The notes under the pieces are model-generated. The model saw only the letters and a program-made list of their open reading frames with translations, was not told the DNA's origin and made no database searches. From Halolamina litorea (GTDB taxonomy: Archaea > Halobacteriota > Halobacteria > Halobacteriales > Haloferacaceae), in the NCBI RefSeq assembly GCF_026616205.1, contig NZ_JANHGR010000001.1, positions 1,984,001 to 2,048,000 on the forward strand: a stretch of 64,000 nt of DNA, written 5' to 3'. A program made the position numbers and the translations under genes. Positions within the stretch are counted from its first letter, which is position 1. Each line of letters begins with the position of its first letter. Shown here in pieces: positions 1 through 64,000 of this stretch.

Positions 1-3033
<3,033 letters not shown>

Positions 3034-4194
3034 TTAGAGTTCGTTCAGCTTCCGCATCAGCTGGCCGCGGTACTCCTCGTCGGCCTTGACGCCCTTGAGT
3101 TCGAGGACGTTGCGCTCCAGTCGGTCGAGGGCAACGTGGAACGCGTGGTCGGCGCCGTAGCCCTCGCCGGAGCCGGCGACCTGGCCCTGCGTGGTGCGGA
3201 GGCGGATCTGACAGCGGATCAGCGGAGTGCCACGGAGCTTCTCCTTGTGCTGGCTGAAGCGCACGTGGGCGTGGAGGACGTTCATCTCCTGGAACTTGTC
3301 GACGACGGCGGTGGTGTCGGCGACGATATCCTCGCGGGTGAGGTCGTCCAGCAGGTTCACGTTCGTGATCTGGACGTTCATCGACTCCTCCTCGGTCAGC
3401 GAGAGGGCACGCAGCACGTCGGTCTTGGTGATGACGCCGGCGATGTCGGCGCCGGAGGGCGTCGCCGTCACGACGAGCCCCGAGATGTCGTTCTCGAACA
3501 TGACCGTGACGGCGTCGTCGACGGTCTCACCCGGCGTGATCGTCTGGACCGGGCTGGACATCAGGTCGTACACCGGGATGTCGAGCATCCGGTCGATCTC
3601 GCCGCGGCGGTCGCCCTCGCCCTGTCGCTCCTCGTCGCGCACGGCGAAGTTGACGATGTCGTTGGTCGTGATGATCCCCGTGAGTTCGCCGGTCTCGTTG
3701 ACCACCGGCAGCCGGGAGATGCCGTTCTCGCGCAGGCGGTTGATGGCCTTGCCCACGTGGTCGTCCTCGGTGACGGTGACGACGGACTCCGACGCGATGT
3801 CCCCGACGGTGATCGCTTCGAGGTTCTCGTGGACCGTACGCAGGATGTCGTCGGCGGCGACGATGCCCCAGAGGTTCTCGCCCTCGTAGACCGGAGCGAT
3901 CTTCACGTCGCCCTCGACGAGCACGCGGCAGACCTCGCGTACGTCGTCGTAGCGGGCGACCTTCGGGGGACTCCCGCCGCTCCGGGAGGACCGCACGATG
4001 GCCGACACCTTGGTGTCGTCCTCGACGTGGGACTGGATCAGTTGCTTCTCGCGAACGACGCCGATGCAGTCACCGTCCTCCATCACGACGATCCCTTTCG
4101 GGTTCTCCCGCTCGAAGAGCGACCGGACCTTCGCGACGCGGGTGTCGGCCTCGACTTCGGCGAACTCCTTGACAGCAATATCGGAGATATCCAT
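3034..4194 (-). CDS. Four-CBS-domain protein with a C-terminal HPF/RaiA-like ribosome-binding domain
   Basis: The protein has 386 residues. Four CBS motifs come first, at about 1-60, 62-120, 125-190 and 205-270; such pairs usually bind adenine nucleotides. From about residue 275 the sequence MNVQITNVNLLDDLTRED starts a domain of about 110 residues. It ends in a stretch of the form AFHVALDRLERNVLELKG, which matches the beta-alpha-beta layout of HPF/RaiA (S30AE) hibernation factors. The inferred role is nucleotide-dependent control of ribosome activity or storage under stress. The ATG at 4194 is preferred over the GTG at 4200 because a TATA-like CTTCAAGG lies about 27 nt upstream. The CBS assignment is certain. 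The HPF-like call rests on sequence pattern only. Confidence 0.85.
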   Translation of the reverse strand: MDISDIAVKEFAEVEADTRVAKVRSLFERENPKGIVVMEDGDCIGVVREKQLIQSHVEDDTKVSAIVRSSRSGGSPPKVARYDDVREVCRVLVEGDVKIAPVYEGENLWGIVAADDILRTVHENLEAITVGDIASESVVTVTEDDHVGKAINRLRENGISRLPVVNETGELTGIITTNDIVNFAVRDEERQGEGDRRGEIDRMLDIPVYDLMSSPVQTITPGETVDDAVTVMFENDISGLVVTATPSGADIAGVITKTDVLRALSLTEEESMNVQITNVNLLDDLTREDIVADTTAVVDKFQEMNVLHAHVRFSQHKEKLRGTPLIRCQIRLRTTQGQVAGSGEGYGADHAFHVALDRLERNVLELKGVKADEEYRGQLMRKLNEL

Positions 4195-4515
4195 AAGCAC
4201 TCAACTACTTTCCCCGGAGATGCCTTGAAGCTTGCCGCCCCGAGCCGGTCGCCGACGAACCACCCGAGACGGTACCGACTGGCACGGTCAGGACACGACT
4301 ATGGATGCCGAAAGCAGAAGGCGACGGAAGCTAACGAACCGAAGTCACGCGGCGATACGAACGACGAAACGCCCCGTAGAAGGGACCGATTACCGGGACA
4401 ACCTTCGTCTGAAAGGAAACGATCCCATGATTCCGAACGATCGGAGGAACTCGGGTGGTGAAACCCACATCACGCGAACTTTTTTCACAGTCATTTGATT
4501 GGGTACCGGTAGCCA
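4195..4515. other. Divergent intergenic region, no convincing gene
   Basis: This stretch of about 320 nt separates the divergent CBS and DUF2182 transcripts. It is visibly less GC-rich than its neighbours. The CBS promoter is near 4218-4230. A run of six T at 4480-4485, within CTTTTTTCAC, is the likely TATA element for the first DUF2182 transcript. A run of open codons on the plus strand (4232-4498) has no haloarchaeal codon bias and overlaps both promoters, so I do not call it a gene. Confidence 0.5.
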
Positions 4516-4587
4516 ATGTGGCACTTCGAACCGAACCGTGATCGTGGGTGGGGTATCGACGAACCGGCGACCTGGGGGGGTCGCTGA
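4516..4587 (+). CDS. Putative leader mini-ORF before the first DUF2182 gene
   Basis: A 23-codon frame starts with ATG at 4516, about 30 nt after the TATA-like CTTTTTTCAC, so it would begin almost at the mRNA 5' end. It encodes MWHFEPNRDRGW and continues to ...ATWGGR. It stops with TGA at 4585-4587, only 2 nt before the DUF2182 ATG at 4590 and in a different frame. It contains three Trp and one His. The second DUF2182 gene has a similar leader ending QWGER. The likely role is to deliver ribosomes to the downstream start; peptide-mediated regulation is possible. It may be untranslated. Confidence 0.5.
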   Translation: MWHFEPNRDRGWGIDEPATWGGR

Positions 4588-4589
4588 CC

Positions 4590-5462
4590 ATGGCGTACGG
4601 AAGCGCACGCCGTGAGGAGACCGAAACCGAGACGGGGCTGTTCAGCCTCGGACTCACTCGTGGGCGGACGGCGGTGCTCGCGATGCTGGGCATCGACGCC
4701 GTGTTCTGGGTGATGATGTGGGAAGGGAGCGTGCCGATGCCGGGGATGAACTGGCTGATGGGCGAGCGTTCCATCCCGATGGCGGCGCCGGGCGCGATGG
4801 AACTCGGGACGTTCCACGCCGGCGGGACGGCGTTCGTCGGCTTCTTCGTGATGTGGGGGGTGATGATGTGGACGATGATGCACCCCGCGATGGCGCGGTT
4901 CACGCGGGACTACACCGCGGCCCACCAGGGGTCGGCCGTCCAAACCGCGCTCGCGGTCACGGCCTTCTTCGCCAGCTACCACATCATCTGGATGCTCTCG
5001 GCAACGTTCCCGCTCGGGTTCCACGCCGGGCTCTCGGCGCTCGGCTACGAGGGGATTTACGGCTTCGTCCGGTCCCATACCGTCGGCGTCGTCGGCACGA
5101 TGCTGGTCCTGACGGGGCTCTACCAGCTCACGACGTTCAAACAGAACCTCCTGCGTGACTGCTGTGCGAACGTCAATCCCCACGAGGACGACATCCCGAC
5201 GGCGTTCCGTGAGGGAGTCTGGCACGGCACCCGCTGTGTCGCCATCTGCTTCGGCTTCTTCTTCCTGCTCATGCCGTTCTTCGGGGAAATGAACTTCTTC
5301 TGGATGGTCGCACTGACCACGCTCGTGACGATCGAACGGCTCCCGATCTGGGGCGACGACATCGCCGTCTCGACGGGTATCATCAGCCTGCTGGCGGGGG
5401 TCGTCGTCCTCGTCGCCCAGCCCGATCTCGGCATCTCGTTTACGATGTCGATGGGGATGTAA
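4590..5462 (+). CDS. DUF2182 family methionine-rich integral membrane protein, copy 1
   Basis: The protein has 290 residues with about six hydrophobic segments. It belongs to the family described as predicted metal-binding integral membrane proteins. Diagnostic stretches are MWGVMMWTMMHPAM (near 90-105), LRDCCANVNPHEDD (near 188-201) and FFGEMNFFWMVALTTLVTIERL (near 230-251). Met-rich motifs (VPMPGMNWLMGE, MSMGM at the C-terminus) and a Cys-Cys/His loop suggest ligands for a soft metal such as copper, but the substrate is not known. The ATG at 4590 is preferred over an in-frame one at 4548 because it directly follows the leader mini-ORF. A paralogue follows 200 bp downstream, and then an Lrp/TRASH regulator, pointing to metal homeostasis. 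Confidence 0.85.
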   Translation: MAYGSARREETETETGLFSLGLTRGRTAVLAMLGIDAVFWVMMWEGSVPMPGMNWLMGERSIPMAAPGAMELGTFHAGGTAFVGFFVMWGVMMWTMMHPAMARFTRDYTAAHQGSAVQTALAVTAFFASYHIIWMLSATFPLGFHAGLSALGYEGIYGFVRSHTVGVVGTMLVLTGLYQLTTFKQNLLRDCCANVNPHEDDIPTAFREGVWHGTRCVAICFGFFFLLMPFFGEMNFFWMVALTTLVTIERLPIWGDDIAVSTGIISLLAGVVVLVAQPDLGISFTMSMGM

Positions 5463-5618
5463 CGCCGCTGACTGCCGAAGGCGTCAGACAGTTCCGAACC
5501 GTGGCCTCCCCGTCGTTTACGGGAGATCGGCGCTGCGGCCCGGGGGTATTTTCGCTTACTCGACGGGCCACCGGCGGGTGTACGCTTTTTCACGCTGCTC
5601 TGTGTTTCGGGAACCAAC

Positions 5619-5663
5619 ATGGACTGGTGTGGGGGCCAAAACCGTCAGTGGGGGGAGCGATGA
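5619..5663 (+). CDS. Putative leader mini-ORF before the second DUF2182 gene
   Basis: A 14-codon frame, MDWCGGQNRQWGER, starts at ATG 5619, about 31 nt downstream of the TATA-like CTTTTTCAC (5585-5593). Its TGA (5661-5663) overlaps the DUF2182 ATG at 5660 as ATGA, a classic translational-coupling overlap. Its promoter and peptide ending (WG-x-R) resemble those of the leader of copy 1, suggesting that the leader was duplicated with its gene and then kept. Confidence 0.5.
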   Translation: MDWCGGQNRQWGER

Positions 5664-6523
5664 GCCTCCAGTACGATCCCGACCAACAGGACGGGCTGTT
5701 CGACCTGGATCACACCCGCGGGACGGCGGTGATCCTGGTCATGCTCGCGCTCGATGCGGTGTACTGGATATGGACCTACAACGGCGAGGTGCCGATGCCG
5801 GGGATGATGTGGCTGATGAACGAGCGGGGCATCCCGATGGCGGCGCCGGGCGCGATGGAACTCGGAACGTTCCACGTCGGGACCCTCGACGCCTACCTCG
5901 GCTACGTCGTGATGTGGGGCGTGATGATGTGGGCGATGATGATGCCTGCGATGACCCGCTTCGTCAGGGACTACGCCAACTCCCACCGCGGGTCAAGCCT
6001 CTCGGTGACCGGTTCCGTCGGCGGCTTCCTCGCGAGCTACCAGCTCGTCTGGCTGCTGACCGGCGTCATCCCGTTGGGAATGCATCTGGGCTTCACGCTC
6101 GCGGGCTTCGAGGGTATCTACGGCGCGGTCAAGAGCCACCCTCACGCGTTCGTCGGGACCGCGCTGATCCTGACCGGGCTCTACCAGTCGCTGTGGTTCA
6201 AAAACGGGCTGCTGCGTGACTGCTGTGCGAACGTCAACCCTCACAGCAACGACTTCTTCGACTCCTTCGGCCGGGGGCTGCGCCACGGCACGAAATGCGT
6301 GTTCATCACGTTCCCATTTTTCTTCTTCCTGATGCCGATATTCGGGGAGATGAACTTCTTCTGGATGGTCGGGCTGACCACGGTCGTCACCGTCGAGCGC
6401 CTGCCGTTCTGGGGCAACGAGGTGGCGACGGCGACGAGCCTGATCAGCCTCGCCGCGGGCGTCTACGTCCTCGTCATGCAGCCGAGCCTCGGACTCTCGT
6501 TCGCCATGTCGATGGGGATGTAG
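5660..6523 (+). CDS. DUF2182 family methionine-rich integral membrane protein, copy 2
   Basis: This 287-residue protein is a clear paralogue of the preceding gene. It has the same order of motifs: VPMPGMMWLMNERGIPM, MWGVMMWAMMMPAM, LRDCCANVNPHSND, FGEMNFFWMVGLTTVVTVERL and a MSMGM C-terminus. The ATG at 5660 is chosen over an in-frame start at 5501. It begins the conserved part, is preceded by a purine-rich GGGGGAG and overlaps the leader stop as ATGA. Having its own promoter-like sequence means the two copies can be controlled separately. The function is inferred to be metal-related membrane handling; the biochemistry is unknown. Confidence 0.85.
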   Translation: MSLQYDPDQQDGLFDLDHTRGTAVILVMLALDAVYWIWTYNGEVPMPGMMWLMNERGIPMAAPGAMELGTFHVGTLDAYLGYVVMWGVMMWAMMMPAMTRFVRDYANSHRGSSLSVTGSVGGFLASYQLVWLLTGVIPLGMHLGFTLAGFEGIYGAVKSHPHAFVGTALILTGLYQSLWFKNGLLRDCCANVNPHSNDFFDSFGRGLRHGTKCVFITFPFFFFLMPIFGEMNFFWMVGLTTVVTVERLPFWGNEVATATSLISLAAGVYVLVMQPSLGLSFAMSMGM

Positions 6524-6569
6524 CGCCCGGGAGCGGGGATTCTTTACTCGCGGTCGTCTACGACGGTCT

Positions 6570-7160
6570 ATGCGCGACCTCGACGAGACGGACATGACCA
6601 TCCTCCGAATCCTCTCCGCGGACGCCAGAGCGTCCTACAGCGAGATCGGCGAGGAGGTCGACCTCTCCGCGCCGGCGGTCTCAGACCGGGTGAGCCGGCT
6701 GGAGGAAGCCGGCGTGATCAGGGGGTTCACGCTCGACCTCGACCGCTCGCAGCTACAGGGCGGCGTCCCCCTGCTCGTTACTGTCGACGTCGATCCGGGG
6801 CACACGAGCGCCGTCCGGGCGGCCGTCGACGACATCGAGGCGGCCGAGCACGTGTTCCAGACCGCCGACGGAGACGTGGTGTTTCACGCCCGGCTCTCAG
6901 AGTCGGAGGTCGAGGAGGTGCTGGCGGGTGTCGCGGGCGCCGGCGGCGTCGCCGACTTCGACGTGACGATGCTCACCGACGTGGACTGGACGCCGACGGT
7001 CAGCGGCTCCGGGTTCGCCCTCGAGTGTGCGGAGTGTGGCAACACCGTGGGGAGTGAGGGCCAAGCGAGCAAGATCGGCGACTCGGTCTATCACTTCTGC
7101 TGTCTCACCTGCAAGGGGCGGTTCGAACAGCGCCACGAGCGCTTGGAGAGCGGCGCCTGA
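6570..7160 (+). CDS. Lrp/AsnC-type regulator with C-terminal TRASH metal-binding domain
   Basis: The protein has 196 residues: an AsnC-type winged helix-turn-helix (about 3-52, including VDLSAPAVSDRVSRLEEAGVI), a RAM-like alpha-beta domain (about 65-135) and a C-terminal TRASH domain. The TRASH cysteines are C153, C156, C177/C178 and C181, matching Cys-X2-Cys-X20-Cys-X3-Cys. Family members in haloarchaea act as metal (copper) responsive transcription regulators. The TATA-like TTCTTTACT near 6540 predicts a leaderless message at ATG 6570. Being 46 bp after two Met-rich DUF2182 genes makes these the natural candidate targets. The metal and direction of control are inferred. Confidence 0.9.
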   Translation: MRDLDETDMTILRILSADARASYSEIGEEVDLSAPAVSDRVSRLEEAGVIRGFTLDLDRSQLQGGVPLLVTVDVDPGHTSAVRAAVDDIEAAEHVFQTADGDVVFHARLSESEVEEVLAGVAGAGGVADFDVTMLTDVDWTPTVSGSGFALECAECGNTVGSEGQASKIGDSVYHFCCLTCKGRFEQRHERLESGA

Positions 7161-7268
7161 GGCCGTCGTCGTCCGTGCCGCCGCGGTCCGCACGCCGCCG
7201 ATGATCCACGGCAAACCCCGCCACCGGACCCGATGTTTCTTACTGTTGGCCGTCCGAGCGGATGGACC

Positions 7269-8069
7269 ATGCACGAACACGGTTCGACCGGCCGCGCGGC
7301 GCTCGCTCGCCGTGCGGCGGTCGCCGGTGGCGAAGTCGCCGCGGAGTTCTTCCGCACCGGCGTCGCCGTGGAGACGAAAAACGGCAAGACCGACGTGGTG
7401 ACGGAAGCCGACCGCGCCGCCCAACGCGAGGTCGAAGAGGTCATCCACGAGGAACACCGCGAGGAGCCGGTCGTCGGCGAGGAGGGCGACGCGCTGAAGT
7501 CGGTGCCGGAGCGCGGGCCGGCGTGGGTCGTCGACCCCATCGACGGTACGAACAGCTACGTCCGGGAGCTACCGACGTGGGCGACGGCCGTGGCGTGTGT
7601 CGAGGACGGTGAGCCGGTGGCGGCCTGCAACGCGCTGCCGGCGCTCGGGGACGTGTACACCGCGGACGGCGAGGCGGCGTACCGGAACGGCGCCGAGATC
7701 ACCGTCTCGTCGGTCGACGACCCCGAACGGGCCGCGGTCGTCCCGACGGTCTGGTGGGAACAGGACCGCCGCGACGAGTACGCCCGGGCGTGTGGAGCCA
7801 TCGTCAGGCGCTTCGCGGACCTCCGGCGACCCGGCAGCGCACAGGCCGCGCTGGCGATGCTCGCCGCCGGGTCGGTGGAGGGTGTGGTGACCAACGTGGA
7901 CACGAAACCGTGGGACACGATCGCCGGGGTCCACCTCGTCCGACGGGCCGGGGGGACTGTGACCGACCTCCGGGGTCAGCCGTGGCACCACGGCGCCCGC
8001 GGGCTGGTGGCGTCGAACGGCGCGCTGCACGAGGACGTGCTCGCGGCGGCGCGGGAGATCGACGACTGA
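7269..8069 (+). CDS. Inositol monophosphatase / fructose-1,6-bisphosphatase family phosphatase
   Basis: This Mg-dependent, Li-sensitive-type sugar/inositol phosphatase of 266 residues carries the family signature WVVDPIDGTNSYVRELP (near 78-94). Upstream are the metal-ligand stretch VVGEEGD and the KTDVVTEAD motif (near 39-47). Near 216-222 is TKPWDTIAG, the second family signature (WD-x-AAG type). The ATG at 7269 is chosen over an in-frame 7233 because the TATA-like TTTCTTACT at 7236-7245 would then serve as the promoter. It lies between two Lrp regulators on the same strand. The exact substrate (inositol phosphate, FBP or another sugar phosphate) cannot be fixed from sequence. Confidence 0.9.
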   Translation: MHEHGSTGRAALARRAAVAGGEVAAEFFRTGVAVETKNGKTDVVTEADRAAQREVEEVIHEEHREEPVVGEEGDALKSVPERGPAWVVDPIDGTNSYVRELPTWATAVACVEDGEPVAACNALPALGDVYTADGEAAYRNGAEITVSSVDDPERAAVVPTVWWEQDRRDEYARACGAIVRRFADLRRPGSAQAALAMLAAGSVEGVVTNVDTKPWDTIAGVHLVRRAGGTVTDLRGQPWHHGARGLVASNGALHEDVLAAAREIDD

Positions 8070-8128
8070 ACGGGGACGGCGGCGCTGCCGGCCGGAACCA
8101 CAAAGAGTCCGCACGCCTCAGCCCCGGT

Positions 8129-8578
8129 ATGGAACTCGACGAGACCGACAAACAGATCCTCCGCATCCTCCAGGAGGACGCTCGGACCCCATTCAGCGAG
8201 GTCGCACGCCGGATCGACATGTCGAGTGCGACCGTCCACGACCGGGTGAACAGGATGGAGGAGGCCGGCGTCATCCAGGGCTACCACGCGAGCGTCGACG
8301 CGCGGTCGGTCGGCTACGGCGTCAGCGCGTTCGTCGGCCTCCGGACCGATCAGGGCCGCGAGGAGGAGGCGCTCGCCCACCTCGCCGGCCTGCCGGAAGT
8401 GAAGGAGGTCCACCTGACGACCGGCCAGTGGGACGTGATGGTTCGGGTCCACGCCGAGGACACCGACGCGCTCAGAGAGCTAATGTTCGACCACATCGCC
8501 GACACCGAGGGGTTCGCCCGCTCCCAGACGATGATCGTCCTCGGCACCGACTACGAGGCCGACGGCCTGCCGATCTAA
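8129..8578 (+). CDS. Lrp/AsnC family transcriptional regulator
   Basis: This canonical Lrp protein has 149 residues. The N-terminal helix-turn-helix (about 5-52, with FSEVARRIDMSSATVHDRVNRMEEAGVI) is followed by a RAM effector domain (about 65-140, VGYGVSAFVGLRTDQGREEE...GQWDVMVRVH). Unlike the neighbour at 6570 it has no TRASH domain. The ATG at 8129 fits family length, and CACAAAG about 27 nt upstream could be the TATA box. Lrp proteins form dimers or octamers and sense amino acids. The target is unknown. Confidence 0.93.
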   Translation: MELDETDKQILRILQEDARTPFSEVARRIDMSSATVHDRVNRMEEAGVIQGYHASVDARSVGYGVSAFVGLRTDQGREEEALAHLAGLPEVKEVHLTTGQWDVMVRVHAEDTDALRELMFDHIADTEGFARSQTMIVLGTDYEADGLPI

Positions 8579-8602
8579 CCGTCGGCGCGACCCGAGCCCC
8601 GA

Positions 8603-8980
8603 CTAGCCGGTGTACTGTGCCTCCGCGGAGTTTCGCTCGTGACCGAAGTCGACGATTTCGGCGTCGATCACGTCACCGACGTCGACGCTCTCGGGGACGC
8701 CCTCGACGAAGATGACGAACCCCTCCTGCTTACAGACCGCGACGCGCTCGCCGGAGTGGTGGCTCTTGAACTCCTTGACGCCGAGCGAGACGCTGTCGCC
8801 GACGGAGACGGGCGGCTCCCGCTCCATCGCGTCCTCGTGGGCCTCGCGTGACTCCTGGCGTTCGGCGCGCTGTTTCCCCACCACGACGCCGTCTGCCTTC
8901 CCCTTCCGATACCCCCCGTAGGCGGCGACACTCACGATGGCGGCGACGGCCGCGATCACGAGCGGCGACGGTGTGACCAT
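8603..8980 (-). CDS. Membrane-anchored TRAM domain protein
   Basis: This 125-residue protein has one N-terminal hydrophobic helix (about 6-24, LVIAAVAAIVSVAAYGGY), a charged linker and a C-terminal TRAM-type OB fold (about 62-122: VSLGVKEFKSHHSGERVAVCKQ, FVIFVEGVPESVDVGDVIDAEIV). TRAM domains bind RNA, and small archaeal TRAM proteins act as RNA chaperones. The membrane anchor is unusual for an RNA-binding protein and suggests localisation to the cytoplasmic face. It is divergent from the DUF63 gene. The ATG at 8980 is preferred because it precedes the anchor directly and a GTTACC TATA-like box lies about 27 nt upstream. Confidence 0.85.
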   Translation of the reverse strand: MVTPSPLVIAAVAAIVSVAAYGGYRKGKADGVVVGKQRAERQESREAHEDAMEREPPVSVGDSVSLGVKEFKSHHSGERVAVCKQEGFVIFVEGVPESVDVGDVIDAEIVDFGHERNSAEAQYTG

Positions 8981-9070
8981 ACCCCGACTGGCGAGCGCGG
9001 CGTAGGTAACGATACCGGCCGGATGGGGGAGACCGCAACCCTGAAGCCTCACGCTGTGTGCCTTCGAGGT

Positions 9071-10165
9071 ATGTCCTCCCTCCGCGAGCGCGTCGACGCC
9101 GAACCCGAGCGGCTCTGGGCGGCCGTAGTCGGGACACTGCTGGCCGTGCTGGTCGGGGGATCGCTGCTCGTTCCCGAAACCGTCTACGACGGCTTCGTCT
9201 GGCACTACTTCTGGGGGCCCGTCCAGGCCGACGCACACAACGCCGCGTGTGCGGTCCGCCCCGGCAACACCGTCGAGTACCTCTACAGCAGTACCGCCTG
9301 TGCGGCCGCCGAGGAGCCAGTCGCCGAACCGGGCTACACCATCGTGAGCGAGGTCGGCTACATGATCTCGCTACTGTTGACCATCTCCGGGGTCGTGTTC
9401 CTCCTCGAACGGCTGGGGATCGGCGAGGAGCGCGGGCTGTTCTGGGCGATGGTGCCGTTCATGCTGCTCGGGGGCGCGCTCCGGACCGTCGAGGACGCCC
9501 ACAACGCGATGGGCGAGGGCTGGCTCGACTACCCGCTCAACACGCTGCTGATCAGTCCGATCATCTACTTCACCGTCTTCGCCGTCGCGCTGGCGAGCAT
9601 CCTCGTGTCGATCTGGATCGTCCGCCGGGGGTACGCCGAGCGCTACGACCGGCCGCTCGCCGTGATCGGGACGGGCGCGTTCCTGCTCTCGATCGTCTAC
9701 CTCTCGGTGCTCGCAGTGACCGAGGCAGAGGTAACGTTCTACCCGCTCGTGCTGATCGCGATGGTCGCGTTGGCTGCCGCCGCGACCGCCGTGACCTGGT
9801 ACGCCATCGAGGCGTTCGCCCCAGGGATCAACGCGGGGACCGGGCTGGCCGGCGCGATGGTTCTCGTCGCCCACGCCGTCGACGGCGCCGCGAACGTGAT
9901 CGGCCTCGACTACCTGATGGCGCTGGGCGTGCCGTACAACCTCTCCCCGAAACACCCGGCGAACCGCTTCATCGTCGAGTCATTCGGGGCGGCGTGGCCG
10001 TTCCTCGTGGTGAAGATGATCGCCGCGACGTTCGTCGTCTGGGTGTTCGAACCGGAACTCGCCGAGGAGAGCCCGCGGTACACCACGCTGTTGCTCATCG
10101 CGGTCGCCGCCGTCGGCCTCGGACCGGGGACGCGCGACCTGCTGCGGTCGGTCTTCGGCGTCTGA
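9071..10165 (+). CDS. DUF63 family polytopic membrane protein
   Basis: The protein has 364 residues with about eight membrane segments and belongs to the archaeal DUF63 family of unknown function. Characteristic parts are VPETVYDGFVWHYFWGPVQAD near the N-terminus and LLGGALRTVEDAHNA (near 133-147). The stretch VAHAVDGAANVIGLDY comes later. The charged and polar residues inside membrane segments (R, E, D, H) suggest a transport or enzymatic site. The ATG at 9071 is preferred over an in-frame 9023. No functional partner is evident; RNase J follows about 220 bp downstream. Confidence 0.85.
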   Translation: MSSLRERVDAEPERLWAAVVGTLLAVLVGGSLLVPETVYDGFVWHYFWGPVQADAHNAACAVRPGNTVEYLYSSTACAAAEEPVAEPGYTIVSEVGYMISLLLTISGVVFLLERLGIGEERGLFWAMVPFMLLGGALRTVEDAHNAMGEGWLDYPLNTLLISPIIYFTVFAVALASILVSIWIVRRGYAERYDRPLAVIGTGAFLLSIVYLSVLAVTEAEVTFYPLVLIAMVALAAAATAVTWYAIEAFAPGINAGTGLAGAMVLVAHAVDGAANVIGLDYLMALGVPYNLSPKHPANRFIVESFGAAWPFLVVKMIAATFVVWVFEPELAEESPRYTTLLLIAVAAVGLGPGTRDLLRSVFGV

Positions 10166-10211
10166 GGCGGCGACGGCCGCCCCACCCGCGGGAGGCTGCC
10201 GACCCGCGCCA

Positions 10212-10385
10212 TTTTTACCCTCGGACACGAAAGGTGGCGTAAGAACACCCGCGGGTAAGCGCCGACGTGGCGTTGCGGGGATCGGTGGCCGACGCGCTGT
10301 AAGACGCCGGGGTCGACGGCCCCCAGAACTCGCGGCTGTTTCCGTACGCACACCGCCACGAACGTGGCTTTGAGTGCACACAACC
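10212..10385 (+). promoter_or_regulatory. Long structured leader upstream of RNase J
   Basis: A TATA-like CATTTTTACC (10210-10219) is the best promoter in the gap and would start an mRNA near 10240, about 145 nt before the rnj ATG. No good TATA box lies at the leaderless distance. The leader holds potential stems: CCCGCGGG near 10247, GGGG/CCCC around TCGAC near 10300, and the perfect GCCACG-AA-CGTGGC at 10355-10368. It could carry autoregulation or a separate small RNA; neither is shown. Confidence 0.35.
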
Positions 10386-11732
10386 ATGGAAGTCGAAATC
10401 GCAACAATCGGCGGCTACGAAGAAGTCGGTAGACAGTGTACAGCGGTCCGCGCGGGCCAGGACGTGGTCATCTTCGACATGGGCCTGAACCTGAGTAAGG
10501 TCCTCATCCACGACAACGTCGAGACCGAGCAGATGCACAGCCTCGACCTCATCGACATGGGCGCGATCCCGGACGACCGCGTCATGTCCGAAATCGAGGG
10601 CGACGTGCAGGCCATCGTCCCGACCCACGGCCACCTCGACCACATCGGCGCCATCTCGAAGCTGGCACACCGCTACGACGCCCCGATCGTCTCCGCCCCC
10701 TTCACGATCGAACTGGTCAAACAGCAGATCCAGGGCGAGTCGAAGTTCCAGGTCGACAACGACCTGATCAAGATGGAAGCGGGCGAGACGATGCAGATCG
10801 GCGACGAGACCGAACTCGAGTTCGTCAACATCACCCACTCCATCATCGACGCCGTCAACCCCGTCCTCCACACGCCGGAGGGCGCGGTCGTCTACGGCCT
10901 CGACAAGCGGATGGACCACACGCCCGTCGTCGGCGACCCGATCGACATGGATCGGTTCCGCGAGATCGGTCGCGAGGGCGAGGGCGTGCTGGCCTACATC
11001 GAGGACTGCACCAACGCCGGCCGGAAGGGCCGGACCCCCTCCGAGCGCGTCGCCCGGGAGCACCTGCGTGACGTGATGATGAGCGTGAAGGACTACGACG
11101 GCGGCATCGTCGCCACGACCTTCTCGAGCCACATCGCGCGTGTGAAGAGCCTCGTCGAGTTCGCCGAGGAGATCGGCCGCGAGCCGGTACTGCTGGGCCG
11201 CTCGATGGAGAAGTACTCCGGCACCGCCGAGCGTCTCGGCTTCGTCGACTTCCCGGACGACCTCGGGATGTACGGCCACCGGAAGTCCGTCGACCGCACG
11301 TTCAAACGGATCATGAAGGAGGGCAAGGAGAACTACCTCCCCATCGTCACCGGCCACCAGGGCGAGCCCCGAGCGATGCTCACCCGGATGGGTCGCGGCG
11401 AGACCCCCTACGACCTGGAGGAGGGCGACAAGGTCATCTTCAGCGCCCGGGTCATCCCGGAGCCGACCAACGAGGGCCAGCGCTACCAGTCCGAGCAGCT
11501 GCTCCGGATGCAGGGCGCCCACATCTACGACGACATCCACGTCTCGGGTCACCTCCGCTCGGAGGGCCACTACCAGATGCTCGAAGCGCTCCAGCCGGAG
11601 AACGTCATCCCCGCCCACCAGAGCCTGAAGCACCTCGCGGACTACGTCGAACTCTGTGAGTCCGAGGGGTACAACCTCGGCGAGGACGTGCACCTCTCGC
11701 GAAACGGCACCGTCCACACGCTCACGGAGTAA
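10386..11732 (+). CDS. rnj: Archaeal ribonuclease J (beta-CASP metallo-beta-lactamase 5'-3' exoribonuclease)
   Basis: This 448-residue protein is a beta-CASP RNase that degrades RNA 5' to 3' and is a central mRNA-decay enzyme in euryarchaea. The zinc motif HGHLDH is at residues 81-86 ([12 protein letters not shown]), followed by downstream metallo-beta-lactamase and beta-CASP motifs ([42 protein letters not shown]) and a C-terminal [15 protein letters not shown]. The ATG at 10386 begins the conserved [15 protein letters not shown]. The next gene, idsA, starts 2 nt after the stop, so the two are co-transcribed, an arrangement known in haloarchaea. The leader upstream is unusually long. Confidence 0.95.
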
Positions 11733-11734
11733 CG

Positions 11735-12781
11735 ATGAGCGAGGAAGCGACGGTCGAACGGCTGCTCGCCGCGGTCGAACAGCGCCGCGAGCGGGTCAAC
11801 GACGCCATCGCTGAGGACCTCCCGATAGAGGAGCCGAAACGACTCTACGAGGCCTCGCGCTACCTGCTCGACGCCGGCGGCAAGCGGCTGCGGCCGACAG
11901 TCTGTCTGCTCGTCGGCGAGGCGCTGGCGGACGTGGAGCCGGGTACCGCCGACTACCGTGCGTTCCCGGCGCTGTTCGACGACGAGATCGACCTCCTGCG
12001 CGCGGCAGTCAGCATCGAGGTCATCCAGTCGTTCACGCTGATACACGACGACATCATGGACGACGACGACCTGCGCCGGGGCGTGCCCGCGGTCCACCGC
12101 GAGTACGACGAGGCGACGGCCATCCTCGCCGGCGACACGCTCTACGCCAAGGCGTTCGAGTTCATGACCGACACCGGGAGTCGAGCGGACCTCAGCGTCG
12201 CCGCCACCAACCGGCTGGCCCGTACCTGCACGCAGATCTGTGAGGGGCAGGCCCTCGACGTGGAGTTCGAGAACCGCCACGGCGTGCTCCCCGACGAGTA
12301 CTTGGAGATGGTCGAACTCAAGACGGCGGTGCTCTACGGCGCCTCAGCGGCCATCCCGGCGATCCTGCTCGGCGCCGACGACGACACGGTCGAGGCGCTG
12401 CGCCAGTACGGGATCGACTCCGGGCGCGCGTTCCAGATCCAGGACGACGTGCTCGACCTCACCGTCCCCAGCGAGGAGCTGGGCAAACAGCGCGGCTCGG
12501 ACCTCGTCGGCGAGAAGGAGACCCTGATCACGCTCCACGCGCGCCAGCAGGGCGTCGACGTGGACAACCTCGTCGACGCCGAGACGGCCGACGAACTCAC
12601 CGAGGAGGCCGTCGCCGAGGCGGTGGCGACCCTGGAGGAGGCGGGCAGCATCGAGTACGCCCGCTCGAAGGCCCAAGAGCTGACCGACCGCTCGAAGGAC
12701 CACCTCGAGGCGCTGCCGGACAACGACGCCCGCGGCCTCCTGGCTGACCTGGCCGATTACCTGATCAATCGGGGCTACTGA
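11735..12781 (+). CDS. idsA: Geranylgeranyl/farnesyl diphosphate synthase (trans-prenyltransferase)
   Basis: This cytosolic isoprenyl diphosphate synthase of 348 residues makes the C15/C20 chains of archaeal ether lipids. The first aspartate-rich motif DDIMD lies at about 105-109 (IQSFTLIHDDIMDDDDLRRG) and the second, QDDVLD, near 235-240. An aromatic F at position 100, five residues before the first motif, is the position known to limit chain length in this family. GGKRLRP (48-54) binds IPP. The start lies 2 nt after the rnj stop. The product length (C15 versus C20) is not certain. Confidence 0.95.
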   Translation: MSEEATVERLLAAVEQRRERVNDAIAEDLPIEEPKRLYEASRYLLDAGGKRLRPTVCLLVGEALADVEPGTADYRAFPALFDDEIDLLRAAVSIEVIQSFTLIHDDIMDDDDLRRGVPAVHREYDEATAILAGDTLYAKAFEFMTDTGSRADLSVAATNRLARTCTQICEGQALDVEFENRHGVLPDEYLEMVELKTAVLYGASAAIPAILLGADDDTVEALRQYGIDSGRAFQIQDDVLDLTVPSEELGKQRGSDLVGEKETLITLHARQQGVDVDNLVDAETADELTEEAVAEAVATLEEAGSIEYARSKAQELTDRSKDHLEALPDNDARGLLADLADYLINRGY

Positions 12782-12881
12782 GGCCCCGGCCGCCGTTCTC
12801 GACGACCGCGTGGCGAGCGGGCCTCGGCCGCCGCACACGATCGGCCAGTCGATATATCCGTCACCGTTCGCAGTCGTTCGT

Positions 12882-13106
12882 ATGGAGTCGACGCCCAGCG
12901 ACCGCCGCCGCCGCTCGGTCCGCCAACTGTTGTTCGTGATCGCCGGTGCCCACACGGGGGCGTTCGCCGGGTCGGTGATGCCGACGTTCGGCCTGCCCGG
13001 GGACGTGGCGAGCGGCCTGACCGTACTGTTGCTGTTCGCGCTACCGTTCGTCGTCGACGCCAAGTGGGACCACGTCGACCCGCTGTTCGAGAAGCTGATG
13101 CGGTAG
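12882..13106 (+). CDS. Small two-helix membrane protein, unknown function
   Basis: The protein has 74 residues: a basic head (STPSDRRRRSVRQ) followed by two hydrophobic segments (about 17-38 and 45-62). GATATATCC, about 27 nt before the ATG at 12882, is one of the clearest TATA boxes in the window, so a leaderless message is likely. The conserved-looking composition and its own promoter argue for a real gene. I recognise no family. Confidence 0.6.
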   Translation: MESTPSDRRRRSVRQLLFVIAGAHTGAFAGSVMPTFGLPGDVASGLTVLLLFALPFVVDAKWDHVDPLFEKLMR

Positions 13107-13155
13107 CCGCGCCCGGATGGACACGCTCAAGCCGCCCGGTCTATCAGTCATCGAC

Positions 13156-14112
13156 GTGTCTCGCTATCAGGACGCCGGGCTGTTCGCGCTGCTCGCCGTC
13201 GCGTGGGGCGCTGGCTTCTCCGCGATCGAGGTCGGCCTCCGCTCGATCGAGCCGATCCTGTTCGCCGGCTACCGCTTCGACATCGGCGCCGTCGTCACCC
13301 TCGGGGCGCTGGCGGCGATCGGCCGGCTGGACCGGCCCACCGAACGTGCCGACTGGCAGGCCATCGTCGTCGCCGCCGCGCTGCTGGTGTTCGGCAACGT
13401 CTTCTTCCTCTTCGTCGGACAGCTCTACACCTCCGGCTCGGTCGCATCCGTCGTCTACAGTCTCACCCCCGTACTCACGGTCGGGTTCGCCGCCCTCCTC
13501 CTCTCCGGCGGGGGACTCGACGCTCGCGACACCGTCGGTATCGGGTTGGGCCTGATCGGCGTCATCCTCATCGCCGGTCCCGACCCCTCCGTGACGGCCG
13601 CGGCACCCACTGGTGCGCCGGAGTTCCTCTCACCGGCCTTCGCCGTGCTCGGCCCCGACGGCGTGGGCGCGTCGCTGGTGTTCTGTGCCGTCATCTCCGT
13701 CGCCGCGGGCAGCGTCCTCCTGCGCCGGATCGACGCCCCGATGGCCAGCCTGCCCACGACGGGGTGGGCGATGGCGCTCGGTGCGGTGATGCTCCACGCC
13801 GCCAGCCTCGCACTCGGGGAGACGCCGACGCTCCCCTCGGGGACGTGGACGTGGGTCTCGGTGGCCTACGTCGGCGTCGTGGCGAGTTCGGTCGGCTACG
13901 GGGCCTACTTCACGCTGATGCGACGCCGGGGACCGTTCACCTCGAACCTCGTGAGCTACGCCGTGCCGCCGGTCGCGTCGATTACGGGCTGGGCGCTGCT
14001 CGACGAGGCGCTGCCGCCGGTCGCGGTGGTCGGGTTCGGGCTCATCCTCGTCGGCTTCCTCGTGCTCAACCGCGAGGTCGTGGCCGAAGAACTGCGTCGG
14101 GTCGCGGCGTAA
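13156..14112 (+). CDS. EamA/DMT-superfamily metabolite transporter
   Basis: This 318-residue transporter has ten predicted transmembrane helices in two EamA repeats (about 5-140 and 165-305), which is the drug/metabolite exporter layout. LLAVAWGAGFSAIEVGLR at the N-terminus and SYAVPPVASITGWALLDE near the C-terminus are typical. The GTG at 13156 is preferred: it precedes the first helix directly and has CTCAAG at the leaderless distance. An in-frame ATG at 13117 would add 13 residues. The substrate is unknown. The stop abuts the stop of the converging peroxiredoxin gene. Confidence 0.9.
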   Translation: MSRYQDAGLFALLAVAWGAGFSAIEVGLRSIEPILFAGYRFDIGAVVTLGALAAIGRLDRPTERADWQAIVVAAALLVFGNVFFLFVGQLYTSGSVASVVYSLTPVLTVGFAALLLSGGGLDARDTVGIGLGLIGVILIAGPDPSVTAAAPTGAPEFLSPAFAVLGPDGVGASLVFCAVISVAAGSVLLRRIDAPMASLPTTGWAMALGAVMLHAASLALGETPTLPSGTWTWVSVAYVGVVASSVGYGAYFTLMRRRGPFTSNLVSYAVPPVASITGWALLDEALPPVAVVGFGLILVGFLVLNREVVAEELRRVAA

Positions 14113-14574
14113 CTACGCCAGATCGAGGTCCGCGAGTATCTCCTCTGCGTGCTCCTCGGGATCGACGCCCTCGTAGACGGCGACGATTTCGCCCGCGTCG
14201 TCGACGACGAACGTGTTGCGGAACACCCCCATTACCTGGTTGCCGAAGACGTTCTTCTCGCCGTAGGAAGCGTAGGCCGCCGAAACCTCGCCGTCCTCGT
14301 CGGAGAGCAGGTCGAACGGGAGGTCGTACTTCTCGCGGAAGTCGGCGAGGTCCTCGACGGGGTCGTCGCTGATGCCGACGACGGCGACGCCGGCGTCCTC
14401 GTAGGCGTCCCAGTCGTCGCGGAACGAGCAGGCCTCGGTGGTGCAGCCGGGAGTGTCCGCCCGGGGGTAGAAGTAGACCACCGCGTACTCGCCGGGGAGG
14501 GAGTCGAGCGAGACCTCCTCGCCGTCCTGGTTCGGGAGCGAGAACTGTGGCGCGTCGTCGCCGGGTTCGAGCAT
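14113..14574 (-). CDS. bcp: Peroxiredoxin of the Bcp/PrxQ type
   Basis: This thiol peroxidase of 153 residues reduces hydrogen and organic peroxides. The catalytic motif PRADTPGCTTEACSFRD (about 37-53) gives the peroxidatic cysteine C44, with C49 five residues later as the resolving cysteine typical of the Bcp/PrxQ group. LEPGDDAPQFSLPNQDG is the classical N-terminus. The minus-strand stop begins at the base next to the end of the EamA stop codon, so the two convergent genes have no spacer. Confidence 0.95.
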   Translation of the reverse strand: MLEPGDDAPQFSLPNQDGEEVSLDSLPGEYAVVYFYPRADTPGCTTEACSFRDDWDAYEDAGVAVVGISDDPVEDLADFREKYDLPFDLLSDEDGEVSAAYASYGEKNVFGNQVMGVFRNTFVVDDAGEIVAVYEGVDPEEHAEEILADLDLA

Positions 14575-14630
14575 ACGCCGCCATGCGGCCGGCGGGGACT
14601 AACGCCTTCCGCTCCCGGCGGCTGTACCGC

Positions 14631-15548
14631 CTACCAGAGTTCCTCGGCGGCCTCGCGCTGGAGCAGCGCGTCGGCGTTGTCCGCGGGCAGCGAGACCACG
14701 TCGTCGCTCTTGAGTTCGTACTCGCGGTCGTCGACGCCGAGCATCCGGCCCACGTCGGCGGTGATCCGGACGGTGGTTCGGTCCTCCCCGTCCTCGTCCG
14801 CGTCGGCGGACGCGTCGGACGGCACGCCAGCCCCCATCGGGGGTTCGGCGGCCACGCCACCGTCGGATCGCGGGTCGATATCGGTCTCGGGCGGGGCGGT
14901 CCGTTCCGCGGTCCCCGAGGGTTCGTCTGGTGGCACGTCCGGGGGTGCATCCGGTGGTGCCTCGGGCGTGTCCGAGTCGGCGTCAGTATCCGGGGACGGG
15001 CCGGTTCCGACCGCCGGTTCGGCGCGGGAGGGGGACGAATCGGTCCCGCTGTCGGCCGTCGACGGCTCCGGGGACGACTGCGAGGACGGCTCCGACGCTG
15101 GCTCGGTCGGTTCCGGCTGTGTGGCGGGTGCCCCGGCGGCCGACGACGGCACGCGGTCACCCTCGCCGGCGACGATGTCGAGCACCCGCGAGCGGTTCTC
15201 GCCGATACGGCCGACCATGTCCTCGAAGAGGTCCCGTTCCTGCGTGGTCAGGCCCTCCTCCTCGACGGGCATGTCCGCGGCGGCGAAGGAGGCCATCTTG
15301 ACGACTTTGCCGACCCGGCGTTCGTACACCGCCTCGACGACGTCCTCCGCGCGTTCGATGTCGTCGGTGAGCCGCGAGACCTCCGGGTCGGAGAAGGGGC
15401 TGTCGGCGGCCTCGGCGACCCGGTCCCGTTCGGACTTGAGCTCCTGAATGTAGGCGGCTACGTCCTCGTAGAAGGAGTCCCGCAGGTGCTGGAGGCTGTC
15501 CTTCTGGCGCTCCTTGCTTTGGACGGTTTGGAGTTCGTCGATGTCCAT
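14631..15548 (-). CDS. GINS complex subunit (Gins15/Gins51 type), replication helicase factor
   Basis: The protein has 305 residues. The N-terminal A domain (about 1-120) is helical and charged, with LQHLRDSFYEDVAAYIQELKSE. A linker of about 135 residues rich in Pro, Ser, Asp and Glu follows and is probably disordered. The C-terminal B domain (about 255-305, VRITADVGRMLGVDDREYELKSDDVVSLP) is the small beta domain of Sld5/Psf1-like GINS. GINS joins MCM and GAN/Cdc45-like protein in the replicative helicase. It follows priS in the same direction 54 bp downstream, a gene pair conserved in euryarchaea, which strongly supports the call. The long linker is typical of halophiles. Confidence 0.85.
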   Translation of the reverse strand: MDIDELQTVQSKERQKDSLQHLRDSFYEDVAAYIQELKSERDRVAEAADSPFSDPEVSRLTDDIERAEDVVEAVYERRVGKVVKMASFAAADMPVEEEGLTTQERDLFEDMVGRIGENRSRVLDIVAGEGDRVPSSAAGAPATQPEPTEPASEPSSQSSPEPSTADSGTDSSPSRAEPAVGTGPSPDTDADSDTPEAPPDAPPDVPPDEPSGTAERTAPPETDIDPRSDGGVAAEPPMGAGVPSDASADADEDGEDRTTVRITADVGRMLGVDDREYELKSDDVVSLPADNADALLQREAAEELW

Positions 15549-15602
15549 GCTGTTGTCTGGGGTCGCGCGGGTGACGCCACGGCGGCATCCGGGGGTGTGG
15601 GG

Positions 15603-16778
15603 TTACTCTGGTGCCTTCTCGGCGCGTCCCCGAGCCATGAGGAACACGCCGACGTACTCTTCCACCGATTGCGGACCTGCCGATATAGTCGTTTCGGCGC
15701 CCACGTCGAGCGGCCCGGGCTCAGTGACGTTCACCATGATCCGCTGGTCGCGGAAGCGGTCGGCGACGGCGTCGGTCAACGGGTCGAAGTCGGCCAGTTC
15801 GTCGGCGGCGATCGGTTTCACGACGAACCCGGTGCCGCCGTGGAGCGTGCCCGGGATCCGGATCAGCCGGCGAACGTCGGTGGTGACCGGCTCGTCGATT
15901 GGCGCCGTCTCGGTGCTGATCACTTGCGCGGTCAGCGCCTCGACGAGTTTTCGGAGGCCGGGGCCGCCGGCCTCGACGTTGCCCTCCCGGATCGCGCCGG
16001 GGTTGCGCTCGGCAGCGTCGAGGATCGTCCCCGCGCGGCCGTCGCCGATGCCGTCGAACGCGGTGAGTTCCTCCAACGCCTCTTCGCGGTCCATCTCCCG
16101 GAGGTCGGCGAGGAACTCCACGAGTCGTCGGTGGACGCGCCGGCCCCAGCCGCCGCGGGTCTTGAGTTCGCGGCGGGTCGTACCGCCGTAGGAGACCGTC
16201 CGGATCAAGCCGTCGCGGTCGAGGTCCACGGCGCGGACGTAGTCGACGATTTCGCGGCGGGCCTCGCTGTCGAGGCCGAGCAGCGCGTCGTTTCGGACGT
16301 GCACGTGGTAGCCCCGGCCGCCCGAGAAGACGATCAACAGTTCCTCTTCGGCGAAGCCGAAGTCCTCCCGGAGCAGGTCGAGCAGCCGTTTCAGCGCGTC
16401 CTTACAGGCTTCGAGCATCTCGGCGTAGCTTGCTGCCTCCTCGTCGACGCCGGGGAGGTGGTCGGCGTCGAGGTCGAACACGAGGTCAGCGCCGAGCCAC
16501 CCCTTCTCGGCCATCGTCGACTCGCCCGGGTCGTCGTAGCGCGCCGCCGAGAAGTAGGCGTGGCGGGGCGCTTCCCGGCCGAGGAACTCCCGGATCGACT
16601 GGGCGTCGCCACCCATGTCGAGCAGCGAGCGGTGCCGGACCATCGTCGTCCCGGCGCTCTCGGTGTAGGGGATGTGCCCCCACTCGCGGGCGTCGGGTTC
16701 GGGCGGCACCGCGAGGTCGGCGTCGGCGTAGTAGTCGCCGAAGCGACCCTTGAGGTAGTTGCGCGTGCGGTCCTCCAT
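15603..16778 (-). CDS. priS: DNA primase small (catalytic) subunit PriS
   Basis: The archaeal/eukaryotic-type primase catalytic subunit has 391 residues and makes primers with PriL (not in the window). The sequence MEDRTRNYLKGRFGDYYADA is the standard haloarchaeal N-terminus. The catalytic aspartates lie in DLVFDLDADHL (near 98-108). FSGGRGYHVHVRND (near 152-165) and the late DEPVTTDVRRLIRIPGTLHGGTG region are diagnostic. The ATG at 16778 is chosen over an upstream in-frame extension to 16877 that has no similarity to the family. It is divergent from the L1 ribosomal operon and precedes the GINS gene. Confidence 0.96.
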   Translation of the reverse strand: MEDRTRNYLKGRFGDYYADADLAVPPEPDAREWGHIPYTESAGTTMVRHRSLLDMGGDAQSIREFLGREAPRHAYFSAARYDDPGESTMAEKGWLGADLVFDLDADHLPGVDEEAASYAEMLEACKDALKRLLDLLREDFGFAEEELLIVFSGGRGYHVHVRNDALLGLDSEARREIVDYVRAVDLDRDGLIRTVSYGGTTRRELKTRGGWGRRVHRRLVEFLADLREMDREEALEELTAFDGIGDGRAGTILDAAERNPGAIREGNVEAGGPGLRKLVEALTAQVISTETAPIDEPVTTDVRRLIRIPGTLHGGTGFVVKPIAADELADFDPLTDAVADRFRDQRIMVNVTEPGPLDVGAETTISAGPQSVEEYVGVFLMARGRAEKAPE

Positions 16779-16921
16779 CTGTAGGGGAGTGGAGGCCGTT
16801 CGGCGTAAAGTGGTTCGCTTTCGGACCGAGCGCCGGGTACGGATCGACGGTCCACGGGACGCCTTCACAGGCCCCAAGGCGGCTCCCTCGTCCGGTTTTC
16901 GGCGCTATCCAGTTCGACGGC

Positions 16922-17015
16922 TTTAAGTCTCACATCCCCGTCTTCTCCGACGAGACAGGCGTGGCCTGTTTCACTCACCCGTAGGAGCCGCCTACGCGTA
17001 CTACGGAGGTGAAAG
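16922..17015 (+). promoter_or_regulatory. Promoter and structured leader of the L1-L10-L12 operon
   Basis: TTTAAGT (about 16922-16928) is the TATA box, giving an mRNA start near 16947 and a leader of about 70 nt. The leader contains a 9-bp hairpin, GAGACAGGC/GCCTGTTTC around a GTG loop (16952-16972, one G-U pair). CGTAG (16980-16984) can pair either with CTACG at 16992-16996 or with CTACG at 17001-17005, next to the Shine-Dalgarno GGAGGTG (17005-17011) placed 4 nt before the ATG. A structured L1 leader fits the known autogenous control of this operon by L1. Confidence 0.6.
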
Positions 17016-17654
17016 ATGGCAGATTCAATAGAGGACGCAGTATCCCGCGCACTCGAGGACGCCCCGGCTCGGAACTTCACCGAGACGGTCGACCTCGCGA
17101 TCAATCTGCGCGACATCGACCTGAACGACCCGTCGAACCGGGTCGACGAGAGCGTGGTGCTCCCGTCAGGTACAGGACAGGAGACACGTATCGTCGTCTT
17201 CGCGACCGGCGAGACCGCAGTCCGTGCGGAAGAGGTCGCAGACGCCGTGCTGAGTCCCGACGAGCTCGAAGAGCTCGGGGACGACGACGACGAGGCCAAA
17301 GACCTCGCCGACGATACGGACTTCTTCATCGCGGAAGCCGCGATGATGCAAGACATCGGCCGCTACCTCGGGACCGTTCTCGGTCCGCGAGGGAAGATGC
17401 CGACCCCCCTTCAGCCCGACGACGACGTGGTTGAAACGATCGAACGGATGAAGAACACCGTTCAGATCCGGTCCGGCGACCGCCGGACGTTCCACACGCG
17501 CGTCGGCGCTCAGGACATGACTCCCGACGAGGTGTCGGACAACATCGACGTCATCATCCGACGGCTCGAAGCCGACCTCGAAAAGGGTCCCCTCAACATC
17601 GACTCCATCTTCGTGAAGACGACGATGGGGCCGGCCGTGGAGGTGCCCGCATGA
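17016..17654 (+). CDS. rpl1: 50S ribosomal protein L1
   Basis: This 212-residue protein binds the mobile L1 stalk of 23S rRNA. Recognisable parts are [22 protein letters not shown] (near 20-41), the RNA-binding signature [16 protein letters not shown] (near 122-137), and the C-terminal [12 protein letters not shown]. It is the first gene of the L1-L10-L12 operon. A strong GGAGGTG precedes the ATG, which is uncommon for haloarchaeal first genes and marks this as a leadered message. L11 is not next to it here. Confidence 0.97.
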
Positions 17655-18697
17655 GCCAAGCCGAGGACGTCCGGAAGACCGAGACGGTCCCGGAGTGGAA
17701 GCAGGCGGAGGTCGACGATCTCGTCGACTTCCTCGAGCGCTACGACGCGGTCGGGATCGTCGGTGTCACCGGCATCCCGTCGCGCCAGCTCCAGAGCATG
17801 CGTCGCGGCCTCCACGGCACCGCCGAGGTGCGCATGAGCCGCAACACGCTGATGGCTCGCGCCGTCGAGCAGGTCGACGAGGGCATCGAACAGCTCGCCG
17901 ACGAGATCGCCGGCGAGGTCGCCTTCGTCGGGACGAACGACAACCCGTTCGGCCTGTACAAGGAACTGGAAGCCTCGAAGACCCCGGCGCCCATCGGCGC
18001 CGGCGAGGTCGCCCCCAACGACATCGTCATCCCCGAGGGTGACACCGGGATCGACCCCGGTCCGTTCGTGGGCGAACTCCAGACGGTCGGTGCCTCCGCA
18101 CGCATCATGGAGGGGTCGATCAAGGTCACCGAGGACTCGAAGGTGCTCGAAGCCGGCGAGACCGTCGACCAGGACCTGGCCGACGTGCTCTCCGAGATGG
18201 GTATCGAGCCCAAGGAGGTCGGTCTCGACCTGCGTGCCGTCTTCGCCGACGGCGTGCTGTTCGAGCCCGACGAGCTCGCCATCGACGTCGACGAGTACCG
18301 CGCCGACGTGCAGGCTGCCGCTTCGGCTGCCCGCAATCTGTCGGTCAACGCCGCCTACCCGACTGCCCAGACCGTGGGCACCATGCTCGGGAAGGCCGCC
18401 GGCGAGGCCAAGTCCGTCGGCCTCGAAGCGGCGATCGTCAACGAGGAGCTCGCACCCGACCTGATCGGCAAGGCCGACGCACAGATGCGTGCGCTTGCCG
18501 CCCAGATCGACGACGAGGAGGCGCTCCCGGAGGAGCTGCAGGGCGTCGAAGCCCCAGCCCCCGCCGAGACCGCCGACGAGGACGAACAGGACGACGAAAC
18601 AACTGATGCCGAGGACGCAGACGAGTCCGAGCCGGAGGACGACTCCGACGACGACGAGGACGCGGGCGGTGAAGGTCTCGGCGCGATGTTCGGGTAA
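17651..18697 (+). CDS. rpl10: 50S ribosomal protein L10 (stalk protein P0)
   Basis: L10/P0 (348 residues) anchors L12 dimers to the ribosome to form the GTPase-recruiting stalk. [25 protein letters not shown] is the rRNA-binding N-terminus; the central insertion domain and the helical spine that binds L12 follow. The acidic C-terminus ends in GEGLGAMFG, nearly the same tail as L12 (GEGLGELFG), which is the elongation-factor binding tail. The start overlaps the L1 stop as ATGA, so translation is coupled. Confidence 0.97.
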
Positions 18698-18702
18698 CTA
18701 CA

Positions 18703-19035
18703 ATGGAATACGTCTACGCTGCACTCACGCTGAACGAATCGGGCGAGGAGATCAACGAGGAGAACATCACGGCCGTGCTCGAAGCCGCGGGCGTCGATGT
18801 CGAGGAGTCGCGCGTCAAGGCCCTCGTGGCTGCCCTCGAGGACGTCGACATCGAGGACGCCATCGAGACGGCCGCTGCCGCACCCGCCGCACCTGCAGCC
18901 GGCGGTGCCGCCGGTGGCGCCGACGAGAGCGAGGAAGCGGACGAGGCCGAAGAGGAAGAGGCCGAGGCCGAGGAAGAGGAAGAAGACGAGGACGAAGGCG
19001 ACGGCGGCGAGGGTCTCGGCGAGCTGTTCGGTTAA
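18703..19035 (+). CDS. rpl12: 50S ribosomal protein L12 (stalk P1-type)
   Basis: This 110-residue archaeal L12 has an N-terminal dimerisation domain ([22 protein letters not shown], about 1-58), an Ala/Gly-rich hinge (about 63-78), a run of Glu and Asp, and the conserved factor-binding tail GEGLGELFG. It lies 5 nt after the L10 stop and ends the operon. A T-rich stretch (GATTTCTTTCG, near 19074) downstream may be the terminator. Confidence 0.97.
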
Positions 19036-19114
19036 ACGGCCGACCCACCGTCCGACCGCTTCCACGCAGTGCCGATTTCTTTCGAACCCAGTTCGACAGT
19101 GGCGACGCTCGCGG

Positions 19115-19291
19115 TTATCGACGCCAGAGAACGACTGCGGCGACCGCACAGGCGACGCCGATCACGACGGGAACCGGCCCGTTGGGCACGCCGAACTCCC
19201 AACCGAACAGCGTCGTCCCGACGAGCGCGATGGCGGCGACGGCCAGGCCTACTGCGAACGAAACCGGAGAGTCGCTGGATCGTCCGGGCAT
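19115..19291 (-). CDS. Small two-helix membrane protein, unknown function
   Basis: The protein has 58 residues with a short polar head (MPGRSSDSP) and two hydrophobic helices (about 10-30 and 38-56), ending in WRR. It lies alone between the L12 gene and tRNA-Leu(GAG), on the opposite strand to the ribosomal operon. The codon choice is haloarchaeal and the stop-free hydrophobic pattern is non-random. I recognise no family, so existence is more certain than function. Confidence 0.55.
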   Translation of the reverse strand: MPGRSSDSPVSFAVGLAVAAIALVGTTLFGWEFGVPNGPVPVVIGVACAVAAVVLWRR

Positions 19292-19407
19292 AGCCGCCGC
19301 TACGGACTGTTGACGGATAGTTCCACAGGACGAGGCTGTCGCTCTCAGTGTAGCGTTCGGAAGGATATGCGTGGGTGCTGTCCGGAGGACGAGCACCTGC
19401 ATCGTGT

Positions 19408-19425
19408 GGCGGGTGGTTGCCCGCC
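19408..19425 (-). other. Hairpin with CAACCA loop immediately 3' of tRNA-Leu(GAG)
   Basis: On the minus strand GGCGGG-CAACCA-CCCGCC forms a perfect 6-bp stem with a six-base loop. It starts 6 nt after the discriminator base of tRNA-Leu(GAG) and is followed by a GATGC. The same loop and a GATGC occur after tRNA-Leu(CAA) (25906-25921) and after its pseudogene (26142-26157). It may be a processing or termination signal. Confidence 0.5.
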
Positions 19426-19431
19426 GTGCGA

Positions 19432-19516
19432 TGCGTGGGACCGGATTTGAACCGGCGGACCTCTACAGGACAGCGCCCTCAACGCTGCGCCGTTGGCCTA
19501 GCTTGGCTACCCACGC
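19432..19516 (-). tRNA. tRNA-Leu (anticodon GAG)
   Basis: A complete class II cloverleaf of 85 nt lies on the minus strand. The acceptor GCGTGGG pairs with CCCACGC, with discriminator A and no encoded CCA. The anticodon stem CAGCG/CGCTG carries the seven-base loop TTGAGGG, so the anticodon is GAG. A long variable arm (TCCTGTAGAGGT) is typical of tRNA-Leu, and the T loop is TTCAAAT. A TATA-like CTTTTAC near 19556-19566 is the probable promoter. Confidence 0.96.
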
Positions 19517-19643
19517 TCGCGTACGTTCTTCGCATCCAATCGTTGGCCGCGGGTTAGTAAAAGGGCTTCCCTTTGGCGTCGCCGTCGGGCGACGAGCGCC
19601 CCGGTCGCCACACGTTTATTCGCCGCCGGGTCCTGCCCTCGGT

Positions 19644-20207
19644 ATGAACGTTCGCGCCACCGTCCGCGACCACACGCTCGGGGTCGCGGCGGCGCTCTCT
19701 ACGGTCTCGCTCGCGCTGGTGTTCGCCGCCGCGCTCCGGGTCGTCCCCGCCGAGGCGATCCCGCGCGCGCCGACGGCCGTCGTCGACGCCATCCCGCACG
19801 TGAACGCGCTCGTCAGTGCCGTCGCGCTCGTCTGCGTGATCCTCGGCGTCCGCGAGATCCGTTCGGGCAACGTCCAACGGCACCGGAAACTGATGGGGAC
19901 GGCCTTCGGCCTGTTCACCGTCTTCCTCGTGGGCTACCTCTACCGCGTCGCGCTCGTCGGGCCGACGGCGTTCTCCGCCTCGCCGGCAGTCGAGACGGCT
20001 TACACGGCGATCCTCGGGGTCCACATCACGCTCGCGGTGGTCTGTGTGCCGCTGCTGTTCTACACGCTGTTGCTCGCGTGGAGCCACCCGGTGAGCGAGA
20101 TCCCGCGGACGAACCACCGGCGCGTCGGCCGCGTGGCGGCGCCGCTCTGGGCGATCTCGTTCGCACTCGGCGTCGTGGTCTACCTGATGGTGTACGTCGT
20201 CGGCTGA
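19644..20207 (+). CDS. DUF420 family membrane protein
   Basis: The protein has 187 residues with about five hydrophobic helices and belongs to the DUF420 family, often found near terminal oxidases or electron-transfer genes in other organisms. Conserved histidines sit at helix edges: IPHVNALVS, QRHRKLMGTAF and GVHITLAVV. This pattern could bind haem or metal, but that is inference. GTTTATT about 28 nt before the ATG at 19644 is a good TATA box. The neighbours (tRNA-Leu, purF) give no clue to its job. Confidence 0.85.
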   Translation: MNVRATVRDHTLGVAAALSTVSLALVFAAALRVVPAEAIPRAPTAVVDAIPHVNALVSAVALVCVILGVREIRSGNVQRHRKLMGTAFGLFTVFLVGYLYRVALVGPTAFSASPAVETAYTAILGVHITLAVVCVPLLFYTLLLAWSHPVSEIPRTNHRRVGRVAAPLWAISFALGVVVYLMVYVVG

Positions 20208-20222
20208 GGCGGGACTGCGGGC

Positions 20223-21710
20223 TCAGTCGTCGGCGACCGCGGGGTCCCCGATCTCCGGTCGGGTCACGTCCCGGTCGGTCGTCTCACCGTCGATGTCGTA
20301 GGGGTACTCCCCGGTCACACAGCCCAGACAGAGGTCAGCCCGCGATTCCCCGAGCACGTCGGCGACGCCGTCGACGCTCAGGTACGACAGGGAGTCGGCG
20401 CCGACGGCCTCGCGGATCTCCTCGGTCTCCTGCCCGGCAGCGATGAGTTCGTCTCTGGAGGCCATGTCGATCCCCATGTAGCAGGGCGCGAGGATCTGTG
20501 GCGCGCCGATACGGAGGTGGACTTCGTCCGCACCGGCCTCGTAGAGCAGGTCGACCAACTGCGTCGAGGTGGTGCCCCGGACGATGCTGTCGTCGATCAG
20601 CGTCACCGACTTCCCCTCGACCGTCGAGCGGATGGGGTTCAGCTTCAGGCGGACCGCCTGCTCACGCTGGTCCTGCGTGGGCATGATGAACGTCCGGCCG
20701 ACGTAGCGGTTCTTCATTAGCCCCTCCGCGAACTCCGGCGCCGAGTCGCCGAGTTCGTCCGCGGCGGCCTCGGCGTAGCCCGTGGCGAACGCCCGACCCG
20801 AGTCGGGCACGGGCATCACCACGTCGCTCTCGACGCCCGATTCCGCCCAGAGGCGCGCGCCGAGGTCCCGGCGAGTGTCGTAGACGAGTGCCTCGTCGAT
20901 GACCGAGTCCGGCCGCGCGAAGTAGATGTGCTCGAAGAAGCAGTGGGCGGTGTTGTCCGCCTCGACCAGTTGGTAGCTGTCGTAGCCCGAGCCGTCCGGT
21001 TCGAGCAGGACCAGTTCACCCGGCTTCACGTCCCGGATCAGCTCCCCCCCGAGGGTGTCGATGGCCGCCGACTCGGAGGCGAGCACGTAGCCGTCGTCGA
21101 GCTTTCCGAGACAGAGCGGCCGGTTGCCCTGGGGGTCCCGGATCCCGAGGACGGTCTCGTCGTGCATCACCGTCAGCGCGTAGGAGCCGTGGATGCGGTC
21201 CATCGTGCGCTTGACCGCGCGGACCAGGTCGGCGTCGAGGAGGTTCCGGGCGAGGTCGTGGGCGATCACTTCGGTATCGCCGTCGGAGGTGAACGCGTGG
21301 CCCTCGCCGGCCAGTTCTTCGCGGATCTCGTCGGCGTTGACGAGGTTCCCGTTGTGACTCAGCGCGAGCGACCCCGAGCGGAACGAGACCGTGAACGGTT
21401 GGGCACAGGCCTTGTCGACGCTACCCGCGGTGGGGTAGCGGACGTGCCCGACGCCGTTCTCGCCCTGCAGTCCGTCGAGGTCGTCCTCGGTGAACGCCTC
21501 GCCGACCAGCCCCATCTCGACGTGGTCGTGCTGCTGGAACCCGTCGTGGGTGACGATGCCCGCCGACTCCTGACCGCGATGCTGGAGCGCATAGAGGCCG
21601 TAGTAACAGGGGCGAGCGGCCCCGCGGTCCTCGAGCGAGATGCCGACGACCCCACACTTATCGCGCATCTCGTCGTCGCCGGCCGGCGTCGCAGCCGAAC
21701 CCTCGTGCAT
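20223..21710 (-). CDS. purF: Amidophosphoribosyltransferase (glutamine PRPP amidotransferase)
   Basis: PurF (495 residues) catalyses the first step of purine synthesis, PRPP plus glutamine to phosphoribosylamine. The class II glutaminase domain starts at the catalytic C19 after an 18-residue propeptide (MHEGSAATPAGDDEMRDK, then CGVVGISLEDRG). It continues with YALQHRGQESAGI. The PRTase domain carries the PRPP-binding motif VTLIDDSIVRGTTS (near 356-369). The ATG at 21710 is used because a TATA-like T-run (near 21737) lies about 27 nt upstream. A 6-bp inverted repeat sits between that box and the start. Confidence 0.96.
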   Translation of the reverse strand: MHEGSAATPAGDDEMRDKCGVVGISLEDRGAARPCYYGLYALQHRGQESAGIVTHDGFQQHDHVEMGLVGEAFTEDDLDGLQGENGVGHVRYPTAGSVDKACAQPFTVSFRSGSLALSHNGNLVNADEIREELAGEGHAFTSDGDTEVIAHDLARNLLDADLVRAVKRTMDRIHGSYALTVMHDETVLGIRDPQGNRPLCLGKLDDGYVLASESAAIDTLGGELIRDVKPGELVLLEPDGSGYDSYQLVEADNTAHCFFEHIYFARPDSVIDEALVYDTRRDLGARLWAESGVESDVVMPVPDSGRAFATGYAEAAADELGDSAPEFAEGLMKNRYVGRTFIMPTQDQREQAVRLKLNPIRSTVEGKSVTLIDDSIVRGTTSTQLVDLLYEAGADEVHLRIGAPQILAPCYMGIDMASRDELIAAGQETEEIREAVGADSLSYLSVDGVADVLGESRADLCLGCVTGEYPYDIDGETTDRDVTRPEIGDPAVADD

Positions 21711-21711
21711 A

Positions 21712-21730
21712 CGCGTGGCTCGGACACGCG
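21712..21730 (-). promoter_or_regulatory. Inverted repeat in the purF start region
   Basis: CGCGTG (21712-21717) and CACGCG (21725-21730) form a 6-bp inverted repeat with a 7-nt centre. It directly precedes the purF ATG and lies just downstream of a TATA-like AAAAA/TTTTT near 21737. The position over the transcription start suits a repressor site, but the repeat is short and GC-rich, so chance is possible. Confidence 0.3.
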
Positions 21731-21930
21731 GGACCAAAAACCCTCGCCATCGTGCCGTATCGATCGCGAGAACTGCCACGATAATGCACGTATGTGGGTA
21801 TACGTTGGACGGGGCGCCCGTCGGGACGGCAGCGACGCTATCGGGGCGGTGGTGAGTGCGTGAAAACGGCTACAGTCCAGCGACGGGCGCAGTCGCTACG
21901 AGGCGGAGAGAACGGCCGCAGAGAGAAACG

Positions 21931-22107
21931 TCAGTTGTCGCCGTTCTTCGACTGCCACTCGTAGTCCCGTCGCTTCGCGGATTTCCCGAAGCCACACGAC
22001 GAGCACTGCTTCTTCTTCGTGTGGTAGGATTTCTCACCGCAGCGGCGGCACTTCGTGTGGGTCGTGTTGTTCTTCTTCCCCTGCGTCGGAGTTCCTGCGC
22101 CGGTCAT
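21931..22107 (-). CDS. rpl37e: 50S ribosomal protein L37e (zinc ribbon)
   Basis: This 58-residue, strongly basic protein has four cysteines in two CxxC pairs (CRRCG near 20-24 and CSSCG near 35-39) that bind zinc. [20 protein letters not shown] is the standard L37e N-terminus. Its ATG overlaps the stop of the lsm gene by 4 nt, and the lsm-rpl37e pair is conserved across euryarchaea. Confidence 0.97.
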
Positions 22108-22334
22108 AGAGTTACCGAAACGACGTTGTCGCCACGGATAATCGTTGTGTTGTCTACTTCCTCGACGTCGAGTTCGCCCAGCACAGCGTCGCTGGCGTCG
22201 GCGCCGTCGAGCACGACGTTCATGTGCTGATCGTACCCCGAGAGTGTCCCGTAGAAGGCGGCACCGTCCTTCAGGTGGACCGTTACCGGCTCCGAGAGCG
22301 ACTCTTCGAGTACGTCGAGCGGGCGTCCACTCAT
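22104..22334 (-). CDS. lsm: Sm-like archaeal RNA-binding protein (Lsm)
   Basis: This 76-residue Sm fold forms a ring that binds U-rich RNA. Sm1 is around [26 protein letters not shown] (18-43) and Sm2 is [10 protein letters not shown] (65-74). GTTTATT, about 28 nt upstream of the ATG at 22334, is a good TATA box, so the lsm-rpl37e message should be leaderless. Confidence 0.97.
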
Positions 22335-22410
22335 GCTCCGATAAACCCCGGTCGAACGAATAAACGTACCGAACCGCCGCCGGCACCGTGGTTCGGTCCC
22401 ACGGTGGTCG

Positions 22411-23214
22411 CTACTCCAGGGTACCGACGGCCTCGGCGGCGTAACCGAAGATATCGTCGTACCCCTCCGCCGAGAGCAGAACCGGGTAGAACGGCTCGTC
22501 GGCGGTCAGCGCCTCGCCGTCGGCGACGGCGAACCGCTCGCCGGCTTCGACGCGTTCGAAGTTCGGCACGACCACGTCGTACTCCTTGCCCGGGGGTTTG
22601 GATATCGGCCCGTCGAGCCGGAACACCCGCACCTCGTCGCGTTCGGGGCGCCCGAGCCGGCCGTCCGAGAGCGGCGCCGAGAGGGCGTTCACGGCGACGA
22701 GGAACGCCCGGGTCAGCCAGTAGGCGTTGTCGGCGGCCTCCTCGCTGCCCTGTAAGCCACACTCCATCTCGATGGTGTGGGCGTGCTCGATCAGTCGACC
22801 GTCGGTGTGCTCGTCGGTCTCGATCAGCACGTCGACGGGCAGCAGCGGCGCGATCGAGCGCGCGATCTCGTCGACGGTGTCGATCACGCCGATCGGTTCA
22901 GCGTAGGACTGCGTCGAGTGCAGCGCGAGCACCGTACAGCCCTGCACCTCGCGGGCGAGTTCGGACGCCAGCCGCGACTCGTGGGTATCGCCGTCGGGGT
23001 CGCCCGGGAACGCGCGGTTCAGGTCCTCCTCAAGGAACCGCTCGCCCTGCTCCAAGGCCTCCTCGTTGGCGACGATCAGTTTGACCGGCCGGTCGACCTC
23101 GGGGTCCTCGGCGACGAGGCGTTCAACGGCCTCGACACCGCAGGGTTCGTCCCCGTGGATGCCGGCGACGACGGCCAGTTCGGGCTGTCCCTCGCCCAAC
23201 TGGTGGATTTGCAT
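22411..23214 (-). CDS. Succinylglutamate desuccinylase/aspartoacylase family zinc hydrolase
   Basis: This M14-like zinc deacylase has 267 residues. Zinc ligands H20 and E23 are in GIHGDEPCG and H99 is in LALHSTQS; DLNRAFPG (64-71) is the family substrate-binding motif. Family members remove succinyl or acetyl groups from amino acids, or act as peptidases. The actual substrate here is unknown. The ATG at 23214 is the first start of the conserved region and has a TATA-like CTTCTTGG upstream. An M42 peptidase gene lies just upstream on the same strand. Confidence 0.85.
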   Translation of the reverse strand: MQIHQLGEGQPELAVVAGIHGDEPCGVEAVERLVAEDPEVDRPVKLIVANEEALEQGERFLEEDLNRAFPGDPDGDTHESRLASELAREVQGCTVLALHSTQSYAEPIGVIDTVDEIARSIAPLLPVDVLIETDEHTDGRLIEHAHTIEMECGLQGSEEAADNAYWLTRAFLVAVNALSAPLSDGRLGRPERDEVRVFRLDGPISKPPGKEYDVVVPNFERVEAGERFAVADGEALTADEPFYPVLLSAEGYDDIFGYAAEAVGTLE

Positions 23215-23270
23215 ACGCTGGGAAATGCGACCGATAGCCAAGAAGGGATCGGCTCGGCACTCGATCAGTG

Positions 23271-24299
23271 TCAGTCGAGCAGTTCGTCGGTCCGGGAGAG
23301 CGCCGCCGCGAGCAGGTCCACCGTCGCCCTCAGGTCCCCGCGGTGGGCCGTCTCGACCGGCGAGTGGTGGTAGCGCACGGGCACCGAGAGCGCGCCGGAG
23401 AGCACCGCGCCGCCGGCGTTCTGGAGCGCGCCGGTGTCGGTGCCGATGTTCCACGCGACCTCGCGCTGGTGGTCGATCCCCTCGGCCTCGGCGGTCGCGG
23501 TCAGCCAGTCGACGACCGCGGGGCTGGGGATCACCGAAGCGTCCTTGCGCTTGATTCCGACACCGTCGCCGAGCGTGGTGATGCGGTCCTCCGGGGCGAC
23601 CCCGGGGACACTACGTTCGAGAGTACCGTCGAGCGCGATGACGAGATCCGGATCGAACGCGTCGTCGGTCGCGATCGCGCGGGCCCCCCGCAGGCCGACC
23701 TCCTCCTGCACCGTGGCACAGAAGTGGACCGTCGCGTCGGGGTCGACGACGCGGGCCGCGGCGAGCATCGCGTAGACGCCCGCACGATCGTCGAGTGCCT
23801 TCCCGGTCACACAGTCACCCAGTTCGCGGGGCTCGGTGTCGAGCGTGACCACGTCGCCGACGGCGACCGCCTCGGCAGCGTCGTCGCCGTCGAGGCCCAC
23901 GTCGACAGCGAGGTCGTCGATGTCCTCCAGGTCGTCCTCGCCGCGGGTGTGGGCCGGTTCGGCACCGATGAGCCCCTCGACCTCGCCGTCGTCGGTGTGG
24001 ATGGTCACGGGCTGGGCGCGGAGTATCTGGGCGTTCCAACCGCCCAGCGAGTCGAGTTCGAGGAACCCCTCGTCGGTGACTCGGGAGACCATGAAGCCGA
24101 TCTCGTCCATGTGGGCGGCGACGACGACCTCGCGGTCGCTCTCGCCCTCGATCGTCCCCACCACGTTCCCCATCGACTCGGTCTCGATGCGGTCGACTTC
24201 GGGTGCGAGCGCCTCGCGGACGACTTCCCGGACGCCGTCCTCGTAGCCGACCGGGCCGGTAGCCGCCGAGAGATCGAACAGCAGATCGCGATCGTGCAT
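23271..24299 (-). CDS. M42 family metallopeptidase (TET-like aminopeptidase)
   Basis: The protein has 342 residues. M42 enzymes form large tetrahedral complexes that trim peptides released by the proteasome. Metal and catalytic motifs in order are VAAHMDEIGFMV (H and D ligands near 62-65), GKALDDRAG (bridging Asp), and TVQEEVGLRGA (catalytic and ligand Glu pair). Late in the protein come ALDGTLE and the C-terminal VPVRYHHSPVE, which supplies the last His ligand. All ligands are intact, so activity is expected. It is probably leaderless, with CGCCTTTGCC as the TATA-like box. Confidence 0.92.
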   Translation of the reverse strand: MHDRDLLFDLSAATGPVGYEDGVREVVREALAPEVDRIETESMGNVVGTIEGESDREVVVAAHMDEIGFMVSRVTDEGFLELDSLGGWNAQILRAQPVTIHTDDGEVEGLIGAEPAHTRGEDDLEDIDDLAVDVGLDGDDAAEAVAVGDVVTLDTEPRELGDCVTGKALDDRAGVYAMLAAARVVDPDATVHFCATVQEEVGLRGARAIATDDAFDPDLVIALDGTLERSVPGVAPEDRITTLGDGVGIKRKDASVIPSPAVVDWLTATAEAEGIDHQREVAWNIGTDTGALQNAGGAVLSGALSVPVRYHHSPVETAHRGDLRATVDLLAAALSRTDELLD

Positions 24300-24356
24300 A
24301 CCCGAGCCAGTTCCGGGCCGGGCAAAGGCGCTCCGGTCGGGGCGACCGTCGCCGGC

Positions 24357-25145
24357 TCAGGGGAGGCTGGCGAACCGCCAGAGGGCGGCGTTCCGGACGA
24401 ACCCCAGCGACTCGTAGAAGCCGACGTGATCGGCGGTCGCACAGACAACGATCCGCTCGGACGGGAGCGGGCAGCGGTCGACGACCACTCGGATCAGTTC
24501 GGCACCGACGCCACGCCCCTGCGATTCGGGTCGGATGCCGACGTGGGTGAGGCGGGCGACCGGCCCCGCCTCCCCTGACCCACTCCTGTGGACGTACCAG
24601 CCAGCGGCGCCGACCGGGGCCCCCTCCAAAGTGGCGACGACCTCGCGGCCGTCGAGTACACCGGCGACATCGGCGGCGTAGTCGACGCCCTCGGGGTCCC
24701 GGCCGACCGACTCGTGGACGGCGCGGGCGTCGTCGCTCCCGTGGCTTCGGGTCGAGAAGTCGAGGTCCGTGGTTGGGTCCGGGGAGTCGATCAAGTGGGG
24801 GACCAGCGCCCAGTAGTCCTCGCGCTCGTAGCCACGCCGCCGGAGGACCGGCGCGAGTCTGGCGGCCGTCTCGGTATCGACGCCGGCGACGACGCGGTGT
24901 GAGCGGCCCGCTCGCTCGTACAGCGCGTCGACGCGAGCGAGCAGGTCGTTGGCCGCGTCGTCGTCTGCCGGGGTTGTTGGCGGCTCGCTGGCGGAAGGGA
25001 GTCGAGCGTCGAGGAACTGCGTCGCGGCGGCACGGTCGGCGTGCTCGGGGTCCTGGACGAACGTTCCGAACCGTGTCTCGGTGGTGTCGGCGAGTACGCG
25101 GCGCTTGGCGTACTCCGCGGCTGCGACGCGGCTGGGAGGCAACAT
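24357..25145 (-). CDS. GNAT family N-acetyltransferase
   Basis: The protein has 262 residues. The C-terminal half (about 125-262) is a GNAT fold with the acetyl-CoA motif A, VARLTHVGIRPESQGRGVGAELI in shortened form VGIRPESQGRGVG. The end VGFYESLGFVRNAALWRF is typical of the last GNAT strand. The N-terminal half (about 1-120) is a degenerate helical or GNAT-like region. It lies 43 nt after the DUF309 gene and may be co-transcribed with it. The substrate is unknown. Confidence 0.8.
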   Translation of the reverse strand: MLPPSRVAAAEYAKRRVLADTTETRFGTFVQDPEHADRAAATQFLDARLPSASEPPTTPADDDAANDLLARVDALYERAGRSHRVVAGVDTETAARLAPVLRRRGYEREDYWALVPHLIDSPDPTTDLDFSTRSHGSDDARAVHESVGRDPEGVDYAADVAGVLDGREVVATLEGAPVGAAGWYVHRSGSGEAGPVARLTHVGIRPESQGRGVGAELIRVVVDRCPLPSERIVVCATADHVGFYESLGFVRNAALWRFASLP

Positions 25146-25188
25146 TCAGGCCAGCCTCGCAGCGGCGATCCGATCGGTGGGCACCACG

Positions 25189-25686
25189 TCAGCCCAACCC
25201 CGCGGCATACTCGTAGTCGGCGGGGTAGGCGTCGGGTGTGTGATCGTCGATGGAGATGCGCCAACAGTCGATCACGCGCGGTTCGAACATCGCGACGAGG
25301 AGCCGTCGACGGACCGCAGCCACGTCGATCCCGTAGAAGTCAGCCGGGACCCCGCGGAGGTAATCGAGCGCCGTCGAGAACAGCGAGCGCATGCCGGCGT
25401 CGCCGGCCTCGGCGCCCCGGCCCGACTCGGCGGCGTGCTTGTGGGTACCCGCCGCGAGCTGTTGCATGCCGTGGCAGAACGCCGACTCCGTCGTGCCGCG
25501 GCCGTAGTTGTACCACTCGAACTTGAAACAGTCGTAGCTCTCGGTGTAGGCGCCCGCGTTGTAGAGCCGGACGCCGTGTTCGGCCGCCCGGCGGAGCGTC
25601 GCGTGCTCCCAGCGGCGGTCCTCGCGCCACCCGGTGGGGTTCCCGAGCGGCGGTGCAACCCCGGGATCACGGGTGTGCTCGTCCAT
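25189..25686 (-). CDS. DUF309 family protein
   Basis: This 165-residue helical protein of the DUF309 family is of unknown biochemical function. The family core is LYNAGAYTESYDCFKFEWYNYGRGTTESAFCHGMQQLAAGTHKH: a helix, a Trp, and a helix with GMxQLA. This core lies at about 41-84. The C-terminal part (about 105-165) is less conserved. It is upstream of a GNAT gene in the same direction and divergent from tRNA-Leu(CAA). Confidence 0.8.
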   Translation of the reverse strand: MDEHTRDPGVAPPLGNPTGWREDRRWEHATLRRAAEHGVRLYNAGAYTESYDCFKFEWYNYGRGTTESAFCHGMQQLAAGTHKHAAESGRGAEAGDAGMRSLFSTALDYLRGVPADFYGIDVAAVRRRLLVAMFEPRVIDCWRISIDDHTPDAYPADYEYAAGLG

Positions 25687-25817
25687 CGTCGGAGCGATGG
25701 GGCGGCGGGAGCCTCAAACTATCGACGACCGGCGACGGCGACGCCGGCCCCGACTGAGAAGGCTTTAAGGACGTTAGGGGGCAAGCAACGCCACCGGGCA
25801 CGACGCCCGATCAGCGT

Positions 25818-25901
25818 GCGAGGGTAGCCAAGCTCGGAAACGGCGGCGGACTCAAGATCCGCTCCTGTAGAGGTCCAAGGGTTCAAATCCCTTCCCTCGC
25901 A
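25818..25901 (+). tRNA. tRNA-Leu (anticodon CAA)
   Basis: A complete class II cloverleaf of 84 nt. The acceptor GCGAGGG pairs with CCCTCGC, with discriminator A. The anticodon stem GCGGA/TCCGC holds loop CTCAAGA, so the anticodon is CAA. The variable arm is long and the T arm is AAGGG-TTCAAAT-CCCTT. The TATA-like GGCTTTAAGG near 25762 is the promoter. A CAACCA-loop hairpin follows directly (25906-25921). Confidence 0.96.
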
Positions 25902-25970
25902 TCGCCGGGGCAACCACCCCGAGATGCGGGAAGACGCTCTCGGAGCGCTCTTCCCTCGCAACAACTTCGA
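25902..25970 (+). repeat. 3' flank repeat of tRNA-Leu, copy 1
   Basis: A 69-nt sequence starting right after the tRNA discriminator base is repeated at 26138-26206 with only 3 mismatches. It contains the CGGGG-CAACCA-CCCCG hairpin (25906-25921) and the motif GATGCGGGAAGACGCTCTCG. The repeat shows that the tRNA gene and its 3' flank were duplicated together. Confidence 0.85.
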
Positions 25971-25980
25971 ACATCAGTCA

Positions 25981-26137
25981 GCGACGGCTATCGTCACGGA
26001 CGGTGGCGGGCTCAAGATCCGCTCCTGTAGAGGCCATGCGAGCGAAGCGAGCGTGGGCACGGGAGGCGGCCGCGACGTGAACAGCGTGAACGAGCGGACC
26101 GCCTCCCGGTGGTCCAAGGGTTCAAATCGGTTCCCCG
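25981..26137 (+). pseudogene. Decayed, interrupted second copy of tRNA-Leu(CAA)
   Basis: GCGACGG at 25981 aligns with the tRNA-Leu(CAA) 5' end, with substitutions and a 3-nt deletion through the D arm. Then 23 nt (26011-26033) are identical to the anticodon loop and variable arm of the intact gene. About 78 nt of unrelated sequence follow. The copy resumes at TCCAAGGGTTCAAATC (near 26113-26128), with a T stem that can no longer pair and a broken acceptor end. It cannot fold into a functional tRNA, and the insert has no intron-like bulge-helix-bulge that I can see. Confidence 0.7.
26060..26108. repeat. Inverted-repeat insert inside the tRNA pseudogene
   Basis: The 78-nt interruption contains a perfect 10-bp inverted repeat, CGGGAGGCGG (26060-26069) and CCGCCTCCCG (26099-26108), around a 29-nt loop. 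Just before it is GCGAGCGAAGCGAGCG, a motif seen in other haloarchaeal spacers (compare 2927-2949). It could be a small mobile palindromic element; no target-site duplication is clear. Confidence 0.5.
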
Positions 26138-26206
26138 TCGCCGGGGCAACCACCCCGAGATGCGGGAAGACGCTCTCGGAGCGCTCTTCTCTCGCAAAAA
26201 CGTCGA
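26138..26206 (+). repeat. 3' flank repeat of tRNA-Leu, copy 2
   Basis: This is the second copy of the 69-nt flank (66 of 69 identical), including an intact CGGGG-CAACCA-CCCCG hairpin at 26142-26157. It follows the tRNA pseudogene just as copy 1 follows the intact gene. The flank is better conserved than the tRNA pseudogene itself, which is unexpected for simple decay. Confidence 0.85.
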
Positions 26207-26271
26207 CACCACACTCGACAGCGGTGGGTCTCACGACCGGCGGCGACGCCGAGTGGCGCCGATGGCCGTGT

Positions 26272-26910
26272 TCAGTCGATCTTCCCCTTCGACGGCTTCC
26301 CGCACATCGCAAAGCGCGTGAGCCGCAGGATCGACAGCGTCTCGAAGGGGTAGGACTCCTGTCGGACCTCCTCGGGGACGAAGCCGGCGCTGCGGGCCAG
26401 TTCCTCGACTTCCTCGTAGCCCGCGAGCGAGGAGACCAAAAGCAACGCCTGCCCGCCGGGGGTGAGTACGCGCGACAGGTCCTCGAGGAACGGCTCGATC
26501 AGTTCCCGACCGCTCTCGCCGCCCGAAAGCGCCTGCTCCATCCAGTCGTCCCACTCGTTTTCGGGGTCAGTCGGGAGGTACGGCGGGTTGAACAGCACCG
26601 TCTCGAAGCTCCCGTCGGCGAACGCGTCCATGAGGTTCGTCCGAACGGCCTCGACGCCGCGCTCCCGCGCCGACTCGCAGGCGTGAGGGTTGATGTCCGC
26701 CGCGACCATCCGCGGGACTTCCGGTGCAGTCTGTTCGGCGACCCAGCCCGATCCGGTGCCGACCTCCAGGGTCCGCCCGCGGGCGAACTCCGTGGCGGCG
26801 TCGGCGAGCAGGCCGGAGTCCTCCGCCGGCTGGTACACCTTCGTCTCCTCGCCGCGTCGCTCGGCGAGGCTCGCGGCCGTCGATCCATCGTCGGTATCGT
26901 TATCGCTCAT
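26272..26910 (-). CDS. hemK2: HemK2-type class I methyltransferase (release factor aRF1 glutamine methyltransferase)
   Basis: This SAM-dependent methyltransferase has 212 residues. The glycine motif LEVGTGSGWVAEQ is near 49-61 and the catalytic NPPY tetrad near 108-111 (VLFNPPYLPT), which binds the target Gln/Asn amide. It is the archaeal HemK2/Mtq2 orthologue, known to methylate the GGQ motif of aRF1 with partner Trm112. It overlaps the upstream MscS-type gene by 4 nt (ATGA) at the end of a ksgA-mscS-hemK2 unit. KsgA and HemK2 neighbours are conserved in euryarchaea; MscS between them is a haloarchaeal feature. Confidence 0.9.
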   Translation of the reverse strand: MSDNDTDDGSTAASLAERRGEETKVYQPAEDSGLLADAATEFARGRTLEVGTGSGWVAEQTAPEVPRMVAADINPHACESARERGVEAVRTNLMDAFADGSFETVLFNPPYLPTDPENEWDDWMEQALSGGESGRELIEPFLEDLSRVLTPGGQALLLVSSLAGYEEVEELARSAGFVPEEVRQESYPFETLSILRLTRFAMCGKPSKGKID

Positions 26911-28235
26911 GAGTCGTTCTCCGTGTCCTCGGTGTCGTCCGCGTCGTCCTCGGCATCCTCGGTGTCGTCTGTCGTGCCGGCGTCGTCGTCCTCGGCACCG
27001 TTCCCACTGCTCGATCCATCGACCGCGTCGGCGTCAGCCGCGTCCGTGCGGACGACGCGGCCGTCGTCGAGGCCCTCGCCGTTCGCCGCCTCGTCGCCGG
27101 CCCCGGAACCGGTCTCGCCGTCGTCGTCGGTCACGTCACCCGCGCGGACGCCCGAAACCGCGAGGCCGCCGGCCTCCGGTCGCCCGGAGAGTTCGCGCTG
27201 CGGGAACGGGATCTTGATCCCTTCCTCGGCGAACGCGCCCTTGACCGCGCTGATGACCTCCGTCCGGGCCTTCCACATCTTCCGGGCGCTGGGGTTGTCG
27301 ATGTAGTAGCGTAGCTTCAACACCACGCTCGACCCGCCGAACTCCGAGAGTACGACGTTCGGGTCCGGGCGCTCCATCGGCGTGTCGGTGTCGGCCATCG
27401 CCGACGCGGCGACCTCCATCGCGTGCTGTACGTCCGTCTCGTAGTCGACGCCCACGTCGGTCTCGACGCGCAGTCGACCCTTCCGGGAGCGGTTCCGGAT
27501 CTCGGTGTCCGTGACGATGTCGTTGGGGATCATCACGTACTCGTCGTCGAACGTTCGAAGCTGGGTGTTGAAGACACTGATGTCGGTGACGATACCCTCC
27601 TCGTCGCCGATCTGGACCCAGTCGCCCAGGTCGAACGGGCGGGAGAACAGGACGACGAACCCTGCGAGCACCGCGCCGAGAGTCTGGCGGGCCGCGAGGC
27701 CCAGGACCACACCCGCGGCCCCTGCCCCGAGCAGCAGGTCGCCGGGGTCGACGTTCCAGATACCGAGGACGACCAGCACCGCCATCGCGAAGACACAGAG
27801 CTGGACGACGTGGTGGGCGACCTCCTGTTGGTGGTCGGTGATGGCGCCCCGCTCCTTCGAGAGTCGCCGGATGCTGTTTTTCGTGACGCGGGTGAGCGTG
27901 TACGACCCGAAGAGGACCGCGATACTGAGAACGACCGCGACGACCTGCCGGCTGCTGGGGTCGATCTGCTCAAAGCCCCGCTCGATCAGGCCGCTGGCCC
28001 GCCAGACCGTGATGAGGAACAGCGAGACGAGCGTCGTCAACAGCACCATCACCGCCGCTTGCAGCGACTCCGCCAGCGCGTCGTCGGCGTGCCGTTTCAG
28101 CCGCGGCCCGACCGACCGCACGGCGAACCCGGCGACGACGAGGAGTGCCACGGCGAGCCCCGTCACGAACAGCTGTGCGCCCAAGGTGGCGAACGTCGCG
28201 CGGATCAGGTCGGCGAGGGCGTGGTGGCCGGCCAT
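26907..28235 (-). CDS. MscS-family mechanosensitive ion channel
   Basis: The protein has 442 residues and forms a membrane channel that opens under membrane tension and protects against osmotic downshock. There are four or five N-terminal helices (about 15-170), with the pore-lining helix containing LLGAGAAGVVLGLAARQTLG (near 172-191). The beta domain (GDWVQIGDEEGIVTDI, near 207-222) and a C-terminal alpha-beta vestibule (about 265-335) follow. The last 100 residues are an acidic, Asp/Glu/Thr-rich disordered tail. The gene overlaps ksgA by one base and hemK2 by four, so it is translated within that operon. Confidence 0.92.
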   Translation of the reverse strand: MAGHHALADLIRATFATLGAQLFVTGLAVALLVVAGFAVRSVGPRLKRHADDALAESLQAAVMVLLTTLVSLFLITVWRASGLIERGFEQIDPSSRQVVAVVLSIAVLFGSYTLTRVTKNSIRRLSKERGAITDHQQEVAHHVVQLCVFAMAVLVVLGIWNVDPGDLLLGAGAAGVVLGLAARQTLGAVLAGFVVLFSRPFDLGDWVQIGDEEGIVTDISVFNTQLRTFDDEYVMIPNDIVTDTEIRNRSRKGRLRVETDVGVDYETDVQHAMEVAASAMADTDTPMERPDPNVVLSEFGGSSVVLKLRYYIDNPSARKMWKARTEVISAVKGAFAEEGIKIPFPQRELSGRPEAGGLAVSGVRAGDVTDDDGETGSGAGDEAANGEGLDDGRVVRTDAADADAVDGSSSGNGAEDDDAGTTDDTEDAEDDADDTEDTENDS

Positions 28236-29101
28236 CAGTCGGCTCCGTCGAGTTCGGGGTCGACCCGCGCGGCCAGCCGCGCCAGTTCGGCGAACTCGGC
28301 GGGCGAGACGGTCCCCGCGCGCTTGCTCATCAGCGACTCGTCGGCCGCGTCGACGACGGCGTCGGGGTCCTCCAGCCCGGAGATATGGCCGGTGTTCCGG
28401 ACCGCGTTCCGCATCGTCTTGCGACGCTGGGTGAACAGCGCCTTCACGAACCGCAGGAAGAACGCCACGTCGTCGACCTCGTACTCCGGCTCACGGGGGG
28501 TACAGCGGACCACGGCGCTCTCGACGCGGGGCTGGGGGTCGAACGCCTCGGCGGGCACGTGCTCGACCAACTCCACCTCGGCGTAGTGCTGGGCCGAGAC
28601 CGAGAGGCGGCCGTAGTCGTCCTCACCGGGCGCGGCGACCATCCGCTCGGCGAACTCCTTCTGGAACATCAGGACGAGCGGGCGCTCCCGGGGGAGCAGG
28701 TCGAAGGCGATCTCCGAGGAGGCGCCGTAGGGGAGGTTCGACACCGACGCGGTGAACTCGGGGAGGTCGACCGCCAGCGCGTCGCCGGCGATCACGGTCA
28801 GCTCGCCGGCCTCGATCTCGTCGGCGAACTCCCGGCGCAGGAAGGTGACGAGGTCGGGGTCCCGCTCGACGACGGTCACTTCGCCGTCCGCGGGGACCGC
28901 GTCGAGCAGTCGGTCGGTCAGCGCACCGGTCCCGCCGCCGATCTCCAGCAGGTGTGAGCGGTCGGTCCCCTCGGGGAGGTAGTCGGGTATCCGGTCGAGC
29001 ACCCGGTCGTCGACGAGGAAGTGTTGGTCGAACTCCGGGTTGCCCCGCTTGGCCCGACGGATGAGGGCGTCGGGGTCCCGTGAGTCCTCTGACCCAGTCA
29101 T
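28235..29101 (-). CDS. rsmA: 16S rRNA dimethyladenosine transferase KsgA/RsmA (Dim1 family)
   Basis: This 288-residue enzyme dimethylates two adjacent adenosines in the 3' terminal helix of 16S rRNA during 30S maturation. The motifs are QHFLVDDRVLDRI at the N-terminus, the SAM motif LLEIGGGTGALTDRLL (near 51-66), and the catalytic NLPYGAS (near 119-125). The C-terminal helical domain has LFTQRRKTMRNAV. A clear TATA box (GGCTTTTAACG, near 29129) predicts a leaderless message starting at the ATG. It heads the ksgA-mscS-hemK2 unit. Confidence 0.97.
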   Translation of the reverse strand: MTGSEDSRDPDALIRRAKRGNPEFDQHFLVDDRVLDRIPDYLPEGTDRSHLLEIGGGTGALTDRLLDAVPADGEVTVVERDPDLVTFLRREFADEIEAGELTVIAGDALAVDLPEFTASVSNLPYGASSEIAFDLLPRERPLVLMFQKEFAERMVAAPGEDDYGRLSVSAQHYAEVELVEHVPAEAFDPQPRVESAVVRCTPREPEYEVDDVAFFLRFVKALFTQRRKTMRNAVRNTGHISGLEDPDAVVDAADESLMSKRAGTVSPAEFAELARLAARVDPELDGAD

Positions 29102-29188
29102 TACCGGGCGTAACGGGTCGGCGGCGTTAAAAGCCCCGTTCCGGCCTGCTTGGCCGTCAACTCCCTTCGACGTTCGTTCCGGCGGCCG

Positions 29189-29836
29189 TCAGTTCTCGCC
29201 GACGAAGGCGCGGTACTTCACGTCCTCCGTGAGTTCCTCCATGATCCGGTCGACTACGGTCCCCTCGGCGTCGTGGAGGCCGCCGATGCGCTCCTCCAGG
29301 TCCTCGAAGCTCTCGAAAGGACCCTCGCGCTTGCGGCTCTCGAGGATATCGTCCCGGAGCTTGTCGCCGATCCCCGGCAGAACGTTGAGTTGGTGGAGCC
29401 GCAGCGTCAGCGGTTGGGCCTCGTTGAAGTACTCGAGGAAGCGGTCGGGGTGGCGTTCGACGATCTCCTCGATCACGTACTCCAACTCCTGTTCGGCGCC
29501 GCGTGAGAGGTCCTCGTACTCGATCTCGCGGTAGCGCTGGACCACCTCGCGGTCGGCGTCGGGGGCGACGACGATCCGGTCGCCGATGCTCACGTCGGCG
29601 CCGTCGGCCAGCGTGAGTTCGAACAGGTCGAAAGCGGCCTCGCCGACGGCGTAGGCGACCTCCGGTTTCTGGTGTTGGGGCCGGTCGTCGTCGGGGCGCC
29701 CGTAGGGGAGGTGGTCCAACACGACCGCGCGTTCGACCGACTCGGCGTCGTCGGACTCGCTCCGACTGCTAGCGGAGCGTGACTCCTCGCCGTCGGCGCC
29801 GCTTCCGGCGGTCTCGGACTCGTGGGCGTCGCTCAT
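29189..29836 (-). CDS. DUF655 family protein with helix-hairpin-helix fold, probable RNA-binding
   Basis: The protein has 215 residues. After an acidic, Ser-rich head (about 1-35), the DUF655 region (about 36-110) looks like an OB-type domain (AVVLDHLPYGRP, VSIGDRIVVAPD). The C-terminal region (about 125-205) contains helix-hairpin-helix repeats (LHQLNVLPGIGDKLRDDILES and FESFEDLEERIGGL). It sits between rpoF and ksgA, the conserved position in euryarchaea, suggesting a role in RNA metabolism or ribosome assembly. It has its own TATA-like AGTTTATCC near 29867. Confidence 0.88.
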   Translation of the reverse strand: MSDAHESETAGSGADGEESRSASSRSESDDAESVERAVVLDHLPYGRPDDDRPQHQKPEVAYAVGEAAFDLFELTLADGADVSIGDRIVVAPDADREVVQRYREIEYEDLSRGAEQELEYVIEEIVERHPDRFLEYFNEAQPLTLRLHQLNVLPGIGDKLRDDILESRKREGPFESFEDLEERIGGLHDAEGTVVDRIMEELTEDVKYRAFVGEN

Positions 29837-29898
29837 ACCGCTGATAAGTCACGCCGACGGATAAACTGTCGGCCGGCGTGAGAGGGGGTCGCGTCGTC

Positions 29899-30255
29899 TC
29901 AGGCGTACTCGGCGACGATGTCGAGGATCTCGTCGAGTTCCTCGCCCGAGAGCGAGTAGCGCTCCTGGGCGTACACCGTGCGGAGTTCGTCGCGGTCGCG
30001 GGGCAGCAGGTCCGTGATCTTGTGGGCCGTCGCCTCGTCGACCTTGTCGAGTTCCTGCAGGCGCTCGACCAGTTCGCGGGACTCCTCGGCGTCGAGCAGC
30101 GCGAACCGGTTGACGTGCTCGATGGCGCGAGCGAGCTCGTAGCGGAGCTCGCGGTCCTCGTCTTCGGCGCGCTCCTCCTCGACGTCCTGGAGTTCCTCCT
30201 TGACCTCCGAGATCGTGAGGTACTCCTCGTCGAGCTTCTCTTTGAAGATCGTCAT
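29899..30255 (-). CDS. rpoF: DNA-directed RNA polymerase subunit F (Rpo4)
   Basis: This 118-residue helical protein forms the stalk of archaeal RNA polymerase with Rpo7 (RpoE), equivalent to eukaryotic Rpb4. The sequence [22 protein letters not shown] is the typical start, and the C-terminal HRDC-like part contains ITDLLPRDRDELRTVYAQERYSLSGEEL. Its ATG overlaps the rpl21e stop by one base, so it is translated from the L21e message. Confidence 0.95.
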   Translation of the reverse strand: MTIFKEKLDEEYLTISEVKEELQDVEEERAEDEDRELRYELARAIEHVNRFALLDAEESRELVERLQELDKVDEATAHKITDLLPRDRDELRTVYAQERYSLSGEELDEILDIVAEYA

Positions 30256-30548
30256 TACTCCTCCTGTGCGCGAAGGTGGGCGGCGGCGGCGATCAGGACC
30301 TTCTCCTTGCCGCCGTCGTTGATCTTCACCTTGAACGCGCTACCCTGTCGGCCGACGACCTCGCCGGTGTGGCCGCTGAAGCGCGCGTGGAAGCGACCCT
30401 TCTCGACGGACGGGTCGAGGACGAGGTGGACCTTCTGGCCCTCGTCGAAGTCGGCGATGGCGCGCTGGGGCGGCGACGTACCGCGCTCTCGGGGGTGGTT
30501 CGACATCTTGTTCCGGGTTCCGGTGTTGGGCCCGTTGGAGCTAGGCAT
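30255..30548 (-). CDS. rpl21e: 50S ribosomal protein L21e
   Basis: L21e (97 residues) has [23 protein letters not shown] at the N-terminus and the SH3-like barrel with [19 protein letters not shown] and [15 protein letters not shown]. It heads the rpl21e-rpoF unit. GTTTATACG, 24-33 nt before the ATG at 30548, is an excellent TATA box, so the message should be leaderless. Confidence 0.96.
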
Positions 30549-30698
30549 GGTCTTGTCGTCGCGTACTGGCGGTCGGCGTATAAACGATGCGTTCTCGGGT
30601 CGTCGTGCGCGGGCGCCACACGGACGCGCCGACCGAGACACCCCACCGTCCACGCCGGAAGCGGAACAATCAGGCCCCCACCACCCCCACTCGGGGCC

Positions 30699-31880
30699 AT
30701 GAGCGACGACCACGACGACGACGCCACCGAGGAACGCATCGAGACGCGCGCCATCCACGCCGGGCAGGCGCCCGACGAGGAGACCGGCGCGCTGATGACG
30801 CCCATCTACGCCAACTCCACCTACAAACAGGACGCCCCGGGCGACCACCGCGGCTACGAGTACTCCCGGACGGGCAACCCCACCCGGACCGACCTCGAAG
30901 CGAACCTCGCCTCGCTGGAGGGCGGAGAGTTCGGCCGCGCGTTCTCCTCGGGGATGGGCTCGATCAACACCGTCCTCAATCTGCTCGAATCGGGCGACCA
31001 CGTCGTCGCCGGCGACGATGTCTACGGCGGCACCCACCGCATCTTCACGCAGGTGTACGAGGACTACGACCTCTCCTTCAACTTCGTGGACACCACCGAC
31101 CACGACGCCGTGCGCGAGGCGATGACCGAGGACACCGAACTGCTCTGGGTCGAGTCGCCGACGAACCCCCTGCTCAACGTCAACGACATCGACGCGCTGA
31201 CCGACATCGCCGACGAGTACGGCGCGCTCTCGGCCGTCGACAACACCTTCGCCACGCCGATGCTCCAGCGCCCGCTGGAACACGGCGCCGACATCGTCTC
31301 TCACTCGCTGACGAAGTACCTCGGCGGCCACTCCGACGTGGTCGGCGGCGCGCTGATCACCGACGACCACGAACTCGACGAGCGCATCGGCTTCTACCAG
31401 AACTCCGTCGGCGCCACCCCGTCGCCGTTCGACTGCTTCCTCGTCCTCCGCGGGACCAAGACCCTGCCCGTCCGGATGGACCGCCACTGCGAGAACGCCG
31501 ACGAACTGGCCCACTGGCTTGAGGACCACGACGCGGTGGACCGCGTCTACTACCCCGGGCTGGCGAGCCACCCGGACCACGACCTCGCCGTCGAGCAGAT
31601 GGACGACTTCGGCGGGATGCTCAGCTTCGAACTCGACGGCACGCTGGACGAGGCCCGCACCGTCGTCGCCGAGACCGAGGTCTTCACGCTCGCCGAATCG
31701 CTGGGCGGCGTCGAGAGCCTGATCGAGCAGCCGGCGACGATGACCCACGCCGCGATCCCGAAGGAAGAGCGCGTCGCCGCGGGGCTGACCGACGGCCTGA
31801 TCCGCGTCAGCGTCGGCGTCGAGCACATCGACGACATGAAGGCGGACCTGCAGCGGGCGTTCGACGCCGCGCTGGAGTAG
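30699..31880 (+). CDS. Cystathionine gamma-synthase/lyase family PLP enzyme
   Basis: This trans-sulfuration PLP enzyme has 393 residues. [13 protein letters not shown] and [24 protein letters not shown] form the N-terminal substrate region. The PLP phosphate is held by SSGMGSIN, the ring by the Asp of [12 protein letters not shown], and the Schiff-base lysine lies in [17 protein letters not shown] (near 204-220). The C-terminal motif [19 protein letters not shown] is diagnostic. Whether it acts as synthase (MetB), gamma-lyase or O-acetylhomoserine enzyme cannot be settled from sequence alone. The ATG at 30699 gives the normal length. Confidence 0.92.
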
Positions 31881-31892
31881 AAACGGCGCCCC

Positions 31893-32369
31893 TTACCGAC
31901 GGACGAACTCCGAGAGCTTCTCCGAGATCGTCCGGTCGCGGCCGAGTTTGAGGTAGTAGGCGTCGCCGCCGTCCTCGTAGTAGGCGTCGATGCGCCGGAT
32001 CGTCTCGAAGCCGATGTGGCGGTAGAACGCCAGCGCGTCCTCGTTGGTCGCCCGGGCGTGACAGCTCACCGAGTCGTGGTCCCGGGCGACCTCGGCGACG
32101 AGCTGTTCGCCGAACCCCTCGCCGCGGAAGTCCGGCGAGACGGCCAGAAAGAGGATGTAGCCGTCCCGGCGCGTGGAGACGAACCCCGCGAGGTCGTCGT
32201 CGACGAACAGCAGCCTGCAGTCCGCGCGCCTGTAGGCGTCCCTGAAGAAGCTCCGGCGCTGCTTCAACACGCCCTCCTCCCGGCGGATCCGCTCTTTCAA
32301 CTCCCACGCACGGGCCTCGTAGGTGGCGTCACCCCGCGGATCCCGTCGTGTCTCGACCGTCGCGCTCAC
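31893..32369 (-). CDS. GNAT family N-acetyltransferase
   Basis: The protein has 158 residues. ILFLAVSPDFRGEGFGEQLV (about 88-107) is the acetyl-CoA binding motif A, and CHARATNEDALAFYRHIGFETI (about 117-138) is the characteristic C-terminal signature of RimI-like acetyltransferases. The GTG start at 32369 is used since no ATG fits; longer upstream frames lack similarity. The stop lies 13 nt from the stop of the convergent cystathionine gene. The substrate is unknown. Confidence 0.85.
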   Translation of the reverse strand: MSATVETRRDPRGDATYEARAWELKERIRREEGVLKQRRSFFRDAYRRADCRLLFVDDDLAGFVSTRRDGYILFLAVSPDFRGEGFGEQLVAEVARDHDSVSCHARATNEDALAFYRHIGFETIRRIDAYYEDGGDAYYLKLGRDRTISEKLSEFVRR

Positions 32370-32521
32370 TGTTGGGCGGTGGTAGTCGTGACGGGGATTT
32401 AACTCCGTCGTCGGTGGTGGACAACGGCGCTCACGACGCCCCGGTATCGACGGCCTGCATCGTCGGCGGCGTCCGGTTCCGCAGTCGCCGGAGGAGTCCG
32501 CGACTCGCTCGGCGTGGGGGG

Positions 32522-32956
32522 TCAGAACACGCTGTCGGCGGTCGCCGCCCCCACCACCGCGAAGACGGCGCCGATGCTCACCGCCTTGACGGTCTGGAAC
32601 GCGTCGGCGTCGAAGGTCTCCGGCGCGGCGAAACTGTACGCGAGCACGAGGACCGAGCCGAAGGAGACGATCATCAGCGTCAGGAACCGGTAGGGGACCC
32701 CGGCGACTTCGGTCTCGTCGTCGGCGTCCCGGTCGCTGTCGGCGCGGTAGAGCGCCCCCCAGCCGATGGCGAACACCATCGTGACCACGACGACCCACTG
32801 GAGGGTGTTCATGTGCCCGGCGAGCACCCACACCTCCTCGGTAACGACGAACGGCCCGGCGAGCAGGAACCCCCCGACGACCTGCTGGGCCACGTCGGCT
32901 GGCCGGAACTGGCGGTTGAACAACCGCCGGAGCAGCCGCCGCGCGAAACTGGTCAT
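32522..32956 (-). CDS. Membrane protein of the DUF2391 type
   Basis: The protein has 144 residues with four predicted membrane helices. A basic amphipathic N-terminus (ARRLLRRLFNRQFRPADVAQQ) precedes VVGGFLLAGPFVVTEEVWVLA, which resembles the DUF2391 core with its TEEVW motif. The function is unknown. A TATA-like GAGTAAAGG near 32983 gives a leaderless message. Family assignment is from motif resemblance only. Confidence 0.65.
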   Translation of the reverse strand: MTSFARRLLRRLFNRQFRPADVAQQVVGGFLLAGPFVVTEEVWVLAGHMNTLQWVVVVTMVFAIGWGALYRADSDRDADDETEVAGVPYRFLTLMIVSFGSVLVLAYSFAAPETFDADAFQTVKAVSIGAVFAVVGAATADSVF

Positions 32957-33017
32957 ACTGCGGCGTCGCCGGCCGCGGCCTTTACTCCGACGACTGGCAC
33001 GGGCCGGTCGAAACGGG

Positions 33018-34259
33018 CTAGAAGATGTTCGCCTGCCGGTAGACCGAGATCCCCTCGTTGGTGATCTCGTAGGGTTTGGTCTCGCGAGAGTGGTTCGCGT
33101 CCCGGATCTTCTGGATCTCCACGGCCAGCCGGGTCTCCCGGAAATCCGAGGGGCGGACGTACTGGAGGATGAACACCGCGTCCACGAGGTACTCGATGAT
33201 GCCGTACCGAGAGGTGTAGGCGTCCTCGCTGCTGGCCTCCGAGGTGAGCATCGTCGTCACGCCGGCCCGCTTGAGCGAGCGAGCGAAGTCGAACACCTCC
33301 GAGCGTCGCTCGGCGGGGTGGTCGTACATCATCTCCAGCAGCGACACCGAGTCGAGCACCAGTCGGTCGGCGTTGAACTCCTCGACGAGCCGCGAGATGT
33401 CGTTCCGGATCGACGACAGCGAGTTCGCCATCTCGATCGGGTCCATCGCGACGATCGCGAGCCGCCCCTCGTTGCGCCACTCACGGAACGACCACCCTTT
33501 CTCCTCGGCCGTCGAGAGGATCGCCTCCCGGGACTCCTCCAGCGTGATGTAGATGCCCCGCCCGCCGTTCTCCAGGGCCTCCGTCAGGAACTGGAGCCCG
33601 AACGTGGTCTTCCCGGTCCCGGCCGAGCCGATGGAGACCATCAGCGACCGCTCGGGAACCCCGCCGAGGATCATCTCGTCGAGCCCTTCGATCCCCACGT
33701 CGATGCGGTCGATGTCGGAGTCGAGTTCGGCCTCGTCGAACGATTCGGGCTCGCTGCCGAAGCCGTCGTCGCCGCCGAACCCGCCCTCGCCGCCGAACCC
33801 GCCGCCACCCCGACCGCTCCCGCGGTCGGCGAAGTCACCGCCGAACCCCTCCCCGCCGCCGAACGGGTCCCCGCCGCCGGCGTTGCCGCCGAAGGGATCG
33901 CCACCCTCCGTCGAGCCTTGGTTCCCGCCGAACGGATCACTCGCCCCGGCGTCGGGGGCATCGGTGGTGTCAGCGGTGTCGTCTCCGTTGACGCCGCCGA
34001 ACGGGTCGTCTCCCCCCGCCGAGCGTTGGCTCCCGCCGAACGGGTCGTCGCTCCCACCGGGTTCGTCGGCGGGCGGCGTCTCTGCCGTGGAGTCAGCGTC
34101 CGTGGCGTCGTCGGTCCCGGCGTCGGTGTCGGACTCCCCGTCGTCCCCGGTCTCGCTTTCGGAGTCCGCGTCGGCCGTCGCCCGCGGCGAGTCGTCCTCC
34201 TCGGCTTCCTCGGCCTCGCGCATCGCTCGTTCGAACCAGTCTTCCTCCTCGTCGCTCAC
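33018..34259 (-). CDS. KaiC-like RecA-superfamily ATPase with long disordered DPFGG-repeat head
   Basis: The protein has 413 residues. Residues 1-175 are acidic and Gly-rich low complexity with five DPFGG copies (72-76, 85-89, 108-112, 121-125, 131-135) and more FGG motifs. The single KaiC domain (about 183-413) carries Walker A GSAGTGKT at 211-218, a Glu pair (TLEESREAIL) and Walker B RLVLDSVSLLEMM. The ending QKIRDANHSRETKPYEITNEG is typical of archaeal KaiC-like proteins. These are ATPases used in signalling and regulation. The GTG at 34259 is chosen because a leader mini-ORF ends on it. NAD kinase is divergent. The partner is unknown. Confidence 0.88.
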   Translation of the reverse strand: MSDEEEDWFERAMREAEEAEEDDSPRATADADSESETGDDGESDTDAGTDDATDADSTAETPPADEPGGSDDPFGGSQRSAGGDDPFGGVNGDDTADTTDAPDAGASDPFGGNQGSTEGGDPFGGNAGGGDPFGGGEGFGGDFADRGSGRGGGGFGGEGGFGGDDGFGSEPESFDEAELDSDIDRIDVGIEGLDEMILGGVPERSLMVSIGSAGTGKTTFGLQFLTEALENGGRGIYITLEESREAILSTAEEKGWSFREWRNEGRLAIVAMDPIEMANSLSSIRNDISRLVEEFNADRLVLDSVSLLEMMYDHPAERRSEVFDFARSLKRAGVTTMLTSEASSEDAYTSRYGIIEYLVDAVFILQYVRPSDFRETRLAVEIQKIRDANHSRETKPYEITNEGISVYRQANIF

Positions 34260-34291
34260 GCCGGGCTCACCTCCGCGAGGCACACGCTCAT
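34256..34291 (-). CDS. Putative leader mini-ORF before the KaiC-like gene
   Basis: An 11-codon frame, MSVCLAEVSPA, starts at ATG 34291, about 25 nt after the TATA-like CTTCATTT (34313-34320), so it would be a leaderless start. Its TGA (34258-34256) overlaps the GTG start of the KaiC-like gene as GTGA. The main gene has a weak GTG start, which makes coupling from this frame plausible. Confidence 0.45.
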   Translation of the reverse strand: MSVCLAEVSPA

Positions 34292-34380
34292 TACCGAAAC
34301 GTTGGAGCGCCCGCAAATGAAGGTTGTCCGTCCGACGGCGTATCCGGGTGCTTTTGACGGCGGCGGTGGAACCGCGGGCT

Positions 34381-35202
34381 ATGTTGGTCGGCATCGTCGC
34401 AAAGCGGGGCAACAAGCGCGCGTCGTTTCTCGCGGCGGACATCCGGGACCGCCTCCGCGCGGCCGACGTGGACGTGTGGCTGGACGAGGCCACCGCGGGC
34501 GAACACGACGACGCCGGCCACCCGGTCGCCGAAATGGACGCGTGTGACCTCGTGGTCGCCATCGGCGGCGACGGGACGTTCCTGTTCGCGGCACGCGGTG
34601 TCGGCGACACGCCCATCCTGGGGGTGAACCTCGGGGAGGTCGGGTTCCTCAACGCCATCGGCCCGGAAGAAGCCGTCCACGAGGTGTTGAACGAGGTGGA
34701 CGCGCTCAGGGAGGGAGAACTGTCGGTCCGGGAGGCCCCGCGCCTCGTCGCCGCCGGCGACGGCTGGGAGAGCCCCGCGGCCGTCAACGAAATCGTTCTG
34801 CAGGGTGCCCAGCGCGGCCGTGCCGGCGGGATCGACTTGGAGGTCAGGGTCGACGGCTCGCTGTTCTCCTCCGGCCGCGCCGACGGCGCGCTCGTGGCGA
34901 CGCCGACGGGGTCGACGGCGTACAACCTCTCGGAGGCCGGGCCGCTGGTCCACCCCGACGTGAACGCGATGGTGGTCAACGAGATGTGTGCCGACGCCGG
35001 AATGCCCCCGCTCGCTGTCGGCCCCGACAGCGAGATCTCGGTCCGGCTTTCGGGCGCCGAGACCGCCCACGTCGTCGTCGACGGCCGGGTGGTGCGGAGT
35101 CCCGAACCGCCGACGACGGTGACGGTTCGGACCGCCGAGACGCCGATTCGGATCGCCGGCCCGGACGCGGAGTTCTTCGAGGCGCTCAACAAACTGGAGT
35201 AG
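34381..35202 (+). CDS. nadK: NAD kinase (ATP/polyphosphate-NAD kinase)
   Basis: This 273-residue cytosolic enzyme phosphorylates NAD to NADP. The GGDGT motif is at 62-66 ([15 protein letters not shown]) with the catalytic Asp, NEIVLQGAQ (near 139) is the NE-type second motif, and [20 protein letters not shown] (near 169-188) binds NAD. The ATG at 34381 follows the TATA-like GCTTTTGA by about 27 nt, so the message is leaderless. An in-frame 34324 start would be upstream of the promoter. Confidence 0.94.
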
Positions 35203-35247
35203 TCGCCCCGTGTGGCTCCGGCCCCGTCGGGAGGAGAGAGACAGAGT

Positions 35248-35265
35248 ACTGACAAATATGTCAGT
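35248..35265. promoter_or_regulatory. Perfect palindrome over the TATA box of the beta-propeller gene
   Basis: ACTGACA-AATA-TGTCAGT is a perfect 7-bp inverted repeat with a 4-nt centre (35248-35265), and the centre ACAAATATG is the only TATA-like element before the gene at 35299. A dimeric repressor bound here would block TBP directly. The sequence is AT-rich against a GC-rich background, so chance is unlikely. Confidence 0.6.
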
Positions 35266-35298
35266 CTTATGCGTATCGGCTCCGTGGTGGCTGTAACG

Positions 35299-36201
35299 AT
35301 GGCCGGAACTCGCGAGTGGTCCGTCACGAAGTCCCCGAAGGTCGCACAGCTGACCGGTGTCGAGTCGTCCGGCGACGCCGCGTACGCAACCGGGCGACGG
35401 GGGGTGTTACTCGAACGCGCCGGGCCGAGCCAGTGGACCGCGGTGTTCACCACGGGTCCGGTCGGCGAGGGGCGATCGGTCCTTGACGCGTCGACGACCG
35501 ATGACGGCGAGCGTGTCTGGTTCTGCGGCGAGAACGGCACGCTCGGCTACTACGAACCGGCGACCGACAGCGTCGAGACCCACTTCTCGCCGTACGACCT
35601 CGACACCACGTTCCGTAGTGTCTCGGCGAAGGGCGCCGCGGGCGAGGAGACCGTCCACGTCGCCGACGACAACGGGGAGATCGTCCGCGGCGAGATGGAC
35701 GGCCCCGAACTCACCGTCCGGAGCGTCGCCATTCCGGGCGACGGCACCGCGCTCACCGAGGTCGTCGACAACGACCGGGAAGTGTTCGCCTGCGACGCCG
35801 CGGGGACGTTCTACCACACCACGGTGGACCAACAGGCCTGGAAGCGCCGGACGCTCTCGGATACCCCGGTTCGGGCGGTCTCGTTCAACGACGCCAACGT
35901 CTACGAAATCGCCGAGGACGGCACCGTCTTCGAGGAGGTGTCGCTGTTCGGGGAGGGGAGCCGCAACCCCCGCTCGATCGACTCCGGCGTCGAGTCCCCC
36001 ACCGAGATCGACACGGACGACCGCCGAACGATCGCCGTCGTCGGCGACGGCGGTCAACTCCGTGTCTCGGAGAACGGCGGGAACTTTCGGCACGCGGATA
36101 TCGAGGCAGAAGCGACCCTCTACGGCGCAGAAGTGATGGACGACGGGACGATCATCGCGGTCGGCGACGACGGGACCATCGTCGAAGGCTGCCCGAACTG
36201 A
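35299..36201 (+). CDS. Predicted beta-propeller protein (YCF48/WD40-like), unknown function
   Basis: The protein has 300 residues made of about six or seven repeats of 40 residues with the pattern GEN-GTLGYYEPATDSVE, DDNGEIVRGEMDG, EDGTVFEEV, GDGGQLRVSENGG and GDDGTIVEG. This resembles photosynthesis-assembly (YCF48) or WD-type blades. There is no signal peptide, so it should be cytosolic. The transcription start predicted from the TATA box falls near 35282, so translation may begin at in-frame GTG 35284 rather than the ATG 35299. The promoter is covered by a perfect palindrome, so expression is probably repressed under some condition. Confidence 0.7.
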   Translation: MAGTREWSVTKSPKVAQLTGVESSGDAAYATGRRGVLLERAGPSQWTAVFTTGPVGEGRSVLDASTTDDGERVWFCGENGTLGYYEPATDSVETHFSPYDLDTTFRSVSAKGAAGEETVHVADDNGEIVRGEMDGPELTVRSVAIPGDGTALTEVVDNDREVFACDAAGTFYHTTVDQQAWKRRTLSDTPVRAVSFNDANVYEIAEDGTVFEEVSLFGEGSRNPRSIDSGVESPTEIDTDDRRTIAVVGDGGQLRVSENGGNFRHADIEAEATLYGAEVMDDGTIIAVGDDGTIVEGCPN

Positions 36202-36225
36202 CGGGGCCGCGGGCCACTCGGGGCT

Positions 36226-39200
36226 TCAGCCCCAGTTCTCTTCTCTCGTGGGGCGATCTGACAGCGCGGCCACGTCCACGCCCGCCAGCGAGCCCTCGAC
36301 GCCCTCGCTCGTGTGAAGCGCCTCCAGGGTCGCACGGCCCGAGGCGACCGTCGAGAGGTACGGGACCTCTTCGTCGACGGCCGTCCGGAGGCTGTCACGC
36401 TCCGTCGAGAGCAGGAAGTCGATCGTGCCCTCCTTCAGCGCGGCCTCGAGGTCGTCGGGTGCGACCGCGTCGAGGTAGTCGGTGAAGCCGTCGATCACGT
36501 CGGCCGGCCAGTCGCCGTCGACCGCGAGCGTGCCCGAGGTCGGGATGTCGTTGCCGGCGGCGATCTGTGCCTTGCCGTAGGCGGCACCGAACGTTCGGGC
36601 GGTACCCATAACCTCGCCGGTGGACTTCATCTCCGGGCCGAGGCGCGGGTCCGAGTTCGGCAGGCGATCGAACGGCAACACGACCTCCTTGACGCTCGGC
36701 TGTTCGGGGATCTGCTCGGCGGCGCCGATCTCGTCGAGGGACTCGCCGGCCATCACGCGCGCCGCGAGCTTTGCGATCGGGACGCCCGTGGCCTTCGAGA
36801 CGAACGGGACGGTACGCGAGGAGCGCGGGTTCGCTTCGAGAACGTACACCTCACCGTCCTTCACGGCGAGTTGGACGTTCAGCAGGCCGACCGTGGAGAG
36901 GGCCTCCGCGATCTCTTCGACGACCTCGCGGACGCGGGCCATCGTCGCGTCCTCGAGCGAGCGCGGCGGGATCACGCAGGCGGAGTCGCCCGAGTGGACA
37001 CCCGCGCTCTCGACGTGTTCCATCACGCCGCCGATGAGCACGTCGTCGCCGTCGGCGACGGCGTCCACGTCGAGTTCGACCGCGTCCTCGAGGAACGAAT
37101 CGATCAGGATCGGCTTCTCGGGGGAGACGCGGACCGCCTCCTCGACGTACTCGCGGAGTTCCTCGTCGTCGTGGACGACCTCCATCGCGCGGCCGCCGAG
37201 CACGTAGGAGGGACGCACGAGGACGGGGTAGCCGATCTCGTGGGCCAGCGCCTCGGCCTCGACCTCGCTGGTCGCCGACCCGCCGGCGGGCTGTTCGATG
37301 CCGCGCTCGTCGAGCAGGCGGTTGAAGCGGTCGCGGTCCTCCGCGAGGTCCATCGCGTCGACGCTCGTCCCGAGGATCTCACACTCGACGCCGCGGCGGT
37401 CGAGTTCGTCCTTCAGGGGTTCGCCCACGTCGACGGAGGTCTGCCCGCCGAACTGGACCATCACGCCGTCGGCGTCAGTGGCCTCGATGGCGTCGGCGAC
37501 CTCCTCGGCGGTGATCGGTTCGAAGAACAGCCCGTCGGAGGTGTCGTAGTCCGTCGACACCGTCTCGGGGTTGTTGTTGAGCACGTGGGCGTCGATGCCC
37601 AGTTCCGAGAGCGCGCGGACCGCGTGGACCGCACAGTAGTCGAACTCCACGCCCTGCCCGATACGGATGGGACCGCCGCCGACGACGACGACGCTCTCGG
37701 CGTCGCGGTCGACCTGCAGTTCCCCCGCCGCGGCGTCACCCTCGAAGGGTCCGGTGAACGACTCGGGCTTCCGCGAGGAGTAGTAGTACGGCGTCGACGC
37801 CGCGAACTCGCCGGCACAGGTGTCGACCTGTTTGTACGTGCGGCCGGGGACGCTGGCTTCGACCTCGCCGACGCCCGCGCGTTCCGCGGAGACGGGCAGG
37901 CCCTCGCTCTCGGCGCCGGCAACGGGTTCGGCGGCCTCGCGCCACGCGCCGCGGGTCTCGGGCAGCCACGTCAGGCTGCTGTCCTCGAAGACGTTGCCCG
38001 CAAGCGCGGAGATCTCGGCGTTGGTGAACCCCGCGACCGCGGCGGGCGTGAACTCGCCCTCGACGACCTCCTTGCTCGCCTCGACGATACGGGAGAAGCG
38101 CTCGACGTACCACTCGTAGATGCCCGTGGCCTCGACGACCTCCTCGACGGGGAAGCCGCGCTCGAACGCCTCGAACATCGCGTAGGGGCGGTCGGGGCTC
38201 GGGCGCACGAGGTACTCCTCGCGGAGTTCCTCGTCCTCCAGCGCGTCGAACTCGACGGCTGGGTCGTACTCGGAGCTACGGAGCGCCTTCAGTAGGCTCT
38301 CCTCGAAGGTGCGGCCGATCGACATCGCCTCGCCCGTGGACTTCATCGCCGTCGAGAGCGTGAAGTCGGTCTCGGTGAACTTGTCGGCGGGCCAGCGGGG
38401 CACCTTCGTCACCACGTAGTCGATGGCCGGTTCGAAGGCGGCGGTCGTCTCGCCGGTGATCTCGTTGTCGATCTCGTGGAGGCGCTTGCCGAGTGCGACC
38501 TTCGCGGTCACGCGGGCGATGGGGTAGCCGGTCGCCTTCGACGCCAGCGCGGAGGAACGGGAGACGCGGGGGTTCACCTCGACGACGCGGTACTCGCCGC
38601 CGGGGGTGCCGTCGTCGCGCCACGCGAACTGGATGTTGCAGCCGCCCTGAATACCGAGGTCGCGGATCACTTCGAGCGCCGCGTCGCGCATCTCCTGGTG
38701 GCCGTCGTCGGGGATCACCTGCGAGGGGGTGACGACCGTCGACTCGCCCGTGTGGATACCCATCGGGTCGAGGTTCTCCATGTTGCAGATGATGATACAG
38801 GAGTCGCCCGCGTCACGCATCACCTCGTACTCCAGTTCGACCCAGCCCGAGATGGACTCGGTCAGCAGCACCTCGTCGTTGCGCGAGAGCCTGAGCCCCT
38901 TGCGGGTCCGTTCGAGCAGTTCGTCCATCTCGCCGACGACGCCCGAGCCCGAGCCGCCCAGCGTGTAGGTGGTGCGGGCGATGACCGGCAGGCCGCCGAC
39001 GGCCTCGACGCCGGCCTCGACGCGCTCGCGGAGTGCGGCCTCGCTCATCTCGGTCGCGGACTCGTCGTCGTCGAGGCTGATCGTCGTCGACGCCGGCACG
39101 GGCTGGCCGAGCCCCTCCATGCGCTGGCGGAACAGGTCGCGGTCCTCCGTCGCGTAGATCGTGTCCAGCGGCGTGCCCATGATCTCCACGTCGTACTCCT

Positions 39201-39579
39201 CGAGCACGCCCTGTTCGGCGAGTTCGGCGGTGACGTTCAGGCCGGTCTGGCCGCCGAGGCCGGCGATGACGCCGTCGGGGTTCTCCTTCCGGATGACCTC
39301 CGCGATGGCGTCGGGGGTGATGGGTTCGACGTACACCCGGTCGGCCGTCTCGGGGTCGGTCATGATCGTCGCCGGGTTGGAGTTGACGAGCACGACCTCC
39401 GCGCCCTCCTCCTGTAGCGCCCGGCAGGCCTGTGCGCCGGAGTAGTCGAACTCCGCGGCCTGCCCGATCTGGATGGGGCCGCTGCCGATCAGCAGGATGG
39501 TCCGGCCCTCGCCGGCGCCCGTGTCGGTGACACTCTCGGACCCGGTCGCCGTGCCGTCGTCACTGCCGGTCTCCGTCAT
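36226..39579 (-). CDS. carB: Carbamoyl-phosphate synthase large subunit
   Basis: CarB (1117 residues) makes carbamoyl phosphate for pyrimidines and arginine from ammonia, bicarbonate and two ATP. Two homologous halves each carry an ATP-grasp domain: GSGPIQIGQAAEFDYSG and VNPRVSRSSALASKATGYP in the first, GGGPIRIGQGVEFDYC and EANPRSSRTVPFVSKATG in the second. The C-terminal MGS-like regulatory domain (about 1000-1117) is present but short. A 24-residue acidic head is extra. The glutaminase CarA is not adjacent in this window. Two palindromes lie over and upstream of its promoter. Confidence 0.97.
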   Translation of the reverse strand: MTETGSDDGTATGSESVTDTGAGEGRTILLIGSGPIQIGQAAEFDYSGAQACRALQEEGAEVVLVNSNPATIMTDPETADRVYVEPITPDAIAEVIRKENPDGVIAGLGGQTGLNVTAELAEQGVLEEYDVEIMGTPLDTIYATEDRDLFRQRMEGLGQPVPASTTISLDDDESATEMSEAALRERVEAGVEAVGGLPVIARTTYTLGGSGSGVVGEMDELLERTRKGLRLSRNDEVLLTESISGWVELEYEVMRDAGDSCIIICNMENLDPMGIHTGESTVVTPSQVIPDDGHQEMRDAALEVIRDLGIQGGCNIQFAWRDDGTPGGEYRVVEVNPRVSRSSALASKATGYPIARVTAKVALGKRLHEIDNEITGETTAAFEPAIDYVVTKVPRWPADKFTETDFTLSTAMKSTGEAMSIGRTFEESLLKALRSSEYDPAVEFDALEDEELREEYLVRPSPDRPYAMFEAFERGFPVEEVVEATGIYEWYVERFSRIVEASKEVVEGEFTPAAVAGFTNAEISALAGNVFEDSSLTWLPETRGAWREAAEPVAGAESEGLPVSAERAGVGEVEASVPGRTYKQVDTCAGEFAASTPYYYSSRKPESFTGPFEGDAAAGELQVDRDAESVVVVGGGPIRIGQGVEFDYCAVHAVRALSELGIDAHVLNNNPETVSTDYDTSDGLFFEPITAEEVADAIEATDADGVMVQFGGQTSVDVGEPLKDELDRRGVECEILGTSVDAMDLAEDRDRFNRLLDERGIEQPAGGSATSEVEAEALAHEIGYPVLVRPSYVLGGRAMEVVHDDEELREYVEEAVRVSPEKPILIDSFLEDAVELDVDAVADGDDVLIGGVMEHVESAGVHSGDSACVIPPRSLEDATMARVREVVEEIAEALSTVGLLNVQLAVKDGEVYVLEANPRSSRTVPFVSKATGVPIAKLAARVMAGESLDEIGAAEQIPEQPSVKEVVLPFDRLPNSDPRLGPEMKSTGEVMGTARTFGAAYGKAQIAAGNDIPTSGTLAVDGDWPADVIDGFTDYLDAVAPDDLEAALKEGTIDFLLSTERDSLRTAVDEEVPYLSTVASGRATLEALHTSEGVEGSLAGVDVAALSDRPTREENWG

Positions 39580-39590
39580 TACTGAAGCGG

Positions 39591-39657
39591 AATACGTGAA
39601 TCGTAATAAGCTCGGCGAATAGCTACGAGGTCCGAAGAGCTATTACGAATTTCGTAA
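39591..39657 (-). promoter_or_regulatory. Two operator-like palindromes in the carB promoter region
   Basis: TTACGAA-T-TTCGTAA (39643-39657) is a perfect 7-bp inverted repeat. AATACG-TGAAT-CGTAAT (39591-39607) is a related imperfect one (5 of 6 pairs). The second overlaps the probable TATA box CTTATTAC (39602-39609), which sits about 27 nt before the carB ATG at 39579. The centres are about 51 nt apart, roughly five helical turns, suggesting cooperative binding of one regulator. The perfect palindrome could also affect the divergent gene at 39755. Confidence 0.55.
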
Positions 39658-39754
39658 CACCGCCCCGGACGGTGGGCGCCCCCGCGTGGGAACCGCGACG
39701 GGCCGCGAACTGGCCGCCGAAACGGGCTTCCCGCGGCGCGCCGACGCCACGGGC

Positions 39755-40087
39755 GTGTCCCGCGAGTACGACAAACTGGTGCGCGACGAGATCCCGGCGA
39801 TCATCGCGGCCGACGGCGAGACACCGATCACCCACGCCGTCGAGGGCGAGACCTACGAGGCGCGCCTGTTCGAGAAGTTGGCGGAGGAGACGGCGGAGCT
39901 ACGGGGGTCCCCGGGTGTCGAGGAGTTCGCGGACGTGCTGGAGGTCCTGGACGCGCTGCGGCAACGGCTCGGCGTCGAGGAGGCCGAACTGGAACGGGTC
40001 CGTGCGGAGAAGGCGGTGGAGCGCGGGCGGTTCGACGACGGCGTCGTGCTGGAGCGCGTCGAGGGCGGGACCGACGGGCGGGCTTAG
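39755..40087 (+). CDS. MazG-like nucleoside triphosphate pyrophosphohydrolase
   Basis: This small all-alpha protein has 110 residues and begins VSREYDKLVRDEIPAIIAAD. The stretch FEKLAEETAELRGSPGVEEFADVLEVLDAL (about 41-70) contains the EExxE...ExxD metal-binding pattern of MazG/HisE-type pyrophosphohydrolases, which hydrolyse NTPs or related nucleotides. The GTG at 39755 is chosen because LVRDEIP is the family start; an in-frame ATG at 39686 adds a non-conserved head. Its stop overlaps that of the convergent neighbour. Substrate is not established. Confidence 0.8.
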   Translation: MSREYDKLVRDEIPAIIAADGETPITHAVEGETYEARLFEKLAEETAELRGSPGVEEFADVLEVLDALRQRLGVEEAELERVRAEKAVERGRFDDGVVLERVEGGTDGRA

Positions 40088-40599
40088 ACGTACGGCTCGG
40101 GGTCGAGGTCCCGCTCGTCGCGGTACTGCTCGACGAACTCGCTCACGTCGAACTCGAGCATCTGCTCTTCGAACTCGGTCATCGCGCGGTCGCTCTCGGC
40201 GTGGGAGACGGCGTGCTCCATCAGTTCGATCACGAGTTCGACGATGACCTCGTGGAGCCGCCGGGCGTCGAAGTCGGTGATCCACACCATCGCGAAGCCC
40301 ACGTCGCCCTCCTCGCTGGCGTCGGCGACGGCGACCTGCTCGGGGAACTCCTCCATCACCATCCCCATCAGGTGGGGCGTGCCGAAGTCCGGCATCTCCT
40401 CGCTGGTCGTCTCGACGGCGCCTTCGAGCGTGTCGACGAGGAACTCCGGGAAGAAGCGCGTCGGCGGGTGCATGTCCATCACGACCGCGTGGGCGTCGCC
40501 GCAGTCACAGTCGAGTTCGCGCATCCCGAGGTCGAGCGACGTGAGGGAAATCGTCTCACCACACGGGAGTTCCAGTCGCTCGCCGCCTGCTGTAGCCAT
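40084..40599 (-). CDS. Conserved haloarchaeal protein, possibly DUF5815 family
   Basis: The protein has 171 residues and is acidic. It begins with a probable zinc-binding or zinc-ribbon-like segment (LPCGETISLTSLD...ELDCDCGDAHAVVMD, with Cys near 13, 30 and 32). Helical segments rich in Met, Glu and aromatic residues follow, and it ends ERDLDPEPYV. The TATA-like CCTTTTTGCC about 28 nt upstream of the ATG supports expression. I recognise it as a haloarchaea-type protein; the DUF number is tentative and the function unknown. Confidence 0.65.
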   Translation of the reverse strand: MATAGGERLELPCGETISLTSLDLGMRELDCDCGDAHAVVMDMHPPTRFFPEFLVDTLEGAVETTSEEMPDFGTPHLMGMVMEEFPEQVAVADASEEGDVGFAMVWITDFDARRLHEVIVELVIELMEHAVSHAESDRAMTEFEEQMLEFDVSEFVEQYRDERDLDPEPYV

Positions 40600-40644
40600 G
40601 CTCGTTGGAGGGGGCTGCCGGGCAAAAAGGCCGCCGCTCCCGGG

Positions 40645-41043
40645 CTACTCCTCCTCGTCGGGGGAGCCGACCTCGAACGTCTCGTTCTCGTCGTCGACGC
40701 GCTCCTCGTCGTCGTCGGCGATCGAGACGTGGTCGCTCTCGTCGTCCTCGTCCTCAGCTTCCGCATCTTCCGCCTCCGCTTCTTCCTCCTCAGCTTCCGC
40801 ATCTGCCTCCTCCGCTTCTTCCTCCTCCGCCTCCTCGTCCTCCGCTTCTTCCTCCGCCTCCTCGTCCTCGTCCTCGTCCTCGTCCTCCAGCCCCTCGATC
40901 TCGACTTCGACCTCGATCTCGAGGCCGTCGGTCTCCAACTCGGCCTCCATCTCCCGCTCGTCGCCGGCTTCGATTTCCAGTTCCTCGCTGTCCACCTCGA
41001 CCTCGACCTCCACGTCGACGGATACGTTGGTGTCCTCGGACAT
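40645..41043 (-). CDS. Hyperacidic low-complexity protein
   Basis: The protein has 132 residues, more than half of them Glu or Asp. Residues 1-50 alternate Val and Glu (VSVDVEVEVEVDSEELEIE), giving an amphipathic beta-like pattern. Residues 50-105 are nearly pure Glu, Asp and Ala, and the tail is mixed acidic. TATA-like GAACTATGCC lies about 30 nt before the ATG, so the gene is likely real. The opposite strand is open as poly-Ser only because of GAG/GAC codons. It may be a solvating or chaperone-like acidic protein; there is no recognised family. Confidence 0.55.
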   Translation of the reverse strand: MSEDTNVSVDVEVEVEVDSEELEIEAGDEREMEAELETDGLEIEVEVEIEGLEDEDEDEDEEAEEEAEDEEAEEEEAEEADAEAEEEEAEAEDAEAEDEDDESDHVSIADDDEERVDDENETFEVGSPDEEE

Positions 41044-41124
41044 CACACCCACGTACGAACAGAACGGGCATAGTTCGGTCGGCCGATTCAGGTAGCCGCG
41101 ACGGTTCCCGGGGGCGCGTTCCGA

Positions 41125-41190
41125 GGCTGTTTCCCCCTCGCTCCGTTCGGACACGGCCTCGCGTTCGACACGCTTTACCCCGAAACAGCC
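41125..41190 (+). promoter_or_regulatory. 9-bp inverted repeat spanning the promoter of the DUF255 gene
   Basis: GGCTGTTTC (41125-41133) and GAAACAGCC (41182-41190) are perfect inverted copies. They flank the TATA-like GCTTTACC (41172-41179) of the gene starting at 41203. The right arm lies between the TATA box and the start; the left arm is about 45 nt upstream. This could be a two-site operator. Confidence 0.4.
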
Positions 41191-41202
41191 CCACCAGAAG
41201 CC

Positions 41203-42834
41203 ATGCAAGAGGAGACCCGCGTCGAGTGGCGCCAGTGGGGTCAGGACGCCTTCGACGAGGCCCGCGAGCGGTCCGTTCCCGTACTGCTCTCCCTGTCGAC
41301 GACGTGGTGTGTCGACTGCCACGAGATGGACGCGACCACCTACGCCGACCCGAACATCGCGGCCAACCTCAACGACCGCTACGTCCCAGTCCGCGTCGAC
41401 GCCGACCGCGAACCGCGCATCCGCGAGCGCTACGCCGCCGGCGGCTTCCCGTCGACCGTCTTCCTCACACCCGACGGGGAGGTCATCTCCACCGCAACCG
41501 CGCTCGCACCCGACGGGATGCGGCAGGTGCTGAACCGCGTCGCGGAGACCTACGCCGAGAAGGGCGACGACGCCGGCCGGGTCCCACGAGCGCTCGCCGG
41601 CGACCTCCCGCCCGCCGGGGCCGTCGACGCGACCATCGAGGAACAGCTGGCCGGCCAACTCGGCGAGAAGTTCGACGAGCGCTTCGCCGGCTGGGGCGAG
41701 AGCGCGAAGTTCCCGCTCGCCCGCACCGCGGAGTTCGCGCTCAAACGGGAGCGCCAGCAGGCCCTACGGACCCTCGACGCCGTCCGTGACCACCTCCACG
41801 ACGAGGTGGCCGGCGGCTTCTTCCGCTACGCCGGCCGCCGGGACTGGGGCGACGTGCACCACGCGAAGCTGCTCGACACCAACGCCACCCTCCTGCGGGC
41901 GTTCGCCCACGCCTACGTCTACACCGGCGAGGACGCCTACCGCGAACCCGCCGAATCGACGATCGACTTCCTCACCGACGACCTCTGGAGCGGCGTCGCC
42001 GTCGGCGGCAGCATGGGGCCGGGCGAGGGCGTCGAGTACTGGGGGAAGGACGCCGCCGGACGCGCTGACGCCCGCCAGCCCCGGACCGACCTCACGGCCT
42101 ACGCCGGGGGCAACGCGCTGGCCGCCGACGCGCTCCTCGCGTACTACGGCTACACGGACGACGAGCGCGCCCGGGAGTACGCCGACCGGATCCTCGACTA
42201 CCTCGAACGCGACCTGATCGAACACGGCTCGGTCGTTCACTTCCGCGAGCGCGGACAGGCCGGCCCGCGGGACACGCTCTCGGACCTCGCGGCCGTCGTG
42301 GGCGCCTTCACCCGGGCCGAGCAGACCATCGGCTACGGCGCCGGCGTCGCCGCGACCGTCGCCGACCACGCCATCGAAGCGCTCCACGACGACGGCTCGT
42401 TCCGCGATGGCCCCGCCGAGGGGCCGGGGCTGCTCGACCGCCCGCTGCGCCCCCTCGACGGCAACGCCGCGATGGCGAACGCGCTCGTCGATCTGGCGAC
42501 ACTGACCGGCGACGACGAGTACCGGGAGGTCGCCCGCGAGACCGTCGGCGCCTTCGCCGGCGCCTCCCACCGGATCGGCGTGCAGGTCGCCGAGTACGGC
42601 ACCGCTGCGAGCCGGCTCGTCCACGATCCCCTCACGATCGCGGTCGCCGACGACCCCGGGAGCGACCTCCACCGCGCCGCGCTCCGGGTCGCCGACCACG
42701 AGAAGGTGGTCGTCCCGAACGCTGGCGACTCGATCGCACCGGAACTCGACCGCGGCACCGCCCGCGTCGTCGGCGTCGACGAGCCCGCCAGTGATCCCGA
42801 GGCGCTCATGGGCCGCGTCGCCGACCGGCAGTAA
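41203..42834 (+). CDS. DUF255 thioredoxin-domain protein (YyaL/SSP411 family)
   Basis: The protein has 543 residues. The N-terminal thioredoxin-like domain (about 8-115) contains LLSLSTTWCVDCHEMDATTY with a CVDC active-site-type pair and the cis-Pro region GGFPSTVFLTPDGEV. The rest (about 150-543) is an alpha/alpha barrel like that of N-acylglucosamine epimerases or glycosidases (ESAKFPLARTAEFAL, DEVAGGFFRYAGRRDW, LLDTNATLLRAFAHAY, GNAAMANALVDLA). Bacterial members reach nearly 700 residues and use CHWC; this is the shorter archaeal form. The role is unsettled: disulfide or redox chemistry coupled to a sugar-like substrate is a guess. Confidence 0.88.
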   Translation: MQEETRVEWRQWGQDAFDEARERSVPVLLSLSTTWCVDCHEMDATTYADPNIAANLNDRYVPVRVDADREPRIRERYAAGGFPSTVFLTPDGEVISTATALAPDGMRQVLNRVAETYAEKGDDAGRVPRALAGDLPPAGAVDATIEEQLAGQLGEKFDERFAGWGESAKFPLARTAEFALKRERQQALRTLDAVRDHLHDEVAGGFFRYAGRRDWGDVHHAKLLDTNATLLRAFAHAYVYTGEDAYREPAESTIDFLTDDLWSGVAVGGSMGPGEGVEYWGKDAAGRADARQPRTDLTAYAGGNALAADALLAYYGYTDDERAREYADRILDYLERDLIEHGSVVHFRERGQAGPRDTLSDLAAVVGAFTRAEQTIGYGAGVAATVADHAIEALHDDGSFRDGPAEGPGLLDRPLRPLDGNAAMANALVDLATLTGDDEYREVARETVGAFAGASHRIGVQVAEYGTAASRLVHDPLTIAVADDPGSDLHRAALRVADHEKVVVPNAGDSIAPELDRGTARVVGVDEPASDPEALMGRVADRQ

Positions 42835-42912
42835 GCTCGGCCACGGTCGGCAACGGCCTGCACGAGTAAACGTCCGGAGAGTTTTTGCCCCCGCGGGGTG
42901 TCACGGTTGTTC

Positions 42913-43722
42913 ATGGCAAGCTTACGCGATCTGGGGCTCTCGGAGTACGAGGCGCGGGCCTACCGAGCGCTGCTCGATGACTCCCCCAGCACCGCAAAGG
43001 AGCTCTCGCGCTCCAGCGACGTGCCGATGGGGCGGGTGTACGACGTGCTGAAGGACCTGGAACGGCGGGGGTTGGCCCGCAGTCAGGCCGCGAGTCGACC
43101 GAAGAAGTACGTGGCCGTCGAACCGGAGGCGGCACTCGACCGCCTGCTCGACGCCAAACGCGAGGAACTGGAGGAACAGGAGTCCCAGTACGAATCGACG
43201 GTCGAGCAGTTGGAGGAGGACTTGGACGCCGGCGTCCCCGCCGAGGAGGGGTTCTGGACGGCGGTGCTCGGCCCCGAGGAGTCAGCGGACCTCCTACTCG
43301 AACGGCTCGACACCGCGAGCGAACGGGTCATCGCCGTCGCCGGCGGCCCGACGCCGCAGTTCGACGTGGGGGAGTACGGCGACGAGGTGGCCGCGGCGTT
43401 CGGGCGCGCACTCGAACGGGGCGCGACGGTGTCGGTCCTGCTCGGTCCGGACCTGATCCGGACGCTCCCCGGGGCGGTGTTGCGGCGCTACGAGAGCGAG
43501 CTGGCCGACCACCCGAACTTCGAGGTCCGGACGACCGACCGTGTCAGCGGCTCGTTCCACCTCATCGACGGCAAGGAGGCGTGTATCGAGGTTCCAAACC
43601 CCCTGACGCCGCGGGAGCCGTTCGCGATGCTGGACCTGAAAGACCGGGAGTTCACCGGCGACGTACGCGAGACGTTCGACCCGCGCTGGGCCGAGGCCGA
43701 ACCGCTCACGACCGAGGAGTAG
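42913..43722 (+). CDS. TrmB-family transcriptional regulator
   Basis: The protein has 269 residues. The winged helix-turn-helix (about 1-70: LGLSEYEARAYRALLDDSPSTAKELSRSSDVPMGRVYDVLKDLE) is followed by a coiled-coil (about 78-105) and a C-terminal PLD-like or sugar-binding domain (about 115-260). TrmB proteins sense sugars or other metabolites and control metabolism in haloarchaea. The TATA-like AGTTTTTGCC near 42878 predicts a leaderless start at ATG 42913. Convergent with mptA; the two stops abut. Confidence 0.9.
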   Translation: MASLRDLGLSEYEARAYRALLDDSPSTAKELSRSSDVPMGRVYDVLKDLERRGLARSQAASRPKKYVAVEPEAALDRLLDAKREELEEQESQYESTVEQLEEDLDAGVPAEEGFWTAVLGPEESADLLLERLDTASERVIAVAGGPTPQFDVGEYGDEVAAAFGRALERGATVSVLLGPDLIRTLPGAVLRRYESELADHPNFEVRTTDRVSGSFHLIDGKEACIEVPNPLTPREPFAMLDLKDREFTGDVRETFDPRWAEAEPLTTEE

Positions 43723-44646
43723 CTACCCGGAGAGTTCGTCCCGGAGGGTGGCCATCGAGACTTCACGCTCGGCGACGGCGTCGTGCTGGTGGATCGACTC
43801 GTCGTTCTCCTGTTTCATGTGGACCACCGCGTCCTCCTCGAGGTCGGGGTAGGACTCGACGACGCCGCGGGCCAGCGACCGCACGCAGTCCTCGACGAAC
43901 TTCGCGTTGGCGTGGGCGGCGTAGGTCATGTGGTCCTCGTCGGGGCGTTTGGCCATGTTGTAGATCCGCGCGCTCATCGAGTCCCGTGCGATGTCGATCA
44001 GTTCCATCAGGTCCACGTCGGGCTTGGTGTCCTGCGTGACCGTCAGCGTCGCGTGACCGCGCTGGGAGTGGCCCGGCTGGGGGACCTGATCGAGGAACGC
44101 CTCGGCAGTCTCGTCGTCGACGCCGAGGTCGGTGAGGGTCTCACGCGCTCGGGACTCGGACATCCCCTGCGAGCAGGGACAGACCGTCATCCCGGTGACC
44201 CGGCAGCCGATCTCCTCCTCGGTCCCCTCCTCGGTCGCCGTTGCCGACGCGATGATGTCGACGGTCCCCTGCGTGGGTCGGCCACTGGCGGGCGTCTCCT
44301 CGCGGAGCACCCACTCGGCCTCCATGTTGACCTCCGCCGTGGTGGTGTACTCGTGTTTGGCGAGCAGGCGCTCGGCGGCCTCGCCACACAGGTCCTCGAC
44401 GCGGTCGGTCTCGCCGGCGACGGCGTCCTCGAGGACCTCGTCGATCACCTCCATGTTCCGGCTCATGTCGATCCCCTTCCGCCCGCTGGGGAGGTCGACG
44501 AACACCGAGAACTCGGCGGTCAGCACGTAGGGTCGCTCCTCGCCTTCGAGTTCGACGAGTTTCTCGACGCCGGTGACGCCGACCTGACTCAATCCGACCG
44601 TCACGTCGGGCTCTCCGGCCTGCACGTCCGGAAGCTGGTGACTCAT
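43723..44646 (-). CDS. mptA: GTP cyclohydrolase MptA (FolE2/GTP cyclohydrolase IV)
   Basis: MptA (307 residues) opens GTP to a dihydroneopterin cyclic phosphate, the first step in archaeal pterin and folate-type cofactor synthesis. [28 protein letters not shown] is the N-terminus, shortened here to its recognisable core [25 protein letters not shown] (metal-binding Cys) and [19 protein letters not shown] (with the conserved His) are diagnostic. The C-terminal [16 protein letters not shown] completes the fold. CAGTAATCC about 29 nt upstream is the likely TATA box. Confidence 0.95.
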
Positions 44647-44771
44647 TGTCAGAGAGTGAGTCCCGCGGGGGGATTACTGTGTTGGAACCGGAACGCGCGC
44701 GCTGGCGCACGCGCAAGCGAGCGATCAGGCCGTGACTTGTCGCCCGGCGGGAGTCGGCGGGAAAAGTCACC

Positions 44772-44803
44772 GTGACGGCGGCACCGAGGCCGCCGACGGT
44801 CAC
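44772..44803 (-). terminator. Hairpin plus T-run after the gene at 44817
   Basis: On the minus strand, 13 nt after the stop of the gene at 44817-45236, GTGAC...GGCGGC pairs with GCCGCC...GTCAC around a 6-nt loop. A TTTT run follows. This resembles an intrinsic terminator before mptA's upstream region. The rest of the 170-nt gap shows only the mptA promoter. Confidence 0.45.
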
Positions 44804-44816
44804 GTGCCGTGAGCGA

Positions 44817-45236
44817 TCAGGGCCAGTCGTCGCGCTGATCGCCCTCGGCGAAGTGGTCGGCTTCCTCGTCCTCACCGCCGAGTTCCCAGCCCGCGGCCTC
44901 GGCGGCGTTCTCGAGGGGGAGGTACTCCCAGCCGACGGCGTCGGCCTGTTCGCGGTGCTCCTCCGAGATGCCGATGAAGACGTGGCGCTCGGTGTCGAAC
45001 TGCTTTTTGACGTTCTCGAGGCTCTCCTCGACGCCGCGCGGGCCCGAGAAGAAGTCCTGTCGGATGCGCTCTTTCCGCGTGAAGTTAGTGACGACGTAGG
45101 TCGGTTCGTCGCTCACCACGCCGACGTAGCTCGTCCACCCACGGGCGTCGTTGAACACCGCGTTGGGGTCGGCGAGCGACTTCAGCGCGTCCAGTTCGAA
45201 CGCGAGCGTCATGTCCGAGGAGCCGCCGGAGTCCAT
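44817..45236 (-). CDS. Conserved haloarchaeal protein of unknown function
   Basis: The protein has 139 residues, acidic. It has an alpha-beta pattern: MTLAFELDALKSLADPNAVFNDARGW in shortened form DALKSLADPNAVFNDAR, then YVGVVSDEPTYVVTNFTRK and RHVFIGISEEHREQADAVGWEYLPLE. The stretch around DFFSGPRGVEESLENVKKQFD suggests a helical face. There is no catalytic motif. CGTTTTGGCC about 27 nt before the ATG at 45236 is a good TATA box. I do not recognise the family. Confidence 0.7.
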   Translation of the reverse strand: MDSGGSSDMTLAFELDALKSLADPNAVFNDARGWTSYVGVVSDEPTYVVTNFTRKERIRQDFFSGPRGVEESLENVKKQFDTERHVFIGISEEHREQADAVGWEYLPLENAAEAAGWELGGEDEEADHFAEGDQRDDWP

Positions 45237-45333
45237 ACGCTCTCTGGGGGCGGTCCCGGCCAAAACGACTTCGGTGTCGGCGGGAGATATAGGTCGCCGC
45301 TCGCGGGGAAAAGTTCGACCCTCGCCGGACTGC

Positions 45334-46578
45334 TCAGTCGTCCGCGGGCGGCGCTTCGAGGTCGTCGACGCTGAAGGACTTCTGCATCAGCGTCTCCTTC
45401 TCGTCGCCGACGCGGACGCCCTCACGCATCAGCTGCTTGTACGCCGACTGCGGGGCGAGGTCGCCGATCAGGACGCCGCCGACGATCTTGCCGTCCTTCA
45501 GGGCGAGGCGGCGCCACTCGGTGTCGGAGTACTTCTCCTCGACGCTGTCGTCGCCCAGCGTCGGGTGGCCAAAGGAGAGGAACGGGAAGTCGAAGTGCGT
45601 GATCGAGTACGAGGAGACCCAGCGGAACTCGTCGGTACCGTACTCGATCATATTGTTGGCCGCACACTCGCCCTGGGCCTTCGCCGAGCCCCACGCGCCG
45701 TTCTGGGCCTGCTCGCCGAGGATCAGGTCGTTGAACTTCGTACAGTCGCCGGCGGCGTAGACGTCCTCGAGGTTCGTCTGCATGTACTCGTCGACGATGA
45801 TCCCGTCGGCGTCGTAGTCGAGACCGGTCCCACGGAGGATCTCGGTGTTGATGCTCAGCCCGATGGCGACGCCCGCGAAGTCGGCCTCGTACTCGTTGCC
45901 GTCGGGGTCGACCGCGCTCTCGACCCGACCGTCGTCGTCGACCTCGAAGTGGTCGACGCCGGAGTCGAACACCGGCGTGACGCCGCGCTCGCGCAGCGCG
46001 TCGTGGATGATCTCGGCACCCTCCTCGCTGAGCGCGTAGCGCCACCACGCGTTCCCGCGCATCAGGTACTTCGCCTCCACGTCCTGTGCGCCACAGATGG
46101 CCGCGAAGTCGATGCCGAGCAGGCCGGCGCCGACGATGACGCCGTTGTCGGCCGCCTCCACGTCGGCCTTGATCTTGCGGGCGTCCTCGAACGTCCAGAA
46201 GTGGTGGACGCCCTCGGCGTCGGAGTTCTCGACGGGAAGCTGTGCGGGCGTGCCGCCGGTGGCGAGCAGCAGCTTGTCGTAGCCGTAGGTGTCGCCCTCG
46301 TGGGTCGTGACCTCGTGACCATCGGTGTCGATGTCGACGACGAGGGTGTTGAGCTGGAGGTCGATCTCCCGCTCGTCGTACCACGACTCGTCGTGAATCG
46401 AGATGGGTGCCTCGGGAAGCTTCCCTTTCGCGAACTCCTTGATCAGGATGCGGTTATAGAGAGCCTCCCCCTCGTCGGTGATGACGGTGATGTCGGCGTC
46501 GGGTGCCTCCTCGCGGAGCGTCTCCGCGGCAGAGCTCCCTGCAACCCCGTCACCGATGATCACGAACGACTGACTCAT
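45334..46578 (-). CDS. FAD-dependent pyridine nucleotide-disulfide oxidoreductase family protein
   Basis: This flavoprotein of 414 residues has an FAD Rossmann motif at the extreme N-terminus (FVIIGDGVAGSSAAETLRE, 5-23). ATGGTPAQLPV lies near 105 and the NAD(P) motif GVIVGAGLLGIDFAA near 145-159. The second FAD motif, VYAAGDCTKFNDLILGEQAQNGAWGSA, lies near 290. It resembles NirB-type and rubredoxin-reductase-like oxidoreductases rather than thioredoxin reductase; there is no redox CxxC. The electron acceptor is unknown. CACATTAACC is the TATA-like box and the message is leaderless. Confidence 0.88.
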   Translation of the reverse strand: MSQSFVIIGDGVAGSSAAETLREEAPDADITVITDEGEALYNRILIKEFAKGKLPEAPISIHDESWYDEREIDLQLNTLVVDIDTDGHEVTTHEGDTYGYDKLLLATGGTPAQLPVENSDAEGVHHFWTFEDARKIKADVEAADNGVIVGAGLLGIDFAAICGAQDVEAKYLMRGNAWWRYALSEEGAEIIHDALRERGVTPVFDSGVDHFEVDDDGRVESAVDPDGNEYEADFAGVAIGLSINTEILRGTGLDYDADGIIVDEYMQTNLEDVYAAGDCTKFNDLILGEQAQNGAWGSAKAQGECAANNMIEYGTDEFRWVSSYSITHFDFPFLSFGHPTLGDDSVEEKYSDTEWRRLALKDGKIVGGVLIGDLAPQSAYKQLMREGVRVGDEKETLMQKSFSVDDLEAPPADD

Positions 46579-46698
46579 GGCTTAGCGTTTGGCTGCGGGG
46601 GTTAATGTGGGTTACCATACGGTTTTCGATAGGGGAAACCGACGCGTGGGCGCCGCTCTCGCTGGGTTCAAGACGCTCGCGTTCCAACCCGATAGCGA

Positions 46699-47250
46699 AT
46701 GAAGCTCCGCCAGAACGTGCGCCACTTCGCGGCGAAGCAGGCGCTCACGATGCCGGTCGTGGGGGAGAAGATGAACGACAAGCTGGTCGACCTCCACACC
46801 AGCGAGTTCGGGGACCGGGCCGAGGAGGGCCGCCGCGAGGAACGCGAACCCCACCTCGAGGCCTTCTTCGACTGCACGATGGACACCTATCTCGCGGCCC
46901 TCGACGCCGGCTTCCCGGAGGCGGAGGCCCGGGAGATCACGCACCTGCAGGCGAACTTCGAGTTCTACAACCACGGCTGGACGGAGATGATGGAGTTCCC
47001 CGCCGACGAGGTCGAGGCCCACTACGACCGCTACGCGGACTTCTTCGCGGCCCACGACATCACCATCGACGACCCCCTCGGGGAGTTCCGCGACCGGGAG
47101 ATCCCCGACGCCCCCGCCACCCTCGAAAAACTGGACGATCCGGAACACCCACACGCCGCCGAGGGGTTCGAGGACGACGTGTACATCGAGACCGAGGACG
47201 GCGTCGTCGCCGGCGACCGGACCGACGAGATACAGGGTTCCGCCGACTGA
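46699..47250 (+). CDS. Conserved haloarchaeal protein, possibly DUF6149 family
   Basis: The protein has 183 residues. The N-terminus KLRQNVRHFAAKQALTMPVVGEKMNDKLVDLH is basic and helical. The centre is acidic with aromatic residues (DTYLAALDAGFPEAEAREITHLQANFEFYNHGW shortened as LQANFEFYNHGWTEMMEFP), and a disordered acidic tail follows. I see no catalytic motif or membrane segment. It stands alone between two flavoprotein genes. Tentative family recognition only; function unknown. Confidence 0.65.
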   Translation: MKLRQNVRHFAAKQALTMPVVGEKMNDKLVDLHTSEFGDRAEEGRREEREPHLEAFFDCTMDTYLAALDAGFPEAEAREITHLQANFEFYNHGWTEMMEFPADEVEAHYDRYADFFAAHDITIDDPLGEFRDREIPDAPATLEKLDDPEHPHAAEGFEDDVYIETEDGVVAGDRTDEIQGSAD

Positions 47251-47444
47251 ACGGGCCTCGACGGGGCTGGTCCTTTCTCCCAGCGCCGGCGCTAGCGAGC
47301 AGGTGGCCTCACCGTCGACGGCGAGCATCGACGGTACACGACGGACCGGGCCACACGACTGCGGAGTCCGCCGTGGCAGTCGGTTAGCGCATACCGGGCG
47401 TTGCCTCGCTCTCGTACTTCAAGAAGGGCCTGCGGCTCCGATCG

Positions 47445-48761
47445 TCAGTCCGCCTTTCTGTCGATCAGTTTCGCGGCCTCGAAGCCGGCGACGATACCGC
47501 CGTCGAGGCTCCGCTCCGGGTACTGTGCCTCGCTGGCCATCCCGGCGTAGTAGAGTCCGTCGGCGACGTCCTCCTGTAGGTCGTAGGGGACCACCATGTC
47601 GAGGTAGCCCCGCTCGTAGATCGGCGCCGCACGCGGAGCCTTCGCCAGCCGGAACTGCTCGACGTTCTCGCGGCCGAACTCGGGGTACATCCCCTCGATG
47701 GCGTCGAGCCACTCGTCCTCGATCTCGTCGTCGTCGGCCGTCGCCAGCCACTCCTCGTCGCTCTGGACGTAGGAGGCGACGTAGAGCAGGTGGTCGCCGC
47801 CGTAGCGCTCCGGCGGGACGAAGTTCGTGTGCTCGATCAGCGCGCCGAAGGGTACGTCGTCGGCGACGTTGAGCCAGTAGGTATCGGTCAGAGGCTCGTT
47901 CATCGTCACGACCGCACAGACCGCGCCCTGGAAGTCGATCTCGCAGGCGTAGCCCGTCAGCTCCTCGAGCACGTTGGGCATCGTCGCCACGACGACGCCG
48001 TCGGTCTCCTCCGTGGTCGTCTCGCCGTCGCTCCCGGCCGTGATCGTCGTCACTTCGCCGTCCTCGATTCCGAGGTCGGTGACGCGCGTGTTCGTCCGCA
48101 CGGTGTCGCGGCCGACCGCGTCGACCAGCGGGGAGAGCAACGCGTCGAAGCCGCCCTCGGGGTAGCCGAGCATCTCGCCGCGCAGCAGGTCGCGCTCGCC
48201 GCGGAACTTGATCCGGCCGAGCAGCCACGCCGCGCTCACGTCCTCCTTCCGATCGCCGAACTTCGCGTCGAGCAACGGCTCGAAGAAGTTGTCGTACACC
48301 CCGCGGGAGGTGTGTTCGAGGAGGAACTGCTTGATCGGCACGTCCTCGAAGTCGGTCATGTCCTCGTAGGTGTCGAACTTCGGGATCCCGCCGCGAACGT
48401 CGACCTCCATCGTGAGCATCCCCAGCCGGAAGATGTCGTAGAGACTCATGTGGGGGTACGCGAGGATCTCCCACGGCGTGTCCATCGGGTAGGCCGTCCC
48501 GTCGACGAAGTAGGCGTTCTTGCCGAGGCGCCACTCGATCCGGTTGCCGGCCCCGAGTTCGTCGGCGAGGCCGACGATGGTCTGTTCGGACTTCGAGAGG
48601 TGGTGGTAGAACTTCTCGATGGGGTCGCCGGCGGTCTCGTAGCTGGCCGCCAGCCCGCCGAGGTCTCCGCTCCCTTCGAGGATCTCGACCTCGTGGCCGC
48701 GCTGCTGGAGGCTGTAGGCGGCCGCGAGTCCGGCGATCCCGCCGCCGACGACGTGATACAT
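47445..48761 (-). CDS. NAD(P)/FAD-dependent oxidoreductase of the HemY/amine-oxidase type
   Basis: This flavoenzyme has 438 residues and an N-terminal dinucleotide motif, YHVVGGGIAGLAAAYSLQQRG (2-22, core GGGIAGLAAA). The Glu-containing strand EILEGSGDLGGLAAS and the C-terminal FAD motif YYAGMASEAQYPERSLDGGIVAG follow. Between them is a substrate domain with many aromatic residues, similar to protoporphyrinogen oxidase and related desaturases. There is no haem or carotenoid gene next to it, so the substrate is open. CAGTTTTTCC near 48790 is the TATA-like box. Confidence 0.85.
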   Translation of the reverse strand: MYHVVGGGIAGLAAAYSLQQRGHEVEILEGSGDLGGLAASYETAGDPIEKFYHHLSKSEQTIVGLADELGAGNRIEWRLGKNAYFVDGTAYPMDTPWEILAYPHMSLYDIFRLGMLTMEVDVRGGIPKFDTYEDMTDFEDVPIKQFLLEHTSRGVYDNFFEPLLDAKFGDRKEDVSAAWLLGRIKFRGERDLLRGEMLGYPEGGFDALLSPLVDAVGRDTVRTNTRVTDLGIEDGEVTTITAGSDGETTTEETDGVVVATMPNVLEELTGYACEIDFQGAVCAVVTMNEPLTDTYWLNVADDVPFGALIEHTNFVPPERYGGDHLLYVASYVQSDEEWLATADDDEIEDEWLDAIEGMYPEFGRENVEQFRLAKAPRAAPIYERGYLDMVVPYDLQEDVADGLYYAGMASEAQYPERSLDGGIVAGFEAAKLIDRKAD

Positions 48762-48868
48762 ACGGGAAAGACGGGAGGGGTAGAGGAAAAACTGTCCCGA
48801 TATCGCCGGCAGTCGCCGACACCGACCACACACGACCCTTTTTTTATCGACGCGCGGGAGTGGCCCGT

Positions 48869-48916
48869 ATGGATACTTCCCACACGAACACCGCCGGCCC
48901 GGGTGCACGATGGTAG
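48869..48916 (+). CDS. Putative leader mini-ORF before the CNNM/CorC-type gene
   Basis: A 15-codon frame, MDTSHTNTAGPGARW, starts at ATG 48869, about 25 nt after the TATA-like CTTTTTTTATC (48838-48848), so it should be the first codon of the message. Its TAG (48914-48916) lies within 2 nt after the main ATG at 48910 (ATGGTAG). For an Mg-type transporter, a short leader peptide is reminiscent of, but not homologous to, bacterial mgt leaders. Confidence 0.5.
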   Translation: MDTSHTNTAGPGARW

Positions 48917-50250
48917 ACATCGCGCTGTCGCTGGGTCGGCTCTTTATCGCCGTGGTACTGGTGGGGCTGAACGGCTTCTTCGTCGCCGCGGAGTTCGCCT
49001 TCGTGAGGGTCCGTGCCACGTCGGTCGAACAGCTGGCCGACGAGGGGCGCGCCGGTGCAGGGGCACTGCAGGACGTGATGGCCGATCTCGACAACTACCT
49101 CGCGGTCACGCAGTTGGGCATCACCCTCGCCTCGCTGGGGCTGGGGTGGGCTGGCGAGCCCGCCATCGCGTCGCTGCTGGAGCCCGTTCTCGGCTCGCTG
49201 CTCCCGTCGGGGGTCGTCCACCTCGTCGCGATCGCGATCGGCTTCTCGATCATCACGTTCCTCCACGTCGTGTTCGGCGAACTCGCACCCAAGACGTTCG
49301 CCATCGCCCAGACCGAGCGCCTCTCGCTGCTGCTCGCGCCGCCGATGAAGCTGTTCTACCTGCTGTTCTACCCCGGCATCGTCGTGTTCAACGGCGCAGC
49401 CAACGCGTTCACGAGCATGCTCGGCGTCCCGCCGGCCTCGGAGTCCGACGAGACCCTCGGGGAGCGGGAGATCCGACGCGTGTTGGCCCGCTCCGGCGAG
49501 GAAGGCGACGTCGACGTGGCCGAGGTTGCAATGATCGAGCGCGTGTTCGAACTCGACGACACGACCGTCCGGGAAGTGATGGTGCCGCTGCCGGACGTGA
49601 TCAGCGTCCCCGCCGACGCCACACTGCCCGAACTGCGCGAGACCGTCTTCGAGTGGGAGCACACCCGCTACCCAGTCGTCGCAGCGGACGACGGGACGCA
49701 GGTCGCCGGGTTCGTCGACGTGAAAGACGTGCTGCGCGCGAGCGAAGCAGACGCCGACGGGGAGACGACTGCGGGCGACCTCGCCCGGGAGGTGCTCGTC
49801 GTACCCGAGACGACGACGATCAACGACCTCCTGTTGCAGTTCCAGTCCGACGACCAACAGATAGCCGCCGTCATCGACGAGTGGGGTGCCTTCGAGGGGA
49901 TGGCCACCGTCGAGGACGTCGTCGAGGCCCTCGTCGGCGACCTCCGCGACGAGTTCGACGCCGTCGACCGGGAACACTCGATCCGCCAAGGCGACGCGGG
50001 CGAGTTCGACGTCGACGGCGGTGTCACCATCTCGGCGGTCAACGACGCACTCGGGACCGATCTGGATCACGATGCCGTCGAAACGATCGCCGGACTGATC
50101 CTCAGCCACCTCGATCGGGCACCGCAACGCGGCGACAGCGTCGAGATCGACGGCTACGTCGCCGAAGTGACCGGCGTCGACGGCGCCCGCATCGAGACCG
50201 TCCGGATCACCGAGCGCGACGACGACGGCAACGCCGAGAACGTCGCCTGA
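48910..50250 (+). CDS. CNNM/CorC (HlyC-type) membrane transporter
   Basis: The protein has 446 residues. The DUF21/CNNM membrane domain (about 1-175) has three or four helices with FFVAAEFAFVRVRA and GELAPKTFAIAQTERL. A CBS pair (about 195-325: MVPLPDVISVPADATLPELRE, QIAAVIDEWGAFEGMATVEDVVEALVG in part) follows. The C-terminal CorC_HlyC domain (about 345-430) completes it. Family members transport or regulate Mg2+ (or Co2+/Na+), and their CBS domains usually bind ATP-Mg. The ATG at 48910 follows a mini-ORF with which it overlaps. Confidence 0.92.
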   Translation: MVDIALSLGRLFIAVVLVGLNGFFVAAEFAFVRVRATSVEQLADEGRAGAGALQDVMADLDNYLAVTQLGITLASLGLGWAGEPAIASLLEPVLGSLLPSGVVHLVAIAIGFSIITFLHVVFGELAPKTFAIAQTERLSLLLAPPMKLFYLLFYPGIVVFNGAANAFTSMLGVPPASESDETLGEREIRRVLARSGEEGDVDVAEVAMIERVFELDDTTVREVMVPLPDVISVPADATLPELRETVFEWEHTRYPVVAADDGTQVAGFVDVKDVLRASEADADGETTAGDLAREVLVVPETTTINDLLLQFQSDDQQIAAVIDEWGAFEGMATVEDVVEALVGDLRDEFDAVDREHSIRQGDAGEFDVDGGVTISAVNDALGTDLDHDAVETIAGLILSHLDRAPQRGDSVEIDGYVAEVTGVDGARIETVRITERDDDGNAENVA

Positions 50251-50303
50251 ACGGCCCCGCAAGCAGCGTCTCTACGGGCGGGCCGTCAGCGAGCCCACCG
50301 AAC

Positions 50304-51065
50304 TCAGTTCCGCGCGACGAGCAGCGTCGTCCCGCCGGCGTCGAGCAGGCGGACGTTCTCGAGTCCGGCGTTTTCGGCCGCATCACGCAGCGACTCCCGG
50401 TCGTGAACCGGCACGTGGATCGTCTCGCTCGTCGTCGCCGACTCGCTCTCGCCCACGTCGGTGGCGCGGTAGCCCATCCGGAGGTCGATGCCGTCCTCGG
50501 CCGGGAAGTCCGTCACCGAGCGTTCGAGTCGGTAGCCGCTGCCGGTGAGCACCCCCACCGACTCGACGGCGTCCCGAACCGCGCCACCGTCGGTGACCGC
50601 CCGGAACAGCAGCGTCCCGCCGTCGGCGAGCCGGTCGGCGCCGGTCTCGATCAGCGCCGTGGGGTCCTCGACGACCGGCGGCGACGCGGGGCCGGCCATC
50701 GCCACCACGGCGTCGAACGACGCGGCCGTCGGCGGGTCGAGCGGGTCGCCGACCGCTACCTCGGCGGCGGGCGCCCGGTGGGCCGTAAACCGGAGCAGTT
50801 CGTGGTGGGAGTCGATCCCGAGCGTCCGGTCGTAGCGGTCAGTGAGGTGGGCAAGCAGCGCGCCGACGCCGCAGCCGAGTTCGAGGGCGTCGCCCGACTC
50901 GGGGGCGAACGCCTGGACGGCCTCGAAGTCGCCGGCGACGCGCTCCTCGTCGGTCAGCCGGTCGAACACCGGCGCGAGCGTGGTGTACAGCGAGTGCTCG
51001 CCATCGGGGTCCCGGAGCACGCGCTCGCAGGCGTCCGCGAACGTCGGCGCGGCGGGAACGGGCAT
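50304..51065 (-). CDS. Class I SAM-dependent methyltransferase
   Basis: The protein has 253 residues. The SAM motif ALELGCGVGALLAHL (near 56-70) is followed by the acidic loop TLGIDSHHELL and the motif DAVVAMAGPA in place of the usual motif IV. The N-terminal ADACERVLRDPDGEHSLYTTLAPVFD is helical. The C-terminal half has no recognisable target-binding domain. Substrate unknown. The ATG at 51065 overlaps the stop of a leader mini-ORF (TGATG). Confidence 0.82.
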   Translation of the reverse strand: MPVPAAPTFADACERVLRDPDGEHSLYTTLAPVFDRLTDEERVAGDFEAVQAFAPESGDALELGCGVGALLAHLTDRYDRTLGIDSHHELLRFTAHRAPAAEVAVGDPLDPPTAASFDAVVAMAGPASPPVVEDPTALIETGADRLADGGTLLFRAVTDGGAVRDAVESVGVLTGSGYRLERSVTDFPAEDGIDLRMGYRATDVGESESATTSETIHVPVHDRESLRDAAENAGLENVRLLDAGGTTLLVARN

Positions 51066-51118
51066 CAGCGGCGGGTCCTCGGGCGGCGGGCTCGGTGGCA
51101 CGGCTCGATGGGGTGCAT
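51065..51118 (-). CDS. Putative leader mini-ORF before the methyltransferase gene
   Basis: A 17-codon frame, MHPIEPCHRARRPRTRR, starts at ATG 51118. This is about 30 nt downstream of the TATA-like CGCTTTTTGG (51146-51155) and so near the message 5' end. Its TGA shares one base with the methyltransferase ATG (TGATG). The peptide is Arg-rich and may be irrelevant; the coupled position is the notable feature. Confidence 0.45.
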   Translation of the reverse strand: MHPIEPCHRARRPRTRR

Positions 51119-51268
51119 ACGTCGTTCTCGAGGGTGGTGGGCCAAAAAGCGGTTTCCATCGGCCCCGATCCGATGGTGGATCGAGTGACACGGGGCCCAC
51201 CAGCGAGGCACGGCCCTCCCCGTGTGCGTACGGGAAACGTCGCGACGGGTCGGCCGGAGGCGCGTGTC

Positions 51269-52000
51269 TCAGGCCGCGGCCGCCGTGGTCTCGGGTTCCG
51301 GTTCTGCCTGAGTCGCCTGTTCCAGCACGCTGCGCGAGCGCAGCAGCAGGAAGCCGAAGCCGACCTTCGCCGAGAGGTCGAGCACCATGAACGCGGCCGT
51401 CTCCCAGTACAGCGGGATGACGCCGATGGTGCCCTCGGTGCCGAGGACCCACACCACGGGGTAGAGGAGCCACAGCACGATAGTCAAGTTTCGGAGCGTG
51501 CCGAACAGTCGCGCCACCTCACCGGACTTCTGGCGGGCCTGATCCGAGAGCGTGCCGACGAGGATGTACAGCAGCGCCAGCAGGGCACCGGTGCTGATGC
51601 CCCACCAGAGGATTCGGTACGCCGGGGTCGGCTCGAGCGCCGCGACGACGCCCGTCGCGATCATGAACACGTCGAGGCCGACCAGCGTGGCCAGCGTGTT
51701 CCGGTTCGCGCCGGCGAGCAGCGCCAAGTCGAACAGCAACAGCGGCGTCGTGAACACCCAGTCGGCGTAGCGGGCCCAGTAGATGTCCAGCGTCTGCTCG
51801 CCGACCACCACCTCCGTGAGGCCAAAGCCCGTGGCCATGAGCAGGTACATCGACGCCGCGATGGTGGTGATGAAGATCGTCGCGATGTAGAACTGCTGCA
51901 TCTCCGGGTCCCGGACCCCACGGCCGCGGGCCACGAAGTACAGCGTCCCGATGGTCATCCCGGCGGTACCGGTCCACAGCCATATCGATTCTGCAGCCAT
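51269..52000 (-). CDS. bop: Bacteriorhodopsin, light-driven proton pump
   Basis: This seven-helix retinal protein has 243 residues. All key residues of the H. salinarum pump are conserved: R77, D80 (D85), T84 (T89), D91 (D96), D110 (D115), E189 (E194), E200 (E204), D208 (D212) and the retinal-binding lysine K212 (K216). [19 protein letters not shown] and [18 protein letters not shown] are nearly identical to the archetype, so outward proton pumping is expected. It has a TATA-like CTATGATAC at 21-29 nt before the ATG, typical of the nearly leaderless bop message. The tail is [11 protein letters not shown]. No brp/blh or carotenoid gene is in the window. Confidence 0.98.
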
Positions 52001-52236
52001 AGCCGAGTAGTAGAGTCGCCAGTATCATAGACTCTCTTACACTTTACCGACGGGATGGCGGTCCAGATACAGATATGAGATTGCTCACAGATCTGCATCG
52101 GCGCTCGACCCGTCGACCGACGCTCGCGTCCTCTCGGCCACACGGGAAATCACCGCTGTATGACTCTCTCGGCGTCCGAAACGAGCCTGATCGACGGACA
52201 TATCTACGGCCGTCGTGCAAGCCGCTACCATACACG

Positions 52237-52851
52237 ATGAGCGCCAAGGAAGGGGGCGTCGACGACCCCATCGCGTCGGCACTGGTCGGGGGGACGGTCT
52301 ACGAACGGCTCCGGGTCGAGCGCTACCAGCTGTTCCGCCAGTCGATCCCGGTCAAGCTCGCCGCGCAGGGCGCGATCCTCGCCGGCCTCGCGCTGGTGAT
52401 CCCGTTGGCGATGACGCTCCCGTCGTCGACGCGGGCGCTCTTTCCGGGTGGCGACCCGCTGACGGCGTCGCCGAAGATCCTCCTGTTGGGTGCCTACGCC
52501 GGGGCGATCGAACTGGTGGCCGCCGCGGCGCTCTGCTACGTGGGGTATCGACGCCTCCGGGGCGGCGAGATCGGTGAGGCCGAGGCTCGCCACCTGCTGA
52601 ACGTGGAGGACGTGGCATCGATGGTGAGCCTCGTCACCGGCGGTGCGGCGGTTCTCGCCGTAGACGCCTTCTTCCTGCTGGGCCACGGCGGCGCTGACGC
52701 GGTCGCCGAACTGCTGGCCGCCGGCGGGAGCAACCCCTTCGCCGGAACGCCCGTCCCGGTGACGGTCGTCGGCGTCGGGCTGGCGGCGGCGTCGCTGGCG
52801 GTTGCGCTGTTCGTCGGGAGCTACTACTTCTCCCGCCAGTTGTCGGCCTGA
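52237..52851 (+). CDS. Membrane protein divergent from bacteriorhodopsin, unknown function
   Basis: The protein has 204 residues with four hydrophobic helices (about 40-60, 85-108, 127-150, 172-194). The N-terminus is cytosolic (DDPIASALVGGTVYERLRVERYQLFRQS), and a middle charged loop contains RRLRGGEIGEAEARHLLNVEDV. ACATATCTACGG (52197-52207) is the likely promoter. It shares the 236-bp intergenic region with bop. I recognise no family; a role linked to bop is only suggested by position. Confidence 0.65.
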   Translation: MSAKEGGVDDPIASALVGGTVYERLRVERYQLFRQSIPVKLAAQGAILAGLALVIPLAMTLPSSTRALFPGGDPLTASPKILLLGAYAGAIELVAAAALCYVGYRRLRGGEIGEAEARHLLNVEDVASMVSLVTGGAAVLAVDAFFLLGHGGADAVAELLAAGGSNPFAGTPVPVTVVGVGLAAASLAVALFVGSYYFSRQLSA

Positions 52852-52876
52852 AACGCCACTGCGGGGGTCGGGACGA

Positions 52877-54175
52877 TTACCCTTCGGTGTCCGTCGCGTC
52901 GTCGTCGCCCCGCAGCCGCACACGGACGCTCTCGGCGTGGGCCTCCAGCCCCTCCGCCTCGGCGAGGGTCGTGACCGTCGAGGAAAGCGAGTCGAGCGAG
53001 TCGCGGTCGAGTCGCTGCACCGTCGAGGAGCGCAGGAACTGATCGACCGAGAGGCCGCCGTGGACCTTCGCGCCGCCGCCGGTCGGGAGCACGTGGTTCG
53101 TCCCGGTGCCGTAGTCGCCCGCCGCGACGGGGGCGTAGGGGCCGAGGAACACGCTGCCGGCGTTGGTGATCCGGTCGAGCAGTTCCTCGTCGTCCTCGGC
53201 CTGTATCGAGAGGTGTTCGGCGGCGTACTCCTCGGCGAACAGCACCGCCTCGGGCATCGAGCGGGCGACGAGCACGCCCGAGGCGTCGTTGTCGAGCGCC
53301 TCGCGGATCAGTTCCTCACGCTCGCGTTCGCCGGCCTGTCGATCGACCTCCTCGGCGATGGCGTCGGCCAGTTCCTCGTCGGCGGTGGCGGCGACGACGC
53401 TCGCCTCGGGGTCGTGTTCGGCCTGTGCGATCAGGTCGGCGGCGACGAACTCTGGGTCGGCGGTCCCGTCGGCGAGGACGAGCACCTCGCTCGGGCCGGC
53501 GAGGAAGTCGATCTCGACCTCACCGCGGACCTCCGCCTTGGCGGCGGTGACCCAGGGGTTCCCCGGACCGACGATTTTCTGGACCGCCCGGACGGTTTCG
53601 GTACCGTAGGCCAGCGCGCCGATCGCTTGTGCGCCGCCGACGGAGTAGACGGCGTCGGCGCCGGCTTCGTGGATCGCTGCCAGCGTGACGGGGTTGATCT
53701 CCTCGGCGGGCGGGGTGGCGACGGCGACGTGTTCGACGCCGGCGACCTTCGCGGGGACGACGCCCATGATCGCGCTGGAGGGGTAGGCGGCGGTGCCGCC
53801 CGGGACGTAGACGCCGGCGCGCTCGATGGGCCGGAAGCGGCGGCCGAGTTCCCGGTCCTCGAACGTCTCGCGCCAGTCCTCTGGGCGCTGGCGCTCGTGG
53901 AACGCCCGGACGTTCTCGATGGCGTCGCGGATCGCCGCCAACGTTCCCTCGTCGACCTCGTCGACGGCACGCTCGGCCTCGGCGGTCACGTCGACGTTGG
54001 CGACCTCCACGTCGTCGAACTTCCGGGAGAACTCCCGGAGGGCGGCGTCGCCCTCCTCCCTGACTTTGGGGAGGATCTCGCGTACGTCCTCGCGGGCGCT
54101 CTCGACGCCCGAGTCCCGGTCGAAGAAGGCCCGGCGCTCGGCCGTCGAGAGGTCCGCGATCGCTCGTGGTTGCAT
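52877..54175 (-). CDS. hisD: Histidinol dehydrogenase
   Basis: HisD (432 residues) oxidises L-histidinol to L-histidine in two NAD steps and is zinc-dependent. Diagnostic parts are [20 protein letters not shown] (near 114-133), [20 protein letters not shown] in part, and [14 protein letters not shown] with [12 protein letters not shown] following. The C-terminal zinc ligands lie in the [23 protein letters not shown] region. No other his gene is adjacent. A TATA-like CTTAGG inside a palindrome sits about 27 nt before the ATG. Confidence 0.96.
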
Positions 54176-54194
54176 GGCTCGGCGTTGACCGGCG

Positions 54195-54207
54195 CGGCCT
54201 AAGGCCG
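54195..54207 (-). promoter_or_regulatory. Palindrome over the hisD TATA-like box
   Basis: CGGCCT-A-AGGCCG is a perfect 6-bp inverted repeat centred about 26 nt upstream of the hisD ATG, exactly where TBP should bind. It is GC-rich apart from its centre, so chance is more likely than for the carB site. Confidence 0.3.
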
Positions 54208-54355
54208 TTGCGGATAGCCGTCGCTTCGGAGCCGTGAGTTCCCGGCGGCGGGGCGTCGACCGACGACGCTGCCGCTCGGAGAAGTGAAAGTCAGGGGCCC
54301 GCTTCCACGGACGCCCGAGTAGTTTGGAGTAGTGCGTCGAAGAACGGCAGCCGAC

Positions 54356-54550
54356 TTACAGTCGGGTCAGGTTCGTCGCGCGGGGGCCCTTGTCGGCCTG
54401 CTCGATGTCGAACTCGACCTCCTGCCCTTCCTCCAGGTCGGGACCGCCGACGTCTTCCATGTGGAAGAACACGTCGTCGTCCGCGTCCTCAGTCTCGATA
54501 AATCCGTAGCCGCCCGTGTCGTTGAAGAAGTCAACCGTACCAGTCGCCAT
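54356..54550 (-). CDS. cspA: Cold-shock domain protein
   Basis: This 64-residue cold-shock domain is an OB fold that binds single-stranded nucleic acids. The RNP1-like motif GGYGFIETED (13-22) and RNP2-like DVFFHMEDV (26-34) are present. It is more acidic than bacterial CspA, as expected in a halophile. TTAACAT about 27-33 nt before the ATG is the TATA box. It acts as an RNA chaperone at low temperature or in rapid growth. Confidence 0.96.
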   Translation of the reverse strand: MATGTVDFFNDTGGYGFIETEDADDDVFFHMEDVGGPDLEEGQEVEFDIEQADKGPRATNLTRL

Positions 54551-54697
54551 TACGTTTCTACAAAACCGTCTCCGCATGTTAACCCCTTCGGTCCGTGGAT
54601 CACTCCGATCACGGCATCGCCGGCCCATTCCGGCACGTCTCCACGGCTGGAACGCCGGCCGACGGCCCTTTACTCGGTGGCCTCGCAGTGACGGGTA

Positions 54698-55321
54698 GTG
54701 AACCCAGAGGACGTCCGCGAGGACTGGGCCGAGAGGACCGGGGAGTTCTCGCCGGAGTACTACGCCCACAAGGGCCCGAACGAGGCCAGCGAGTCGATCC
54801 GAGAGCTCGTCGAGCACTACAGCGACCGCTCGGCGCGGATACTGGAGGTCGGCTGTAGCTCCGGGCGCCACCTCGCACACCTCCACGACGGGGGGTTCCG
54901 GAACCTCCACGGGATCGAGATCAACGAGGACGCCATCGACGTGCTCCGCGAGGAGTACCCGGGGCTCGCGGCCGACGCGACGTTCCACGTCGGCGACGCG
55001 GGGGACATCCTCACCGAGTTCGCGGACGATGCCTTCGACGTCGTCTACACCGTCGAGACGCTCCAGCACATCCACCCCGCCGACGCCGATGACGTGTTCG
55101 ACGAGGTCGCTCGCGTGACCGGCGACCTGCTCATCACCGTCGAAAACGAGTCCGCCCGCGGCGCGGGCGCCCGTGAGGACGCCGACGTCTCCTACGTCAA
55201 CGACGAGTTCCCGCTCTACCACCGCGACTGGAAGGCGGTCTTCGGCGACCGCGGCTTCGCCCAACTGCTCTCGGAGTCGAGCAAGCGTCGGGACCGACTG
55301 CGGCTGTTCCGGCAGCCGTAA
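54698..55321 (+). CDS. Class I SAM-dependent methyltransferase
   Basis: This methyltransferase has 207 residues. The SAM motif ARILEVGCSSGRHLAHL (near 46-62), the acidic loop HGIEINEDAIDVL (near 70-82) and the motif IV-like DAFDVVYTVETLQHI (near 111-125) are clear. The C-terminus is short and basic (SSKRRDRLRLFRQP). The GTG at 54698 is chosen: TTTACTC about 28 nt upstream predicts a leaderless GTG start. The substrate is unknown. Confidence 0.85.
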   Translation: MNPEDVREDWAERTGEFSPEYYAHKGPNEASESIRELVEHYSDRSARILEVGCSSGRHLAHLHDGGFRNLHGIEINEDAIDVLREEYPGLAADATFHVGDAGDILTEFADDAFDVVYTVETLQHIHPADADDVFDEVARVTGDLLITVENESARGAGAREDADVSYVNDEFPLYHRDWKAVFGDRGFAQLLSESSKRRDRLRLFRQP

Positions 55322-55595
55322 CGAAACGCCCAACGAGGTGCGACGGGTCTGCGTAGACGATTTCCACGAGGATCCCCTCGCGATCCACTTCCGGGCACTC
55401 GGGTGAGGGTCGCAGTTCGCCCGTCAGGTCACTCGCAGTAGTAGCGAGCGCGAAGGCGTCGGGGAGACCGTCGTTTGAACACTGCGGGCTGTCCCAGTCA
55501 GAGATTGTTTCTCCGGCGTCTTTCAGAGAGTCGGCAACACGGCAGTCGGCGGTTTCGAGTGCATCGACACGTTCCCGGAACGCTGCCGCGGGCTG
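55322..55595 (-). pseudogene. Probable decayed coding remnant on the minus strand
   Basis: The 347-nt gap 55322-55668 holds no intact gene. On the minus strand, from 55595 down to beyond 55322, a single frame stays open and reads like protein. It contains FRERVDALETADCRVADSL, GLPDAFALATTASDLTGEL and VDREGILVEIVYADPSHL. It is preceded in frame by GPEQFSKT and a TAA at 55598-55596, and has no start codon at a promoter. GC is lower than in neighbouring genes. I infer a remnant of an unidentified gene whose end merges into antisense of the methyltransferase. Confidence 0.35.
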
Positions 55596-55668
55596 TTAGG
55601 TCTTCGAGAACTGCTCGGGACCGTAGATAGCCCCTTACTGGATCTGTAAAAGCGTCAGCTACCCAATC

Positions 55669-56415
55669 CTACACGAACGCTTGTCGGATCAGCGCCGCGA
55701 GCACCCGGGCGAACCCCGTCCCGTCGCTCCAGAACGCCGCCTCCTCGCCGACGGTCGGCATCTCCGAGGCGGGCTGGACGCTCAACAGCACCGTATCACG
55801 GTCGACCAGCAGCAGGCGTCCGACGCTGAGTTCGGGCGTCTGGTCCTCGACGGCGACGACGGAGAGGCCGGCCGCCTCGGCGGCCGCCCGCACGTCGGGC
55901 TCCGCGCTGGCGACGGTCACCGCGACGCCATCCTCGGCGACGGCCGTCAGCGCCTCGGCCACGTCCTCGGTCAGCAGCGCCGTCTCGCCGGTGGCGAACA
56001 GCACCTCGTCGTCGGCGTCGCCGATCAGGGAGGTGATCCGGGCGGTGACGTTCTCCCGCCCCTCGGTGGTCCAGATCGACTCCCGGTCGTCGGTGGGCGC
56101 GTGCTGTTCGCGGACCTCGACGAGGTACTCGAAGGCGCCGTCGCCGGCCGACTGGAGCCGGTCGTAGAGGAGTTCGCGGGCCTCCTCGATCTCGACCGGG
56201 CGGTAGCGCGTGGGCGACCCCTCCTGGACGTCGATGAGTCCCAGCGACTCCAGTTCGTCCGCCGCGCCGTACACCTGCGATCGGGGCACGTCGGTGACGC
56301 CCGCGACCTCGCTCGCGCTCGCGACGCCGAGTTTCTGCAGGCCGACGAACGTCCGGGCCGCGTAGGTCGACAGCCCGAGTTCGGTCAGCGCCTCGACGGC
56401 CTCGGCGTCCTGCAT
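55669..56415 (-). CDS. TrmB-family transcriptional regulator coupled to the RND gene
   Basis: The protein has 248 residues. The TrmB helix-turn-helix (about 8-75: LGLSTYAARTFVGLQKLGVASASEVAGVTDVPRSQVYGAADELE) is followed by a short coiled-coil and a C-terminal domain (about 105-248) that senses an unknown ligand. Its ATG overlaps the RND stop by one base (TGATG), so it is translated from the same message, an unusual regulator-after-transporter order. It may feed back on the RND gene. Confidence 0.88.
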   Translation of the reverse strand: MQDAEAVEALTELGLSTYAARTFVGLQKLGVASASEVAGVTDVPRSQVYGAADELESLGLIDVQEGSPTRYRPVEIEEARELLYDRLQSAGDGAFEYLVEVREQHAPTDDRESIWTTEGRENVTARITSLIGDADDEVLFATGETALLTEDVAEALTAVAEDGVAVTVASAEPDVRAAAEAAGLSVVAVEDQTPELSVGRLLLVDRDTVLLSVQPASEMPTVGEEAAFWSDGTGFARVLAALIRQAFV

Positions 56416-59400
56416 CACTCCTCGTCTCGACTCCACGCTTGGTTGATCCGGCCGAGTTGGGTTTCGCTGATCTCACCCCGCTCGAAGCCGCCGTAGGCGT
56501 CGTCGAGGTCGGCCGCGGAGACGGCGCCGGAGGCGGTGACGCGCTCGAAGACGTCGGTCACTACTTCCACCGTCGTCTCACCACTCGTCTCGTACTGCCT
56601 CCCGTCGACAGTCACGATACCCTTGAAGTCGAACTGGTCGCCGTCTTCGGCCGTCTCGGGTACCGTCGCGGTGTACCGCAGCGTCGGGTTCTCGCCCTCG
56701 AACGCGACCGAGAGCAGGCCGTCGCCCTCGACGGTCCGAACGGGCACGGGCGTCGCCGACTCGACGCTCGCCGTTCCGTCGACGCGCTCTGAGAGGACCG
56801 CGCGGCCGTCGACCCCCTCCGTTTCGACCGTCACCGAGACCGTCCCGCCGGGGGCGACGACGCCGCGGTCGAACCGGCGCCGGGCACGCGGCTCCGACGC
56901 GGTGGCGTCGGTCGCCTCGGCACCGTTACCGGCCACGGGTGCCGCGGCCGTCGTCCCGTCGGCCGTACCGCTCGTCGTGGGCTCCTGATCGTCCGAATCG
57001 TCGTCCGGCGCCGGGAACACGTCGGCGGGGCCGACGTACTTCGTCCACACCGCGAGCATCGAGGGGAGCACCAACACGCTCGCGAGGAACGCGTAGATGA
57101 TCGTCAGCCCCGTGATGATCCCGAACTGCTGGAGCGGCGGCAGGATGGCGAACACCAGCACGCCGAAGCCGCCGACGGTGGTCGCCGCCGAACCGAGCAG
57201 CGCGCCGCCGGTGCCGGTGACCGCACGCTCCATCGCCGTCCAGATATCGCCCGTACGGTCGAGTTCCTGGTTGTACCGCTCGGAGAGGTGGATGCTGTAG
57301 GCCACCCCGAGCCCGACAGTCAGGCTCGTGATCATCCCCGTGATGACGTTGAAGGAGATGTCCAACAGGAACATCGTCCCGAGGATCCACGTCACCGAGA
57401 ACGCCACGGGGAGCAGCGTCACCGCCCCCAGCGTCGCGCTGCCCTCGGTGATCCGGTAGGCGATCATCAGGAACGCGAACGTCGCCACGAGCGTGATGAT
57501 CAGGCTCTCGACGACCGTTTGCAACAGCTGGTCCTGTACGATCTTGTTCAGCACCGCGCTGCCGGTCGCCGTGGCCTCCAGTCCGTCGCCCTGCAGTTCG
57601 TCGGCGACCGACCGCATCGACTCGGTCACCGCGTCGCCGCTCGCACCGCCCTGCACGGAGACGATCATCCGCATCGCGACGTACTCGCCGTCCTCGCGGT
57701 GGATGACGCCCGCCGCGCGGTCCGGAGCGGCCTCGTAGAGGTCGTCGTACAGCGCCGCGAGGTTCTGGTCGGGTACGCCGTCGCCGTTGCGGTCGGCGGC
57801 GGCGAAGCTCTCGTTGAACGACTCGTTCTCGGCGGCGACGCTCTTCATCACCGTCAGCGGGCTCTGAATCCGCGCCTCGCCGTTCGAGAGCGTCTGGGTC
57901 ACGTCCTCCTTGTCCGCCGCGGAGCGCTCGGCCGCGTCGATGCGCTCTAAGGTGTCGGCCTGCGTGATCCCGCCGCCGCCGTCGTTGCGTATCAGGATCT
58001 GGGCCTGGGAGTCCTGCCGGACGAAGTTGTCGTTGACGTACTCGAGGTTCGCCTTCGCGGTGTACTCCCCGGGCGCGAAGGGCTCGGGCAGGTCCTTCAT
58101 CCAGTCGGCCGGGTCCTCGGCGATGAAGTCGGTCTGCTCGAAGGAGGTGTCGACCTTCGTCGCGCCGTACCCCCCGCCGGCGCTGACTACCAGCGCCAGC
58201 ACGATGACGAGGTACGGGCTCTTCTTCGCCGCCGTCGAGCCCAGCGAGAGCACCGTCGAGAACGCGCCGCCGCCGGTCCCGAACGCGCGCTTGCGCCGGT
58301 CGAAGCCGCGGGCCTCGAAGGCCTCGTCGATCTCGACTTTCACCGCGGGCATCAGCAGGCCGAAGATCAGCAGCGCCGCGGTTATCCCCGCGGAGCTGAC
58401 GACCCCGAAGTCACGGATCGGCGGCACCGGGCTGGTGAGGTTCGAGAGGAACCCGATCACCGTCGTCGCCGTCACGTAGAGCAGGGCGATCCCGACGCCG
58501 ACCAGCGCGGTCCGCATCGAGCCCCGCGGGCCGGCGGTCTCGTCCTGCGTGCGCTCCTCGCGGTGGCGCATGAAGATGTGGATCGCGTAGTCGATGCTCA
58601 GCCCGATCAACAGCACCGGGACGGCGATGAAGATCTGGTTGAAGTCGATCCCCGTCCAGCCCATGATGCCGAACGTCCACGCGAGCACGGCGCCGATGCC
58701 GAGCAGTCCGAGCACGATGTCGAGCGGGTCGCGGTAGGCGACCACCAGCGCGATCAGCACGAACGCGATCGCGAGCGGGCCGACGATCACCAGACTGTCG
58801 CTCATCGAGTTGGTGATCTCCTCGGAGATGATCCCCGCCCCGAAGACGAGGTACTCCCCGCCGTCGCCGCTGTCACCGAGGTCCTGCATCGCCAACTGGG
58901 CGTCGACGACGTCGTCGCCGGCGGTCCCCTGTGCGGCCGACCCCGAGCCCTCCATCGTGACGATGATCATCGTCGCGTCGGCCTCGGTCGATCCGGGTTC
59001 GTAGTCGGTGGGCATCAGGCCGAAGGCGCCGATGCTGTCGCCGCTCCCGCCGCCCCCGGCGTTACCGCCCGCGTTCTCGCCGAGCACCAGCAGGACCGCG
59101 TCGTCCAACTCCGAGTCGTTGAGCGAGGTCAACTGCTCGCGCTGCTCGGCGAGCGTCGCGTTCCTGGCGTTCCGGTACTCCTCGCGCTCGGTGTCGAGTT
59201 CGTCCGCGAGCTCCTGCAGGCGGTCGGCGTCGGCCTGAAGCTGGTCGGCGCGCTCCTGCAGTGCGGTGTACTCATCTTCGAGGACGCCGCGCGTCCCCAG
59301 CCGGTAGGCCTGCCGTGCCTCCTCCTCGGAGGTCGCGTTGCGAAGCTGCTGGGCCGCGGTTCTGAACGTCGCCGCGTCCTCGTCGCCGAGTTCGACCGAG

Positions 59401-59987
59401 GTGTTCGCGCGCACGTCCTCGAACTCCGCGTCGATGCTCGCGTCGCGGTCGTTTCGCAGCGTCGTCAGGGCGGCGTTGAGCTGTTCGCCCGTCGCCGCGA
59501 GCGTCTCGTTTCGCTGCTCGATGGCGGCCTGTTCCTCGCTGAGGCTCTCGTTGAGCGCTTGGAGTTCGGCCGCGGTTCGCTGGACGTCACGGCCCTCGTC
59601 GGCGGAGAGGGAGGCGATGGCGATGGCGTTCGCGATGCTCGCGCTCGGGGGGTCGCCCGCGAGCGTGCCGTTGATCGTTTCGTCGTCCCGGAGCGACCGT
59701 TGGTAGTCGATGATCCCGACCAACGACTCCTGATCCAACACGTTCCCGTCCGGTTGGCGGACGATGACCTGTGCGGTCGTCGTGTCGTCGTCGTCGGTGG
59801 TGAAGTTCTCGTTCGCGTAGTCGAGGGCGTCTCCCTCGGCGGAGTCGGTCTGGAACTGATCGAGCGACGAACTCTGCTCGACCATCGTGGCGCCGCTGCC
59901 GACCGCCACGGTGAGCACCAGCATCACCGCGATGACCGCACGGCTGTGGTCCATCACGCCGTCGACGACTGCGTCGACTCCCCTCAT
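56415..59987 (-). CDS. RND/MMPL superfamily transporter with a C-terminal soluble domain
   Basis: This very large membrane protein has 1190 residues with 12 predicted helices in the duplicated MMPL layout. The first extracytoplasmic loop (about 40-380) contains a long coiled-coil (about 125-290, rich in Leu, Glu and Gln). Helices 2-6 include GLSIDYAIHIFMRHREE and helices 8-12 GLGVAYSIHLSERYN, both typical of MMPL/Patched-type exporters. After the last helix there are about 190 residues: a disordered acidic linker and a beta-rich domain (VAPGGTVSVTVETEG to TTVEVVTDVF), then a short helical end. Lipids or hydrophobic compounds are likely cargo. A TetR-type operator copy lies upstream. The ATG at 59987 overlaps a mini-ORF stop. 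Confidence 0.88.
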   Translation of the reverse strand: MRGVDAVVDGVMDHSRAVIAVMLVLTVAVGSGATMVEQSSSLDQFQTDSAEGDALDYANENFTTDDDDTTTAQVIVRQPDGNVLDQESLVGIIDYQRSLRDDETINGTLAGDPPSASIANAIAIASLSADEGRDVQRTAAELQALNESLSEEQAAIEQRNETLAATGEQLNAALTTLRNDRDASIDAEFEDVRANTSVELGDEDAATFRTAAQQLRNATSEEEARQAYRLGTRGVLEDEYTALQERADQLQADADRLQELADELDTEREEYRNARNATLAEQREQLTSLNDSELDDAVLLVLGENAGGNAGGGGSGDSIGAFGLMPTDYEPGSTEADATMIIVTMEGSGSAAQGTAGDDVVDAQLAMQDLGDSGDGGEYLVFGAGIISEEITNSMSDSLVIVGPLAIAFVLIALVVAYRDPLDIVLGLLGIGAVLAWTFGIMGWTGIDFNQIFIAVPVLLIGLSIDYAIHIFMRHREERTQDETAGPRGSMRTALVGVGIALLYVTATTVIGFLSNLTSPVPPIRDFGVVSSAGITAALLIFGLLMPAVKVEIDEAFEARGFDRRKRAFGTGGGAFSTVLSLGSTAAKKSPYLVIVLALVVSAGGGYGATKVDTSFEQTDFIAEDPADWMKDLPEPFAPGEYTAKANLEYVNDNFVRQDSQAQILIRNDGGGGITQADTLERIDAAERSAADKEDVTQTLSNGEARIQSPLTVMKSVAAENESFNESFAAADRNGDGVPDQNLAALYDDLYEAAPDRAAGVIHREDGEYVAMRMIVSVQGGASGDAVTESMRSVADELQGDGLEATATGSAVLNKIVQDQLLQTVVESLIITLVATFAFLMIAYRITEGSATLGAVTLLPVAFSVTWILGTMFLLDISFNVITGMITSLTVGLGVAYSIHLSERYNQELDRTGDIWTAMERAVTGTGGALLGSAATTVGGFGVLVFAILPPLQQFGIITGLTIIYAFLASVLVLPSMLAVWTKYVGPADVFPAPDDDSDDQEPTTSGTADGTTAAAPVAGNGAEATDATASEPRARRRFDRGVVAPGGTVSVTVETEGVDGRAVLSERVDGTASVESATPVPVRTVEGDGLLSVAFEGENPTLRYTATVPETAEDGDQFDFKGIVTVDGRQYETSGETTVEVVTDVFERVTASGAVSAADLDDAYGGFERGEISETQLGRINQAWSRDEE

Positions 59988-60031
59988 CCGCTCGGTTCCC
60001 TCCGTATCGACCGTTTGCCGTCGGTACCCAT
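59984..60031 (-). CDS. Putative leader mini-ORF before the RND gene
   Basis: A 15-codon frame, MGTDGKRSIRREPSG, begins at ATG 60031, about 34 nt after the TATA-like CGTTATGC (60061-60068). It ends with a TGA that overlaps the RND ATG as ATGA. An in-frame ATG at 60064 would extend it but lies in the promoter. The translational coupling would be similar to that of the other mini-ORFs in the window. Confidence 0.4.
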   Translation of the reverse strand: MGTDGKRSIRREPSG

Positions 60032-60080
60032 CTGTATGTACTCTCGTACTAACAGGGTGTGCATAACGTTTCCGACTTCC

Positions 60081-60094
60081 TGACCGTACGTTCA
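60081..60094. promoter_or_regulatory. TetR-type operator copy 1 (upstream of the RND gene)
   Basis: TGACCGTACGTTCA (reverse complement TGAACGTACGGTCA) is a 14-nt palindrome with one mismatched pair. It is about 95 nt upstream of the RND ATG and 13 nt beyond its TATA-like box. Nearly the same 14 nt lie before the zinc-ribbon gene (60311) and before tetR (60835). The rest of the 345-nt gap 59988-60332 shows only the mini-ORF and promoters. Confidence 0.6.
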
Positions 60095-60310
60095 ACCACG
60101 GCGCGTCGGGGGGTGGTCGTGGGGTCTCCGGTACACCCGCTATCGGCGTTCCCGGCGTCGTCGCAGCGCTCCGGACCGGAGCGACTCCCGGTGTGCTGCT
60201 GGCCGAACCCCTGACCCAGTTCCTCCTCAGCGGCCTGACGCGCCGGGTTTCGAGCGTTTCCATCCCGAGCCACCCGAGCGGCCGGATCCGTGCAGACGGA
60301 ACGCTTTTCC

Positions 60311-60324
60311 TGACCGGACGTTCA
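60311..60324. promoter_or_regulatory. TetR-type operator copy 2 (upstream of the zinc-ribbon gene)
   Basis: TGACCGGACGTTCA differs from copy 1 at a single base and is followed by GTA as in copy 3 (TTCAGTA). It lies between a TATA-like GCTTTTCC (60303-60310) and the ATG at 60333, that is, over the transcription start, a repressing position. Confidence 0.65.
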
Positions 60325-60332
60325 GTATCGGT

Positions 60333-60782
60333 ATGTCGCTTATCCCGGAGCGCCTCCGGCCGTATCTGGCCGGGCTGTTGGGGACGCTCGCCACCGGGTT
60401 CGGCCACCTCTACCTGCGGCGCTGGCTGCGCGGGTTCGGTTGGATCGCGCTGGCGTTCGGCGTCACGGCCGCGTTCGTTCCCGACTCCGCGCTCCAGAGT
60501 ATGGCCGCAGGCGAGGCCGTCTCGACGCAGTCGGCGCTCTACCCGACGATGGCCGTCCAACTCGCCGGCGCGTTCGACGCGTTCCTGCTGGCCTACCGGA
60601 ACCGGACCGACGACGCCACCGGCGCTGAGGGACCCGTCGTCGCCGACGCCACGGCCGACGCCGAGGGTTCCACGCCGGGTACCGTCGCCTGCCCCAACTG
60701 TGGGAAGGAAGTGGACGCCGACCTCGGCTTCTGTCACTGGTGTACGACTGAGTTCGTGACCCCCGACCCCGACTCGAACTGA
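60333..60782 (+). CDS. Membrane protein with C-terminal zinc ribbon
   Basis: The protein has 149 residues. Two or three hydrophobic helices (about 10-30, 33-50, 68-88) are followed by a linker and a zinc ribbon with CPNCGKEVDADLGFCHWC (cysteines near 119, 122, 133 and 136). GTLATGFGHLYLRRWLRGFGWI resembles TM2-type small membrane domains, with a G-x-G-x-x-Y pattern. It carries an operator for the nearby TetR protein, so it probably works in the same envelope response. Function unknown. Confidence 0.75.
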   Translation: MSLIPERLRPYLAGLLGTLATGFGHLYLRRWLRGFGWIALAFGVTAAFVPDSALQSMAAGEAVSTQSALYPTMAVQLAGAFDAFLLAYRNRTDDATGAEGPVVADATADAEGSTPGTVACPNCGKEVDADLGFCHWCTTEFVTPDPDSN

Positions 60783-60834
60783 CCCCGATCCGGGCGTCCG
60801 GGAGGGCTGCGACCGATACGCCTATCCCGGTTAC

Positions 60835-60848
60835 TGAACATTCAATCA
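60835..60848. promoter_or_regulatory. TetR-type operator copy 3 (upstream of tetR)
   Basis: TGAACATTCAATCA fits the consensus TGAACRTNCRRTCA of the reverse complements of copies 1 and 2. It ends 2 nt before the tetR ATG at 60851, over the expected transcription start, suggesting autorepression of the tetR-ABC operon. Confidence 0.6.
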
Positions 60849-60850
60849 AC

Positions 60851-61470
60851 ATGGGGGAGACACCACCGTTCCTCGCGGACCCCGAGAGCACACGGGAGTC
60901 CATCATGCGCGCGACGTACCTCGCGCTCTGTGAGCACGGGTACGCTGGCCTGACGATCCAACGGATCGGCGAGTCTTTCGAGAAGAGCAAGTCGCTGTTG
61001 TACCACCACTACGACGACAAGGACGAGCTGCTGCTCGCGTTCCTGCAGTTCATGCTCGAACAGCACGAGGCGTCGGTTCCCAAGGGTGCCGAGGAGGGCG
61101 CCGCCGAACGGCTCGACACCGTCCTCGACGCGATGTTGCCGCCGTCGCTGTCCGACGAGCACGAGGGGTTCACGGCCGCGATGGTCGAACTCCGGGCGCA
61201 GGCCGCCAACGACGAGCGCTACCGCGAACAGTTCGCCGAACACGACCGGGCGTTCCACGAACAGCTCGTCGCCGTGGTCGAGGACGGCATCGAGGACGGC
61301 ACGTTCGCCGACGTCGATCCGGAATCGGTCGCGCAGTTCCTCAGTAGCGTCATCAACGGCGCGATGACCCGCCGGGTTAGCGGCGGCGACGACGACGCCG
61401 TGACCGCCACTCGAACCGAGGTCGACGCGTATCTCGACCGCGTGGTTCGGGCCGGCGACGGGGGCGCGGC

Positions 61471-61474
<4 letters not shown>
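60851..61474 (+). CDS. TetR/AcrR-family transcriptional regulator
   Basis: The protein has 207 residues. The N-terminal helix-turn-helix (about 12-60: ESIMRATYLALCEHGYAGLTIQRIGESFEKSKSLLYHHYDDKDELL) is typical of TetR. The C-terminal helical ligand domain (about 65-190) has LEQHEASVPKGAEEG and many Ala, Leu and Glu, with no recognisable ligand motif. It starts an operon with an ABC exporter (4-nt overlap) and has an operator-like site at its start. Similar sites occur before two other genes in the cluster. The likely inducers are hydrophobic compounds. Confidence 0.92.
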
Positions 61475-62186
<712 letters not shown>

Positions 62187-62190
<4 letters not shown>

Positions 62191-63428
62191 AACTCGGCGA
62201 GAGCGTCCGGATGAGTTGGCGCGCGATCACGGGCCACAAGCTCCGGTCGGTGCTGACGGTGCTGGGCGTCGTGATCGGCGTCGGCTCGGTGATCACGTTC
62301 GTCACGCTCGGCGCGAGCCTGCAGGCCGCCATCGTCGGCGACGTGGCGACCTCCAGCCCCGACATCGCCGTCTCGGTCGGCCCCGAGAGCGGACAGGGCG
62401 GCCCGCCGAGCGGCGACGCCGTCCCGGTGTTCACCGAACACGACATCGAGCAGCTACAGGGTATCGAGAACGTCGAGGCCGTGGTGCCGACCGGACAGGT
62501 CGGGATCGCAGGGCTACAGTACCGCGACGACCGGATCAGGTGGCCGTCGATGACCGCGACCACCGCCGCCTCCTTCGAGGGCGACGACTTCGCCTCCGGC
62601 GGGGTGTTCACGGCCGGCGAGAACGAGGTCGTCCTCAACCCCGCGGCCGCGACGATGTTCGAGCAGAACGTCTCGGCGGGCGACGAGATCACGGTGGAGT
62701 TCTCCGAGAACGACTCGCGAACCCTCACCGTCGCCGGCGTGCTGAACGCCTCGACCGGCTTCGCGGCCGTCGCCGGCGGCGGCGGGACACCCGCGATCTA
62801 CGTCCCGACGGACCCGTTCTACACGACAACCGCCGAGAGCCCCGCGACCGGCGAGCGCGAGCGGGCGTACCCACAGCTGACGATCCGGGCGGTCAGCTAC
62901 GAGCAGGTCGACGACGTGGAGCCGCCGGCGCGTGACTACCTCGAAAACGAGTCCGACGCCAGCCAGCTCAAGCCCGAGTCCTACGAGATCACGCTCACGA
63001 CCAACGACGCGTTGGTCGAGCAGATCCAGAGCATCCTGAGCACGTTCACCAACTTCATCACCGGCGTCGCGGTGATCTCGCTGCTGGTCGGCGCCATCGG
63101 CATCGCGAACATGATGCTCGTGAGCGTCACCGAGCGGACCCGCGAGATCGGGATCATGAAGGCCATCGGCGCCACCCGCCGGGACATCGTCCAACTGTTC
63201 CTCGTCGAGTCGGTGATCCTCGGCGTGATCGGCTCGGTGATCGGGACGCTCGTCGGCCTCGCCGGCGGCTACGCCGCGGCGACGCTGATCGACCTCCCCA
63301 TCGCGTTCGCGCCCGAGTGGTTCGCCATCGCGGTCGTCGTCGGGATGGGCGTCGGCGTGCTCGCGGGGATCTACCCCGCGTGGGACGCCGCCCGCACCGA
63401 CCCCATCGACGCACTCCGCCACGAGTAG
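62187..63428 (+). CDS. ABC transporter permease, MacB/FtsX family
   Basis: The permease has 413 residues. One N-terminal helix (about 17-40, with SWRAITGHKLRSVLTVLGVVIGV) is followed by a large extracytoplasmic MacB core domain (about 45-270). Three C-terminal helices (about 285-400) include ISLLVGAIGIANMMLVSVTERTREIGIMKAIGATRRDI. This is the mechanotransmission layout, moving substrates or signals from the cell surface rather than through a channel. It overlaps the ATPase gene by 4 nt. It may export or extract lipids, peptides or surface factors. Confidence 0.95.
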
Positions 63429-63438
63429 CCGGCGTCGG

Positions 63439-63518
63439 CCCTCCTCCCGCTGCTTCGGCCCTCCTCCCGCTGCTTCGGCCCTCCTCTCGCTGCTTCGGCT
63501 CTCCCCCCCGCTGTTTCC
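63439..63518. repeat. Tandem 20-bp repeat, about four units
   Basis: Units of CCCTCCTCCCGCTGCTTCGG are arranged head to tail at 63439-63458, 63459-63478 and 63479-63498 (one C to T change), with a degraded fourth at 63499-63518. They begin 11 nt after the ABC permease stop and lie before the tautomerase gene, in non-coding sequence. Pyrimidine-rich on the plus strand; it may act as a terminator or arise by slippage. Confidence 0.75.
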
Positions 63519-63591
63519 TCGTTTCATGGCCCTCTACCCACCGCTTCCCGAGCGCGGGCAGACTCTTCACCCCGGCATCGCAACACCGACC

Positions 63592-63960
63592 ATGCCGCTC
63601 CTGACGATCACCGCCAGCGTCGACCCCGGTGACACCCAGTCGTTCCTCGCCGACGTCGCCGACCTGTACGCCGACAGCATGGACAGCGAGATGCGCTTCC
63701 TGACCGCGAACTTCCGCCACAGCGACCGCGAGGGCCTCTGGCTGGGCCGGGCCGATCCCGACGAACCGGTCGTCCTGCTCGAAGCCGACATCCGCGAGGG
63801 ACGCCCGGCCGACCAGCGGCGCTCGTTCGCGCTGGCGTTCATGGAGCACGTCCGGGAGCGATGGGGCGTCCCGGAAGCCAACATGAAGGTCGTATTCACC
63901 GAACACGAGGGCGCCCACTTGATGGGCTACGACCGCGTCGGCGGGGACTGGGAGCCGTAG
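63592..63960 (+). CDS. Tautomerase-superfamily (MIF/4-OT-like) protein
   Basis: The protein has 122 residues and begins MPLLTITASV: Met removal would expose the catalytic Pro-1 of tautomerases. The layout beta-alpha-beta repeated (ADLYADSMDSEMRFLTANF, VVLLEADIREGRPADQRRSFALAFMEHV) and the C-terminal VPEANMKVVFTEHEGAHLMG fit a fused two-repeat MIF-like trimer. The ATG at 63592 is chosen for the Pro-1; an earlier in-frame ATG at 63526 would hide it. The reaction is unknown. The final 40 nt of the window have no feature. Confidence 0.8.
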   Translation: MPLLTITASVDPGDTQSFLADVADLYADSMDSEMRFLTANFRHSDREGLWLGRADPDEPVVLLEADIREGRPADQRRSFALAFMEHVRERWGVPEANMKVVFTEHEGAHLMGYDRVGGDWEP

Positions 63961-64000
63961 GTCACGGGGACCGAACTGTCCTGATACCGTGACTTGGTTC

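Follow-up and report, generated by a model that had tools for sequence, protein, structure and literature searches.

The DUF2182 family (PF09948) now carries the name 'PpoB2, copper chaperone' in Pfam, and together with the copper work on PpoB2 of Marinomonas mediterranea, this makes outdated the statement, in an earlier note on the DNA studied here, that DUF2182 has no settled function. PpoB2, which belongs to COG5486, is reported to take part in the specific transfer of copper to the tyrosinase PpoB1 and was described as the first COG5486 protein to be given a physiological role (PMC2855505). In the literature that we searched, it is the one experimentally studied PF09948 member, and none comes from the haloarchaeal branch.

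TRASH-Lrp regulators have been linked to copper in other archaea. The Halobacterium salinarum protein VNG1179C is a copper sensor that controls the pump yvgX and two HMA chaperones (PMC3551603). Pyrococcus CopR is released from DNA most strongly with copper and silver, and this release is weaker when the TRASH domain is removed (PMC7830388). Here, we describe a locus of Halolamina litorea in which genes of these two kinds lie side by side, compare it with its relatives across haloarchaea and consider what the combination may do.

Results

The window, by which we mean the whole 64-kb stretch of H. litorea DNA analyzed, carries on its + strand two PF09948 genes followed by a TRASH-Lrp regulator gene. 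The first, DUF2182-A (4590..5462, with ATG at 4590 and stop at 5462), encodes a PpoB2-type, Met-rich membrane protein of 290 aa that matches PF09948 at 5.8e-33; the second, DUF2182-B (5660..6523, ATG 5660, stop 6523), encodes a membrane protein of 287 aa matching at 2.5e-32. The two score 114.8 and 112.8 bits against a curated cut-off of 28.7 and cover positions 1-188 and 1-187 of the 188 in the profile. The third gene (6570..7160, + strand) encodes an Lrp-family regulator of 196 aa with HTH_24 and HTH_AsnC-type matches and a C-terminal TRASH domain (PF24273, TRASH_HVO_1752_C, 3.3e-21). All 47 of the 47 positions of PF24273 are matched and the cysteine set CAECG...HFCCLTC is intact. The coordinates and families given in the earlier note hold, and its claim of a complete TRASH cysteine set holds as well.

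The note had also called both DUF2182 proteins Met-rich, and at 7.9% (A) and 8.0% (B) methionine, they are. The fetched loci encode 652 other predicted proteins of more than 200 aa; methionine averages 1.7% in these, with a 99th percentile of 4.5% and a maximum of 5.3%, so that none reaches 7.9%. Because DUF2182 proteins average 5.7%, high methionine is a trait of the whole family and is not peculiar to the window locus. Across 38 haloarchaeal PF09948 members, an MMxxMM ladder (M92, M93, M96 and M97), C191, C216, M234 and M239 are invariant; Cys192 and His212 are invariant within the close subfamily (n=20). An AlphaFold model of A is of high confidence and almost all helical (pLDDT 89.2, pTM 0.85). 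Foldseek found no PDB structure resembling this model (best E-value 0.4), and a search of PDB sequences with the PF09948 profile gave no match up to an E-value of 1.

A and B are 60% identical to each other and are sisters in the DUF2182 tree (support 99/94), which makes B a tandem paralogue of A that arose by duplication on the H. litorea lineage. The nearest relative of A, in genome G169, is 67-69% identical.

The surroundings of the trio speak to how it may have arrived. A CBS-domain gene (3034-4200, − strand) and an inositol-monophosphatase gene (7233-8069, + strand) flank it; in 6/6 congeners, these two genes are direct neighbors whose matched coding stretches are separated by some 150-250 bp. 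In the window, the distance between them is 3.03 kb, and the additional DNA contains the three genes and no others. We place the approximate extent of the inserted block at 4245..7225. GC content dips to 0.58-0.60 around 4001-4750, at its left edge, and runs at 0.63-0.67 across the two DUF2182 genes compared with 0.65-0.74 around the block. PF09948 matches are absent from all six congeners and present in 21 of 170 genomes of the host family; Haloferax volcanii, which served as a named control genome, likewise has none. Sampling of three congeners for the regulator showed a single full TRASH-Lrp gene in each. Gain of a single block in H. litorea is the simplest reading of this pattern; that six congeners lost it in parallel, or that it arrived in more than one step, is possible but less likely. 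Neither flanking repeats nor mobile-element genes were recognized at the block edges. Past the inositol-monophosphatase gene, the window contains another Lrp-family gene (8129-8578) that lacks TRASH, and Lrp-type matches occur at this position in at least some congeners (for example, G055 and G050).

The regulator in the block is not the only one of its kind in this genome. A second TRASH-Lrp gene, at G000:C1:1563370, encodes a protein 54% identical to the window copy and adjoins CopA (locus L090), the same place that it occupies in congeners. In a tree of regulators, this second copy clusters with the congeners' copies (100/99), and the window copy, on a long branch, is placed elsewhere without strong support. 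Unlike most of its relatives, the window gene has neither copA nor an HMA chaperone gene next to it. The window regulator is thus a diverged paralogue and not the genus-typical copper regulator.

The conserved DUF2182/TRASH-Lrp neighborhood that the earlier note raised as a check did not materialize. Scanning genome contigs with a single protein turned up just three loci. Our full survey covered 23 distinct close-subfamily DUF2182 loci (about 49-69% identity), none of which has a TRASH-Lrp gene closer than 4 kb. G377 comes nearest, at a distance of ~4.3 kb, and direct adjacency was seen only in the H. litorea genome. We did not accept co-occurrence across genomes as a test of linkage: almost all host-family genomes sampled contain a strong TRASH-Lrp homologue, which makes such co-occurrence uninformative.

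Promoter sequences give a mixed picture. For an operator search, we built an EM motif from copA, HMA and regulator promoters; the resulting motif, TTTcGAATCCAAAGT, is common to copA, HMA and TRASH-Lrp promoters of other family members, mostly 55-94 bp upstream, and scores 14-24 bits in most promoters carrying it. Promoters with TTTcGAATCCAAAGT were recorded at L113, L115-L117, L119, L123, L124 and L126-L130. Upstream of A, ACTTCGAACCGAACCG (4523..4538, + strand) is a weak and unconvincing match to this operator-like motif; with 5.3 bits, it is the best near the trio but ranks ninth in the 64-kb window. It has to be read against the absence of the motif from the genus's own CopA promoters too, an absence that suggests a change of specificity there. 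Two further sites are probable promoter elements, CTTTTTTCAC upstream of A (4479..4488, + strand) and CTTTTTCAC upstream of B (5585..5593, + strand), each of which has no other match on the two strands of the 64-kb window. The pattern CTTTTT(T)CAC occurs twice in the window, once upstream of each DUF2182 gene, a rarity that is not an independent test because the pattern was first noticed at these very sites. Related DUF2182 genes lack it in their upstream DNA, and it may be a promoter element that was copied along with the gene. Finally, our reading of the sequence finds a TATA-like TTTA ~27 bp before the regulator start, and given this element, the regulator may be transcribed separately from A and B.

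These observations bear on whether the regulator belongs functionally with its neighbors. If A and B handle copper and the TRASH-Lrp gene is a passenger that controls itself or CopA, standing beside them by chance, one would understand why the adjacency is not conserved, why A and the copper promoters have no clear operator in common and why the regulator might have its own promoter, all the more so as TRASH-Lrp genes occur almost throughout the host family. We nonetheless regard a passenger as doubtful, for all three genes fall within one interval in which six congeners have no genes, and the regulator gene, which adjoins neither CopA nor HMA, follows B on the same strand after a gap of only 46 bp.

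Other haloarchaeal DUF2182 genes have copper-related neighbors of a different sort. At 9 of the 23 close-subfamily loci, spread over four families, a gene for a small HMA-domain protein lies directly upstream of DUF2182 on the same strand, at 66-409 bp; the HMA identity was confirmed with Pfam on one representative, and since one genus supplies four of the nine loci and a second genus two, the independent cases number fewer than nine. COX1, subunit I of heme-copper oxidases (PF00115), is near DUF2182 at 13 of 14 sister-clade loci and at 4 of the 23 close-subfamily loci, including the basal L087. The sister-clade clusters combine COX1 and DUF2182, often with HMA, an ArsP_1 permease, and beta-propeller and DUF389 proteins, and the permease carries a TRASH-like insert in the representative scanned. 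No CuA-type COX2 motif was found near the COX1-DUF2182 clusters (17 loci, with a fetched stretch of usually 20 kb). Such clusters recur at L087, L088, L089, L091-L096, L098-L100, L107, L110, L157, L159 and L070. Neither HMA nor COX1 is present beside the window locus. A clade apart from that of the window pairs DUF1326 with DUF2182 at 6/6 loci (L101-L106, in six haloarchaeal genomes), with no COX1 or HMA nearby.

This linkage weighs on two further explanations. Were the methionines of DUF2182 structural and the linkage accidental, there would be no metal role here at all; a metal function of haloarchaeal DUF2182 is so far a prediction, and several close relatives of A and B, including the nearest in G169, have no recognized metal gene alongside. 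Linkage to HMA, TRASH and COX1 nevertheless recurs across families, the Met and Cys positions are invariant and PpoB2 provides a precedent, so we consider the absence of a metal role very improbable. Methionine and cysteine ligands bind several soft metals, and the trio might instead be a cassette for resistance to silver, mercury, zinc or cadmium, not one supplying copper for cuproenzymes. TRASH domains are indeed found in sensors and chaperones of metals other than copper, such as MerH for Hg(II) (PMC3600143), but the sole PF09948 protein studied experimentally in the searched literature acts on copper, a heme-copper oxidase subunit sits within the sister-clade clusters and the window shows no recognizable genes for mercury, arsenic or cadmium next to A and B. 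Resistance to another soft metal thus seems unlikely to us.

Discussion

Three things are new here: the trio is best read as one ~3-kb insertion, its regulator as a second, diverged copy, and what is conserved around haloarchaeal DUF2182 genes is linkage to HMA and COX1 instead of adjacency to TRASH-Lrp. The copper link that the earlier note had proposed gains strength beyond what its reader could show, resting on PpoB2 and on the HMA/COX1 linkage in relatives. HMA genes upstream of relatives, the TRASH permease and COX1 in sister clades, the PpoB2 precedent and arrival as one block all point toward copper; the part of the proposal that fell away is a conserved partnership with TRASH-Lrp (0/23).

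We put at roughly 0.6 the probability that the trio is a laterally acquired cassette in which A and B transfer Cu(I) at the membrane under copper-responsive control by the adjacent regulator. A and B would bind Cu(I) through an intramembrane Met ladder (M92, M93, M96, M97, M234 and M239) together with Cys191/192/216, and would move copper or hand it over at the cytoplasmic membrane. The likeliest recipient would be a cuproprotein that lies in the membrane or outside the cytoplasm, for example a heme-copper oxidase or a blue-copper protein. With its TRASH cysteines, the regulator would detect copper in the cytosol and adjust the expression of A and B, and probably also its own. In mode, this would resemble PpoB2, with dedicated transfer to a cuproenzyme, and not the CopA efflux pump, which is encoded separately in the genome with its own TRASH-Lrp. 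A copper role is favored by the naming of PF09948 after PpoB2 and the copper work on that protein, the VNG1179C and CopR precedents, the one-block insertion, the HMA/COX1 linkage and the conserved Met and Cys residues; this explanation is weakened by adjacency in a single genome, the weak operator match, the lack of HMA and COX1 at the locus and the possible separate promoter of the regulator. The inserted block itself contains no cuproenzyme gene. Tyrosinase was discarded as a copper target of A and B, PF00264 having gone undetected in the H. litorea genome in a search run without a positive control.

Comparison with described systems helps to place the cassette. Like PpoB2, a membrane protein that reportedly delivers copper to its partner enzyme, A and B score above the PF09948 cut-off; unlike PpoB2, they have no adjacent tyrosinase gene, occur as two tandem copies and are linked to a TRASH-Lrp gene. 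The window regulator has the same domain order as regulators of the VNG1179C and HVO_1752 type, an Lrp HTH followed by a complete TRASH domain, but is a diverged second copy and is not next to CopA or HMA. The haloarchaeal HMA-DUF2182 pairs and COX1/ArsP-TRASH/HMA/DUF2182 clusters described here contain DUF2182 proteins of the same or a sister subfamily beside metal proteins, whereas the window lacks the HMA and COX1 partners and has a TRASH-Lrp regulator in their stead. The DUF1326-DUF2182 pairs of other haloarchaea (6 loci) share the Pfam family of A and B but form a separate clade with another cysteine arrangement. A possible analogue, in function only, is a membrane protein of an unrelated family that has important Met and His residues and serves a heme-copper oxidase.

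The clusters invite a broader and more tentative proposal, which we offer as a possibility well short of the main reading. Haloarchaeal DUF2182 proteins might be membrane proteins dedicated to carrying copper to the CuB site of COX1 proteins that lack a nearby CuA-type subunit II, with HMA proteins and the TRASH-bearing permease as partners, and the window cassette might be a mobile, duplicated offshoot with its own copper-sensing regulator.

Absent from six congeners, the trio offers a natural within-genus comparison for the gain of such a module. More widely, the linkage of HMA, TRASH permease and COX1 in haloarchaea provides a concrete test of PF09948 as a copper carrier family. Where aa3-type oxidases obtain the copper of their CuB site has been described as unknown (PMC5829832), and the COX1-DUF2182 clusters offer candidates for this source; if the CuB-carrier proposal is true, it would point to a component of the route by which these oxidases are supplied.

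Follow-up and report, generated by a model that had tools for sequence, protein, structure and literature searches.

As summarized in Table 1, an intact tRNA-Leu(CAA) gene in the window (the whole 64,000-nucleotide stretch of Halolamina litorea DNA analyzed in this study) is followed by a terminal module of two hairpins, a tRNA-like second unit, and a second copy of the terminal module. By repeat search, a partial and interrupted tandem copy of the tRNA was found behind the intact gene, just as an earlier sequence-only reading had described it. The copied arm does include 23 identical nucleotides around the anticodon loop (starting at CTCAAG), the 5′ part of the unit is degenerate, and the second T-stem is broken (CGGTT versus CCCTT) in a T-arm repeat of 92% identity (25872-25896 and 26111-26135). 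An insert does lie in the variable-arm region, at a net length of 79 nucleotides instead of the proposed 78, the spacing of the repeats rising from 160 to 239. Folding predicts two strong hairpins in it (-48 kcal/mol). The 3′ flank is repeated as claimed (25902-25970 and 26138-26206, 66 of 69 nucleotides identical), and both flanks end in a further copy of the tRNA 3′ end, which the sequence-only reading had missed. About 20 nucleotides separate the first terminal module from the partial tRNA copy.

Table 1. Features of the tRNA-Leu(CAA) array in the window.
Feature	Position	Strand	Description and basis
Intact tRNA-Leu(CAA)	25818..25901	+	Discriminator A at 25901; ARAGORN; Rfam RF00005, 53.3 bits
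Terminal module, hairpin 1	25899..25927	+	From GCA (final 3 nt of the tRNA) to TGC; sequence and fold; GCA..TGC layout also in relatives
Terminal module, hairpin 2	25928..25960	+	3′ end is the tRNA 3′-end copy CTTCCCTCGCA, 25950-25960; fold
tRNA-like second unit	25981..26137	+	Degenerate 5′ part, copy of anticodon and variable arm, hairpin insert, T-arm copy
Copy of anticodon arm and start of variable arm	26000..26033	+	94% to 25840-25873
Two-hairpin insert in variable-arm region	26034..26110	+	Fold z -5.5
Degenerate T-arm copy	26111..26135	+	14/20 to tRNA tail
Terminal module, second copy	26138..26196	+	3′ end CTTCTCTCGCA, 26186-26196; repeat 66/69; fold

The second unit is not predicted to be a functional tRNA by ARAGORN and repeat comparison, and ARAGORN reported no second tRNA-Leu in L001 with introns of up to 200 nucleotides allowed. 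At the position of its would-be acceptor stem, GCGACGG (25981-25987) and CCGTCGC (26135-26141) form a perfect 7-bp complement, which differs by one swapped pair from the GCGAGGG/CCCTCGC of the tRNA. This complement overlaps the flank, is unused in the predicted fold, and may be due to chance. The two-unit array recurs in a congener (L002) with 87% identity over about 385 nucleotides; thus, the arrangement in the window is not a chance one. The second unit is a decaying member of the array, but the terminal module belonging to it remains well preserved. Units related to it were found at other tRNA-Leu(CAA) and tRNA-Phe loci. Elsewhere in the window, two hairpins lie behind the tRNA-Leu(GAG) gene (19432-19516, minus strand) and terminate in CCCACGCA (19368-19375, minus strand), which repeats the last 8 nucleotides of that gene 57-64 nucleotides downstream.

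Is the terminal module common behind tRNA-Leu(CAA)? An exact copy of the last 8 nucleotides of this gene was found within 600 nucleotides downstream in 42 of the 53 relatives having a usable tRNA-Leu(CAA) (60 genomes searched, 58 examined after leaving out G035 and G047), and is absent in 11 of the 53. Both the reversed 8-mer and the upstream side gave 0 in these relatives. The flank, which the sequence-only reading supposed to be kept for a reason, is indeed found in most relatives. The copy changes along with the acceptor stem (CCCCCGCA in G042 and CCTTTGCA in G027). In all 30 loci read, which are a biased set made up of the best matches among the 60 genomes searched, tRNA-Leu(CAA) is followed by a module that finishes with the tRNA 3′ end. 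Among the matches listed in a pattern scan were Halobacterium salinarum, Halorubrum, Haloarcula, Halovivax, Natrinema, and others, together with unrelated bacterial matches. Second units appear and vanish within the genus Halolamina: G002 shares the two-unit array of the window, G001, G004, G005, and G006 carry the terminal module only, and G003 has a T-arm module and a terminal module. Tandem units were also found in L027 and in L023, the latter having four near-identical units of about 87 nucleotides each, while L235, which belongs to the same genus, has one.

At many loci, an extra unit, here called module B, lies between the tRNA and the terminal module. The 3′ strand of its hairpin is the tRNA sequence from the T-loop to the discriminator base, and the 5′ arm is the complement. 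In all, the copies come in three lengths: the acceptor strand only (terminal module), from the T-loop to the discriminator base (module B), and from the anticodon arm to the discriminator base (tRNA-like unit). Of the module tails tested, 35 of 64 match the tRNA at 20 of 20 positions. In L248, L249, L286, L291, L292, L294, and L295, one or two extra bases were seen in the T-loop copy (TTCAACATCCC, TTCACAATCCC); such bases spoil a T-loop and need not spoil a hairpin. The core of module B, GAATCAGGGAGC...GCGACCGTGGTTC, is common to different tRNAs. Of 197 relatives, 59 carry its pattern, and the backwards control matched none. A phylum-wide scan placed it in 12 of 53 genomes from within the order and in 0 of 241 from elsewhere. 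In a locus pool that is enriched for the feature, 92 of 96 core matches lie within 800 nucleotides downstream of a tRNA in the same orientation, with 26 tRNA labels represented; at each of the remaining four, a partial tRNA tail is visible by eye.

The tRNA-like unit is the rarer form in the same enriched pool: 20 copies of the own anticodon arm were found behind 327 tRNA genes, 17 of them at tRNA-Leu(CAA) and three at tRNA-Phe, the tRNA-Phe gene of the H. litorea genome included. The reversed probe gave 0. A functional second tRNA in relatives, which the sequence-only reading had named as a case that would speak against it, was not encountered, as none of these copies lies inside a complete tRNA. 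Besides the window, 11 tRNA-Leu(CAA) loci have an insert that separates the anticodon arm from an intact tail (including L002, L005, L015, L027, L055, L112, L142, and L144), the insert forming hairpins in L002, L005, L015, L027, L112, L142, and L144. Five other Leu loci have the anticodon arm without the tail. In the second units of L002, L015, and L027, a G replaces U33 of the anticodon loop (CGCAAGA or CGCGAGA), which is expected to spoil decoding.

Less affected by this enrichment are the 42 of 53 above and a survey genome by genome, in which the tRNA genes were taken by the Rfam tRNA model. In the H. litorea genome, 9 of 43 tRNA genes have a copy of a fragment of their own tail within 250 nucleotides downstream. 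The tRNA-Leu(CAA) gene of the window is outside these nine, since its copies are short or damaged. For the other haloarchaeal genomes, the 30 best-scoring tRNA loci of each gave 29-31 tRNA genes with enough flank, and the own-tail copy was found for 14 of 30 in G112, 15 of 29 in G134, 9 of 30 in G057, and 2 of 31 in Halobacterium salinarum. None of 35 tRNA genes in two outgroup genomes from other families of the phylum has such a copy; in another count, 8 of the 35 had tail copies, each with a complete tRNA downstream. The upstream and reversed-probe controls gave 0 throughout. In the locus pool, which was not randomly drawn, the layout was found behind 30 tRNA labels. The array in the window is one case of an order-wide feature, that is, hairpin modules which copy the tRNA's own 3′ end, and its distribution is patchy, as shown by H. 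salinarum and by the 11 relatives lacking the Leu copy.

The arm of the hairpin follows the tRNA behind which it lies. In the enriched pool, an antisense arm matching at least 10 of 12 positions was found in 94 of 159 copies, compared with 0 for the reversed probe and 1 for shuffled spacers. In a permutation test on 110 of the 142 tRNA genes with copies, also from this pool, the arm fits its own T-stem at 4.10 of 5 positions, the maximum among permutations being 3.68 (0 of 2000 reached the observed value); the fit to the T-stems of other isoacceptors is 3.20 of 5. The arms also covary with their partners. Across 38 aligned modules, the covariation score is 0.237, versus 0.110 for shuffled modules (0 of 500) and 0.033-0.066 for slid partners, and nine pairs have changed on both sides. 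A T.G pair of the core present in 38 of 38 does not count, the search pattern having fixed it.

The bias of the main hairpin toward the tRNA strand (82 of 82) was set aside for the same kind of reason, as the core was fixed by the search pattern, and 63 arrays without the exact core were used instead. Their median MFE z is -4.0, and 53 of them beat all 10 shuffles. The plus strand is the more stable in 44 and the minus strand in 18 (p 1.6e-6 versus shuffles); with 18 of 63 opposite, this is a tendency. The first hairpins show the same tendency (41 versus 14 of 57) and have 15 G.A mismatches and one C.T mismatch, and the pooled mismatches comprise 22 G.T versus 11 A.C. Given the compensatory changes and the better folding on the tRNA strand, the hairpins seem to favor an RNA made from that strand, as these sequence and folding analyses point to. 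Visual inspection was the basis for weighing K-turn, H/ACA, and BHB readings. Strings resembling GCGAACGAAGTGAGC or CGAGCGAAGCGAG are frequent in the insert of the window (26034-26110) and in the first hairpins of many relatives, where they can form tandem G.A pairs with a GAA loop closing them. A similar string, GAGCGAAGCGAG, occurs inside the repeat behind E. coli proK.

The known sequences closest in layout are the tRNA-linked repeats (TLRs) of E. coli, which include the rtT repeats of tyrT and tyrV. There are 22 of them at ten loci, and their last 18-19 bp repeat the 3′ end of the tRNA or rRNA gene before them (PMC8144298). Some are co-transcribed with and processed from the tRNA or rRNA precursor. 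They have been known since 1978; according to PMC8144298, they had no known function before the rrA/rrB/rrF sRNAs described in that paper. Like the haloarchaeal modules, they sit next to the 3′ end of tRNA (or rRNA) genes, in many cases as tandem repeats (PMC8144298). The 3′ end of an E. coli repeat is identical to that of the upstream gene. The same-strand position behind a tRNA is seen in the window as well as for the 92 core matches. As for the tail identity, the window has an 11-nucleotide copy in the first module and the 14-of-20 match in the second unit, and the class as a whole the 35 exact tails among 64. Several loci per genome are also found here, judging from the nine tRNA genes in the H. 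litorea genome and the tandem units of L023 and L027. The haloarchaeal modules differ from TLRs in their archaeal hosts, in their core sequence, in having three copy lengths including the anticodon-arm form, and in the 30 tRNA labels (pooled and non-random) as opposed to ten loci. I read 12 genes of E. coli K-12, five of which have a tail copy in reach: for leuP and leuQ it is a neighboring complete tRNA, and for the other three (tyrT, tyrV, and proK) a repeat. Inner hairpins are present in the repeats of tyrV and tyrT, together with an arm that matches the complement of the copied tail at 10 of 12 positions, and shuffled spacers were as good in 2 and 3 of 200 cases, respectively. In the proK repeat, 6 bp pair and the arm matches at 7 of 12, which is not above chance (190 of 200 shuffles as good). 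At least two of the E. coli repeats, those of tyrT and tyrV, have the layout in common with the haloarchaeal modules.

Among haloarchaea, the t-elements of Haloferax are likewise tRNA-like sequences, on which the tRNA-processing enzymes RNase P and tRNase Z act, according to an excerpt of PMC4946936. As characterized in that excerpt, they are tRNA-like structures cut by both enzymes, whereas the modules here copy the 3′ strand of one tRNA only and, unlike t-elements, pair a T-arm copy with an antisense arm. In Rfam, tRNA was the sole family reaching the threshold. Searches of the open-licence literature yielded no account of such repeats in haloarchaea, a scope that makes this a weak negative.

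How did the repeats come about? The sequence-only reading had raised the possibility of an integration scar, in which proviruses or plasmids that attach at the tRNA 3′ end leave part of the tRNA duplicated. Haloarchaeal tRNA genes serve as attachment sites, as stated in an excerpt of PMC3119063, and the 20-nucleotide repeat from the T-loop to the end resembles an attachment core. In the Haloquadratum proviruses treated in that excerpt, the 3′ part of the tRNA is repeated downstream as it is here; however, those partial copies are 6.7 to 52 kb away, with viral genes or an integrase in the insert (PMC3119063), whereas the spacers here are 49-247 nucleotides long with a median of 87 and are free of genes (non-random locus pool). 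The repeats of the window span 25902-26206, leaving no room for a mobile-element or integrase gene. The tandem units, the many tRNA labels, the compensatory changes in the hairpins, and the share of sampled tRNA genes involved (as much as half in a genome) likewise argue against a scar. Nor was the module found in phage and plasmid searches: there were 0 matches in 50,697 phage records, the plasmids gave only tRNA-Leu-like matches, on four plasmids, and the four matches of the Leu pattern in viral contigs include none behind a tRNA-Leu. With gene-free repeats, short spacers, hairpins, and many tRNAs against it, the scar was given up as the main reading and is very unlikely. A scan of viral contigs with GACCGTGGTTCRAATC gave 16 matches, of which six are in or near ordinary tRNAs, nine have no tRNA in reach, and one (L301) is a tRNA-Glu with a module. 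L301 is an IMG/VR contig with tail-protein genes, in which a haloarchaeal-looking tRNA-Glu(TTC), a module, and a degenerate second module occupy 13744-13920; they probably belong to the host DNA flanking a provirus.

Instead, a REP- or MITE-like DNA repeat, small and non-autonomous, might settle at tRNA 3′ ends, with the tRNA tail as a target or recombination site, a palindrome needed as DNA, and RNA folding incidental. The single core across many tRNAs, the tandem copy number that varies between L023 and L235, the palindromes made by arms and tails, and the patchy distribution all agree with such a repeat, but core matches nearly all fall downstream of tRNAs on a single strand, the tRNA strand gives the better fold, and each tRNA has an arm specific to it, something that one mobile sequence would not carry along. 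I consider it somewhat unlikely. That tandem duplications simply decay, with template switching making the palindromes and no function involved, is consistent with the degenerate second unit of the window, the fluid copy number, and the relatives without the Leu copy. Against such neutral decay, a terminal module with exact copies persists across many families, the longer modules keep their structure despite sequence change, and the folding is strand-biased; it, too, has little probability.

Beyond the observed anatomy, own-tRNA matching, covariation, and strand tendency, I favor the reading that this is a haloarchaeal tRNA-linked repeat array which is probably a structured trailer co-transcribed with its tRNA. 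Units may arise when the tRNA 3′ end is duplicated in tandem, and gene conversion with the neighboring tRNA may keep the copy matched, while hairpin pairing, through selection or templated correction, would keep the arm matched. The array would be transcribed by read-through from the tRNA promoter; tRNase Z would cut the trailer off after the discriminator base, and the trailer may persist as a hairpin RNA. Its role would most likely be in RNA, namely trailer stability, 3′-end processing, or a trailer-derived small RNA.

A bolder reading, which I hold to be quite unlikely, is that the arrays are RNA switches which offer a second 3′ strand (the acceptor strand, and in longer modules the T-arm) to the same tRNA 5′ half. 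With the array attached, the 5′ acceptor strand of the tRNA is predicted by folding to prefer the distal copy in 116 of 131 cases. This competition was rejected as evidence for a switch: in 70 arrays with the spacer shuffled and the copy kept, the distal preference was 0.85 for real and 0.89 for shuffled spacers, and with Turner 1999 parameters 0.82 and 0.88, respectively. Since shuffled spacers give the same preference, it is uninformative on design. If the switch were true, the precursor would fold either as the tRNA or with the distal copy, the maturation level of each tRNA would be set by how many copies there are and how strong the hairpins are, and the same solution would have arisen in the E. 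coli tRNA-linked repeats and in haloarchaea.

The layout of the E. coli TLRs is recurrent in haloarchaea, where, in addition, the arm follows the T-arm of each individual tRNA. The haloarchaea provide many natural variants with which to test regulatory trailers versus processing signals versus selfish DNA. These results also serve as a warning that partial tRNA copies in haloarchaea are not always integration scars.
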